32,717 bases of DNA from a virus: positions 1 to 32,717 of IMG/VR virus record IMGVR_UViG_3300035698_020564; one strand, given 5' to 3'. Made by a program: the position numbers and the translations under genes. Below the pieces are notes generated by a model. That model was not told the origin of the DNA and ran no database searches. It saw nothing but the letters and a program-made list of their open reading frames with translations. Each line of letters starts with the position of its first letter. Within the stretch, counting starts at the first letter, position 1. Shown here one piece after another: positions 1 to 32,717 of the stretch.

Positions 1-1147
1 AAATAACATCTGTGTCAGTAGCATCTTCATAAGTCGCGCTAGTTGTTGACGAGTAATGGCTTACATTAGGAGTAATTTTCACACCACTTGCGACCATTTG
101 CGTACTAGCCTTGAACGCTATCTGTGAATCTAGAGGATAGCGGTAAACATTTATAGTAAAGTCTGCTATACTTGCATCAACTTGACATAAACTACCATCA
201 ATTAAGTCATATTGTACTTGTATTGTTACATCACTTTGAGTCGTATCGTATCTTATACGCCCTGAAATTCCTGTGGAATTGGATATCGTGCTGGTAGATC
301 CTTCTGTTGAAACTAACTTCGTATGGTTAGTACCATCACTCAAGCGCCAATTACACTCTGTATGTCCTGAACTTCCTTCCGTACCCTTGAAATTACCAGT
401 CACAATAAATAAATAATCTGCTGAAGGCATGTTTACAAATCTAATAGCTGGTATTTTTGTTGTTGGTGCTAATGCATTTCCAGAGAGATTATCCCCTGTA
501 GGCAAAACACAGTCTGTATCTGCATCATAACCCTCCATTGTTGAACTATTATCATACCATCTACAACTTGCTGTGTTTGGAAAAGTTGCAGCGCCATAAA
601 AAGAAGCTTGGCTAATATTAGAGATGTTAACCCTTGAAGCTAACGCTATCACTGCATTATCGTAATAGCCCGATACAGCGTCTCCCTCTGCTTCTAGCCT
701 TAAAATAACTGCTGAGGCATCGCTACCAACCGCGAAGTTAACGCAATTATCTGTCCAAACTGAAGAAGTAGAGAAAGCACTTGTAGCACTTTCAACGCCT
801 CCAACATGAACATTTAACTCCATGTTAGAATCAGAATTTTTGTAACGAATACAAGCAGCATAATTTCCTGAATTTAATGTTACAGCATCAAATTGCCTAT
901 AGTCTCCATCTGCTGAGGGGTCAAAGGTTAAAGCCTTTTTCCCTGAGCCATCGACATTAGAAGTTTGTATTTCATCTGTAGTAGGTGAGCCGCTTCCGGT
1001 CGTGCCAGCTAAACCAGCCTCAAAACCACCATTAACCAAGGGGTTTAACCCTACTATTTTCCCTTGATCTACTAAAGATATTCTTGCACTAGCCCCGAAA
1101 GTAATAAAAATTGTTAGTAATATTAAAATTAAAGATTTTTTAAACAT
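1..1147 (-). CDS. Secreted lectin/fibre-like virion-region protein, 3' part missing
   Basis: An open frame starts at ATG 1147, behind a GAAAGGGAAAC ribosome-binding site, and stays open for 382 codons to the left window edge, so the C-terminus is missing. Residues 1-21 are a clear Sec signal peptide (FKKSLILILL core, predicted cut after GASA). Residues about 34-48 read NPLVNGGFEAGLAG, a pattern I know from carbohydrate-binding jelly-roll domains of phage and surface proteins. The rest is Ser/Thr/Gly/Asn-rich with scattered cysteines (ACIRY, NCVNF, SCRWY, DTDCV, ECNW, LCQVD) and looks extracellular and beta-rich. It follows the tail-tip genes, so a tail fibre or receptor-binding role fits, but a signal peptide is unexpected on an ordinary virion protein. 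The fold and role are inferred. Confidence 0.75.
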   Translation of the reverse strand, partial: MFKKSLILILLTIFITFGASARISLVDQGKIVGLNPLVNGGFEAGLAGTTGSGSPTTDEIQTSNVDGSGKKALTFDPSADGDYRQFDAVTLNSGNYAACIRYKNSDSNMELNVHVGGVESATSAFSTSSVWTDNCVNFAVGSDASAVILRLEAEGDAVSGYYDNAVIALASRVNISNISQASFYGAATFPNTASCRWYDNSSTMEGYDADTDCVLPTGDNLSGNALAPTTKIPAIRFVNMPSADYLFIVTGNFKGTEGSSGHTECNWRLSDGTNHTKLVSTEGSTSTISNSTGISGRIRYDTTQSDVTIQVQYDLIDGSLCQVDASIADFTINVYRYPLDSQIAFKASTQMVASGVKITPNVSHYSSTTSATYEDATDTDVI

Positions 1148-1164
1148 TGTTTCCCTTTCTTCTT

Positions 1165-1815
1165 TTAAGCGTCAAATTTAGCTTCAAAACATTCTCTTAG
1201 TAATTTAGCATCTGAAGTACAAGACGAAGTTTCGTTTGTGTTATCCCTTTTTATGATGATTAAGAGCTTATCACCCCCTGCAACCGCAACGCTGTTAACT
1301 TCTCCGCTTCCATCGGTCAAATCTATGTCTCCGATGGCTGTTATTTCATTTGCTGCGCCTGTTCCTGACATGTCAACTTGAGTATTAGTTGATTGGTGAA
1401 AGTTTGGATAAGTGCCTAAGACTGTACTCGCAGCTTTGATTAAGTATGTTTTAGCATTAAATAATATATCTCCAACCTGAGAATTAGCAGCAAACAAGCC
1501 ATTTTTAAGCTTAATTTGACCACCAGCACTATAACTAGTCGGAATTGCAAGCAAACAAGCAACTGCTTGATTTGACTCATCATCAAAAGTTAATAATTCT
1601 AAATCATCTACAATTTCTTCAAGAGGTGCGTTTGCATCTTCTGAAAGTCTCCAAATTATTGAAGAACCACCGCCGCCGCTTGAGTTATCCTCAAAATACT
1701 TTTTAGTGACCGCGTGAGCGTCATCTGTGGGCGTTCCGACTTCTACAGGAGCAACGCTAGGCAATGCCTCGGATTCAATTTCTGTAATCATTTCATAATT
1801 TGTTACTGTAGGCAT
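1165..1815 (-). CDS. Putative tail fibre/tip-associated structural protein
   Basis: This 216-residue protein starts at ATG 1815 after GGGGAG. Near residues 27-42 it has GTPTDDAHAVTKKYFED, a version of the 'PTDDDHATTKGYVD' motif common at the start of phage tail-fibre and side-fibre proteins. A Gly/Ser linker (SSGGGGSS) follows, then a mostly beta, Asp/Ala-rich domain beginning IIWRLSED. The C-terminus is Cys-containing (SSCTSDAKLLRECFEAKF). It lies between the large tail-tip protein and the secreted lectin-like gene, with only 17 bp to the latter. A fibre-base or fibre-attachment role is likely from motif and position; there is no enzymatic motif. Confidence 0.7.
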   Translation of the reverse strand: MPTVTNYEMITEIESEALPSVAPVEVGTPTDDAHAVTKKYFEDNSSGGGGSSIIWRLSEDANAPLEEIVDDLELLTFDDESNQAVACLLAIPTSYSAGGQIKLKNGLFAANSQVGDILFNAKTYLIKAASTVLGTYPNFHQSTNTQVDMSGTGAANEITAIGDIDLTDGSGEVNSVAVAGGDKLLIIIKRDNTNETSSCTSDAKLLRECFEAKFDA

Positions 1816-1835
1816 CTATTAACTCCCCTTAAATA

Positions 1836-3890
1836 TTACCAACTACCTGAATTGTCTTCAATATTTTTCTGAGTATTAGTTTTAATTTTTATCCCTCTTA
1901 AATTTTTATTCATGGAAGAAATAACAGCTGTTATGCTTCTGAAAGTTCTTTTAACATAGTTAAAACCTGTCATTTTTTCCCTTTTTATAGTTATAGTTTC
2001 TCCGACCGTATTATCTGCCAGTTGAAGTTTTGATTCTAAGGAAATAAATCTTTGCCAATCTTCATAAAGCAACATATATCGATTCGCTATGTCTTCCGCA
2101 TCAGTGTCATTTATTAAATATACTTGAATTTCAAGAGTTTCATTAACTTCATGTAAATATAAGGCAACATCTGAGGTTTTATATTCATAGCTGTGAGAAT
2201 ATCTTTGAGCACCGTTTGAATTTTCTTTTCTACTATAAAAAATTTTATAAAGGCTATAAATTTGAGATCCATCAAAATCAACGCTAAAACTTCCCTGTAA
2301 TATCTTACTTGAATCTAAAGTGTATGAGCTTGCTTCTAATGGGTTTAAATATCTATATGAAATTTTATTATCATCGTCTATGTAGATTTGACCTAAAACA
2401 GAGTTATTAATTTTTTTTATGATTTCTCTGAATGTTGGAAATGTTGGAGATAGATCCTCTGGAATAGAAAAACCTAATGGCCTGCCATCAGTTAAGGCCG
2501 TTATGTCTGTTTCGTTATAATCATCTGTTGTTAACCCTGCAAAATTGCTGAATAAATCTATTAAAATAAGGCTTGAATCGGTTAAATTTCCAATACTAGA
2601 ATCATTTGTTGTTGCATGTTTTTTGCCATAACATCGGCAAAATATTTGCATTCCAGAAGGATTAAAAGTTGTTAACCCTGCATGATTTGCTTCAAAATTA
2701 TCCGCTAATATAAAGCCCACAAAATTTAGAACGCCTATTCCAGCAGCGGGGGCCGTTTCGGTGTAATCAATTCCATATTTTAAATTATAAAAATTTCCGC
2801 TATCATCTTTTATTTTAATATATCCAATTGTTGATCTCTCAATTACATCATCGGTGTCAACAGCGGCAAAAGCGGGAGAAACATCAACATTATCAGTGTC
2901 AACAGCAGTCACAAAGCTTGCTGTTGTCTTTGTACTATTAAAAACAGAGTCACCAATTTTAAGAAAATGATCAGCCCCAACAATCAAATTTGTTGTTGTA
3001 GAGCCTACGGCTAAAGTTAAACTTAATTGATGTTGCGTATTATGATCATGTTTAACAAACCACCTTCGATTGTTGGTGGTTAAAGCATCCTCTTCAAAAT
3101 CAAGATTTATGCCCATTATATCATCAACAACACCATAAACATGCCTTCTTGCATAACCTTTGAAATTTTCATCAAAAGGAGTCCAAAAAGTATAATTAAA
3201 ATAACTAGAATATTCATTTCCATATCCATTTGAAAAAAAAGTGCTATTAAAAACATGTTCTAAGCTTCTAAAACTAAGTTTTATTTCGTTATCATTAATG
3301 TCAAATTCCTCTATTTTACCCCTATATATGTTTTTAACTGACTGATCAGACCCAACCATATGATATAATTTGATATTTTTATTCTTGAATCCATCATAAA
3401 TATAGAAACTTCCATCGGAATTAATAAAAGAAATGGAACCTGAAGCGGTCCCGAATATTTGCATATCATCTCTATTATTTTGTGGAAGTGAAATTCTTCC
3501 CTCTGATATTCTCGGAGCAAAATAAACTTCTGTTGTCGTGTCGTCTGTTGGATCTATATAAGAATCTATGCTTCTTGTAGCAAGATAAAGCTCAAAAAAT
3601 ACAACCATTGTATAAGATGTTGGGTTAGAAGTGTTTATATATAGCCTTTTATTGGGAATATCAAAATAAAATTCTTCTGCACTTGGAGAAGTACTTGAAC
3701 CTTTTGTTAATGCAACGCTCTTTTTATTAACCCTAATAACATTTTCAAAATGAACATTTGAAAGCTCAAAATCTGTATAATAAATATTTGCGGTAACATT
3801 TGTCCAATCTTCAACAATTTTTGCGCATTCAACTACTGCAAGAAGATCTTTTCTAGAAGCAGTTTTTTCTTTTGCAATAGCGTAGCTCAT
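1836..3890 (-). CDS. Large tail-tip / baseplate hub-like protein
   Basis: At 684 residues this is the largest tail gene after the tape measure and occupies the usual hub/tip position, downstream of the tape measure and two smaller tail proteins. The N-terminal part (about 71-105) carries EEFYFDIPNKRLYI, which resembles a segment of the preceding tail protein. Residues about 140-215 (FGTASGSISFINSDGSFYIYDGF, then KIEEFDINDNEIKLSFRSLE in two stretches) suggest the beta-sandwich/OB-like folds of tail hub proteins. The ATG overlaps the upstream stop by 4 bp (ATGA), so translation is coupled. No peptidase motif is evident. It probably forms the central tip below the tube and anchors fibres; this rests on size and order more than on a diagnostic motif. 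Confidence 0.65.
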   Translation of the reverse strand: MSYAIAKEKTASRKDLLAVVECAKIVEDWTNVTANIYYTDFELSNVHFENVIRVNKKSVALTKGSSTSPSAEEFYFDIPNKRLYINTSNPTSYTMVVFFELYLATRSIDSYIDPTDDTTTEVYFAPRISEGRISLPQNNRDDMQIFGTASGSISFINSDGSFYIYDGFKNKNIKLYHMVGSDQSVKNIYRGKIEEFDINDNEIKLSFRSLEHVFNSTFFSNGYGNEYSSYFNYTFWTPFDENFKGYARRHVYGVVDDIMGINLDFEEDALTTNNRRWFVKHDHNTQHQLSLTLAVGSTTTNLIVGADHFLKIGDSVFNSTKTTASFVTAVDTDNVDVSPAFAAVDTDDVIERSTIGYIKIKDDSGNFYNLKYGIDYTETAPAAGIGVLNFVGFILADNFEANHAGLTTFNPSGMQIFCRCYGKKHATTNDSSIGNLTDSSLILIDLFSNFAGLTTDDYNETDITALTDGRPLGFSIPEDLSPTFPTFREIIKKINNSVLGQIYIDDDNKISYRYLNPLEASSYTLDSSKILQGSFSVDFDGSQIYSLYKIFYSRKENSNGAQRYSHSYEYKTSDVALYLHEVNETLEIQVYLINDTDAEDIANRYMLLYEDWQRFISLESKLQLADNTVGETITIKREKMTGFNYVKRTFRSITAVISSMNKNLRGIKIKTNTQKNIEDNSGSW

Positions 3891-4594
3891 GAAGAATAAA
3901 CCTTTCTTCCAATTATTGAAAACCTATGTACGCCCTTTGTAATTGCTTCATAATCTTCATTCACGCCAGAATAAATATGGTCAAGTTTCATCCATGAGAC
4001 ATGCACATTAGTTGAAAAAACGCCTACTCCTTTAAGTACTAGAACATATTTTTCATCCTCTTTTAATGGAACATCAGCAAATCTAAAATATATTTCAGCA
4101 GCGACATTTTCAGAATTGCTAACTTGTGAATTTGTGAATTGATTTTGTGAACTGGCTAAAACTTTTTCAGTAGGAACTCCGTTTAATTCTGGATGAATTT
4201 GAAGACTTAAATTCGCAAAAGTAGGGTTTCCCTTTTTTACGATCCATATTTTTACATATCTTAAATACATATTAGCTTCACATTTGAAACCCTGAAATAA
4301 TTCTAAATTTTCCATCTCGGCTTGTGTTGCCCAGGTCCCGAAAACAAGAAAATATGTATTGAAAAGCATTGTTTTTGCGCTAGGATCTCCCGAATCTGTA
4401 CATCTTATATACAAAATCTTAGTTGCAGAATCATAATAATATTCCCCTGCTAGAAGGGCCCCTACACCGGAACCGAGATTTAGGGCTATTGTGCCTTGAG
4501 TTATAGACTTAATTCTTGATTCTAAATTAACAATAGGTGTCTTATACTCGCTACCAGTTGCAGCTTGCCAAAATGTCAAAGTCCTTAAGCCCAT
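3887..4594 (-). CDS. Tail-tip associated protein
   Basis: The frame is open from 4633, but ATG 4594 is the better start: it lies 2 bp after the upstream TAA, behind GAGGAAATT, giving 235 residues beginning MGLRTLTFWQ. Residues about 50-88 (EYYYDSATKILYIRC onward) resemble residues 71-105 of the next tail protein. The C-terminal half has a jelly-roll-like look (LRYVKIWIVKKGNP, then EIYFRFADVPLKEDEKYVLV) typical of beta-sandwich binding modules. It sits between the discoidin-like tail protein and the hub-like protein and overlaps the latter by ATGA. It is probably a distal tail or minor tail protein; the exact role is unknown. Confidence 0.6.
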   Translation of the reverse strand: MGLRTLTFWQAATGSEYKTPIVNLESRIKSITQGTIALNLGSGVGALLAGEYYYDSATKILYIRCTDSGDPSAKTMLFNTYFLVFGTWATQAEMENLELFQGFKCEANMYLRYVKIWIVKKGNPTFANLSLQIHPELNGVPTEKVLASSQNQFTNSQVSNSENVAAEIYFRFADVPLKEDEKYVLVLKGVGVFSTNVHVSWMKLDHIYSGVNEDYEAITKGVHRFSIIGRKVYSS

Positions 4595-4596
4595 TT

Positions 4597-5712
4597 TTAA
4601 ATTTCCTCTTGCATAGAAAAACTTACATTCCAAATACCGACTTTAACTATTGTCTTAGAGATCGAAGAAGTGAATTTTACAAGCTTGGTCCATTCGTTAG
4701 TTGAACTCGTAACGGTAGTTTCAGAATCAAAAGCTATTATTAAAGGCGTATGACTTCCAAATTCTTTAAACGCTGCGATAAGAAAATCAAGGTCTGTTTT
4801 ATTACAATATTGGATCATTACCTCGCCAAAACTACTTTTTTGCGTCTTAATATCTGCGTATTGTTCCCCACTTTCGGCTTGCTGAATATTTGAAAGATCT
4901 TCAATAGTTTCCTGAAATTCTCTTTGAACATTTGAACTTTCTAGTTCATAAGCATCTCCCAGGTAAACAAAACCAGCTTCAATATGCCCTAAAACATTGC
5001 TAAGATCTTCAATATAAAGTCTAAAGTATCTATATGAAGTTGTAAACAATCCATCCATATCAATTTTAACTATTGAAGCGCTATTATAAGTTAAAACAAC
5101 CTCTTCTGGACTATTCCACGAATCGCTTGCACTTGCTTGAAGAGTAATTGTTGCAGTTGATGAAAGATTTAATATTTTTCCTGCTTTATCAAGTAAAATA
5201 AAAGCTTTTGGGTTTTGAGAAGTGCCAAGGTCAAACTTAAGCCATTCAGCAGGATAACAAATTCTAGAACTATCAGCTTCATAACTATCCGCCCCAGTGT
5301 CATCAACTAAACTATTAAAACCCAATAAATCAGCTGCAATTGTTAAAACATTTGTCCAATTAAGCTCAAAATTTGTTGTCCTAGAAATTGTAAATTTATT
5401 TGTAGTGGAAGAATAGGCAACCGTAAAATTTGTTGAGGAAGCGTTTAACTGTGTCTGAATTTCTGTGGCTAAAGTTGCGCCTGTATATTCTGCGACAGTT
5501 AGAGTTATAGCTTTACTTGCTCCATCGTCTATATAAAAAACATTATTAAAGACTGTGACATTAAACCAACCTGAACTTCTCCAAGCTTGGCCCCTATGAG
5601 ATATTTGAATGTTCTCTACAGGATAAGTTGCGTTTTCGCTGGAAGCTGTAAGAGCACTTATTTCGTCCGAATCAAGGAAGTTGTCAGCCATTAGTTTTGT
5701 TCTATTTCCCAT
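4597..5712 (-). CDS. Minor tail protein with beta-sandwich domains
   Basis: This 371-residue protein starts at ATG 5712, directly after the tape-measure stop (TAA-ATG). An in-frame ATG at 5691 (MADNFLDSDE) is a possible alternative. Residues about 50-140 hold a repeat-type phage module (VFYIDDGASKAITLTVAEYT, then FELNWT and LLGFNS) that also occurs in the tail tube protein at 10397-11932. Residues about 155-255 (EWLKFDLGTSQNPKAFILLD, then SYRYFRLYIED) look like a discoidin/galactose-binding jelly roll. The C-terminal region (IIAFDSETTVTSSTNEWTKL) resembles distal-tail proteins. Position just after the tape measure is where siphophages place Dit-like proteins, so a distal-tail/adsorption role is inferred. 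Confidence 0.65.
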   Translation of the reverse strand: MGNRTKLMADNFLDSDEISALTASSENATYPVENIQISHRGQAWRSSGWFNVTVFNNVFYIDDGASKAITLTVAEYTGATLATEIQTQLNASSTNFTVAYSSTTNKFTISRTTNFELNWTNVLTIAADLLGFNSLVDDTGADSYEADSSRICYPAEWLKFDLGTSQNPKAFILLDKAGKILNLSSTATITLQASASDSWNSPEEVVLTYNSASIVKIDMDGLFTTSYRYFRLYIEDLSNVLGHIEAGFVYLGDAYELESSNVQREFQETIEDLSNIQQAESGEQYADIKTQKSSFGEVMIQYCNKTDLDFLIAAFKEFGSHTPLIIAFDSETTVTSSTNEWTKLVKFTSSISKTIVKVGIWNVSFSMQEEI

Positions 5713-8700
5713 TTATCTATTCCATCCATTTACTTCAATTTTTTTGTTAGCTCTTCCAAGTTCACGTTCATTAATCATAACTGGAATTTCTGCATAAATT
5801 ACAATCGGTTTATTTTCACCTTCACCACTCATTATTCTATTAAATAACTTTGCTTGTTGGCTCATGTTTAGGATCATTTCTTTAGAGTTTAGCCCTGCAA
5901 GAACTTTATCTCCGGTATATGAATGACCTGGAACACTAGCTAAACCATTTTGAGCTTTAACCATATTTGCAGCCATTAGAGCCGGAACGCCACCATTTTG
6001 GAGACCGATAACGCTTAAAAGTTTTTTAGCACCTTTTTTCACACTACTCCATAGACTTCCAGCCGGACCGCCTTTTTTCATATAATTAACGGCCTGCATA
6101 AAGAGGTCTACAGCCTGCTTAAAAACTTTTCCGATGTCTTTAAAAACATTTGCAGCACCTTTTATCATGCCTCCTAAGAATCTAAAAACTGGACCTAAAA
6201 CTTTCATTACTATACTAGCAACAACCTTAATAACCGCTGTGATAGCTATTCTAAAGGTATCTGCAATAACAACAGCTATTTCAGCCCAGAAAGTCGGGTT
6301 AAGAACATATAAGAAAATAGCATCAATAGCTTTTTTAAGTCCTATTATTATTCCGCCAACAAGACCAAGTAAAAGTTTCACGCCTAGACCGCCAGTAATA
6401 AGCCCAATCATTGATTTAATACCAACTGCAATAATATTCTTCCAAAACTCAGGCTTAGAAAATAAAACCATTAATCCATCTACCAAAATAGGCAGCATAT
6501 TTGTTAAAGCGTCAATCGTTTCAGGCAATCGCTTTACTAACTCATCTATTAAAACAGGTATATTTTCAGCAATTTGAAGAGGTAAATCCATTGCCATTTT
6601 AGATAATTCTTTAGCAAATTTTTTAAATTCCTCCTGGTCCTTACCAAAAATGTCGATAATTCCGCCTACAGCCATAGCATAAGGATTTCCACTATTCATC
6701 AGCCCAGAAGTAACAGCCCCCTTAACCTGGTCAGCACTTCCAGCCGCCGCCCCTGCATAAAGATCCTCTGACATTTGACCAGATAACCCGACTTTTGAGC
6801 CAGCGTCCCGTATCGCTAAAGCATATCTAGCTTTTCCCTGGGAATTAATAGCTTCCTCGGCTTTTCTTGCTGCTCTAAGCTCTTCTACATAGTCTCTTTT
6901 AGTTGCTAAAATATTTTGATCTATTGCTAATTGTCTTCCCTTTTCACTCGTGATTAAGCTTTCACCTCTCCATATTTTGCCAATATCTGCGCCAATAGAT
7001 TTTCTAACCTTTTTAATGCTATCCTCTGTTTCCAATATTTTTTTAATTACAACTATTTGCTCTTTTTTCTGAGAAGTGACATAAGTTTCCATTTCTGCCG
7101 CTTCCGCTGTCGATATTAAACTAAATTTTTTAGAAATTTTTGCGACCGTAGAATAAAAAGCCAATATTTTACCGCCTAACCATTTAATAATCTCTACCGC
7201 CTTTCTCCCCATAAAGACAAATGATTCCGCTACCCCCGTTATTGCATAAGCAATACCATATATAGTTAAAAGAAAACTTTTTTTGAAAAGGTTTTTTATC
7301 CAAATAAATGATTCTTTCATAGTATCTATAATAACGCTTGATTCTTTCCAAAGTTTAACCATTTTTCCCCATACAGTTGAAAAAATCTTTGTTTTCTTTT
7401 CTATAACCTGAAATGCTTTATATAAAAGATAAAGTGCAGCAATTACTAAAACAACCTTAATTAATATTATCACAAAAGGAGCTATTAAAACCCAAGCTGC
7501 TTTTGCAACCGCCCACATTCCAGCAGCGGTTAAATGAAGAATACTATTAAAACCTAAACCAGCCACCGACATTTTAGTGAATGCGCTAGAAACAGCAGTT
7601 GCCAAAATTGGGAATACACCAGCTAATTTTTTAGTAATTAAGGTTGATGTTGCTATTTGACCTATAAATTTTTGAATATAATTGTTCTTTATAACTATGT
7701 TTAAGCCTTTAATTGCCGAAGCTACCAGCACAATTGTGAAAGCCCATTTAGTAAAAGTTCCAATTGCTTGTAAAGCCCTACCTGTTAAAGCTGTCAAAAA
7801 ACCAGCTGATTTTAAGAAGGTTTTTGATGAATTTTCTAATATTGCAAGAAATTTAGTCCAAACAACATTAACTTTTTGCTCTATTAATTCCGCACCTTTA
7901 CCCATAGCAATGTTTATATTTTGAATTGAAATAGCTTGTCTCTTTAATTGCTCGATGATTGTCATGCTTGTTTCTTCAACTAAACCATTAAGCGAAGCTG
8001 TTTTTTCAAGTAGTGCATTATATCGAACCTGTACTTTTTCATTTGCTGTTAAGCTTTTCATATGCCCATGAACTGCTTTTCCAGCTTTTGAGGAAGCAAT
8101 TGAATGTTCCGACAAGTTAACCGTCATATTGGCTAACATTTGTGTTTGTCCACTTAAGGCTTCAACTACTGCAAGAGTCGATTGAAATAAATCTTTATGA
8201 TTTGCTTTTGCAAGCTGTGAGATAATAGGCAACATTTTTTTCATTTGCCCTTTTGCAAGTCCTATTGACTCGCCATATCTTAATAGCTCCGAAATACTTC
8301 TTTGAGTTTCTTCTATACCGAATCTTTGAGTTTTAGAAAATTCTATTGCAATTTCGTTCCATTCTTCAAATGTCCCAGTAACGCCCTTAGTTTCTCTATT
8401 CAAACTAGTAACTAAAAATGTAAACGCTGTTGTTGTTGCTTGCATTTGAGCCATTATATCAACAGATCTTTGCATTGCTCTAACCATTTTAGTACCAACA
8501 GCAATGAAAAAAGATCCTAAAAGAAACAATAACTGTTTAAGAACTAAAGCCAAGCCACCCATTGCAACCGTTAAAGCAATAATTCCGCCACCAGCCATTT
8601 TGACCATTAAGCTATCACTTTTGAGCATATTAAAACCAACCAAACTAAATATACCAGATAGAGCCGTTAATCTTGAGACTAGCCCAAAAATTCCTTTATC

Positions 8701-9579
8701 GAAAATCTCTGTTGATGTTAACCCTTGCCAAAATGATTTTGAAACGCTCTTAATTGCGTCTTTTGTCGCTTTCATTTTGAGATTTGTTGAGACAAAAGCG
8801 GTACCTACACTTGCAATAGCATTATTTAAGCCAGCAAGTGAGCGTATTGCTATTTTTCCCAAAATAGGAAAAGATTTACTAAGCTTTGCAATTGGACCAG
8901 TTAAACTAACTAATTTTATATTTACGGTTAAAAGAGCTAGGTTTATAGCATTAACGGCCGTAACAGAAGCACTTAAACCAATAAAAGCAGCCGTCACACC
9001 GATTACTTTTCCAGTAATTCCAACGAATAAATCAAAGATTTTGTCAAGCCCTAACGCTTTTAAAATTCCTCTAAATGATAAAAATTCACCTATTAATTCA
9101 GAAATTTTTTGGGTTAAAACGTCAATTGCTTCAGCATAAACTGCAAATTTTGCCATTTGTACCGCAATACTTCTTAAAAAATTTCCTAATTTGTCAAATC
9201 CTTTAAGTTTCAGGAAGTGAGATATCAAGACTAGGAATTTTGCTATTTTTTTAAAGTCGAAGTTTGCAATAATTGTTACGAAATCCGAAAATACATCTAT
9301 CATCTCGAGAACCGTATCTTTAATATTTTTAAGCTTTTCTAAGAAGCTAGTTTGTTTTTTAGTTGCGTTTACTGTTGATTTTGCCAGTTGATTGTTTAAA
9401 ATTACTGCCTGTTTTGTCGTTTCAAGTTGACTTTTACCTAATTGTCCGAGAACTTTATTCGCATCGTCAGCACTTTTTTGCAAAGAACCCATGCTTTTCT
9501 CTATTTTTTCAACCGTTGCAGTTGCTTTGTCTATAACTTCAAGTAAATAATTGACTTTAATTTCTTGATCAGTTGACAT
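5713..9579 (-). CDS. Tape measure protein
   Basis: This is the longest gene in the window (1288 residues). It follows the frameshifted chaperone pair, overlapping it by 11 bp, and precedes minor tail genes, the standard siphophage order. The N-terminus (about 1-90) is a coiled coil rich in Lys/Gln/Ala. The middle has long hydrophobic stretches (for example GGGIIALTVAMGGLALVL and KAAWVLIAPFVIILIKVVLV), and the C-terminal third has more (GLITGGLGVKLLLGLVGGI) before a Gly/Lys-rich tail. This profile is typical of tape measures, which set tail length and may help DNA cross the inner membrane. At the usual ~1.5 angstrom per residue it would give a tail near 190 nm. No lysozyme or peptidase motif was noticed. 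Confidence 0.92.
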   Translation of the reverse strand: MSTDQEIKVNYLLEVIDKATATVEKIEKSMGSLQKSADDANKVLGQLGKSQLETTKQAVILNNQLAKSTVNATKKQTSFLEKLKNIKDTVLEMIDVFSDFVTIIANFDFKKIAKFLVLISHFLKLKGFDKLGNFLRSIAVQMAKFAVYAEAIDVLTQKISELIGEFLSFRGILKALGLDKIFDLFVGITGKVIGVTAAFIGLSASVTAVNAINLALLTVNIKLVSLTGPIAKLSKSFPILGKIAIRSLAGLNNAIASVGTAFVSTNLKMKATKDAIKSVSKSFWQGLTSTEIFDKGIFGLVSRLTALSGIFSLVGFNMLKSDSLMVKMAGGGIIALTVAMGGLALVLKQLLFLLGSFFIAVGTKMVRAMQRSVDIMAQMQATTTAFTFLVTSLNRETKGVTGTFEEWNEIAIEFSKTQRFGIEETQRSISELLRYGESIGLAKGQMKKMLPIISQLAKANHKDLFQSTLAVVEALSGQTQMLANMTVNLSEHSIASSKAGKAVHGHMKSLTANEKVQVRYNALLEKTASLNGLVEETSMTIIEQLKRQAISIQNINIAMGKGAELIEQKVNVVWTKFLAILENSSKTFLKSAGFLTALTGRALQAIGTFTKWAFTIVLVASAIKGLNIVIKNNYIQKFIGQIATSTLITKKLAGVFPILATAVSSAFTKMSVAGLGFNSILHLTAAGMWAVAKAAWVLIAPFVIILIKVVLVIAALYLLYKAFQVIEKKTKIFSTVWGKMVKLWKESSVIIDTMKESFIWIKNLFKKSFLLTIYGIAYAITGVAESFVFMGRKAVEIIKWLGGKILAFYSTVAKISKKFSLISTAEAAEMETYVTSQKKEQIVVIKKILETEDSIKKVRKSIGADIGKIWRGESLITSEKGRQLAIDQNILATKRDYVEELRAARKAEEAINSQGKARYALAIRDAGSKVGLSGQMSEDLYAGAAAGSADQVKGAVTSGLMNSGNPYAMAVGGIIDIFGKDQEEFKKFAKELSKMAMDLPLQIAENIPVLIDELVKRLPETIDALTNMLPILVDGLMVLFSKPEFWKNIIAVGIKSMIGLITGGLGVKLLLGLVGGIIIGLKKAIDAIFLYVLNPTFWAEIAVVIADTFRIAITAVIKVVASIVMKVLGPVFRFLGGMIKGAANVFKDIGKVFKQAVDLFMQAVNYMKKGGPAGSLWSSVKKGAKKLLSVIGLQNGGVPALMAANMVKAQNGLASVPGHSYTGDKVLAGLNSKEMILNMSQQAKLFNRIMSGEGENKPIVIYAEIPVMINERELGRANKKIEVNGWNR

Positions 9580-9952
9580 TATTTTTATCCTTTGGCTGTG
9601 AAGACTTCATTTTCGCATCCTCGGCTTTTGACATCTCTGATTCAATTATATTATAGCATGTCATCTCAAGCAATGAAATTTCTTCTAACCTGGTAACTAT
9701 GCCAAGTTTTTTCCTCAAAACTAACTCGCTATGTTGCACATATACAGCAATAATTATGTCGTCAAAATAGCTTGCTGGGCATTGATATAATATGTCATGC
9801 TTATACTTAAACTGAAATTTAAAAGCGTCAGCCTTGTCTTTTACAGGATAATTGTTATAACAATTTCGCATTCTTTGTGTATCTTCGTTGCAATCTTCAC
9901 AGTCATAAAAATCATATTTAGGATCTATTAGAAACCAGGCATACTCTTTTAT
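9569..9952 (-). CDS. Tail assembly chaperone, frameshift-expressed C-terminal domain (lambda gpT-like)
   Basis: An ATG lies at 9871 (protein MRNCYNNYPVKDKADAF...), but the frame is open upstream all the way to the slippery site at 9952-9960. Slipping by -1 there adds IKEYAWFLIDPKYDFYDCED and six further residues before that Met. The ATG at 9871 has no convincing ribosome-binding site. Two adjacent small genes between tail tube and tape measure, joined by a -1 slip, is the lambda G/GT arrangement; the fusion acts as a chaperone coating the tape measure during tail assembly. The extension has a CEDC motif and an amphipathic helix near LRKKLGIVTRLEEISLLEM. It overlaps the tape measure start by 11 bp. 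Confidence 0.8.
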   Translation of the reverse strand: MKEYAWFLIDPKYDFYDCEDCNEDTQRMRNCYNNYPVKDKADAFKFQFKYKHDILYQCPASYFDDIIIAVYVQHSELVLRKKLGIVTRLEEISLLEMTCYNIIESEMSKAEDAKMKSSQPKDKNNVN

Positions 9953-10314
9953 TTTTTTTTAATGCCTTCTTTTAGCTGGCTGATATCACCAACAGCATTT
10001 GATAATTCTTCATAAAGATCTTTAAATTGTGGCGCACGATATAATTTATCAATTGTTATTTCTTCTGTAATTTCGCCAGTGAAAGGATCTTGAACTTTGA
10101 AAACTTTAGGGCATTGCTTCATATTAACTTCAAGTGATTTTTTGCCCATCTCTATTTTAGGTTTTCTTCCAGATTTAAGAGATTGACCAATTAAATGATC
10201 AGTAAGTTTTTGTTGACCCGAAGCACTTAGGGGAACAATCATTGCATAACCCTGTTCGTCTGCTGGTCTTGTTAAATTGTCATCTGATTCATAATAATAT
10301 TTTACTGCTTCCAT
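9949..10314 (-). CDS. Tail assembly chaperone (lambda gpG-like)
   Basis: This 121-residue protein starts at ATG 10314 after AAGGAGAAGGAAAAC and ends in KKK then TAA. It sits between the tail tube gene and the tape measure, the conserved position for the G-like chaperone. The sequence is acidic/basic mixed with LIGQSLKSGRKPKIEMGKKS in the middle and a C-terminal helix (LYEELSNAVGDISQLKEGI). Its last three codons form the run of nine A's where -1 slippage gives the longer fusion. The shorter, unshifted form is normally the more abundant product in this family. It is preceded by an intrinsic terminator, which should lower its level relative to the tail tube. Confidence 0.8.
   Translation of the reverse strand: MEAVKYYYESDDNLTRPADEQGYAMIVPLSASGQQKLTDHLIGQSLKSGRKPKIEMGKKSLEVNMKQCPKVFKVQDPFTGEITEEITIDKLYRAPQFKDLYEELSNAVGDISQLKEGIKKK
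9952..9960 (-). promoter_or_regulatory. Programmed -1 frameshift slippery site (A9)
   Basis: On the minus strand the end of the first chaperone gene reads ATT AAA AAA AAA TAA: nine A's with the zero-frame stop codon directly after them. A -1 slip on A-AAA-AAA gives AAA ATA AAA GAG TAT and then 26 sense codons up to the Met at 9871 of the following frame, with no stop. A homopolymeric A heptamer is an efficient slippery sequence in bacteria (as in dnaX, A-AAA-AAG). A stop codon next to the slip site can add pausing. I did not identify a firm downstream pseudoknot. Confidence 0.82.
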
Positions 10315-10333
10315 GTTTTCCTTCTCCTTATAT

Positions 10334-10363
10334 AAAAATGGAGTGTAAATTCTTACACCCCAT
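10334..10363 (-). terminator. Intrinsic terminator between tail tube and chaperone genes
   Basis: On the minus strand ATGGGGTGTAA and TTACACTCCAT form an 11-bp stem (one G-U pair) around a four-base loop GAAT, followed by TTTTT. It lies 34 bp after the tail tube stop and ends 20 bp before the chaperone ATG. Partial termination here would separate the very abundant tail tube protein from the less-needed chaperone and tape measure. Confidence 0.8.
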
Positions 10364-10396
10364 TAATATAACAATCAAATTTCGATTTGACAACGA

Positions 10397-11932
10397 TTAA
10401 GCAAATGACATTACGATTTCTCTTGTTGTGCCATCAGCGCCAGTATTTGCAGTAAACTGACAATCTTCTATGATATTATCGTCAATATCTGAAGTTTTAA
10501 CCTGCGTAAAGTTAACTTGTGGAAGATAAATGCCTACAGTTTTACCAACAATAAAACCACCAGCGTCTTTTTTGCCTACAACAATCATCATTGATTTATC
10601 AGTTAACGCTTCAAGAGCATCAAAAAGAGTTGTTGAACCGTCAGCATAAGGATTTATTGAACCTGTGATTTCTCTTTCTCTTACAAAAGAACCACTTTTT
10701 CCGCTTGCTTCATTAAAATCTTTTTGCTCTGTAACAGATCCACCAATTGTTAAGCTGAATTGTTGTGCAGAAAGTAAAGAACTATTTAAATAACATTGAA
10801 CATTAAAACCTACAAGCCCTTGAACGGCCTCTAAAGAAGGTGAATAGCTTGCTGCGGTAGTTGCTGTTCTAGCAGAGCTTAACCCTTGAATATCGAAACT
10901 CATTTTTGCAATTGCGCCAGTATCGATAGTTAAACCGATAGAATTAACCAAACAACCTAAAACTTGTTCAAAATATCCATCAACAGCACTATTTCCCTGG
11001 TAAAAACCAGAAGTAAAATGCTTATGATCTATGTTTAAAGGTTTATAGTTAACACTAGCTGAAACAACGTCTGCACTTGTTGGTGCGGTAGTCATTGCGA
11101 TATTACAAACTACTCTATTACCATAAACAGCACTTGCGGCCGTATATGTCACAGCGGCAGTCAAATCAGAAGACCCAAAACCAAGGTTAAGAAGAAGAAA
11201 GTTTGTTGCTGTACTTGCTCCACCGTCAATATTTAGTTCAAAAACTGTGCCAGTTGAAGAAATCGTGTAAGTCCAGGAACCGTTTGTCCCTTGAACCGCT
11301 GCAACCGTAACTGTTTCCGTACCATTTACGGTTTCCATTTGAGTTTTAATGTGTTCACCAATAGAGCCAACAATATCACTTCCGCCATGTGTATATGTTG
11401 CAGCGGTTAAAGTTGCTGTAACGGCTCCGTCATCATCTGTAAAATCAATTTTATCATTTACAGCCGCAACAATATCAACCTTCATTGATGCAACAAAACG
11501 AGCCACTCTGCCATTTGTAGTGTTATCAACAATAAACATATCACCAACAACTAGATTTCCTTCTGTAGAAATTCCAAATTCTGTCGCACTTGGTGCAGGA
11601 GCAGCCTCAACAGCTTCCGCAACAGAGATATTAGGTGTTCCTATGCCACTTTTAAATAAAACGCCAAAATCTGGCTCTGTTGGACTTGATGCGTCACCAT
11701 GACTTCGCATTTCTGTAACAACAGAAGCGGAAGCCGATTCAAAACCAAGCTGAGGTTTTTTTACGCCAATATTTCCACTTAAAAGCTCACTTTTCAGAAC
11801 TTCCCTTTGACCTGTTGTAACATCTGGCTTTTCAATGGATAAAAACCCATCAGTTGCACTAGTTGGCGCAACAGCGGTGCCAGGAGTTCCTTCTTCTTTA
11901 AAATATGCGACCGTATTTCTACTATTTGACAT
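10397..11932 (-). CDS. Major tail tube protein with an inserted domain
   Basis: This 511-residue protein starts at ATG 11932 (GGAGTATAAAT upstream) and begins SRNTVAYFKEEGTPGTA, a start typical of siphophage tail tube proteins. The C-terminal half (KMSFDIQGLSSARTAT, then LTIGGSVTEQKDFNEASGK and REITGSINPYADG) matches the tube-protein pattern. It is longer than most tube proteins (often 150-350 residues): residues about 158-268 form an inserted beta module (KIDFTDDDGAVTATLTAATY, FELNIDGG, LLLNLGFGSS) that also occurs in the minor tail protein at 4597-5712. A strong terminator follows it, consistent with high-level expression. It assembles into the tube around the tape measure. Confidence 0.85.
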   Translation of the reverse strand: MSNSRNTVAYFKEEGTPGTAVAPTSATDGFLSIEKPDVTTGQREVLKSELLSGNIGVKKPQLGFESASASVVTEMRSHGDASSPTEPDFGVLFKSGIGTPNISVAEAVEAAPAPSATEFGISTEGNLVVGDMFIVDNTTNGRVARFVASMKVDIVAAVNDKIDFTDDDGAVTATLTAATYTHGGSDIVGSIGEHIKTQMETVNGTETVTVAAVQGTNGSWTYTISSTGTVFELNIDGGASTATNFLLLNLGFGSSDLTAAVTYTAASAVYGNRVVCNIAMTTAPTSADVVSASVNYKPLNIDHKHFTSGFYQGNSAVDGYFEQVLGCLVNSIGLTIDTGAIAKMSFDIQGLSSARTATTAASYSPSLEAVQGLVGFNVQCYLNSSLLSAQQFSLTIGGSVTEQKDFNEASGKSGSFVREREITGSINPYADGSTTLFDALEALTDKSMMIVVGKKDAGGFIVGKTVGIYLPQVNFTQVKTSDIDDNIIEDCQFTANTGADGTTREIVMSFA

Positions 11933-11946
11933 ATTTATACTCCAAT

Positions 11947-12393
11947 CTAAGAATAATTAATGTTAAGTTTGTGATCTGCAATAAATGTAATCCAAATCAC
12001 GACAAATTGATTTCCCTTTAAAAGTTCTGGATCAGATACGGAGCAATCTCTGAACCCTCTCAACTTTGTTGGGATATCCAAAAACGTGTCATTGAAAAAA
12101 GAGGCAATTACTGTTTCGATATCTGCGTATAAACTACCAATTTCAGGAGCTATATCATCGGTAGTTCTTGCAGAAAGTCCCTTTGTCAAGCCGACACGAA
12201 GCCTTGACGTTAAAGTAATCTTGCGAGTTTCCCCTGGAACCTGTTGACCTTCGCCAAATTTCACAGCGTAACCCTTAACAAGAGTCCTTTCTTCATTGTC
12301 CTCTATATTAAAAGGATTTTTTATTTCCTTATAATCGCTTAATATTGTGCCTAATCTAGTGACTGAAGCTGTTCTTATGTCATTAAAACTCAT
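11947..12393 (-). CDS. Tail completion / terminator-like protein
   Basis: This 148-residue protein starts at ATG 12393, 3 bp after the preceding enzyme gene's stop, and ends 14 bp before the tail tube ATG. It begins MSFNDIRTASVTRLGTIL, with a helix followed by an alpha/beta domain (TSRLRVGLTKG, then IETVIASFFNDTFLD and QFVVIWITFIADHKLNI). This is the pattern and position of the small neck/tail-terminator proteins (lambda gpU/gpZ type) that cap the tube and receive the head. The assignment is by order and size; no catalytic motif is expected. Confidence 0.6.
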   Translation of the reverse strand: MSFNDIRTASVTRLGTILSDYKEIKNPFNIEDNEERTLVKGYAVKFGEGQQVPGETRKITLTSRLRVGLTKGLSARTTDDIAPEIGSLYADIETVIASFFNDTFLDIPTKLRGFRDCSVSDPELLKGNQFVVIWITFIADHKLNINYS

Positions 12394-12396
12394 AAT

Positions 12397-13338
12397 TTAA
12401 TCCTTTATTAAAACTCTTCTTCCTTTAACAGTAATCCATTTCCCTTTTCCTGTTTTTGTAAAATAATCATATGCTGCTTTGCCTATCAAGAACCCAGCGA
12501 CTAAACCAGCACCAATAAGAGCCATTTTACCAGACCGCACACCTTTTCCAAGCTTCCCGAAAAATTTCTCTCTTCCAGTTGTTTTTATTCCTGAATTTAA
12601 TTTCCCAACAAATTTACCTCTTTTTGATCTCAATATATCTGTTGGATCAGCTAGGCCATGTCTAACGCCTTTTATTGCTTTTTTTCCTATGCCTTTTTCT
12701 ACGGCTTCCGCAGCAAAAGAGGAACATGTTGTTTCTCCACAATCTATTATTTTTTTAACTGTTCCCCTAGGAGCATCAAAAAGATTTCTTCTTACAAAAT
12801 CTCCTAAAATATTTCCAGCCCCTTTATAAAATTTAGTTTTCCCGATAGCCTTTGCACTTGCAGCAATTTTTTTGCCTTGAGCTGAATTTACAGCAAATCT
12901 TTTGACATAAAGCCTTTTTCCTGATTGAAATTGCATTTTGCTTTTTTTACCTACAGGAAAATCAATTATTTCTCCATCTCCTATATAAATAGATACATGT
13001 GAAGAATTTCCACCGCCAGAAGAAGCAATTGCATCACTAAAAGTTAAAGGCACTGTTTTAGACCCTAATTTATCACTTATTCGCCCTTTTAGTGGAACAA
13101 CCTCATCAAATCTTAATTTTGAAGTATATATTCTTTTAGGGTCTGACTCCAAGATTATATCTCCAACCTTCATCTTTTTTTTCAAAGCTTCCAAACCTAT
13201 AGAGTTTTTCACTCTTGAAAGTGATTTAGTCGTTGATTTTTCTTTTAAAGTCTCCCTGGTTAATCCAATACCTAGACCAACACCACCACCAGCAGCAATT
13301 TTCTTTTTTATATTATTTCTTTTTTCCTTATCGACCAT
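12397..13338 (-). CDS. Permuted NlpC/P60 (YiiX/LRAT-like) papain-fold enzyme
   Basis: This 313-residue protein has the circularly permuted NlpC/P60 pattern: KVGDIIL (57-63), then SSHVSIYIGDGEIIDF with the likely catalytic His at 114, and the nucleophile in CGETTCSSFAAEAVEKG, probably Cys205, after the His instead of before it. Such enzymes cut or exchange peptide or acyl-amide bonds. A glycine-rich N-terminus (IAAGGGVGLGIGL) and a C-terminal hydrophobic segment (about 272-293, MALIGAGLVAGFLIGKAAYD) flank the domain, so it may touch membrane. It lies among neck genes, so a virion-carried peptidoglycan or envelope hydrolase is plausible. Two tandem AAGGAGTTTT sequences precede the ATG. Confidence 0.72.
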   Translation of the reverse strand: MVDKEKRNNIKKKIAAGGGVGLGIGLTRETLKEKSTTKSLSRVKNSIGLEALKKKMKVGDIILESDPKRIYTSKLRFDEVVPLKGRISDKLGSKTVPLTFSDAIASSGGGNSSHVSIYIGDGEIIDFPVGKKSKMQFQSGKRLYVKRFAVNSAQGKKIAASAKAIGKTKFYKGAGNILGDFVRRNLFDAPRGTVKKIIDCGETTCSSFAAEAVEKGIGKKAIKGVRHGLADPTDILRSKRGKFVGKLNSGIKTTGREKFFGKLGKGVRSGKMALIGAGLVAGFLIGKAAYDYFTKTGKGKWITVKGRRVLIKD

Positions 13339-13340
13339 TT

Positions 13341-13360
13341 AAAACTCCTTAAAACTCCTT
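13341..13360 (-). repeat. Tandem duplicated Shine-Dalgarno sequence
   Basis: Upstream of ATG 13338 the minus strand reads AAGGAGTTTT twice in direct succession, then AA-ATG. The inner AAGGAG is at normal spacing; the outer copy is 10 nt further up. Confidence 0.75.
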
Positions 13361-13369
13361 AAAATGGAA

Positions 13370-13435
13370 TTATATCTCTTTTACCTTGAATAAAAACTCT
13401 ACTCCTTTACTAAGTTTGGATTTGCCCTTAGCCAA
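13370..13435 (-). CDS. Possible 21-residue basic peptide
   Basis: A TTG start at 13435 lies 2 bp after the preceding stop and behind AGGAGAAG; the frame encodes MAKGKSKLSKGVEFLFKVKE and one more residue before TAA. It fills the otherwise empty space between the neck gene and the permuted NlpC/P60-like gene. It is very basic with a short hydrophobic core. The good ribosome-binding site and tight spacing argue for a gene, its size and TTG start argue against; function unknown. Confidence 0.4.
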   Translation of the reverse strand: MAKGKSKLSKGVEFLFKVKEI

Positions 13436-13437
13436 TT

Positions 13438-14310
13438 TTAACTTCTCCTGATTCTTGTATTACTCAGAGGAGCTTTTTCTTTTTTACTTATTTTTTCGTC
13501 CTGGGTAATATCTATTGATTTTAGTCTTATCTTTAAAGCATGTGAGTACCATTCTCTAAAATCTTCCAACATGGCTTGAAGAGAAACGCTATTTCTCATA
13601 GGTGTAAGTATAATTATCAATGATTTCAACGCAGTAAGGTTTCCTAGCTCGGAAATATCTTTTGCTTGAAGCTCATAATCTATAATATTTAGTTTGTTTA
13701 AATCATCACCGACTCGCCTAGTCGCAAGCTCAATTGTTTCATACCAATCCGTTTTTCCTGTAGGCAAGTATCTTGAATCAGCACATTCATTCCAATAAAG
13801 TTTCATATATGCTTCAGTCGTCCAAACGACGCCCAGGAATTGAATTACTGTGCCAGCGGTTAAAGTTGCGCTTGCACTTATCCTTATCCAATAAAGCCCT
13901 TTTCCATCAGCTGCGGTTTCACCATAAGAAAGTTCAGGAATGCTATTAACTGATTTTTTAATCCAAGTCCTAGCATTTGGAAGATCCCACGAAAGAAAAC
14001 CGCTTTGCGCTAAAGTAACTCCACCAATACTTGATTCATCCATCAAATTTTTTACTGAACACCATTCATTTGTTGCCCCCGTGTAATATTCAACAGTTAG
14101 AGAAGCCGATACTTCATTAACAACGCTTCCCATATAAATAAATCTTGCGGCAAAAGTATGCGGAGCACCCACATAAATATAGTCCTCATCTTTTGTTAGA
14201 ACTGCCCCCATAGTATTCGAAGCCCAATTTTTTAATTGCGCTGTATATTCAGAAAAGGATTCATTATCATCATAAAGAATTCTATTGTAATCATTTAAAA
14301 GTAAGTGCAT
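13438..14310 (-). CDS. Neck/virion structural protein with a carbohydrate-module-like domain
   Basis: This 290-residue protein starts at ATG 14310 behind GGGGG. Residues about 45-165 follow a pattern I know from structural proteins of environmental phages: DYIYVGAPHTFAARFIYMG, TVEYYTGATNEWCSV, GFLSWDLP, GLYWIRISASATLTAGTV. It is all-beta and may be a surface-exposed or oligomerising module. The C-terminal third (SLIIILTPMRNSVSLQAML, then FREWYSHALKIRLKSIDIT) is alpha/beta and resembles head-tail connector or neck subunits. The gene lies between capsid-region genes and the tail completion gene, and a terminator precedes it. A neck role is inferred. Confidence 0.55.
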   Translation of the reverse strand: MHLLLNDYNRILYDDNESFSEYTAQLKNWASNTMGAVLTKDEDYIYVGAPHTFAARFIYMGSVVNEVSASLTVEYYTGATNEWCSVKNLMDESSIGGVTLAQSGFLSWDLPNARTWIKKSVNSIPELSYGETAADGKGLYWIRISASATLTAGTVIQFLGVVWTTEAYMKLYWNECADSRYLPTGKTDWYETIELATRRVGDDLNKLNIIDYELQAKDISELGNLTALKSLIIILTPMRNSVSLQAMLEDFREWYSHALKIRLKSIDITQDEKISKKEKAPLSNTRIRRS

Positions 14311-14333
14311 TTAATAACCCCCAATAATTAACC

Positions 14334-14362
14334 TCAAAGAAAGAGCATAAAAATTATGCTCT
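14334..14362 (-). terminator. Intrinsic terminator after the head module
   Basis: On the minus strand AGAGCATAA and TTATGCTCT form a perfect 9-bp stem around TTT, followed by TTCTTTG. It lies 11 bp after the stop of the secreted protein at 14373-15134 and before the neck gene, dividing head from neck/tail transcription. Confidence 0.75.
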
Positions 14363-14372
14363 AACCTTCAGA

Positions 14373-15134
14373 CTAATTATCTATTGTATATAGAGGGATA
14401 TAATAATATCCGTCAGTTATTACATTCCCAACATCTTCAACATATACTTTTATATATGCCTCTATTGCTGCGCTAGACGCATCACTTGACTGAACAATTG
14501 ATCTATCGTTTTCACTATCCGTTGCTGATCCAATAAGTTTAATAAAATCCTTATCAATATCGGCCTGATCCAACGTGAGAACTGGCACCGCACCTGAAGA
14601 ACTTGATTGATCAAAAGCTGGCGTTCCACTTGTCGAAACGTCTTGATCAATGCTCCCATCAGTTCCACTTATTGTAAGAGTTGCGGCAGCATCGGCAGCA
14701 TTAACAAGCTTCATTAGCCTTGTTGCTGTCCCTTCCCCTTCAACTTCCAAAGTTTGCTCATCCAAAACTATTGAAGAATTTGCATCTTCAGCAGTTAACG
14801 AAAAGTTATAACCTCCGCCAACAGTAAGATTTTCCGATAAATCAAGGGTCCTGTCTCCGCCATTAACTAATAAATTTAAAACTCTATCACTTGTGTCGTC
14901 TTCATTCCATGTTGGAACGCAAACATGTGAAGAATTTGTGTCATATAGAGAATTAAAAAACGGTCTTAAAATATCAAGTCCGACTCTTTTTGTTGAACTT
15001 GTGCTATTGTCTTTAATCGCTAAATCATCCGCTGCCTGTAAACCACTTGTTAAGTCGGTCAATTCGCTTATTTTTGAGGCTCCCAAACAATTTATTGATA
15101 GAAATACAAATAAAACCAATAAAAATTTAAACAT
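14373..15134 (-). CDS. Sec-secreted protein with tail-fibre-like motifs
   Basis: This 253-residue protein starts at ATG 15134 (AAAGGTG upstream). Residues 1-19 form a signal peptide (FKFLLVLFVFLSINCLGA); the Cys lacks a good lipobox (Asn at -1), so signal peptidase I cleavage after LGA is likelier than lipidation. The mature N-terminus KISELTDLTSGLQAADDLAI with STSSTKRVGLDIL is a phage fibre/decoration motif. The C-terminal half (VPVLTLDQADIDKDFIKLIG, then YYYIPLYTI) resembles fibre-shaft modules. It sits after the decoration-like gene inside the head module. A virion-type sequence behind an export signal is odd; it may be displayed or released by the host before lysis. Confidence 0.7.
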   Translation of the reverse strand: MFKFLLVLFVFLSINCLGASKISELTDLTSGLQAADDLAIKDNSTSSTKRVGLDILRPFFNSLYDTNSSHVCVPTWNEDDTSDRVLNLLVNGGDRTLDLSENLTVGGGYNFSLTAEDANSSIVLDEQTLEVEGEGTATRLMKLVNAADAAATLTISGTDGSIDQDVSTSGTPAFDQSSSSGAVPVLTLDQADIDKDFIKLIGSATDSENDRSIVQSSDASSAAIEAYIKVYVEDVGNVITDGYYYIPLYTIDN

Positions 15135-15148
15135 AATACACCTTTCAA

Positions 15149-15496
15149 TTACTCAATAATTATTGCTTGTCCATCTTCAGTCAAAAGAGCATTACCGCTT
15201 TCGTCTGTCAATATCCCTGTCACTTCTCGAAATCTCCACGATTTAAGCCCATCATAATGTAAAGAAAAATATTTATAATCTACGCTTGAAAGCTTCAAAG
15301 TGATATATTCGTCACTTCCAAAAAGCTCGACATTTGCTTCATCATATGAGACAGCAAGAACCTGATCTTCAAACATTACAGGTAAAATATGCTTCCCGTA
15401 AAAACTACTATAAATATTTTGCCTAGACGTATCGAAATCAACAGCAGCAATATTAAAAGTAATAAATAAAATTAGAATAGAAAAAATAAATCTCAT
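15149..15496 (-). CDS. Small secreted protein of the head module
   Basis: This 115-residue protein starts at ATG 15496 behind AAGGAG. The first 18 residues (MRFIFSILILFITFNIAA) are a signal peptide with a predicted cut before VDFD. The C-terminus ends GILTDESGNALLTEDGQAII then IE, a two-fold repeat (ILTDESGNALLTEDGQAII) seen at the ends of some phage structural proteins. The middle is beta-rich (EYITLKLSSVDYKYFSLHY). It is followed by a second signal-peptide gene 14 bp downstream, so the two probably act together. Function unknown; export is the only firm statement. Confidence 0.7.
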   Translation of the reverse strand: MRFIFSILILFITFNIAAVDFDTSRQNIYSSFYGKHILPVMFEDQVLAVSYDEANVELFGSDEYITLKLSSVDYKYFSLHYDGLKSWRFREVTGILTDESGNALLTEDGQAIIIE

Positions 15497-15514
15497 AAAT
15501 ATTACTCCTTGCCG

Positions 15515-15542
15515 AAAGGAGCAGCTTTTAAACTGCCCCCTT
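15515..15542 (-). terminator. Hairpin after the decoration-like gene, weak terminator
   Basis: On the minus strand AAGGGGGCAG pairs with CTGCTCCTTT (10 bp with two G-U pairs) around an eight-base loop. The trailing U-run is short (UUU then CGG), so it may be a weak terminator or mRNA-stabilising hairpin between abundant head genes and the secreted genes. Confidence 0.45.
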
Positions 15543-15551
15543 CAAAACCTA

Positions 15552-15980
15552 TTAATAACCGTCTGAAACTAAAAGATAATAATGAATCTTACCAGCTGTT
15601 AAAGCAGCTGTCCCGATTAACATTGTGATTTCTTCTTCAGCAGTATATTTCAATCTAATATCATGATCGTTAGAATCATCATAAAGCAAGTCGCCTTTTG
15701 CTTGCTGGTCTGAAACATAGTCAGCCACCAAAGTTGCTTTTGCAAATTGTGAGAAGATACCGTCAACATCTCCGCCAGTAATACCGACATCAATCGTTGC
15801 CGCACCTAATGACTCAATATCTGTTTCAACTTCAAAAAAAGAATCGTGAATAATTCCGCCAGCTTTGATAACAAATAAGTCTACAGTACCGTTTAATGCT
15901 CCGCCATCTACAGCGAAATCATAAATAGCATGAAACCATTGAGGTCTTCCCTTTATCCCTTTTATGTCTGTTTTTGCCAT
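15552..15980 (-). CDS. Capsid decoration / head structural protein
   Basis: This 142-residue protein starts at ATG 15980, shortly after a 95-residue gene and downstream of the major capsid gene. It is all-beta: FHAIYDFAVDGGALNGTVDL, GGIIHDSFFEVETDIESLGA, ATIDVGITGGDVDGIF, then MLIGTAALTAGKIHYYLLV. This layout is one I associate with small capsid-module proteins of environmental phages, in which a value given by 'TAGKFTVYLEY'-type ends closes a beta barrel. Position and abundance-style sequence suggest it decorates or stabilises the capsid. No enzyme motif. Confidence 0.6.
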   Translation of the reverse strand: MAKTDIKGIKGRPQWFHAIYDFAVDGGALNGTVDLFVIKAGGIIHDSFFEVETDIESLGAATIDVGITGGDVDGIFSQFAKATLVADYVSDQQAKGDLLYDDSNDHDIRLKYTAEEEITMLIGTAALTAGKIHYYLLVSDGY

Positions 15981-16001
15981 ATTTAAACTCCCGTTAAATT
16001 G

Positions 16002-16289
16002 TTAAATTTCGTAAACTACAACCATAATGGACGATGAAAGACTGTCAGTTTTCCAACTTTTTATAGGCTCTTCAATTCCATTGAGAAATTCAACTATTTC
16101 AAGTTCGGGTAAAAGCCCGCATCTTGAAGTAGTTCTATAACTATGAAACCCAGCTCCCTTGTTTTTCATTGCTTCCGCTACAACAACTTTTGCCTTGGCT
16201 TTTTTTTCTTCAAGGTCTTGCGCTAAAGCTTTAGCTTTAATTATTTCGCTTTGTTCCTTGTCATATTTTGCCTGTTCTTTAAAATCCAT
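16002..16289 (-). CDS. Unknown small head-module protein
   Basis: This 95-residue protein starts at ATG 16289 (AGAGAAAGAGAG upstream). Residues 1-42 are a Lys/Glu/Ala-rich coiled coil (EQSEIIKAKALAQDLEEKKA), followed by a compact region with GAGFHSYRTTSRCGLLPELE. It lies between the capsid and decoration-like genes. I do not recognise the family; a small structural or assembly role is possible from position only. Confidence 0.6.
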   Translation of the reverse strand: MDFKEQAKYDKEQSEIIKAKALAQDLEEKKAKAKVVVAEAMKNKGAGFHSYRTTSRCGLLPELEIVEFLNGIEEPIKSWKTDSLSSSIMVVVYEI

Positions 16290-16316
16290 TATTTACTCTC
16301 TTTCTCTTGAAAAAAA

Positions 16317-17138
16317 CTAAGAGTTATAAATTCTTAGAACTCTGTTTTCGTCAAATTGTTTAATTCCAAAAAGATTTTTTGCAACAATTCTGAAACTATC
16401 AACATTTGTTGCACCTTCAAGATCTATTTCTTTATATTCAGCATTTTTCTGAATAGCCATTTGCATAAAAGAAGAATGGAAGAAATAAGCGTTATTTTCG
16501 CTTAGTAGATTAGAAACAAAAACCTTATAACCGTAGAGAGGTTTTGTTAATTCCGCATCAAAAAGAGTGCTTGAGCTTGGAGTAAAATCTGAACTTAGAA
16601 GCTCATTAATTTGAATTAAATCTTCTTTATAATAAGGGTCAATTATTGCAATTCTTCCAGAAGGAACATTTAAAACATTTTGTCTTCTATCAGCTTGAGC
16701 AAAAAGAGCTTTTGTCATTGTTGCTTGAGAACTTACACTTGCTCCGGCTGAAATAGTGTCAAGAACTGTTTGATCCATACCTCTTGCTATTTCATCAGCT
16801 ATTAACAATCTGATTTCGCTCTGTGCGTTAGCATTGCCTTGATAGTTAGCCCAGTCTGTAATATCAACTGGGTATACGGCCCTTTTATTAACGATTAGCT
16901 GATTATTTGTCCAAACTGGAATTTTTGGATCATAAGCTTCATTATCTGAAGTTAAAATCTGTGCTCTTCCAGGAGATTGTAATTGTTGAACATTTACAGT
17001 ATCGCCCATACTTTTAATTACTTTTTCAAATCTATCTTCAATTAGTCCAGCAATGCCTAATTTTGGGCGTAATTCTTTGTAAAAATCAGCTGCCCATTCT
17101 TCTTTTATAATATTACTATGTTCCGCAGTAGTTAACAT
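16317..17138 (-). CDS. Major capsid protein (HK97 fold)
   Basis: This 273-residue protein follows the scaffold gene by 23 bp. Its pattern is that of the N4/P22-related group of HK97-fold coat proteins: GDTVNVQQLQSPGRAQILT near 47-65, ITDWANYQGNANAQSEIRLL with DEIARGMDQTVLDTI in the spine-helix region, VPSGRIAIIDPYYKEDLI and KPLYGYKVFVSNLL in the P-domain. A separate upstream scaffold and the length (270-320 is usual) agree. Hundreds of copies build the icosahedral head. Confidence 0.9.
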   Translation of the reverse strand: MLTTAEHSNIIKEEWAADFYKELRPKLGIAGLIEDRFEKVIKSMGDTVNVQQLQSPGRAQILTSDNEAYDPKIPVWTNNQLIVNKRAVYPVDITDWANYQGNANAQSEIRLLIADEIARGMDQTVLDTISAGASVSSQATMTKALFAQADRRQNVLNVPSGRIAIIDPYYKEDLIQINELLSSDFTPSSSTLFDAELTKPLYGYKVFVSNLLSENNAYFFHSSFMQMAIQKNAEYKEIDLEGATNVDSFRIVAKNLFGIKQFDENRVLRIYNS

Positions 17139-17161
17139 ATTAACCTTTCTGTGCTAATAAA

Positions 17162-17836
17162 CTACTTGATTAAGTTTTCCTTTTTAAGCTTTAAAACAGC
17201 TTGTTGATAACTCTCTAAAGATATTTTTTTAGCTGCCTGTAAATAAGCTAAAGGCTCTTCACGATAATTAATTGCTTCAAGTCCTTTTGGTGGCTGAAAG
17301 CCTGGTGGGTTTCCATCAACTTTAATATGATCAGCTTTCGAGAAAAACTTTGTGAATCTTTCGTTTTTCTGTGCGTTATCAAAAAAAGTTTTAACACCTT
17401 GCACCGCCCCAGTTTCAGGATCATGAGCAATCATAGTCGTATCAGCAAGATTATAAAGAAAATCCCAATCTTCGCAATTTCTCTTTATAGCTTCAATAGA
17501 AATCGCTTCCGCAATATCTTGTTGCTTTTCTCTCTCATCACTAGCAGAGATTTTGCCTCTAAGATTTTGAATTAACTCGTCTTTCTTGCCTTGCTCAATC
17601 AGTAAGTCTTCTTGCACTTTTTCTTTTTGTGTTTTGTGTTTTTTACTCTCTTCAAGTAAACGAGAATTCGTCCCCTCCAAACCGCTGATTTTGCCTTGTG
17701 CATCTTCAAACAATTTTTTAAAGTCTTGCTCGTTTTCCTTGTTTGGGTCAACTTCGTTCGAATTTTGACCGCCTACTTGTGCGTTCGCACCTACATTTTC
17801 ACCCACTTTTGCATTCGCATTAATCGGATCACCCAT
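17162..17836 (-). CDS. Capsid scaffolding protein
   Basis: This 224-residue protein starts at ATG 17836 behind GGAGCAGATAAAA and directly precedes the capsid gene. Residues about 35-115 are a long charged coiled coil (DFKKLFEDAQGKISGLEGTN, then EKVQEDLLIEQGKKDELI). The C-terminal part contains NPPGFQPPKGLEAI and a basic helix at the very end (YQQAVLKLKKENLIK), as in scaffolds whose C-terminal helix binds coat protein. The N-terminus is Asn/Val-rich and probably disordered. It should guide procapsid assembly and then leave. No protease domain is visible. Confidence 0.85.
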   Translation of the reverse strand: MGDPINANAKVGENVGANAQVGGQNSNEVDPNKENEQDFKKLFEDAQGKISGLEGTNSRLLEESKKHKTQKEKVQEDLLIEQGKKDELIQNLRGKISASDEREKQQDIAEAISIEAIKRNCEDWDFLYNLADTTMIAHDPETGAVQGVKTFFDNAQKNERFTKFFSKADHIKVDGNPPGFQPPKGLEAINYREEPLAYLQAAKKISLESYQQAVLKLKKENLIK

Positions 17837-17838
17837 TT

Positions 17839-18375
17839 TTATCTGCTCCTTTTGTTAAAAAATCTGTTAGTTGCACGTTTAAAAATTCTTTTAAAATCAT
17901 CACTTCCAACAATAATTTTAATATCTTTTTTGCTTATATTAAACCAAGGTCTTTTGACTATTTTTTTAGTTCCAGGAATTCTTTTGCCCCCTGACCTTAT
18001 ATTCTGTATTACCCCTTCTTGCGCCCCTCTTAATTTTCCGTAATCCTCATCTCTAACCGAAAGAGAAATAGAACCTTTATCAACTCCGCTCACATAAGAA
18101 TTATCCATCATATCAGCCGAAAGAGTTAAATCAACTTTAGAAGATCCCTTTTTTTTCGCATATTCTGGTGTATAAGGTTTACTTTGGAGCCGATATTCTT
18201 TTCCTTCTGGTGTCACTCCTATCCCTGACCTTGTCCTTTTTGTCATTTGGTCTAAGATTAAGTGACCTATCCTTGTTTTGTCCTCCTTGTTTAGCATGTC
18301 CAACTTTTTCAATGCTTCCTTGTCCCTCTTTATTATATCCTTTAGACCGAATTTCATTGTTTGTTTTGTTGACAT
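17839..18375 (-). CDS. Head-tail joining protein (HK97 gp10 / virion morphogenesis-like)
   Basis: This 178-residue protein starts at ATG 18375 behind a very strong ribosome-binding site (AGGAGGGG). The core TRSGIGVTPEGKEYRL, KPYTPEYAKKKGSSKVDLTL and SADMMDNSYV follows the familiar 'G.D..G..F..YS..Y....K.......V.L..TG.M' pattern of phage neck/tail-completion proteins. The C-terminus is basic (RPWFNISKKDI, then IFKRATNRFF). Its first 65 codons overlap the end of the portal gene in another frame. The conserved motif begins inside the overlap, so this frame is real there. Confidence 0.75.
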   Translation of the reverse strand: MSTKQTMKFGLKDIIKRDKEALKKLDMLNKEDKTRIGHLILDQMTKRTRSGIGVTPEGKEYRLQSKPYTPEYAKKKGSSKVDLTLSADMMDNSYVSGVDKGSISLSVRDEDYGKLRGAQEGVIQNIRSGGKRIPGTKKIVKRPWFNISKKDIKIIVGSDDFKRIFKRATNRFFNKRSR

Positions 18376-19999
18376 CTAAACCCCTCCTGGTTTCTCCTAA
18401 ATCATCTTGTAAATCAGAGATTCCATTTTTCATAGCTTCAATTTGCTTTTCCTTTTTTAATTTCTGAATTTCTTCTTCTTTAATCCTTGCTTCTTCTTCG
18501 GTTAAACTTCCGTTAGAGAATCTAACATGTTTTTCCCATGGGAAGATAAACCCATCGTCTTCAAGTTGTTTAATTGTACTTGATTTGTCTTTTTCTGTGA
18601 TTTGTGGCTTGATAGAGTTAAAAGTTAATCTCAATTCATATTTTGATATTTCTAATTCATGCATATTAAACTTTGGATAATCTTTTGGAACTCTTTTAAT
18701 CTTAAGAAGATATTTAAGAAAAGCAAAATCAACAGCTAATTGCCTTTTTTCAACAGTATGAAATTTTTTTCTTTGATCATCAATATTTGTTATAAGTTCA
18801 GAATCGGCAATTAAACGATCAATAGCACTTGAAAAATTCTGTGCGCTTACTTCTCCGCTTACATTATCAGTCGTTAAATCATTAGTTGTTAGAAATATTC
18901 TTATTAAAGAAAGAGCAATTTCAAGATGCCCTCTCAAATCTGGATTAGCATTTGCAAATTCAAATTTACTTTTCCCATCAGAATTTTCAATGTTTATAAC
19001 ATGAGTAGGGCCAGTTTTTGTTATTGCTGGAGGAATTTCATTACTATAATATTGAATTGCTTGCCCGTAACCTTGTTGCGCAGCAATAGAAACTATATCT
19101 GAAAAAATAACATTCATTTCTTTGGACATCTCGGCAATTTCGGAACCCCAAGGATAAAAATTACCGGTAGTTTTTTGTTTAGTCTGAACAAACGGCATAA
19201 TCCCATAAGGATTTATTTTCTCTTTATTCTTATCATTAACTGAAACAATATATTTAAATTGTTTAGCAATTTCGTCTTTTGAAATCTCAGCTTCAGTTTT
19301 TTTAAAGCCTGAAATTTTCGCAAAAGTAAAATTAAACTCTTTGCTCCAAACTGTAAATAAACCCTCTACGTTGACTTCCTCCATATCAGAAATTGAATTG
19401 TCCCAATCAATATATTTCCAATATTGATAAATTTCCGCTATATCTCTCTCAAAAACGATAACTTCCGCTTTTGTTTTATTGCTATTCGGTAAAGCTGTGA
19501 AAAGTGCTTGCGGTAAACTCTTAAATCTTATTCTAAAGTCTTCTAAATACGTGTATAATTCAACATATCTATGATTCTCGAAATGTTCATTTTGTGAAAT
19601 CATTGTGTCGTCAAAAGTCGTGTCATTGTCGTCAACATCATTGTAAATATAATTGATTAGTGCAGTCATTTCAGGGTTAACTTTTTTTGTTTCTTTGTCG
19701 ATTATTTCACGTTTTACCCCTGCACTATAAGCACGAGAAAGCTTTCTTAAGACCTTTTTTCCTATTCCTAAAGCAATAACTACCATTGAATCATATGAAT
19801 CTGGATATCTTTTAACTAAGGCTTCAAGTATATGTTTCCCTTGATTTCCGTTTATAATTTCATAATCAGTTTTATGCTTTATTATCCGGTCTCTGTTTGG
19901 CACTGATTCAACAATTGCCACAATCTGAGCTAACATAACAGGATCAGTTAAATCATATAAAGGCTTTTCATCTTTATCTTTTTTTAAAAAATTAAGCAT
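18179..19999 (-). CDS. Portal protein with an overprinted C-terminal tail
   Basis: This 606-residue protein lies directly downstream of the large terminase (2 bp gap) and has portal-like size and layout: an N-terminal helical region, a beta-rich wing (EVIVFERDIAEIYQYWKYID), and a long helical stem with EIAEMSKEMNVIFSDIVSIA and VSGEVSAQNFSSAIDRLIAD. It forms the dodecameric DNA channel and docks the terminase. The last ~66 codons (from about residue 541) overlap the next gene in a different frame and are extremely charged (PNDKKDKVRDRSDTRRKR). A shorter ancestral portal that read into the neighbour is the simplest explanation. Confidence 0.85.
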   Translation of the reverse strand: MLNFLKKDKDEKPLYDLTDPVMLAQIVAIVESVPNRDRIIKHKTDYEIINGNQGKHILEALVKRYPDSYDSMVVIALGIGKKVLRKLSRAYSAGVKREIIDKETKKVNPEMTALINYIYNDVDDNDTTFDDTMISQNEHFENHRYVELYTYLEDFRIRFKSLPQALFTALPNSNKTKAEVIVFERDIAEIYQYWKYIDWDNSISDMEEVNVEGLFTVWSKEFNFTFAKISGFKKTEAEISKDEIAKQFKYIVSVNDKNKEKINPYGIMPFVQTKQKTTGNFYPWGSEIAEMSKEMNVIFSDIVSIAAQQGYGQAIQYYSNEIPPAITKTGPTHVINIENSDGKSKFEFANANPDLRGHLEIALSLIRIFLTTNDLTTDNVSGEVSAQNFSSAIDRLIADSELITNIDDQRKKFHTVEKRQLAVDFAFLKYLLKIKRVPKDYPKFNMHELEISKYELRLTFNSIKPQITEKDKSSTIKQLEDDGFIFPWEKHVRFSNGSLTEEEARIKEEEIQKLKKEKQIEAMKNGISDLQDDLGETRRGLDVNKTNNEIRSKGYNKEGQGSIEKVGHAKQGGQNKDRSLNLRPNDKKDKVRDRSDTRRKRISAPK

Positions 20000-20001
20000 A
20001 A

Positions 20002-21462
20002 TTAACGAAACCTCGCGGTAGTGATTTGTGGTTTATTGTTGCTTCCACCAAATCCATGTTCATATAAACAATATCTTTCAAGAGCAGATGGACCATGCGA
20101 AGCCCAATTATGAAGAGGTTTTTCATTTTCCCCATGCTCTTTCTCTGGAAAAACATAGTTTTCCATGCATTCAATAAACAAAACCTGATCTTTACTTACC
20201 TTTATTCTATCACTTTTACCAAGTCTTCGCACAGATAAAATTCTAGGCCCTAAGTGATCGGGTAATTTATATCTTAACCGCTTCCCATATTTTCGTCTAA
20301 TAAAATCTTTTATGGAAGTGCCTGTTATTATGTTTCTATTTCTTCCGTCAGGATCTCCATAAACTCCGAGAAGTCTTTGCACTGTTAAGAATTGACTCAT
20401 CTTTAAAAGCTTATGTCCTATTTTAATAAAGATTTCTTCAATCTCTGTGTCGGTCTGTTCAAAATAATAGATGATATGCATTATATTACTATAATATTGA
20501 AAGAAAATAACCGCTGTAGGGTCACCAATACCCCAATCACAAGTTATATTTATGTCATAATTTGGATTATATGGGATGATTTCATTAGCGTGTTTGTCTG
20601 CATTAAACCACTTGTAGACTCTTCCTTTTTGTGATTTTGCATAGGAAATGTCTATTTCCTGAGCAACTTGTTCTTCTGTTAAAGTTCCGCCTCCTTGAAT
20701 CCCTTGTTTGTCATACCATGCTTGATCTTTCAAAGGGTGATCTTTCCAATTCATAGTAAAACGCTTAATCATCGTCTTATAGCGAAGCCTTGCAAATTCG
20801 TTTCCTCTTCCTTTTGGAGTCGAGCCGTAAATTCTAAAATCTGTTGTCATAGAAATGGCTTCTTGAACTGAAGAAGATCTAGGAATATGCGCAAATTCAT
20901 CTAAAACATATAAGCTTGTCCTGTCACCTCTTCCTATATCGTCCCCTGCTTCGCCTGAAACTGAAGTTTGCATGTCTGGAATACTTATAAGCCCTAATTT
21001 TGAATGTTTACCTTCTTGGTAGTTTTTACGAAGCCAGAAAGGAAGATAATTGATAAGAAAACGAACCCTTTGGAGTAAAGATTTCATACTTTCCAGCTTG
21101 TCCACTAGCTCCATTTTTCGAGATCCAACGCCAGCACTAAAACCAATTTCAGTGAGCATTTTCCAAAGAATAAACCCTAAAACTAACCAGGAAAACCCCA
21201 TATCTCTAGACTTTTCAACGAGCAAATGCTCTTTGTGCATATAACACCAATCTAGCGTCTTTATGAAATCTTCCTGGAAAGGGTATAAAACAAATGGAAC
21301 AATTTTAATTTCTCTTCTAGGATCATATGTCCAAAGAAGAGTGTTAAAGAAGAAAATGACATCTTTGTAAACCATTTCTGTAATTTCGTTTTGCAAAACA
21401 GGATTATTAAAACTAGCTTGCAGCAATGATTCTCGTTCATATATCTTCTTCTCTATGCTCAA
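20002..21462 (-). CDS. terL: Terminase large subunit
   Basis: This 486-residue protein has the packaging ATPase signature EKSRDMGFS (about 83-91, the variant Walker A with Arg), Walker B LYVLDEFAHIP (184-194) and coupling motif GSTPKG (213-218). The C-terminal RNase-H-like nuclease begins ITCDWGIGDPTAVIFF, with Asp309 as a likely metal ligand, and continues with VYGDPDGRNRN. Length is normal for TerL. It pumps DNA into the head through the portal and cuts the concatemer. The gene starts 1 bp after the small coiled-coil gene and is followed by the portal after 2 bp, so the packaging genes are one operon. Confidence 0.95.
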   Translation of the reverse strand: MSIEKKIYERESLLQASFNNPVLQNEITEMVYKDVIFFFNTLLWTYDPRREIKIVPFVLYPFQEDFIKTLDWCYMHKEHLLVEKSRDMGFSWLVLGFILWKMLTEIGFSAGVGSRKMELVDKLESMKSLLQRVRFLINYLPFWLRKNYQEGKHSKLGLISIPDMQTSVSGEAGDDIGRGDRTSLYVLDEFAHIPRSSSVQEAISMTTDFRIYGSTPKGRGNEFARLRYKTMIKRFTMNWKDHPLKDQAWYDKQGIQGGGTLTEEQVAQEIDISYAKSQKGRVYKWFNADKHANEIIPYNPNYDINITCDWGIGDPTAVIFFQYYSNIMHIIYYFEQTDTEIEEIFIKIGHKLLKMSQFLTVQRLLGVYGDPDGRNRNIITGTSIKDFIRRKYGKRLRYKLPDHLGPRILSVRRLGKSDRIKVSKDQVLFIECMENYVFPEKEHGENEKPLHNWASHGPSALERYCLYEHGFGGSNNKPQITTARFR

Positions 21463-21463
21463 T

Positions 21464-21649
21464 TTATTTTTCTAACTTAGATATAAAAAGCTCTAACTTT
21501 TTAATCATGCTCAATTTCCCTTCAATTTTTCCAAGGAGAAGATTAACTTTTTTAAGCAATTTTACTGCTTCTATTTCGAAATTAACATCTTGTTCCTTAG
21601 TTTCTTTTTTTGGATCAGATTTTTTTATTTCTTTTTTTGCTTTTGCCAC
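21464..21649 (-). CDS. Small Lys-rich coiled-coil protein
   Basis: This 61-residue frame lies between the zinc-ribbon gene and terL and ends 1 bp before the terL ATG. It starts MAKAKKEIKKSDPKKETKEQ and continues as one amphipathic Leu/Ile/Lys helix (VKLLKKVNLLLGKIEGKL). It has no recognised family. The position beside terminase genes suggests a packaging accessory, but that is only inference. Confidence 0.6.
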   Translation of the reverse strand: MAKAKKEIKKSDPKKETKEQDVNFEIEAVKLLKKVNLLLGKIEGKLSMIKKLELFISKLEK

Positions 21650-21718
21650 TTTTGCCCCTTTGTGTTTTCCCCGTAGGGATTTGTAATAAGTTGTTGAAAT
21701 TATTGACTCTGGTTTCAG

Positions 21719-22000
21719 TTATCTAGAAGCTTTTTTATCAATTAATATTTTTTCCCATGAATTAAGAATTTTAATCATATCCTCACAGCCCCGATCAACT
21801 TTTAAAGAAAGCTTTAAGGCTAGAATAAAATCAAGAGATACTTCATATTTAGGGGTCATACTTAAGCTAATCCCATCCAATAAGCTGCGTTTCCACTCAT
21901 TGCCACAATTTTTGCAAACATTATTGTTTTTTAAGTCTTGTCTTATGACTAAAGTGCCTCCTAACCCACATTTTTCACAAATTAAATTATCTCTACTCAT
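21719..22000 (-). CDS. Zinc-ribbon protein in the terminase operon
   Basis: The best start is ATG 22000 (MSRDNLICEKCG), overlapping the small terminase stop by 8 bp; a start at 22021 would overlap more. The 93 residues begin with a four-cysteine zinc ribbon, CEKC at 8-11 and CKNC at 29-32, followed by an all-helical part (VSLDFILALKLSLKVD). Translation is probably coupled to terS. Zinc-ribbon proteins occur between phage terminase subunits, but I cannot assign a function. Confidence 0.65.
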   Translation of the reverse strand: MSRDNLICEKCGLGGTLVIRQDLKNNNVCKNCGNEWKRSLLDGISLSMTPKYEVSLDFILALKLSLKVDRGCEDMIKILNSWEKILIDKKASR

Positions 22001-22541
22001 TTTTATTTCCGTGATCTTCAACTAGATATTTAATTCTATCGGCTAGTTGATCTTTCGTTAAATCCTTAGCGTCAACTTTAAAATCAGTAACAACGCTTTC
22101 AACTTTTCCAGAATGTTTATGTTCAACTTTATTTCTCCAAACTTCTTTTTTTCTATTTGTTAGCCAGAAAAAACACGAAACCGGAGAGGGAGGATTATCT
22201 TTAATTGTTCTCTCTTTTAAAACAAGTTTATCTTCAAAGGTTTTAGTCAAAACATTTAAAGTTGATACATTTTCCCATTTTTCGACCGTAGTTTTAAAAC
22301 CAGTTGCTAACTCGTAAAGTGATCTCTCTACTTTTTCATCAGATTTAGCCTTGTGATCTTTTAGGGTATCAAAAAACTCAGGAAATTGATTTTTCCAATT
22401 ATTTAGCGTAGTTATGGAAACATTATCAAGACTTGGATCTTCTTTGATATAATCTATTATTTGCTTGTCAGTTTTGCCGCACGATGCTAAAGCATGTATA
22501 ACGTGTTGATATAACATAGAAAATTTAGATTTTCGCCCCAT
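21993..22541 (-). CDS. terS: Terminase small subunit
   Basis: This 182-residue protein is the first gene after a promoter and has AAAGGAG before ATG 22541. Residues about 10-55 form a helix-turn-helix for DNA recognition (ALASCGKTDKQIIDYI, then SITTLNNWKNQFPEFF). The middle has the TerS pattern KVERSLYELATGFKTT, and SPVSCFFWLTNRKKEVWRNK corresponds to the conserved 'P...A..FWLKNR.P..WR.K' block, followed by VEHKHSG. It binds the packaging site and directs the large subunit. The site itself often lies in or near this gene; I could not pick it out. Confidence 0.88.
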   Translation of the reverse strand: MGRKSKFSMLYQHVIHALASCGKTDKQIIDYIKEDPSLDNVSITTLNNWKNQFPEFFDTLKDHKAKSDEKVERSLYELATGFKTTVEKWENVSTLNVLTKTFEDKLVLKERTIKDNPPSPVSCFFWLTNRKKEVWRNKVEHKHSGKVESVVTDFKVDAKDLTKDQLADRIKYLVEDHGNKNE

Positions 22542-22589
22542 GATGTCTCCTTTGCCTTCGCTCCCATTCGGGAAGAGATCTATAAATAA

Positions 22590-22617
22590 ATTATCTCACG
22601 AATTAACGTAAAGTCAA
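22590..22617 (-). promoter_or_regulatory. Sigma70-type promoter for the packaging/virion operon
   Basis: On the minus strand TTGACT, a 16-bp spacer and TGAGATAAT (an extended -10, GATAAT with TG) lie about 50-75 bp upstream of terS. Transcription would start near 22583. It directly follows the terminator of the lysis cassette, so it restarts transcription for terminase and structural genes. The spacer contains an imperfect ACG/CGT dyad that could be an operator. Confidence 0.7.
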
Positions 22618-22662
22618 TATTTTGTTAAAATGCAGCTTTTCCATTAAAATTGATTACATAAT

Positions 22663-22724
22663 AAAAAAGGGATGCTTTTCTGCAACTTTTCATCAAGAAA
22701 ATTGCAACAAAACAGCAACATCCC
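22663..22724 (-). terminator. Intrinsic terminator after the lysis cassette
   Basis: On the minus strand GGGATG and CATCCC close a long imperfect hairpin whose inner arms contain TTGCAA-TTTTC and GAAAA-GTTGCA around TTGAT, followed by TTTTTT (22663-22668). It lies between the lipoprotein gene and the terS promoter. Confidence 0.8.
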
Positions 22725-22730
22725 AATGGT

Positions 22731-22793
22731 TTACAGATACAATTTTGTATGAGGGCATCTTTCCATTTCATATTTCTCCATAATATTATTCAT
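22731..22793 (-). CDS. Possible 20-residue peptide after the lipoprotein gene
   Basis: ATG 22793 directly follows the lipoprotein stop (TAA-ATG) and opens a frame for MNNIMEKYEMERCPHTKLYL that stops just before the terminator hairpin. It has no separate ribosome-binding site, so only coupled translation could express it. A chance frame is as likely. Confidence 0.25.
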   Translation of the reverse strand: MNNIMEKYEMERCPHTKLYL

Positions 22794-23066
22794 TTAGCGC
22801 CACGTTTCGCAGCTTTTAATTAATAACTGCTCATATTTCCATTCACTCGTTACATGATTTAAGCGAACAACAACCCACAAAGAAGGGTCTAAATGCTCCA
22901 AATATTTCCACTGAAGAACATTATCATCGTCAAGCCTTTCAATTACACCTCTATTTATATCTATCCGCCATAGCTCAGTTTCGAATTCTTTTTCTGGCGG
23001 TAAGCTAGCACAAGAAATCAAAAGACATGCTAAAATTGTTAAAACAAATCCTATGTGTATTCTCAT
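22794..23066 (-). CDS. Small outer-membrane lipoprotein (o-spanin-like candidate)
   Basis: This 90-residue protein has a lipoprotein signal peptide: FVLTILACLLISC with lipobox LISC, Cys19 as the lipidated residue, then ASLPPEKEF. Residue +2 is Ala, consistent with outer-membrane sorting. The mature part is beta-rich (ETELWRIDINRGVIERL, then LWVVVRLNHV) and ends with a second Cys (IKSCETWR). It overlaps the preceding small membrane gene by ATGA and follows a holin-like gene, the layout of holin/Rz/Rz1 cassettes. It is not very Pro-rich as many Rz1 proteins are, so spanin function is a hypothesis. Confidence 0.7.
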   Translation of the reverse strand: MRIHIGFVLTILACLLISCASLPPEKEFETELWRIDINRGVIERLDDDNVLQWKYLEHLDPSLWVVVRLNHVTSEWKYEQLLIKSCETWR

Positions 23067-23257
23067 TGTGTTTTTTCCAGTTTTTTAAGCACTTCTAGGC
23101 TTTTTAACTTGGTGTAATCATCAAGAGCAGCGTTAATTTTTGCTGTCGCTGTTTTATAGGCTATATCTTTTCTATATTTAGCCAAAGCATCTAAAAACTT
23201 AGGCAATTCTAAAGCCAAAAACTTAAGAACTGCTAAAATAGTTGTTAAATAATTCAT
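23063..23257 (-). CDS. Small membrane-anchored helical protein (i-spanin-like candidate)
   Basis: The best start is ATG 23257, overlapping the holin-like gene's stop (TAATG), giving 64 residues. Residues about 2-23 (NYLTTILAVLKFLALELPKF) can span or line the membrane; the rest is a charged alpha-helix (YRKDIAYKTATAKINAALDD, then LKSLEVLKKLEK). An N-terminal anchor plus periplasmic coiled coil, immediately before a lipoprotein, is the i-spanin layout, although it is short for one. It could also be a holin partner. Confidence 0.6.
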   Translation of the reverse strand: MNYLTTILAVLKFLALELPKFLDALAKYRKDIAYKTATAKINAALDDYTKLKSLEVLKKLEKTQ

Positions 23258-23526
23258 TATTTTGGCAATTTGATTGAAAGTGACCAATCAAGGATATAAA
23301 TAACGATTTTATAAATTACATTCTTTTTAATCTTAGCTAGTTTTTTGTTATCCGATTTTGTTGGAGTTCTTTCAATATATTTTGTAATAGCTGTCATAAT
23401 AGGTTTCATGAAAATTCTAAAAGTTGCCATGAAAAAAACTATTGTTGCTACGATAGGATAATCAGCCCCAAAACTTGTGATAATCGGTCCTAAAACATCC
23501 CAAATTGAAGTTATTGATTCGTACAT
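23257..23526 (-). CDS. Holin-like membrane protein
   Basis: This 89-residue protein starts at ATG 23526 behind AAAGGGGGAA. It has a hydrophobic segment at about 23-47 (DYPIVATIVFFMATFRIF), then a conserved-looking IMTAITKYIERTPTKSDN and a C-terminal amphipathic stretch ending VIYILDWSLSIKLPK. I know this pattern (membrane segment, 'KP.M..IE.Y...TPS.SD', final 'D...SIK') from small phage membrane proteins beside lysis genes, usually suspected holins. It heads a coupled three-gene set and has its own promoter-like sequence upstream. No endolysin gene accompanies it here. Confidence 0.65.
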   Translation of the reverse strand: MYESITSIWDVLGPIITSFGADYPIVATIVFFMATFRIFMKPIMTAITKYIERTPTKSDNKKLAKIKKNVIYKIVIYILDWSLSIKLPK

Positions 23527-23549
23527 AAATTCCCCCTTTTTTTAAGTTT

Positions 23550-23587
23550 CTATCTCTATTTTATCATTATGAGATAGTTTATTGCAA
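23550..23587 (-). promoter_or_regulatory. Putative promoter with operator-like inverted repeat before the holin-like gene
   Basis: On the minus strand TTGCAA (23582-23587), an 18-bp spacer and TAAAAT (23558-23563) make a moderate sigma70 match. A perfect 7-bp inverted repeat, CTATCTC and GAGATAG with 14 bp between, covers the spacer and -10 (23550-23577), where a regulator could block polymerase. It could also act as an RNA hairpin, but no U-run follows. Confidence 0.5.
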
Positions 23588-23600
23588 CAAGATTAATCTC

Positions 23601-24758
23601 TTACTCTTTACTAAAAGATAACATTATAAATAAAGCATATATTAACGCTAGGTGTCCGTAATGAATCGGATATGAAAAAATCATTGCTGAGCCTAAAGCG
23701 CAATTTGTAGCGAATAAATAGCTCAGATTTCGTGTTTTTATCAAAGCCCATATAAACATATTAAAAGTTAAAACAAGTCCAATTATGCCAGTTTCGCGAA
23801 GAATTGAAATTAAATCTGAGTGCGCCCACATAAACCATTCTTTAATAAAAAAATTGTTTTCTAATTGAACACCCATTCCATACAGCGGAAAAGTCCCTAA
23901 ACCCTCACCTGTCCAAATTTTAGATTTATTAAAAAAGTTTTCTAAGGTTAATCTATAAAATTCTAGCCTACTCGAATCATTAAAGAAATGTTTGTCTGTC
24001 AAGAATCCTATAGTCAATAAAATGCATATTATGGCAATCGGAAAACCTAATTTATACCTGAATTTGTCGCTTAATATGAAAGTATATGAACAAAGAGCAA
24101 CAATTAAGACCCCAATCGGAACGGAAGCTTTCATCAAAAAAATTGCAACAATTGGGAGGATCAAAAGACATACTCTTATACTTACTTTGAACTTATTTAA
24201 TTTATTTGGAATAACCTGTTTAATAAAAAGAAGCGGATATGTTGCGGCAAGAAATATGCCATTCGGGGCAGAAACACCATACAAACCGCCTTTCAATCTG
24301 ATATTCCAGCCTATAAAATGACAAATTATCAAATAAATAGAGTTTACAAGTGATAAAAAAGCAATTGTCCTATAAATATCAATAGGAAATAATTTCTCTG
24401 ACAAATAATCAACAGCATAAACAACAAGTAAAACAGCTATGCAACTAGTCATTGTTAAAATTGCTGCAATTTGAATTCCATCGTTGGGATTAATACATTT
24501 CCCCATATAAACACCTATAGCGATATTTATATATCTCAATCCGTCCGGAAAATTCCACTGGTAGCTTGAAACGTATAAGCTAGTTGAAATTACCCATAAA
24601 AAAAGAAGCGAAACACTGAAATGATATTTTTGCCAAAGTTTCCAAGCAATAATTAATGTCGAAAAACAAAGAAATAATGCAAACTGGACCCAAAAATATT
24701 GCTCTTTATAGTGAAAAAAGCTAATAAAAGTAAAAGCTAAAAAGAAAAAATACCTCAT
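23601..24758 (-). CDS. O-antigen polymerase/ligase-like (Wzy_C family) membrane protein
   Basis: This 385-residue protein has about ten to twelve hydrophobic segments over its whole length (for example VQFALFLCFSTLIIAW, IAAILTMTSCIAVLLVV, IGVLIVALCSYTFIL). Near residues 285-335 it has the Wzy/WaaL family pattern: IWTGEGLGTFPLYGMGVQ followed by WAHSDLISILRETGIIGLVL, matching the 'G.G.G.F ... AH.D.L..L.E.GI.G' block in a periplasmic loop. Such enzymes polymerise or ligate lipid-linked glycans at the inner membrane. In a phage this could alter host surface glycans and block superinfection, as phage D3 and epsilon15 do with their Wzy proteins. It lies between the Ser-X repeat gene and the lysis cassette. 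Confidence 0.75.
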   Translation of the reverse strand: MRYFFFLAFTFISFFHYKEQYFWVQFALFLCFSTLIIAWKLWQKYHFSVSLLFLWVISTSLYVSSYQWNFPDGLRYINIAIGVYMGKCINPNDGIQIAAILTMTSCIAVLLVVYAVDYLSEKLFPIDIYRTIAFLSLVNSIYLIICHFIGWNIRLKGGLYGVSAPNGIFLAATYPLLFIKQVIPNKLNKFKVSIRVCLLILPIVAIFLMKASVPIGVLIVALCSYTFILSDKFRYKLGFPIAIICILLTIGFLTDKHFFNDSSRLEFYRLTLENFFNKSKIWTGEGLGTFPLYGMGVQLENNFFIKEWFMWAHSDLISILRETGIIGLVLTFNMFIWALIKTRNLSYLFATNCALGSAMIFSYPIHYGHLALIYALFIMLSFSKE

Positions 24759-24793
24759 TTAATATTTCATCCTATGCTCTACTAAAACCATTC

Positions 24794-24958
24794 TTACCAA
24801 GACCCAGACAAAGACCCAGACCCAGACCAAGACCAAGACCAAGACCCAGGCAAAGACCCAGACCAAGACCAAGACCCAGACCCAGACCAAGACCAAGACC
24901 TAGACCTAGACCTAGACAAAGACCTAGACCAACCACAGCGTAATATTGCTTGATTCAT
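24794..24958 (-). CDS. Ser-X dipeptide repeat microprotein
   Basis: ATG 24958 lies 1 bp after the previous stop and opens a 54-residue frame: MNQAILRCGW followed by 22 dipeptides. Of these 21 are Ser-X and one Pro-Gly, with X = Trp (8), Gly (7), Arg (4) or Leu (3). At DNA level they are hexamers TCT-NGG or TCT-TTG. The frame stays open across the whole array and stops two bases-worth of codons after no further repeat, in TGG-TAA, which supports coding. Translation would be coupled to the upstream gene. Small phage proteins with Gly/Ser/aromatic dipeptide runs exist, but I know no function. A Trp-rich repeat could bind membranes or glycans. Confidence 0.6.
   Translation of the reverse strand: MNQAILRCGWSRSLSRSRSRSWSWSGSGSWSWSGSLPGSWSWSWSGSGSLSGSW
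24797..24928 (-). repeat. Hexanucleotide repeat array, 22 units
   Basis: Twenty-two consecutive hexamers fill 132 bp. On the minus strand units are TCTAGG, TCTTGG, TCTGGG or TCTTTG (one CCTGGG). Most variation is at the fourth base, switching the encoded residue among Arg, Trp and Gly without shifting frame. Unit loss or gain keeps the frame. Confidence 0.9.
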
Positions 24959-24959
24959 T

Positions 24960-25289
24960 TTACTTTATTCCACTAGGTAGTGAATCAATTATACACGCAT
25001 CTATAACAGCGCCTCTTCCTATAATAACTAATTTATCTCCGTACGGCTCTTGCTCTTTAAAAACACAGTCTTTAACAGACTCATTCCATCTTTTAGTTTC
25101 AGGTATCCAACATGCTTTTTCTAGGACTAGCTCATTCTTGCATACTTTAACAAGCTTACCTGTGTATATAAACGTCACAGTACGTATAAGATAATTCTCT
25201 CCAACTAAATAAGGGTGCGCCTCTACATTAGTTTGTAACGCTGTTAACTCTCTTACTTGCCTCAATGTTAAATCATTTAAATCAATCAT
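24960..25289 (-). CDS. Conserved phage protein of unknown function
   Basis: This 109-residue protein starts at ATG 25289 (AAAGGAC upstream). It has the block YLIRTVTFIYTGKLVKVCKN, then VLEKACWIPETKRW and LVIIGRGAVIDACIID. I recognise this layout ('R.VT...TG.L.....EL.L..A.WI.DTGR......... VIIGRGAI.DA') from hypothetical proteins of many proteobacterial phages, where it is a small beta-rich protein without a known role. An N-terminal helix (NDLTLRQVRELTALQTNVEA) precedes it. It follows a second conserved hypothetical and is coupled to the Ser-X gene. Confidence 0.6.
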   Translation of the reverse strand: MIDLNDLTLRQVRELTALQTNVEAHPYLVGENYLIRTVTFIYTGKLVKVCKNELVLEKACWIPETKRWNESVKDCVFKEQEPYGDKLVIIGRGAVIDACIIDSLPSGIK

Positions 25290-25332
25290 CTTTAATGTCC
25301 TTTCTTTACATATAAAAATTTATATCTCAATC

Positions 25333-25761
25333 TTACTCATCTTTCTTACATACGTTTAACAGACTTAAAAACTTATCAGCTTCTTTTCTGTCTGACTCTT
25401 TTTCATCTTCAGAAAGATTCTTATAGTCTGTTCCAATTTGTCTTTGCCATCTATCTATTGCCCAAACAGGGATCATAATACCACCTGTTACGGGGTTTAC
25501 TGCGCATTTGCTAAACAAATATTTCATCCATCCAGACCATTGCTCATGGCATAAATTAGCTAAAGATTCTCTTAATTCATCTCTATTGACTTTCTTTTGA
25601 TGCTCAATCCTACGCAGCTCTGACTTTGAACTAAAGCCTTTTTCTTTTTCTTTTAGTTTACATTTTTCACACGTACTATGCTTAGTTCTATCCATGCCTT
25701 CCATTTTATATTGCGCTATGACTACGCCGCAATATAAGCACGTTTCAACTATATGTCCCAT
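25333..25761 (-). CDS. Conserved phage protein with zinc ribbon and 'HEQWSGWM' motif
   Basis: This 142-residue protein starts at ATG 25761 behind AAGGAAGGGAAATAA. The N-terminus has a zinc ribbon (CLYC at 8-11, CEKC at 31-34). The C-terminal part has LANLCHEQWSGWMKYLFSK, GGIMIPVWAIDRWQRQ and LSEDEKESDRKEADKFL, a helical domain widespread in phage genomes as a stand-alone hypothetical protein; here it is joined to a ribbon. It starts inside the preceding 30-codon frame (13-bp overlap) and is the first sizeable gene after the attenuated promoter. The zinc ribbon would allow nucleic-acid binding, but no function is established to my knowledge. Confidence 0.65.
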   Translation of the reverse strand: MGHIVETCLYCGVVIAQYKMEGMDRTKHSTCEKCKLKEKEKGFSSKSELRRIEHQKKVNRDELRESLANLCHEQWSGWMKYLFSKCAVNPVTGGIMIPVWAIDRWQRQIGTDYKNLSEDEKESDRKEADKFLSLLNVCKKDE

Positions 25762-25841
25762 TTATTTCCCTTCCTTAAATTTTCTAAATATCTCTCTTTC
25801 TCCAATTTTTTAATATCTTTTAAGACCAATTTAAGAGCCAT
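25749..25841 (-). CDS. 30-residue leader peptide
   Basis: ATG 25841 follows a good GAAGGAG site. The frame encodes MALKLVLKDIKKLEKERYLE and ten more residues and stops in TAG inside the next gene (13-bp overlap). It is one amphipathic basic helix. It is the first frame after the terminator at 25886-25916, so it may couple or regulate translation of the zinc-ribbon protein that follows. Confidence 0.5.
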   Translation of the reverse strand: MALKLVLKDIKKLEKERYLENLRKGNKWDI

Positions 25842-25885
25842 AGATGCTCCTTCGCCGAACTGCAAGTCTAAAGTTTCACAGCTCC

Positions 25886-25916
25886 AAAAAAAATAGCCCT
25901 AACAAAATGCTAGGGC
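25886..25916 (-). terminator. Strong intrinsic terminator just after the consensus promoter
   Basis: On the minus strand GCCCTAGC and GTTAGGGC form an 8-bp stem (one G-U pair) around ATTTT, followed by TA and eight T's. It lies about 35 nt downstream of the predicted start of transcription, so most transcripts should stop here unless antiterminated. Confidence 0.88.
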
Positions 25917-25952
25917 CTATGAAAAAAGGAAAAAATAAGAAGAAAAGCTACA
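25886..25952 (-). ncRNA. Candidate ~67-nt terminated leader RNA (6S/tR'-like)
   Basis: The interval runs from the expected start site, about seven bases beyond a perfect promoter, to the end of the U-run of a strong terminator. No start codon lies in it. The RNA would begin with about 35 nt that are nearly all pyrimidine (CTTTTCTTCTTATTTTTTCC on the minus strand) and end in the terminator hairpin. It may be a regulatory RNA or simply the attenuated leader of the downstream operon. Confidence 0.6.
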
Positions 25953-25958
25953 GGTGAA

Positions 25959-25987
25959 ATTATACATTTTATTATTTTCCTTGTCAA
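25959..25987 (-). promoter_or_regulatory. Perfect consensus sigma70 promoter
   Basis: On the minus strand TTGACA (25982-25987), exactly 17 bp, and TATAAT (25959-25964): both hexamers are perfect matches. The spacer is almost all A/T. Transcription would start near 25952 and run toward the lysis and virion genes. The promoter begins 7 bp after the stop of a 31-codon gene stump. Confidence 0.92.
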
Positions 25988-25993
25988 ACAGCA

Positions 25994-26089
25994 TTAAGCC
26001 ATAACCTTTGAAACTTCTCTTTGAAACATAGCTTCGGCTTTTCCATTTGCTAGGTTTCCAAGGGTTAATTTTTCTGTTTGACTGTTCAC
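25994..26089 (-). CDS. 31-codon frame, possibly a truncated phage gene
   Basis: A GTG start at 26089 follows AAAGGAGGAAAAT, a near-perfect ribosome-binding site; the ATG two bases upstream is immediately followed by TGA and cannot be used. The frame reads MNSQTEKLTLGNLANGKAEA and eleven more residues, then TAA. The LTLGNLANG...F.RE..KV segment resembles, from memory, the start of ~100-residue phage proteins near replication genes, so this may be the N-terminal remnant of one. The consensus promoter begins right after it, as if an insertion or deletion replaced the rest. Confidence 0.5.
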   Translation of the reverse strand: MNSQTEKLTLGNLANGKAEAMFQREVSKVMA

Positions 26090-26104
26090 ATTTTCCTCCT
26101 TTAG

Positions 26105-26326
26105 TTAAATTTTTGCTCTTTCAAATACGGTTTTAAATACTTCAGCATTTATAAAATAACTGTTTTGCTTGTGACAATTTGGGCATTCAAGCTTTGAAAC
26201 AATTGTTTGAAGATGAATTTCAGAAGCCCATGAGCATGAACATTCTCTGCAAATAGCAATGCCAGTTATCCATTTCTTGTCATTATATTGATCAATATGA
26301 GTTATTATAGCGTTATTTTCAATCAT
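26105..26326 (-). CDS. Small zinc-ribbon protein
   Basis: This 73-residue protein starts at ATG 26326, overlapping the upstream membrane microprotein by 8 bp (ATGATTGA). It has a four-cysteine ribbon, CREC at 26-29 and CPNC at 48-51, with Cys31 and His52 nearby, in the layout 'C..C...W.........L.CP.C' common to small phage zinc proteins. Nucleic-acid or protein binding is likely; the exact role is unknown. It is the last intact gene before the consensus promoter, where lambdoid phages place the late antiterminator, so a regulatory role is worth testing. Confidence 0.65.
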   Translation of the reverse strand: MIENNAIITHIDQYNDKKWITGIAICRECSCSWASEIHLQTIVSKLECPNCHKQNSYFINAEVFKTVFERAKI

Positions 26327-26495
26327 CCTTAAAAGCCTCTAGAAGCTCTTTGTCGTACTTTTGAGTAAGATGAAAGCCATCTTTAACAGCAAAATATGAT
26401 ATTACTGAAAGCATAGCTACTAAAACACCTGCCAAAAACCAAAAACCACAACAATAAAATCTATCATTATTTTGGTTTGTTTTTATTTCACTCAT
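26319..26495 (-). CDS. 58-residue single-span membrane microprotein
   Basis: ATG 26495 overlaps the stop of the sponge-like gene (ATGA) and the frame ends inside the zinc-ribbon gene start. The protein has a polar N-terminus (MSEIKTNQNNDRF), one membrane segment with two cysteines (YCCGFWFLAGVLVAMLSVIS) and a charged C-terminus (FHLTQKYDKELLEAFKDD). The tight overlaps on both sides support it as a real gene. Function unknown. Confidence 0.6.
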   Translation of the reverse strand: MSEIKTNQNNDRFYCCGFWFLAGVLVAMLSVISYFAVKDGFHLTQKYDKELLEAFKDD

Positions 26496-26899
26496 GCTTT
26501 GTTTTCTCCCTCAACGCCTCTTTCTTCTCTGTCTTTTTTTCTTTTATTAAGCCACATAAGAGCTTCGTCTAGTTTAGTTATAGCCATAGCGTTTTCTCTA
26601 CATGGAAAATAATTATTTAACCCTTCAATAATCTTCTTACTTGCTTCGATAATCGTATCAACCTGACAACCATTAACGCCATGCTCCTTAACAGGGCCAT
26701 TTTGTAAAGTGAATGAGAGAGAATTTTTATCATTTCTCACGTATATAAAGTTGTTTGGTCTGATATCTTTCTCAAACCATTTATAATCCATTCCACCACT
26801 TTCATTAAATTTTTCAGGGAATTTTTCTCTCAATTCATCCATTATTATTAAGTTAAACCCATCAATTTTTTCTAATCCTTTTAAAGTTTCTAAAGCCAT
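26492..26899 (-). CDS. Acb2/Tad1-hairpin-domain protein (putative anti-CBASS nucleotide sponge)
   Basis: The best start is ATG 26899 (MALETLKGLE, behind GAAAGGAAAAATTAAA), giving 135 residues; the frame is open to 26968 but the extra residues look non-native. The C-terminal part, about 60-131, has SFTLQNGPVKEHGVNGCQ, a helix, then PCRENAMAITKLDEALMWL and REERGVEG. The 'P.RE...AITKLEEA..WL' helical hairpin is the signature of the Acb2 family, whose members bind cyclic oligonucleotides and blunt CBASS defence. The N-terminal ~60 residues are an added domain of unknown role. Binding activity is inferred from the family; the GVNGCQ block is shared by longer phage homologues. Confidence 0.72.
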   Translation of the reverse strand: MALETLKGLEKIDGFNLIIMDELREKFPEKFNESGGMDYKWFEKDIRPNNFIYVRNDKNSLSFTLQNGPVKEHGVNGCQVDTIIEASKKIIEGLNNYFPCRENAMAITKLDEALMWLNKRKKDREERGVEGENKA

Positions 26900-27031
26900 T
26901 TTAATTTTTCCTTTCATAATAATAAACATCCATATTTGCCATGAGACGCGAAAGAATATCGAATCCATAGTTTCATATGGAAAACATCAAAACATAACAT
27001 TTAAGCTACGTTTTGCAAAGATAACGCGATT

Positions 27032-27232
27032 CTAGTCACCTCCATTCCCTTCTATTTTTTCAAGATTGTGCCATTCTGCTTTGAACAACTCTATTGAATT
27101 TTTACTCATTTTTTCAAAAATATTAAGCCAGATATCGCCTCTTATAAATTTTTTCCATTCTTCATTACCTGTTTTTTTAATAAAAGCGTCTCGACAAAGC
27201 TTAACTAACGCCCTTCTCTGTTGATTATTCAC
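27032..27232 (-). CDS. 66-residue basic protein, unknown
   Basis: The frame is open further upstream, but GTG 27232, one base after the stop of the membrane microprotein, is the likely start (MNNQQRRALVKLCRDAFIKK). The protein is helical and basic with aromatic residues (GNEEWKKFIRGDIWLNIFEK) and an acidic C-terminus. I do not recognise a family. It lies between the helicase loader operon and the sponge-like gene. Confidence 0.55.
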   Translation of the reverse strand: MNNQQRRALVKLCRDAFIKKTGNEEWKKFIRGDIWLNIFEKMSKNSIELFKAEWHNLEKIEGNGGD

Positions 27233-27233
27233 A

Positions 27234-27377
27234 TTATTGTATCGCAATATGTAGCCATTTTTGAATATCCTCCAATATAAACATAAAAAAATAACGCATC
27301 TCATATGCAGCTGTAATAATAAATAAGCTGATTGCAAAAATTAAAGCCCAATTTTCATTTTTATTTTTATTATCCAT
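27234..27377 (-). CDS. 47-residue single-span membrane microprotein
   Basis: ATG 27377 overlaps the helicase-loader stop (ATGGATAA). The protein is MDNKNKNENW, then a membrane segment (ALIFAISLFIITAAYEM) and a second, more amphipathic aromatic stretch (RYFFMFILEDIQKWLHI). A GTG start for the next gene lies one base after its stop. Such small membrane genes are frequent in phage early regions; role unknown. Confidence 0.5.
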   Translation of the reverse strand: MDNKNKNENWALIFAISLFIITAAYEMRYFFMFILEDIQKWLHIAIQ

Positions 27378-28047
27378 GGTTTATTCTCCTAAGACTATTC
27401 CCGTCAAAAACAATTACTTTAGAAGTAGATCTTAAACGGTCTAAAATCCTTTCAGCATACGTTTTTTTCAACTGTTCTTTACTTAAGTTTGTTGTGATTA
27501 TACTTGTAAGCTGACGACTATATCTTTCAGAAATTATAGAATCAACTTTTGTCAAAACCCATGACGCGGTATGCTCTGCCCCTAAATCATCGATTACTAA
27601 AAGTTTTGATGTTTTAATCTTTTGTTCAAATTTATAAAATTCGATAGGATCTTTTGCTTTAAGAGAAAAAAGCTTATCAAGCAAACAAGGCATTGAAATA
27701 AAAAAACCTGATTTATCATGTTTCAGCAAATACTCGACTAAAAGAGCAATTGCAAATGTAGTTTTCATTGTTCCAACCGCACCAAGCATTATTAAACCTT
27801 CTCCATTTTCAATATTTTCGACGAGATTCTTTCTATAATCTAAAACACTTGCATATTGCGCTTTAACTTGCTCAGGAATTGTTTTCTCGATAATGTAATC
27901 AAAATCTATCTTCTGAAATCTTTTGTTTATCCCTGCTTTAACTAGTTTTTCGCTTTTAATATTTTTCCAATTTTGACAGTCAAAATATTTATTCTGAAAA
28001 TAACAATCTTCTTTCTCTACTCGTTTATTCATGCATAGCCCTGCCAT
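27370..28047 (-). CDS. DnaC-like helicase loader ATPase
   Basis: ATG 28047, one base after the replication-initiator stop, is the likely start (225 residues); an in-frame ATG at 28140 would overlap that gene by 92 bp. The N-terminus has Cys5, Cys15 and Cys24, possibly zinc-binding as in DnaC/DnaI. The AAA+ core has Walker A GAVGTMKTT (89-97, with Met where Gly is usual before Lys), Walker B KLLVIDDLGAEH (147-158), sensor I SIITTNLS and ERILDRLRS carrying the arginine finger. It loads the replicative helicase at the origin together with the O-like protein. No helicase gene lies in this window, so the phage probably uses the host's. Confidence 0.88.
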   Translation of the reverse strand: MAGLCMNKRVEKEDCYFQNKYFDCQNWKNIKSEKLVKAGINKRFQKIDFDYIIEKTIPEQVKAQYASVLDYRKNLVENIENGEGLIMLGAVGTMKTTFAIALLVEYLLKHDKSGFFISMPCLLDKLFSLKAKDPIEFYKFEQKIKTSKLLVIDDLGAEHTASWVLTKVDSIISERYSRQLTSIITTNLSKEQLKKTYAERILDRLRSTSKVIVFDGNSLRRINHG

Positions 28048-28048
28048 T

Positions 28049-28828
28049 TCACAAAACATCCCAGCCATCAGCCCTTGCCTTTTCTGCTTCTTCTTTCCAA
28101 TTGACCTCACTAGGTCTGTACCCAACTTTAACTTTTCCATCTCCCCCCCCTTTTTTCCTAAAAGGACTTTTTAACCAATTGCTAAATGCAGCAGTATAAT
28201 TTTTATATTTCTTCCCATTTGCTTCTAAATAATTTTTAAATATGTCTAGCTGCTCATAGATTTTTTCTACAGTGTCAGCTTTCAACCATTCCTCTTGTAT
28301 TTTTTTAGAAGGTTTAAGAATATTTATATAAAAATCTAAAAGTTCTTTTGGCATTGCAGTGCGTAGTTGTTCAGTAATATCTTCATAACCATATTCGTTA
28401 TTTTTATATTTTTTTCTTTTTTTATATATTTTTTTATCTTTATCTTTATCTTTATCTTTATCTTTATCTACTGTTGCAAGTCGCTTGCAAGTCGCTTGCA
28501 AGTTTTTAGTTGTGTTGTCCTTTAATTCCAATAGTTTAGGGTATTTGATTATTAGTTTGTCTTCTTTCCTACATGACTTTAAACTGAGTTTATTATCAAG
28601 ATAAACTAAGAATAAACTAAGTTTATTATTCTTTAGACCTAATAACGCCTTGAGTTGTCTCTCTGTTATCTCTAATATCGGCTCGAAATTGTTAGCTTGC
28701 GTCATATTCTTAGCGATAGCTTCGCATAATATCCAATATCTTTCTACAAAACCCCATCCGAATTTTTCCCTAATTGACGCAAGTGAGCTATTGTTGTTAG
28801 CGTCAGAAAAATGCTTAAACCATTTCAT
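28049..28828 (-). CDS. Replication initiator (phage O / DnaD-like)
   Basis: This 259-residue protein starts at ATG 28828 behind GGAGGAAG. The N-terminal domain (1-105) is the phage replisome-organiser winged helix: MKWFKHFSDANNNSSL, FGWGFVERYWILCEAI, ILEITERQLKALLGL, LIIKYPKLLE. A linker of six Asp-Lys pairs (about 121-132) follows, then a basic stretch and a C-terminal helical domain (ELLDFYINILKPSK, then YTAAFSNWLKSPF) that probably contacts the helicase loader encoded next. The repeat cluster coding for residues 109-132 looks like the origin itself, as in lambda O. Confidence 0.82.
   Translation of the reverse strand: MKWFKHFSDANNNSSLASIREKFGWGFVERYWILCEAIAKNMTQANNFEPILEITERQLKALLGLKNNKLSLFLVYLDNKLSLKSCRKEDKLIIKYPKLLELKDNTTKNLQATCKRLATVDKDKDKDKDKDKKIYKKRKKYKNNEYGYEDITEQLRTAMPKELLDFYINILKPSKKIQEEWLKADTVEKIYEQLDIFKNYLEANGKKYKNYTAAFSNWLKSPFRKKGGGDGKVKVGYRPSEVNWKEEAEKARADGWDVL
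28391..28502 (-). other. Candidate phage replication origin: iterons plus AT-rich tract
   Basis: At 28474-28502 the 7-bp element TTGCAAG occurs three times at an exact 11-bp period (spacer TCGC), each with the palindrome TTGCAA. Next to it, 28391-28470 is nearly all A/T, including about five TATCTT hexamers (28435-28464) and long T runs on the plus strand. Iterons beside an AT-rich unwinding tract, inside the initiator gene, is the lambda ori layout. Confidence 0.55.
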
Positions 28829-28878
28829 TATAAACTTCCTCCAGCCATGTATAAAACATTTATTAAAGCCCCCTCCAA

Positions 28879-28936
28879 TAAAAAAAGCCTCTTACAGGTG
28901 ATGGGTCACGAATGACGCTGCAAAAGGCTCTTTTTT
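28879..28936. terminator. Bidirectional intrinsic terminator with nested small hairpins
   Basis: AGCCTCTTACA (28886-28896) and TGCAAAAGGCT (28919-28929) form an 11-bp stem with two G-U wobbles on the minus strand, with T-runs on both sides (seven A's at 28879-28885 on plus, six T's at 28931-28936). The 22-nt loop can itself form GTCA-TTCG-TGAC on the minus strand (28905-28916) or GTGA-TGGG-TCAC on plus. It ends the recombination module before the replication genes. Confidence 0.8.
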
Positions 28937-29053
28937 ATAAAATATTATAGTAAAACGTTTATAACTATTAATTATAATTAATATTAATAAAATACAAGCA
29001 AATTCTGAACCCATCGAATAAAATTATAAGCTTCTGAAATAGATTGTCAATAA

Positions 29054-29500
29054 CTATTCGATATTGTTCAACCAATCGCTCCATTTTACTAGATTGACCT
29101 CTTTTAATGCTAGTATTACATCTTTAACCGAGCACGCTATAAATGAGATATGCCCGTTTTTTATCACCATGTTTTTGAAGTTTATCTGTGAATCACTCAT
29201 CTTCTTTTTAGGTAGTTTTACCTCAATCGAAGTAAACAACGGGATAGGGAAATTCTGAGGCTTATAAAACCCTAAAATATCGTGCACGCCCCTTAAGCCT
29301 GTGAACCTTCGCCCTTTAATCCCTGCATTATTTTGACGCCAAAAATGCACGTATCTTGCTTTTAAGTAAAATAAAATTTCTGCTTGGATATCTGATTCGA
29401 CTCTTTTTTCTTTTGTTGAAAGCGTAATACTATCTTCTTGTACTAGAAACAGCTGATTAGCTCTTAGTCTTAAGCTTCCGATCTTTCTCATAAGTTTCAA
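29054..29500 (-). CDS. VRR-NUC type nuclease (PD-(D/E)XK fold)
   Basis: The frame starts at TTG 29500 or ATG 29491, both overlapping the SEC-C gene; 148 residues from the first. The nuclease core is EKRVESDIQAEILFYLKARY (with Glu and Gln of the first helix), FTGLRGVHDILGFYK (active-site Asp in GVHDILG) and FTSIEVKLPKKKMSDSQ (E-V-K motif and following Gln). This is the VRR-NUC pattern seen in phage Holliday-junction-type nucleases; the family's stand-alone phage members are about 90-150 residues. It probably trims branched recombination or replication intermediates. The N-terminal ~35 residues have no conserved feature. Confidence 0.8.
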   Translation of the reverse strand: MKLMRKIGSLRLRANQLFLVQEDSITLSTKEKRVESDIQAEILFYLKARYVHFWRQNNAGIKGRRFTGLRGVHDILGFYKPQNFPIPLFTSIEVKLPKKKMSDSQINFKNMVIKNGHISFIACSVKDVILALKEVNLVKWSDWLNNIE

Positions 29501-29738
29501 CTTTTAATAAAAAATCTTTTATCTTTTTAGTATAATGCAAAACGTCTTTTAATGGAATATATCTTGTCATTTTATTTAAACAACATCTCTTGAATTTCTT
29601 TTTGCTCCCACAAAAACAAGGGTAATTTCTAGGATATTTTAGCACAGGATTCATGCCAAAACCCTCTTTGGGTCTGTAAACCATGTTTTTAAAACGCTTT
29701 ATCGGTTCTTCTCTCGTCTCTTTTTCAGCTGTATTCAT
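29457..29738 (-). CDS. SEC-C zinc-motif protein
   Basis: This 93-residue protein starts at ATG 29738 behind AAAGGA, overlapping the HNH gene's end. Residues about 39-57 are a SEC-C motif, YPCFCGSKKKFKRCC, with Cys41, Cys43, Cys52 and Cys53 as zinc ligands. The rest is basic and helical (LKDVLHYTKKIKDFLLKVET). SEC-C motifs bind zinc and mediate contacts with proteins or nucleic acids, as at the SecA C-terminus. Its position between two nuclease genes suggests an accessory role in DNA processing; this is inference. Confidence 0.72.
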   Translation of the reverse strand: MNTAEKETREEPIKRFKNMVYRPKEGFGMNPVLKYPRNYPCFCGSKKKFKRCCLNKMTRYIPLKDVLHYTKKIKDFLLKVETYEKDRKLKTKS

Positions 29739-30000
29739 TCCTTTTTATCCTCTCCCATTGAGCTAAACCTATAATACTTCTAGGTCTAATTTGCATCACA
29801 TCACAAAATTTCATTTCGTTCCAGATTATTAAACCTTTTTTCTTGCATAAATGGCAATCTATACAAGCATTTTGAATATTCTTAGTATTATGAATAAATT
29901 CTGGATAATACGCTATATTATATTTAGTCTGTGGAAATTTATGATGCAAAGTTATTAGTTTATTCTTGTCACAAATTGGACAATGCCCCCAAAACCCCAA
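29725..30000 (-). CDS. HNH-type zinc endonuclease-like protein
   Basis: The start is TTG 30000, behind AAGGGGG, giving 91 residues. The layout is CPIC (7-10), LHHKFP with the His pair at 19-20, NIQNACIDCHLCK with Asn44, Cys46, Cys49 and His50: two zinc-binding cysteine pairs around the His, Asn and His of an HNH (beta-beta-alpha metal) active site. The C-terminal part (RPRSIIGLAQWERIK) is basic. Small HNH proteins of this kind act in phage packaging, recombination or as mobile nicking enzymes. Its place in the recombination module favours a DNA-processing role. Confidence 0.72.
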   Translation of the reverse strand: MGFWGHCPICDKNKLITLHHKFPQTKYNIAYYPEFIHNTKNIQNACIDCHLCKKKGLIIWNEMKFCDVMQIRPRSIIGLAQWERIKRNEYS

Positions 30001-30051
30001 TATAACCCCCTTAATATTTAGGATATTTCCTCAAAATGCCCCTTCAATAGT

Positions 30052-30150
30052 TCAATTCTTTTTGAAATTTTTCTTGGAAGAAATAAAAACAATTTTCGCA
30101 CATTCATCAATAATAGCAATTTTATTTTTTGTTAATTCAATTTCAATCAT
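30052..30150 (-). CDS. Short frame, possible remnant of an HNH/AP2-type gene
   Basis: ATG 30150 lies 3 bp after the ATPase stop and encodes 32 residues, starting MIEIELTKNKIAIIDE. That start resembles the 'MIEIPLTQGKVALIDDED' start of many phage AP2/HNH homing endonucleases. After IIDE the frame loses the expected pattern and stops; the neighbouring frame stays open to 30018 with a helix-like sequence (RKISKRIELLKGHFEEIS). A frameshifted short gene or an endonuclease stump are both possible. The ribosome-binding site is weak. Confidence 0.4.
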   Translation of the reverse strand: MIEIELTKNKIAIIDECAKIVFISSKKNFKKN

Positions 30151-30153
30151 AAT

Positions 30154-31641
30154 TTAGCTAACCAAATTACCGTCTTTGACTATTGTCTCATGTTCATATT
30201 CTGGTACGCCATGGCGAGTATATATAAAGCGTAAATCTTTACAATGTTCTTCCATTTCTGTTATAAATTCACGTCTATTTTTATCGTCAAGAATCTCTAT
30301 TCCATCCAAGCATAAAGTTATGTGACCTTTGGCTTTTGCTAGACCAGCCGCAAGTTTTGCAGCAACTTTATGCCTGTCTGAACTGCTCAAACGATCTATA
30401 TGTTCGTTATTAACATATAGATCATCATCCTTAAACTCAACTCCTTTAACGGGCAAATTTGCACGAGAGATTAAAAGCTTAGGTAGAGCATAAGCAAAAT
30501 GTTTATAGATATCATCTTCATTACAATAAGTTGTTCTTACAGCTTCATATTCAGACTTTCTAACAGCAACTTGATCATATTGTCGGTTAATTTCTTTTGA
30601 TCTTTCAGCTTCGCTAAATTCATTTCTTAAAACTTGAAGCTTGGTTTCAAGCTCTTGTTTATCTTTTGGTAAATATTTTTGTAACTCATTCTCTATTTCA
30701 TTAGATTTATCTGTAAGCCCTTTTATTTCAATTTCTGTTTTAAAATCAATATCCTGTCTTCTTTTAATTTTTGCCTTTTGGCTTTCTGCTGTTTTAGCGA
30801 AATCTTCTTTTATTCTTTCAATTTCCATATTCATTTGATCTTCTATGCTGGCTATTCCGTTTCGACAATTTAATATTATTTGACTTGAAACCTTTAAGGA
30901 TTCTATTTTCTCATCTGCTAAATCATTTGTATTTTCCTTTTTAGCTTCTAAAGATTCCCTAATTTTATTATGCTCATCAATAATTGTTATTTCCGCTTTA
31001 ATTCCATCGGCATCGTGCTCAATGTCTTCTCTTAATCTTGAATCAATTATTGGCTTTGGAGGAAGATTTTCAACTAATTCCGCAACAACTTCTTTCTTAT
31101 GTCTCATTACGCCATAAGTGCGTTCCCTAACGTCTTTAAAGTAATCAATCATTCTGTCGCATTCTTCAAAAGCGTTCTTTTTTAAGTCAAATTTTACGTC
31201 ATAATCATCAATGATATCAATATCTGTTTTCTTAGCTTTGACAGGTAAATGCTTCTTTAGATACTTAACAATATCTGAAGAAATTAAATACAATGGATTA
31301 ATTGCTTCAGCTGCGAAGAGCTCAGTAATATATCTTTTTGGTGTTTCTCCCTTCAAGCCCTTGCCTGTGAATTGAGAAGACTTCCCAGGAATAAAAACAC
31401 GCTTAACTTTTGCCTCTTCTCTTCCGTCCAAAAATTCGACAAGTTCAAGCTCTGCTCTCTCTTTGCCTTTCATGATCTTGCGTATATCAGCCCCACCAGT
31501 TAAAAAATCGTGAATAGCTGTTATGATATTAGTTTTTCCTTGGCTGTTTTCACCTACAAAGCCCTGCATTCCTGGTGTTAAATCAAGCTCCATCTCTGAT
31601 ATATTTAAGTAGTTTTTAATTCTGAATTTATAAACCTTCAT
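30154..31641 (-). CDS. RecF/Rad50-like AAA ATPase of the recombination module
   Basis: This 495-residue protein starts at ATG 31641 behind AAAGGAG. The N-terminal head begins MKVYKFRIKNYLNISEMEL and has Walker A GENSQGKTN (30-38). Residues about 160-370 are a coiled coil with no CXXC zinc hook. The C-terminal head has the signature-like LSSSDRHKVAAKLAAGLAK and Walker B ITLCLDGIEILDD. In Walker B the usual catalytic Glu after Asp is Gly, which may lower hydrolysis. It is followed by HNH, SEC-C and VRR-NUC genes, so it may act as an SbcC/Rad50-like DNA-end clamp with one of these nucleases. Confidence 0.82.
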   Translation of the reverse strand: MKVYKFRIKNYLNISEMELDLTPGMQGFVGENSQGKTNIITAIHDFLTGGADIRKIMKGKERAELELVEFLDGREEAKVKRVFIPGKSSQFTGKGLKGETPKRYITELFAAEAINPLYLISSDIVKYLKKHLPVKAKKTDIDIIDDYDVKFDLKKNAFEECDRMIDYFKDVRERTYGVMRHKKEVVAELVENLPPKPIIDSRLREDIEHDADGIKAEITIIDEHNKIRESLEAKKENTNDLADEKIESLKVSSQIILNCRNGIASIEDQMNMEIERIKEDFAKTAESQKAKIKRRQDIDFKTEIEIKGLTDKSNEIENELQKYLPKDKQELETKLQVLRNEFSEAERSKEINRQYDQVAVRKSEYEAVRTTYCNEDDIYKHFAYALPKLLISRANLPVKGVEFKDDDLYVNNEHIDRLSSSDRHKVAAKLAAGLAKAKGHITLCLDGIEILDDKNRREFITEMEEHCKDLRFIYTRHGVPEYEHETIVKDGNLVS

Positions 31642-31657
31642 TTCTAGCTCCTTTATT

Positions 31658-32032
31658 TTATAGTTTGTTTAATAAATTTGGTAATTTGTTTTTCATAACG
31701 AAATTATTATAAGCCTTTGCAGAAACGATAATAAATTTTTTACCGTCCCAATAAACATTGCAATTTTCATAAACAAGGTCAAGAGTATAGTTATCTAAAT
31801 TAATATTTTTCCTTGATTTTATTTTCAAATTTCCGCTGAAAAAGATAACTGCAAACTTTTCTTCTTCAGTTAATTCATGCATAGGATCTTTTAAACATTT
31901 TGCTCTTGCTTCCTTTGCTATTCTAAATCGTATTTCCTTGAATTTTTCGACGTTTTTTATGATTATATTAGCGACAGTCCCATTGATATTAATTTCCGCC
32001 ACAGGCTCTAATTTTTTAATTCTTTTCTCCAT
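31658..32032 (-). CDS. Unknown protein between annealing-like protein and ATPase
   Basis: This 124-residue protein starts at ATG 32032 behind GAGGAG and overlaps the upstream gene by 17 bp. It begins MEKRIKKLEPVAEININGTV and contains a helix (FKEIRFRIAKEARAKCLKD), ELTEEEKFAVIFF and a beta-rich C-terminus (NCNVYWDGKKFIIVSAKAY). I do not recognise the family. Tight coupling with the annealing-like gene suggests a partner in recombination, perhaps a single-strand-binding or modulator protein, but no motif proves it. Confidence 0.65.
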   Translation of the reverse strand: MEKRIKKLEPVAEININGTVANIIIKNVEKFKEIRFRIAKEARAKCLKDPMHELTEEEKFAVIFFSGNLKIKSRKNINLDNYTLDLVYENCNVYWDGKKFIIVSAKAYNNFVMKNKLPNLLNKL

Positions 32033-32717
32033 CTGTTAAATACTCCTCTTTTTTTATATATGTTCTTTCTAAATCTTCTTTCTGTTTTTCGGTCCATTTT
32101 TGGCTTGAAATCGTAGTATATAATCGTTTTAACTCAGATTTCGATTTACAATTAACAAGCTCGGTAACTGCAAGAGGAAAAGACATCTTAGAAACCCCCT
32201 CAGATTTCTTTTTTGTCTCTTCCTCTTTGTCTTTATAGCCTCCGTTTAATTTTTCTTTCTTAATTTCATCATAATCAAAATAATCAGATACTTTTCCCAT
32301 ATTATCTTTTAATGAATTGAATATGTTTTGCAAGGTAACAATTTCAATTCTATTTGTTGCGTCCAGGTTATGCCCTAGCCTTTTTATGATCATATTTTCA
32401 GTAACGCCAAATTCTTTAAAAGAAGCAACCATTTTGCGAACTATATCAGCTATTGGAATATTTTTATTTTGTCCTTCCAATGTTTTCATGCAAGCGTCCC
32501 TCGCCTCTTCAACTATATAAGGCGGTATAACCTTCTTTAAACAAGCTCTCATTCTTCTAATAGCATTTGACATAACAATTTCGTATGTGTCTCTTGGATC
32601 TCCGTTGCTAACATCTTTTAACCCTGCTTTCTTTGTATATCTCGCATGTTTCTGAGAAAAAAACATCTCAACTTGAACATTTGTTTGGAGATCCCAGGCG
32701 AAAGCTCTACATTTTGT
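32016..32717 (-). CDS. Single-strand annealing-like recombination protein, 5' end missing
   Basis: The frame has an ATG at 32666 but stays open to the right window edge, adding 17 codons (TKCRAFAWDLQTNVQVE). So the true start is outside. The pattern RAFAWDLQTNVQVEMFF, ...R.TYEIVMSNAIRRMRACL, VIPPYIVEEARDAC, SFKEFGVTENMIIKRLGH and IFNSLKDNMGKVSDYFD matches a family of phage proteins I know from recombination operons, where it looks like a RecT/Erf-type annealing protein; I hold that function with moderate confidence. A Lys/Glu-rich linker follows, and a C-terminal helical tail. It opens the recombination operon in this window. Confidence 0.65.
   Translation of the reverse strand, partial: TKCRAFAWDLQTNVQVEMFFSQKHARYTKKAGLKDVSNGDPRDTYEIVMSNAIRRMRACLKKVIPPYIVEEARDACMKTLEGQNKNIPIADIVRKMVASFKEFGVTENMIIKRLGHNLDATNRIEIVTLQNIFNSLKDNMGKVSDYFDYDEIKKEKLNGGYKDKEEETKKKSEGVSKMSFPLAVTELVNCKSKSELKRLYTTISSQKWTEKQKEDLERTYIKKEEYLTDGEKN

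Follow-up and report, generated by a model that had tools for sequence, protein, structure and literature searches.

A consensus promoter directed into a nearby intrinsic terminator in an uncultivated phage genome: a candidate attenuation unit

Introduction

What does a perfect promoter serve when a strong terminator follows it almost at once? Lambdoid phages offer well-known cases of promoter-proximal attenuation, which has been little mapped in uncultivated phages. The question arises at the border of two gene blocks in the virus record IMGVR_UViG_3300035698_020564. The window analysed is the entire linear IMG/VR record, 32,717 bases in length, with a GC content of 34%.

Gene layout and relatives used

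Nearly all genes of the window are carried by the minus strand. The features flanking the unit (promoter P1, transcript RNA1, terminator T1) are as follows.

27370..28828, minus: replication genes after a second terminator, T2.
28049..28828, minus: 259-aa replication-type protein.
27370..28140, minus: DnaC/IstB-like helicase loader.
26492..26914, minus: ORF with an Acb2/Tad1 hairpin domain (PF24729, above the Pfam cut-off).
26105..26326, minus: 73-aa zinc-ribbon ORF.
25996..26090, minus: 31-aa ORF with an AGGAGG site (VNSQTEKLTLGNLANGKAEAMFQREVSKVMA), ending just upstream of P1.
22794..25842, minus: gene block after T1, with a 27-aa ORF, a 142-aa RyR-like ORF, a 109-aa ORF, a 385-aa Wzy_C-like ORF, two small membrane ORFs and a lipoprotein-like ORF.

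The replication operon upstream of P1-T1 comprises the DnaC-like gene, the gene of the Acb2/Tad1-hairpin-type protein, the zinc ribbon and the 31-aa ORF. The 31-aa ORF (26090..25996) has a strong ribosome site and no family match; it looks like the beginning of a phage protein that commonly carries the name 'replication terminator protein' and may be truncated ahead of P1. No promoter above noise is present inside the block 25842..22794, from T1 to the next terminator, T3. The designation of 'lysis genes' in the initial annotation holds only as far as small membrane- or lipoprotein-like ORFs without a family match go.

Three side observations concern these genes. The Acb2/Tad1-type ORF (26492..26914) encodes a possible anti-defence protein, and a homologue in the relative L105 precedes the late genes. 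The O-antigen ligase (Wzy_C)-like membrane protein (23601..24758, minus) scores just under the Pfam cut-off and possibly modifies the host surface. About 24 hexamers of the forms GGTCTT, GGTCTG and GGTCTA are arrayed at 24787..24930 on the minus strand, in the intergenic space between two genes.

Relatives were gathered via terminase, capsid, portal and replication protein (L105, L113, L115, L116/L118, L119 and L120). Closest by structural genes are L105 (terminase 56%, capsid 58%), L115 (terminase 53%, capsid 60%) and L113. L116/L118 are more distant structural-gene relatives.

The first unit

25959..25987, minus: P1, sigma70 consensus promoter TTGACA AGGAAAATAATAAAATG TATAAT, 12/12, 17-nt spacer.
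25886..25951, minus: RNA1, predicted transcript of ~66 nt (GUAGCUUUUCUUCUUAUUUUUUCCUUUUUUCAUAGGCCCUAGCAUUUUGUUAGGGCUAUUUUUUUU), first 34 nt 82% pyrimidine and unpaired.
25886..25917, minus: T1, intrinsic terminator with a 10-bp stem (25917..25895), a 3-nt loop, then eight U's.

The initial annotation had described a perfect consensus promoter, a terminator about 35 nt further on and a pyrimidine-rich leader between them. The promoter is present exactly as given (25987..25959, minus, 12/12). The stem of T1 begins 34 nt from +1, or 41 nt counted from the -10 box, and pyrimidines occupy 28 of the first 34 positions of RNA1, so the distance and the composition are likewise borne out. The hairpin had been given as 8 bp followed by eight U's; the U's are correct, the stem is longer, 10 bp. 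The start of RNA1 would be G25951, on an assumed discriminator of 7 nt.

The hairpin of T1 is stable for its composition (folding z = -3.75; 0/200 shuffles as stable). RNA1 is otherwise unstructured on folding, and no significant competing fold was detected in it by the energy test (p=0.09). Windows of 34 nt as pyrimidine-rich as the leader number 21 on the minus strand, genome-wide, 16 of them on the RNA1 tract. A 25-codon frame (MLFDKENNKMYNFTCSFSSYFFLFS) is open across P1 and the pyrimidine tract and stops at the hairpin, so part of the P1-T1 sequence could be coding. No Rfam family reaches the gathering threshold anywhere in the window. Since P1 meets a strong terminator almost at once, a short RNA and only partial transcription into the next genes are expected.

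Expectation by chance

The window holds two 12/12 promoters with 16-18 nt spacing; the average over 400 dinucleotide shuffles is 0.04. The shuffle probabilities are 0.04 for at least one and 0.0025 for at least two; two on the minus strand were found in 0/400. The pair is beyond chance. A lone perfect promoter (P about 0.04) would not be very remarkable; here both precede strong terminators. Across 1.50 Mb of other phage loci, five promoters of this quality occur, and a single one of them has a terminator no more than 220 nt further on, compared with 2/2 in the window; as many of those loci are near-duplicates, their rate is only approximate.

The second unit

The second promoter belongs to a unit at 29050..28878 (minus), which the initial annotation did not list.

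29023..29050, minus: P2, second 12/12 promoter, TTGACA-16-TATAAT.
28878..29016, minus: RNA2, predicted leader of ~137 nt, two mutually exclusive near-isoenergetic folds.
~28886..28931, minus: T2, terminator AGCCUUUUGCAG...CUGUAAGAGGCU, loop of about 20 nt, U7.

P2 lies directly after a VRR-NUC-like gene; T2 is just upstream of the ribosome site of the replication gene. The layout is that of P1-T1, placed before the replication genes; unlike RNA1, RNA2 looks like a two-state RNA. Fold 1 is the terminator. Fold 2 is an antiterminator closed by the 5' end of RNA2, in which GAUGGGUU..GAAU..UGCU pairs with the left arm and loop of the terminator (..GACCCAUC). Energies of the two states were computed with soft constraints. 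The gap between the folds is 0-2.5 kcal/mol, against 11-14 with shuffled 5' parts, and is equally low in 1/1500 shuffles (p about 0.0007). On folding at growing length, the antiterminator is favoured at lengths of ~115-134 nt, and the terminator takes over only once the transcript reaches ~136 nt. At full length, the terminator fold is ahead by 2.5-4.9 kcal/mol at 10-37 °C. Trimming of at least 2 nt from the 5' end weakens the antiterminator fold, so the alternative fold depends on the exact start site. As modelled, RNA2 may be a two-state RNA switch, a post hoc observation to be treated as a lead rather than a finding.

A search with RNA2 among phage genomes gave no match. In the replication-module relative L119 (DnaC-like protein 57% identical), a terminator also precedes the replication gene. 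Its leader (L119:4403-4508) has the layout of RNA2, the 5' AUGUCACA being perfectly complementary to UGUGACAU of the terminator loop (p=0.025). The two-state energy test was not significant for the leaders of L119, L120 and L123 (p 0.16, 0.94 and 0.53), and 5'-end/loop complementarity of the L119 type was not convincing in those of L120 and L123.

Two candidates were rejected. Similarity of RNA2 to OrzO-P (25.5 bits against a cut-off of 60, E 0.43) was taken as chance. The 9-mer TCACCTGTA, common to P1 and T2 and in P1 largely upstream of +1, is expected at about 0.08 by chance, by a rough estimate. A 40-codon frame (MGSEFACILLILIIINSYKRFTIIFYKKEPFAASFVTHHL; 29014..28892, minus) runs from the very start of RNA2 into the terminator, where its stop codon lies. 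Its product is hydrophobic, possibly a leaderless leader peptide or a small membrane peptide.

The terminase boundary

~22664..22720, minus: T3, strong terminator separating the block after T1 from the terminase genes.
22590..22617, minus: P3, TTGACT-16-GATAAT with an extended -10 (TG), 10/12, candidate promoter of the structural genes.

P3 sits 49 nt upstream of the terminase small subunit. T3 and P3 were absent from the initial annotation, which had placed P1 upstream of lysis, packaging and virion genes. By sequence, terminase has its own terminator and a candidate promoter. A single promoter for lysis, packaging and virion genes does not appear to be present, since T3 and P3 precede terminase. 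In L115 the same boundary carries a hairpin with a T run; in L116 and L118 a hairpin is joined by an 11/12 promoter (4845..4874 in L116). To judge from this arrangement, transcription of the structural genes seems to start separately, so P1-T1 would not be a single late-gene switch and would concern mainly the 3-kb block between T1 and T3.

Distribution among relatives

No 12/12 promoter with a terminator was found at the matching place in any relative examined. Between the Acb2-type gene and terminase, L105 has no coding-strand terminator and no strong promoter. L115, upstream region included, lacks both a perfect promoter and any promoter-terminator pair of the P1-T1 kind. A promoter-leader pattern search of IMG/VR returned no close relative of the unit, and blastn of the P1 region against phage genomes returned short chance matches only. 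As far as can be seen, the unit appears specific to this lineage; as it occurs in no relative found, no conservation shows that it is kept. Separately, a small ORF at L105:1743-1955, CsrA-like by eye, lies directly before the terminase large subunit.

Interpretation of the first unit

The favoured explanation, to which we give about an even chance, is that the block 25842..22794 is supplied from a strong promoter, P1, under promoter-proximal attenuation at T1. P1 would act as a very strong host-sigma70 promoter whose transcripts reach a strong intrinsic terminator within ~66 nt, where the replication operon gives way to the following gene block. T1 would stop transcripts coming from the replication operon. 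The block would be fed by P1 solely through read-through of T1, which would be a promoter-proximal attenuator that sets or gates it. As RNA1 has no alternative fold in cis, any regulation would have to come from a factor in trans. Established at the locus are the promoter, the leader, the terminator, the statistical excess, the lack of any other promoter above noise in the block, and the separate terminator and promoter of terminase. Beyond this, the reading assumes an active P1 in the host, an efficient T1 with some leakage or control, and a functional role for read-through. A 12/12 promoter and a strong terminator in the correct order and strand, present as two units and rare in other phage loci, argue for attenuation, as does the isolation of the terminase/structural operon by T3 and P3. 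Against it, an sRNA gene would give the same anatomy.

An sRNA gene is the main rival, although somewhat unlikely. P1-T1 would then yield a stable RNA of ~66 nt that targets phage or host mRNAs in trans, by an Hfq-type or anti-Shine-Dalgarno mechanism, and read-through would be slight. Phage sRNAs, lambda 6S included, are Hfq-dependent (PMC12197685). The unit is free-standing from promoter to terminator, and its unpaired pyrimidine tract is the most pyrimidine-rich place on the coding strand. A weak full-length match to mmgR/suhB (RF00519; 22.3 bits, E 0.16) points the same way, but the score is far under the cut-off of 41. Pairing of RNA1 with phage translation starts is no better than that of shuffled tracts (mean p=0.31); the best phage target, the dnaC-like start, gives -26.1 kcal/mol (p=0.115). 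The tract had been proposed as an antisense target, and as an antisense or anti-Shine-Dalgarno element it performs no better than its composition predicts. There are also no relatives in which RNA1 could be seen to be conserved. A further reading, very unlikely, denies the unit any regulatory role: T1 would do no more than close the replication operon, and P1 would be a strong promoter remaining in the gap, either dispensable or in decay. It agrees with the absence of P1-T1 at matching positions in L105, L115 and L116/L118, and with the 31-aa ORF just upstream, which may be a cut-short gene. An unused perfect promoter would, however, be expected to decay, and the genome has two such units, both directly before gene blocks.

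A lambda-PR'-like switch is unlikely. A phage antiterminator would load at P1 and carry polymerase through T1 (and T3), so that late genes are turned on. The initial annotation had drawn this parallel with lambda PR'/6S/tR'; its layout and geometry agree, whereas the specific Q reading finds no support (no Q found, no consensus pause, terminase separately promoted). For Q to act, a -10-like element must lie in the initially transcribed sequence and a Q binding site between -35 and -10 (PMC6606751). The only -10-like hexamer near the start of RNA1 is TAGCTT at +2 (3/6), which is weak, and no G, needed for the G-containing pause consensus, occurs in the leader from +5 to +34. The P1 spacer holds a 5-bp direct repeat, AAAAT, 8 bp apart (AAAATaatAAAAT), an arrangement found in only 2.8% of AT-rich 17-mers. 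Phage-21 Q sites have the same 8-bp repeat spacing (PMC6606751). The repeat lies in low-complexity AT-rich sequence and is missing from P2; the two spacers are unrelated, with no common motif. Terminase with its own terminator and promoter, and nearest relatives without the unit, also speak against the switch. A recognisable Q-like gene had been stated to be absent, and the ORFs scanned indeed gave no Q-type match in Pfam, PHROG or NCBIfam, on a linear contig that may be incomplete. The zinc ribbon, suggested instead as a new antiterminator, has only its position in favour and no antiterminator kinship: no family above cut-off, no relative in IMG/VR, no PDB match by sequence or fold. Its model is beta-rich and lacks an HTH; at pLDDT 62 it is of low confidence, and the fold search carries little weight.

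A broader proposal is unlikely: a promoter-leader-terminator chain would control gene blocks, RNA2 switching as its 5' end invades the terminator loop and RNA1 being opened in trans by a factor specific for its pyrimidine tract or promoter, as antitermination without Q, N or put.

As a phage control element, P1-T1 is genuine but of a widely known type. If read-through of T1 or T2 is regulated, P1-T1 and P2-T2 would be two compact elements (about 100 and 170 bp) with which to look for antiterminators or RNA switches not belonging to the Q, N or put families. If it is unregulated, each is an ordinary strong promoter with a terminator.

Comparison with known systems

N/nut elements are not evident in RNA1: best boxA 6/9, no boxB hairpin. 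The pIP501/Inc18 repR system, controlled by leader attenuation (PMC4981023), resembles RNA2 in having a promoter and a leader with a potentially attenuating terminator before a replication gene. It differs in that no convincing antisense promoter lies opposite RNA2, and no sequence relation is known.

The put RNA of HK022, ~70 nt with two stem-loops (PMC9378689), is like RNA1 a leader beside a phage promoter; unlike it, the RNA1 leader is unstructured apart from the terminator. Xp10 p7 is a small phage protein that lets host polymerase pass terminators before late genes (PMC6624301). A small ORF also adjoins P1; the 73-aa zinc ribbon, however, gave no match to a solved structure, that of p7 among them. 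The AlpA-controlled alpB promoter of Pseudomonas aeruginosa (PMC7969949) shares the order promoter, intrinsic terminator, lysis-type genes. The AlpA binding motif GGGACGN5GGTA (PMC7969949) is absent from the P1 and P2 spacers, and no AlpA-type protein was recognised among the scanned ORFs.

The PR'-tR' regions of the lambdoid phages (lambda, 21, 82) have, like P1-T1, a strong promoter, a short RNA and an intrinsic terminator, positioned after replication genes and before later genes. P1-T1 differs from them: no Q gene was found, a convincing sigma-dependent pause element is missing, terminase is separately terminated and promoted, and RNA1 is short (~66 nt) and pyrimidine-rich. AlpA, p7 and put show unrelated factors acting on one layout, so regulated antitermination may occur here through a factor other than Q. 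A strong promoter, a short leader, an intrinsic terminator and then a gene block in which no further promoter rises above noise are common to P1-T1, lambda PR'-tR', phage 21 PR'-tR', the terminators controlled by Xp10 p7 and the Pseudomonas AlpA targets, which makes promoter-proximal attenuation a reasonable reading of P1-T1.
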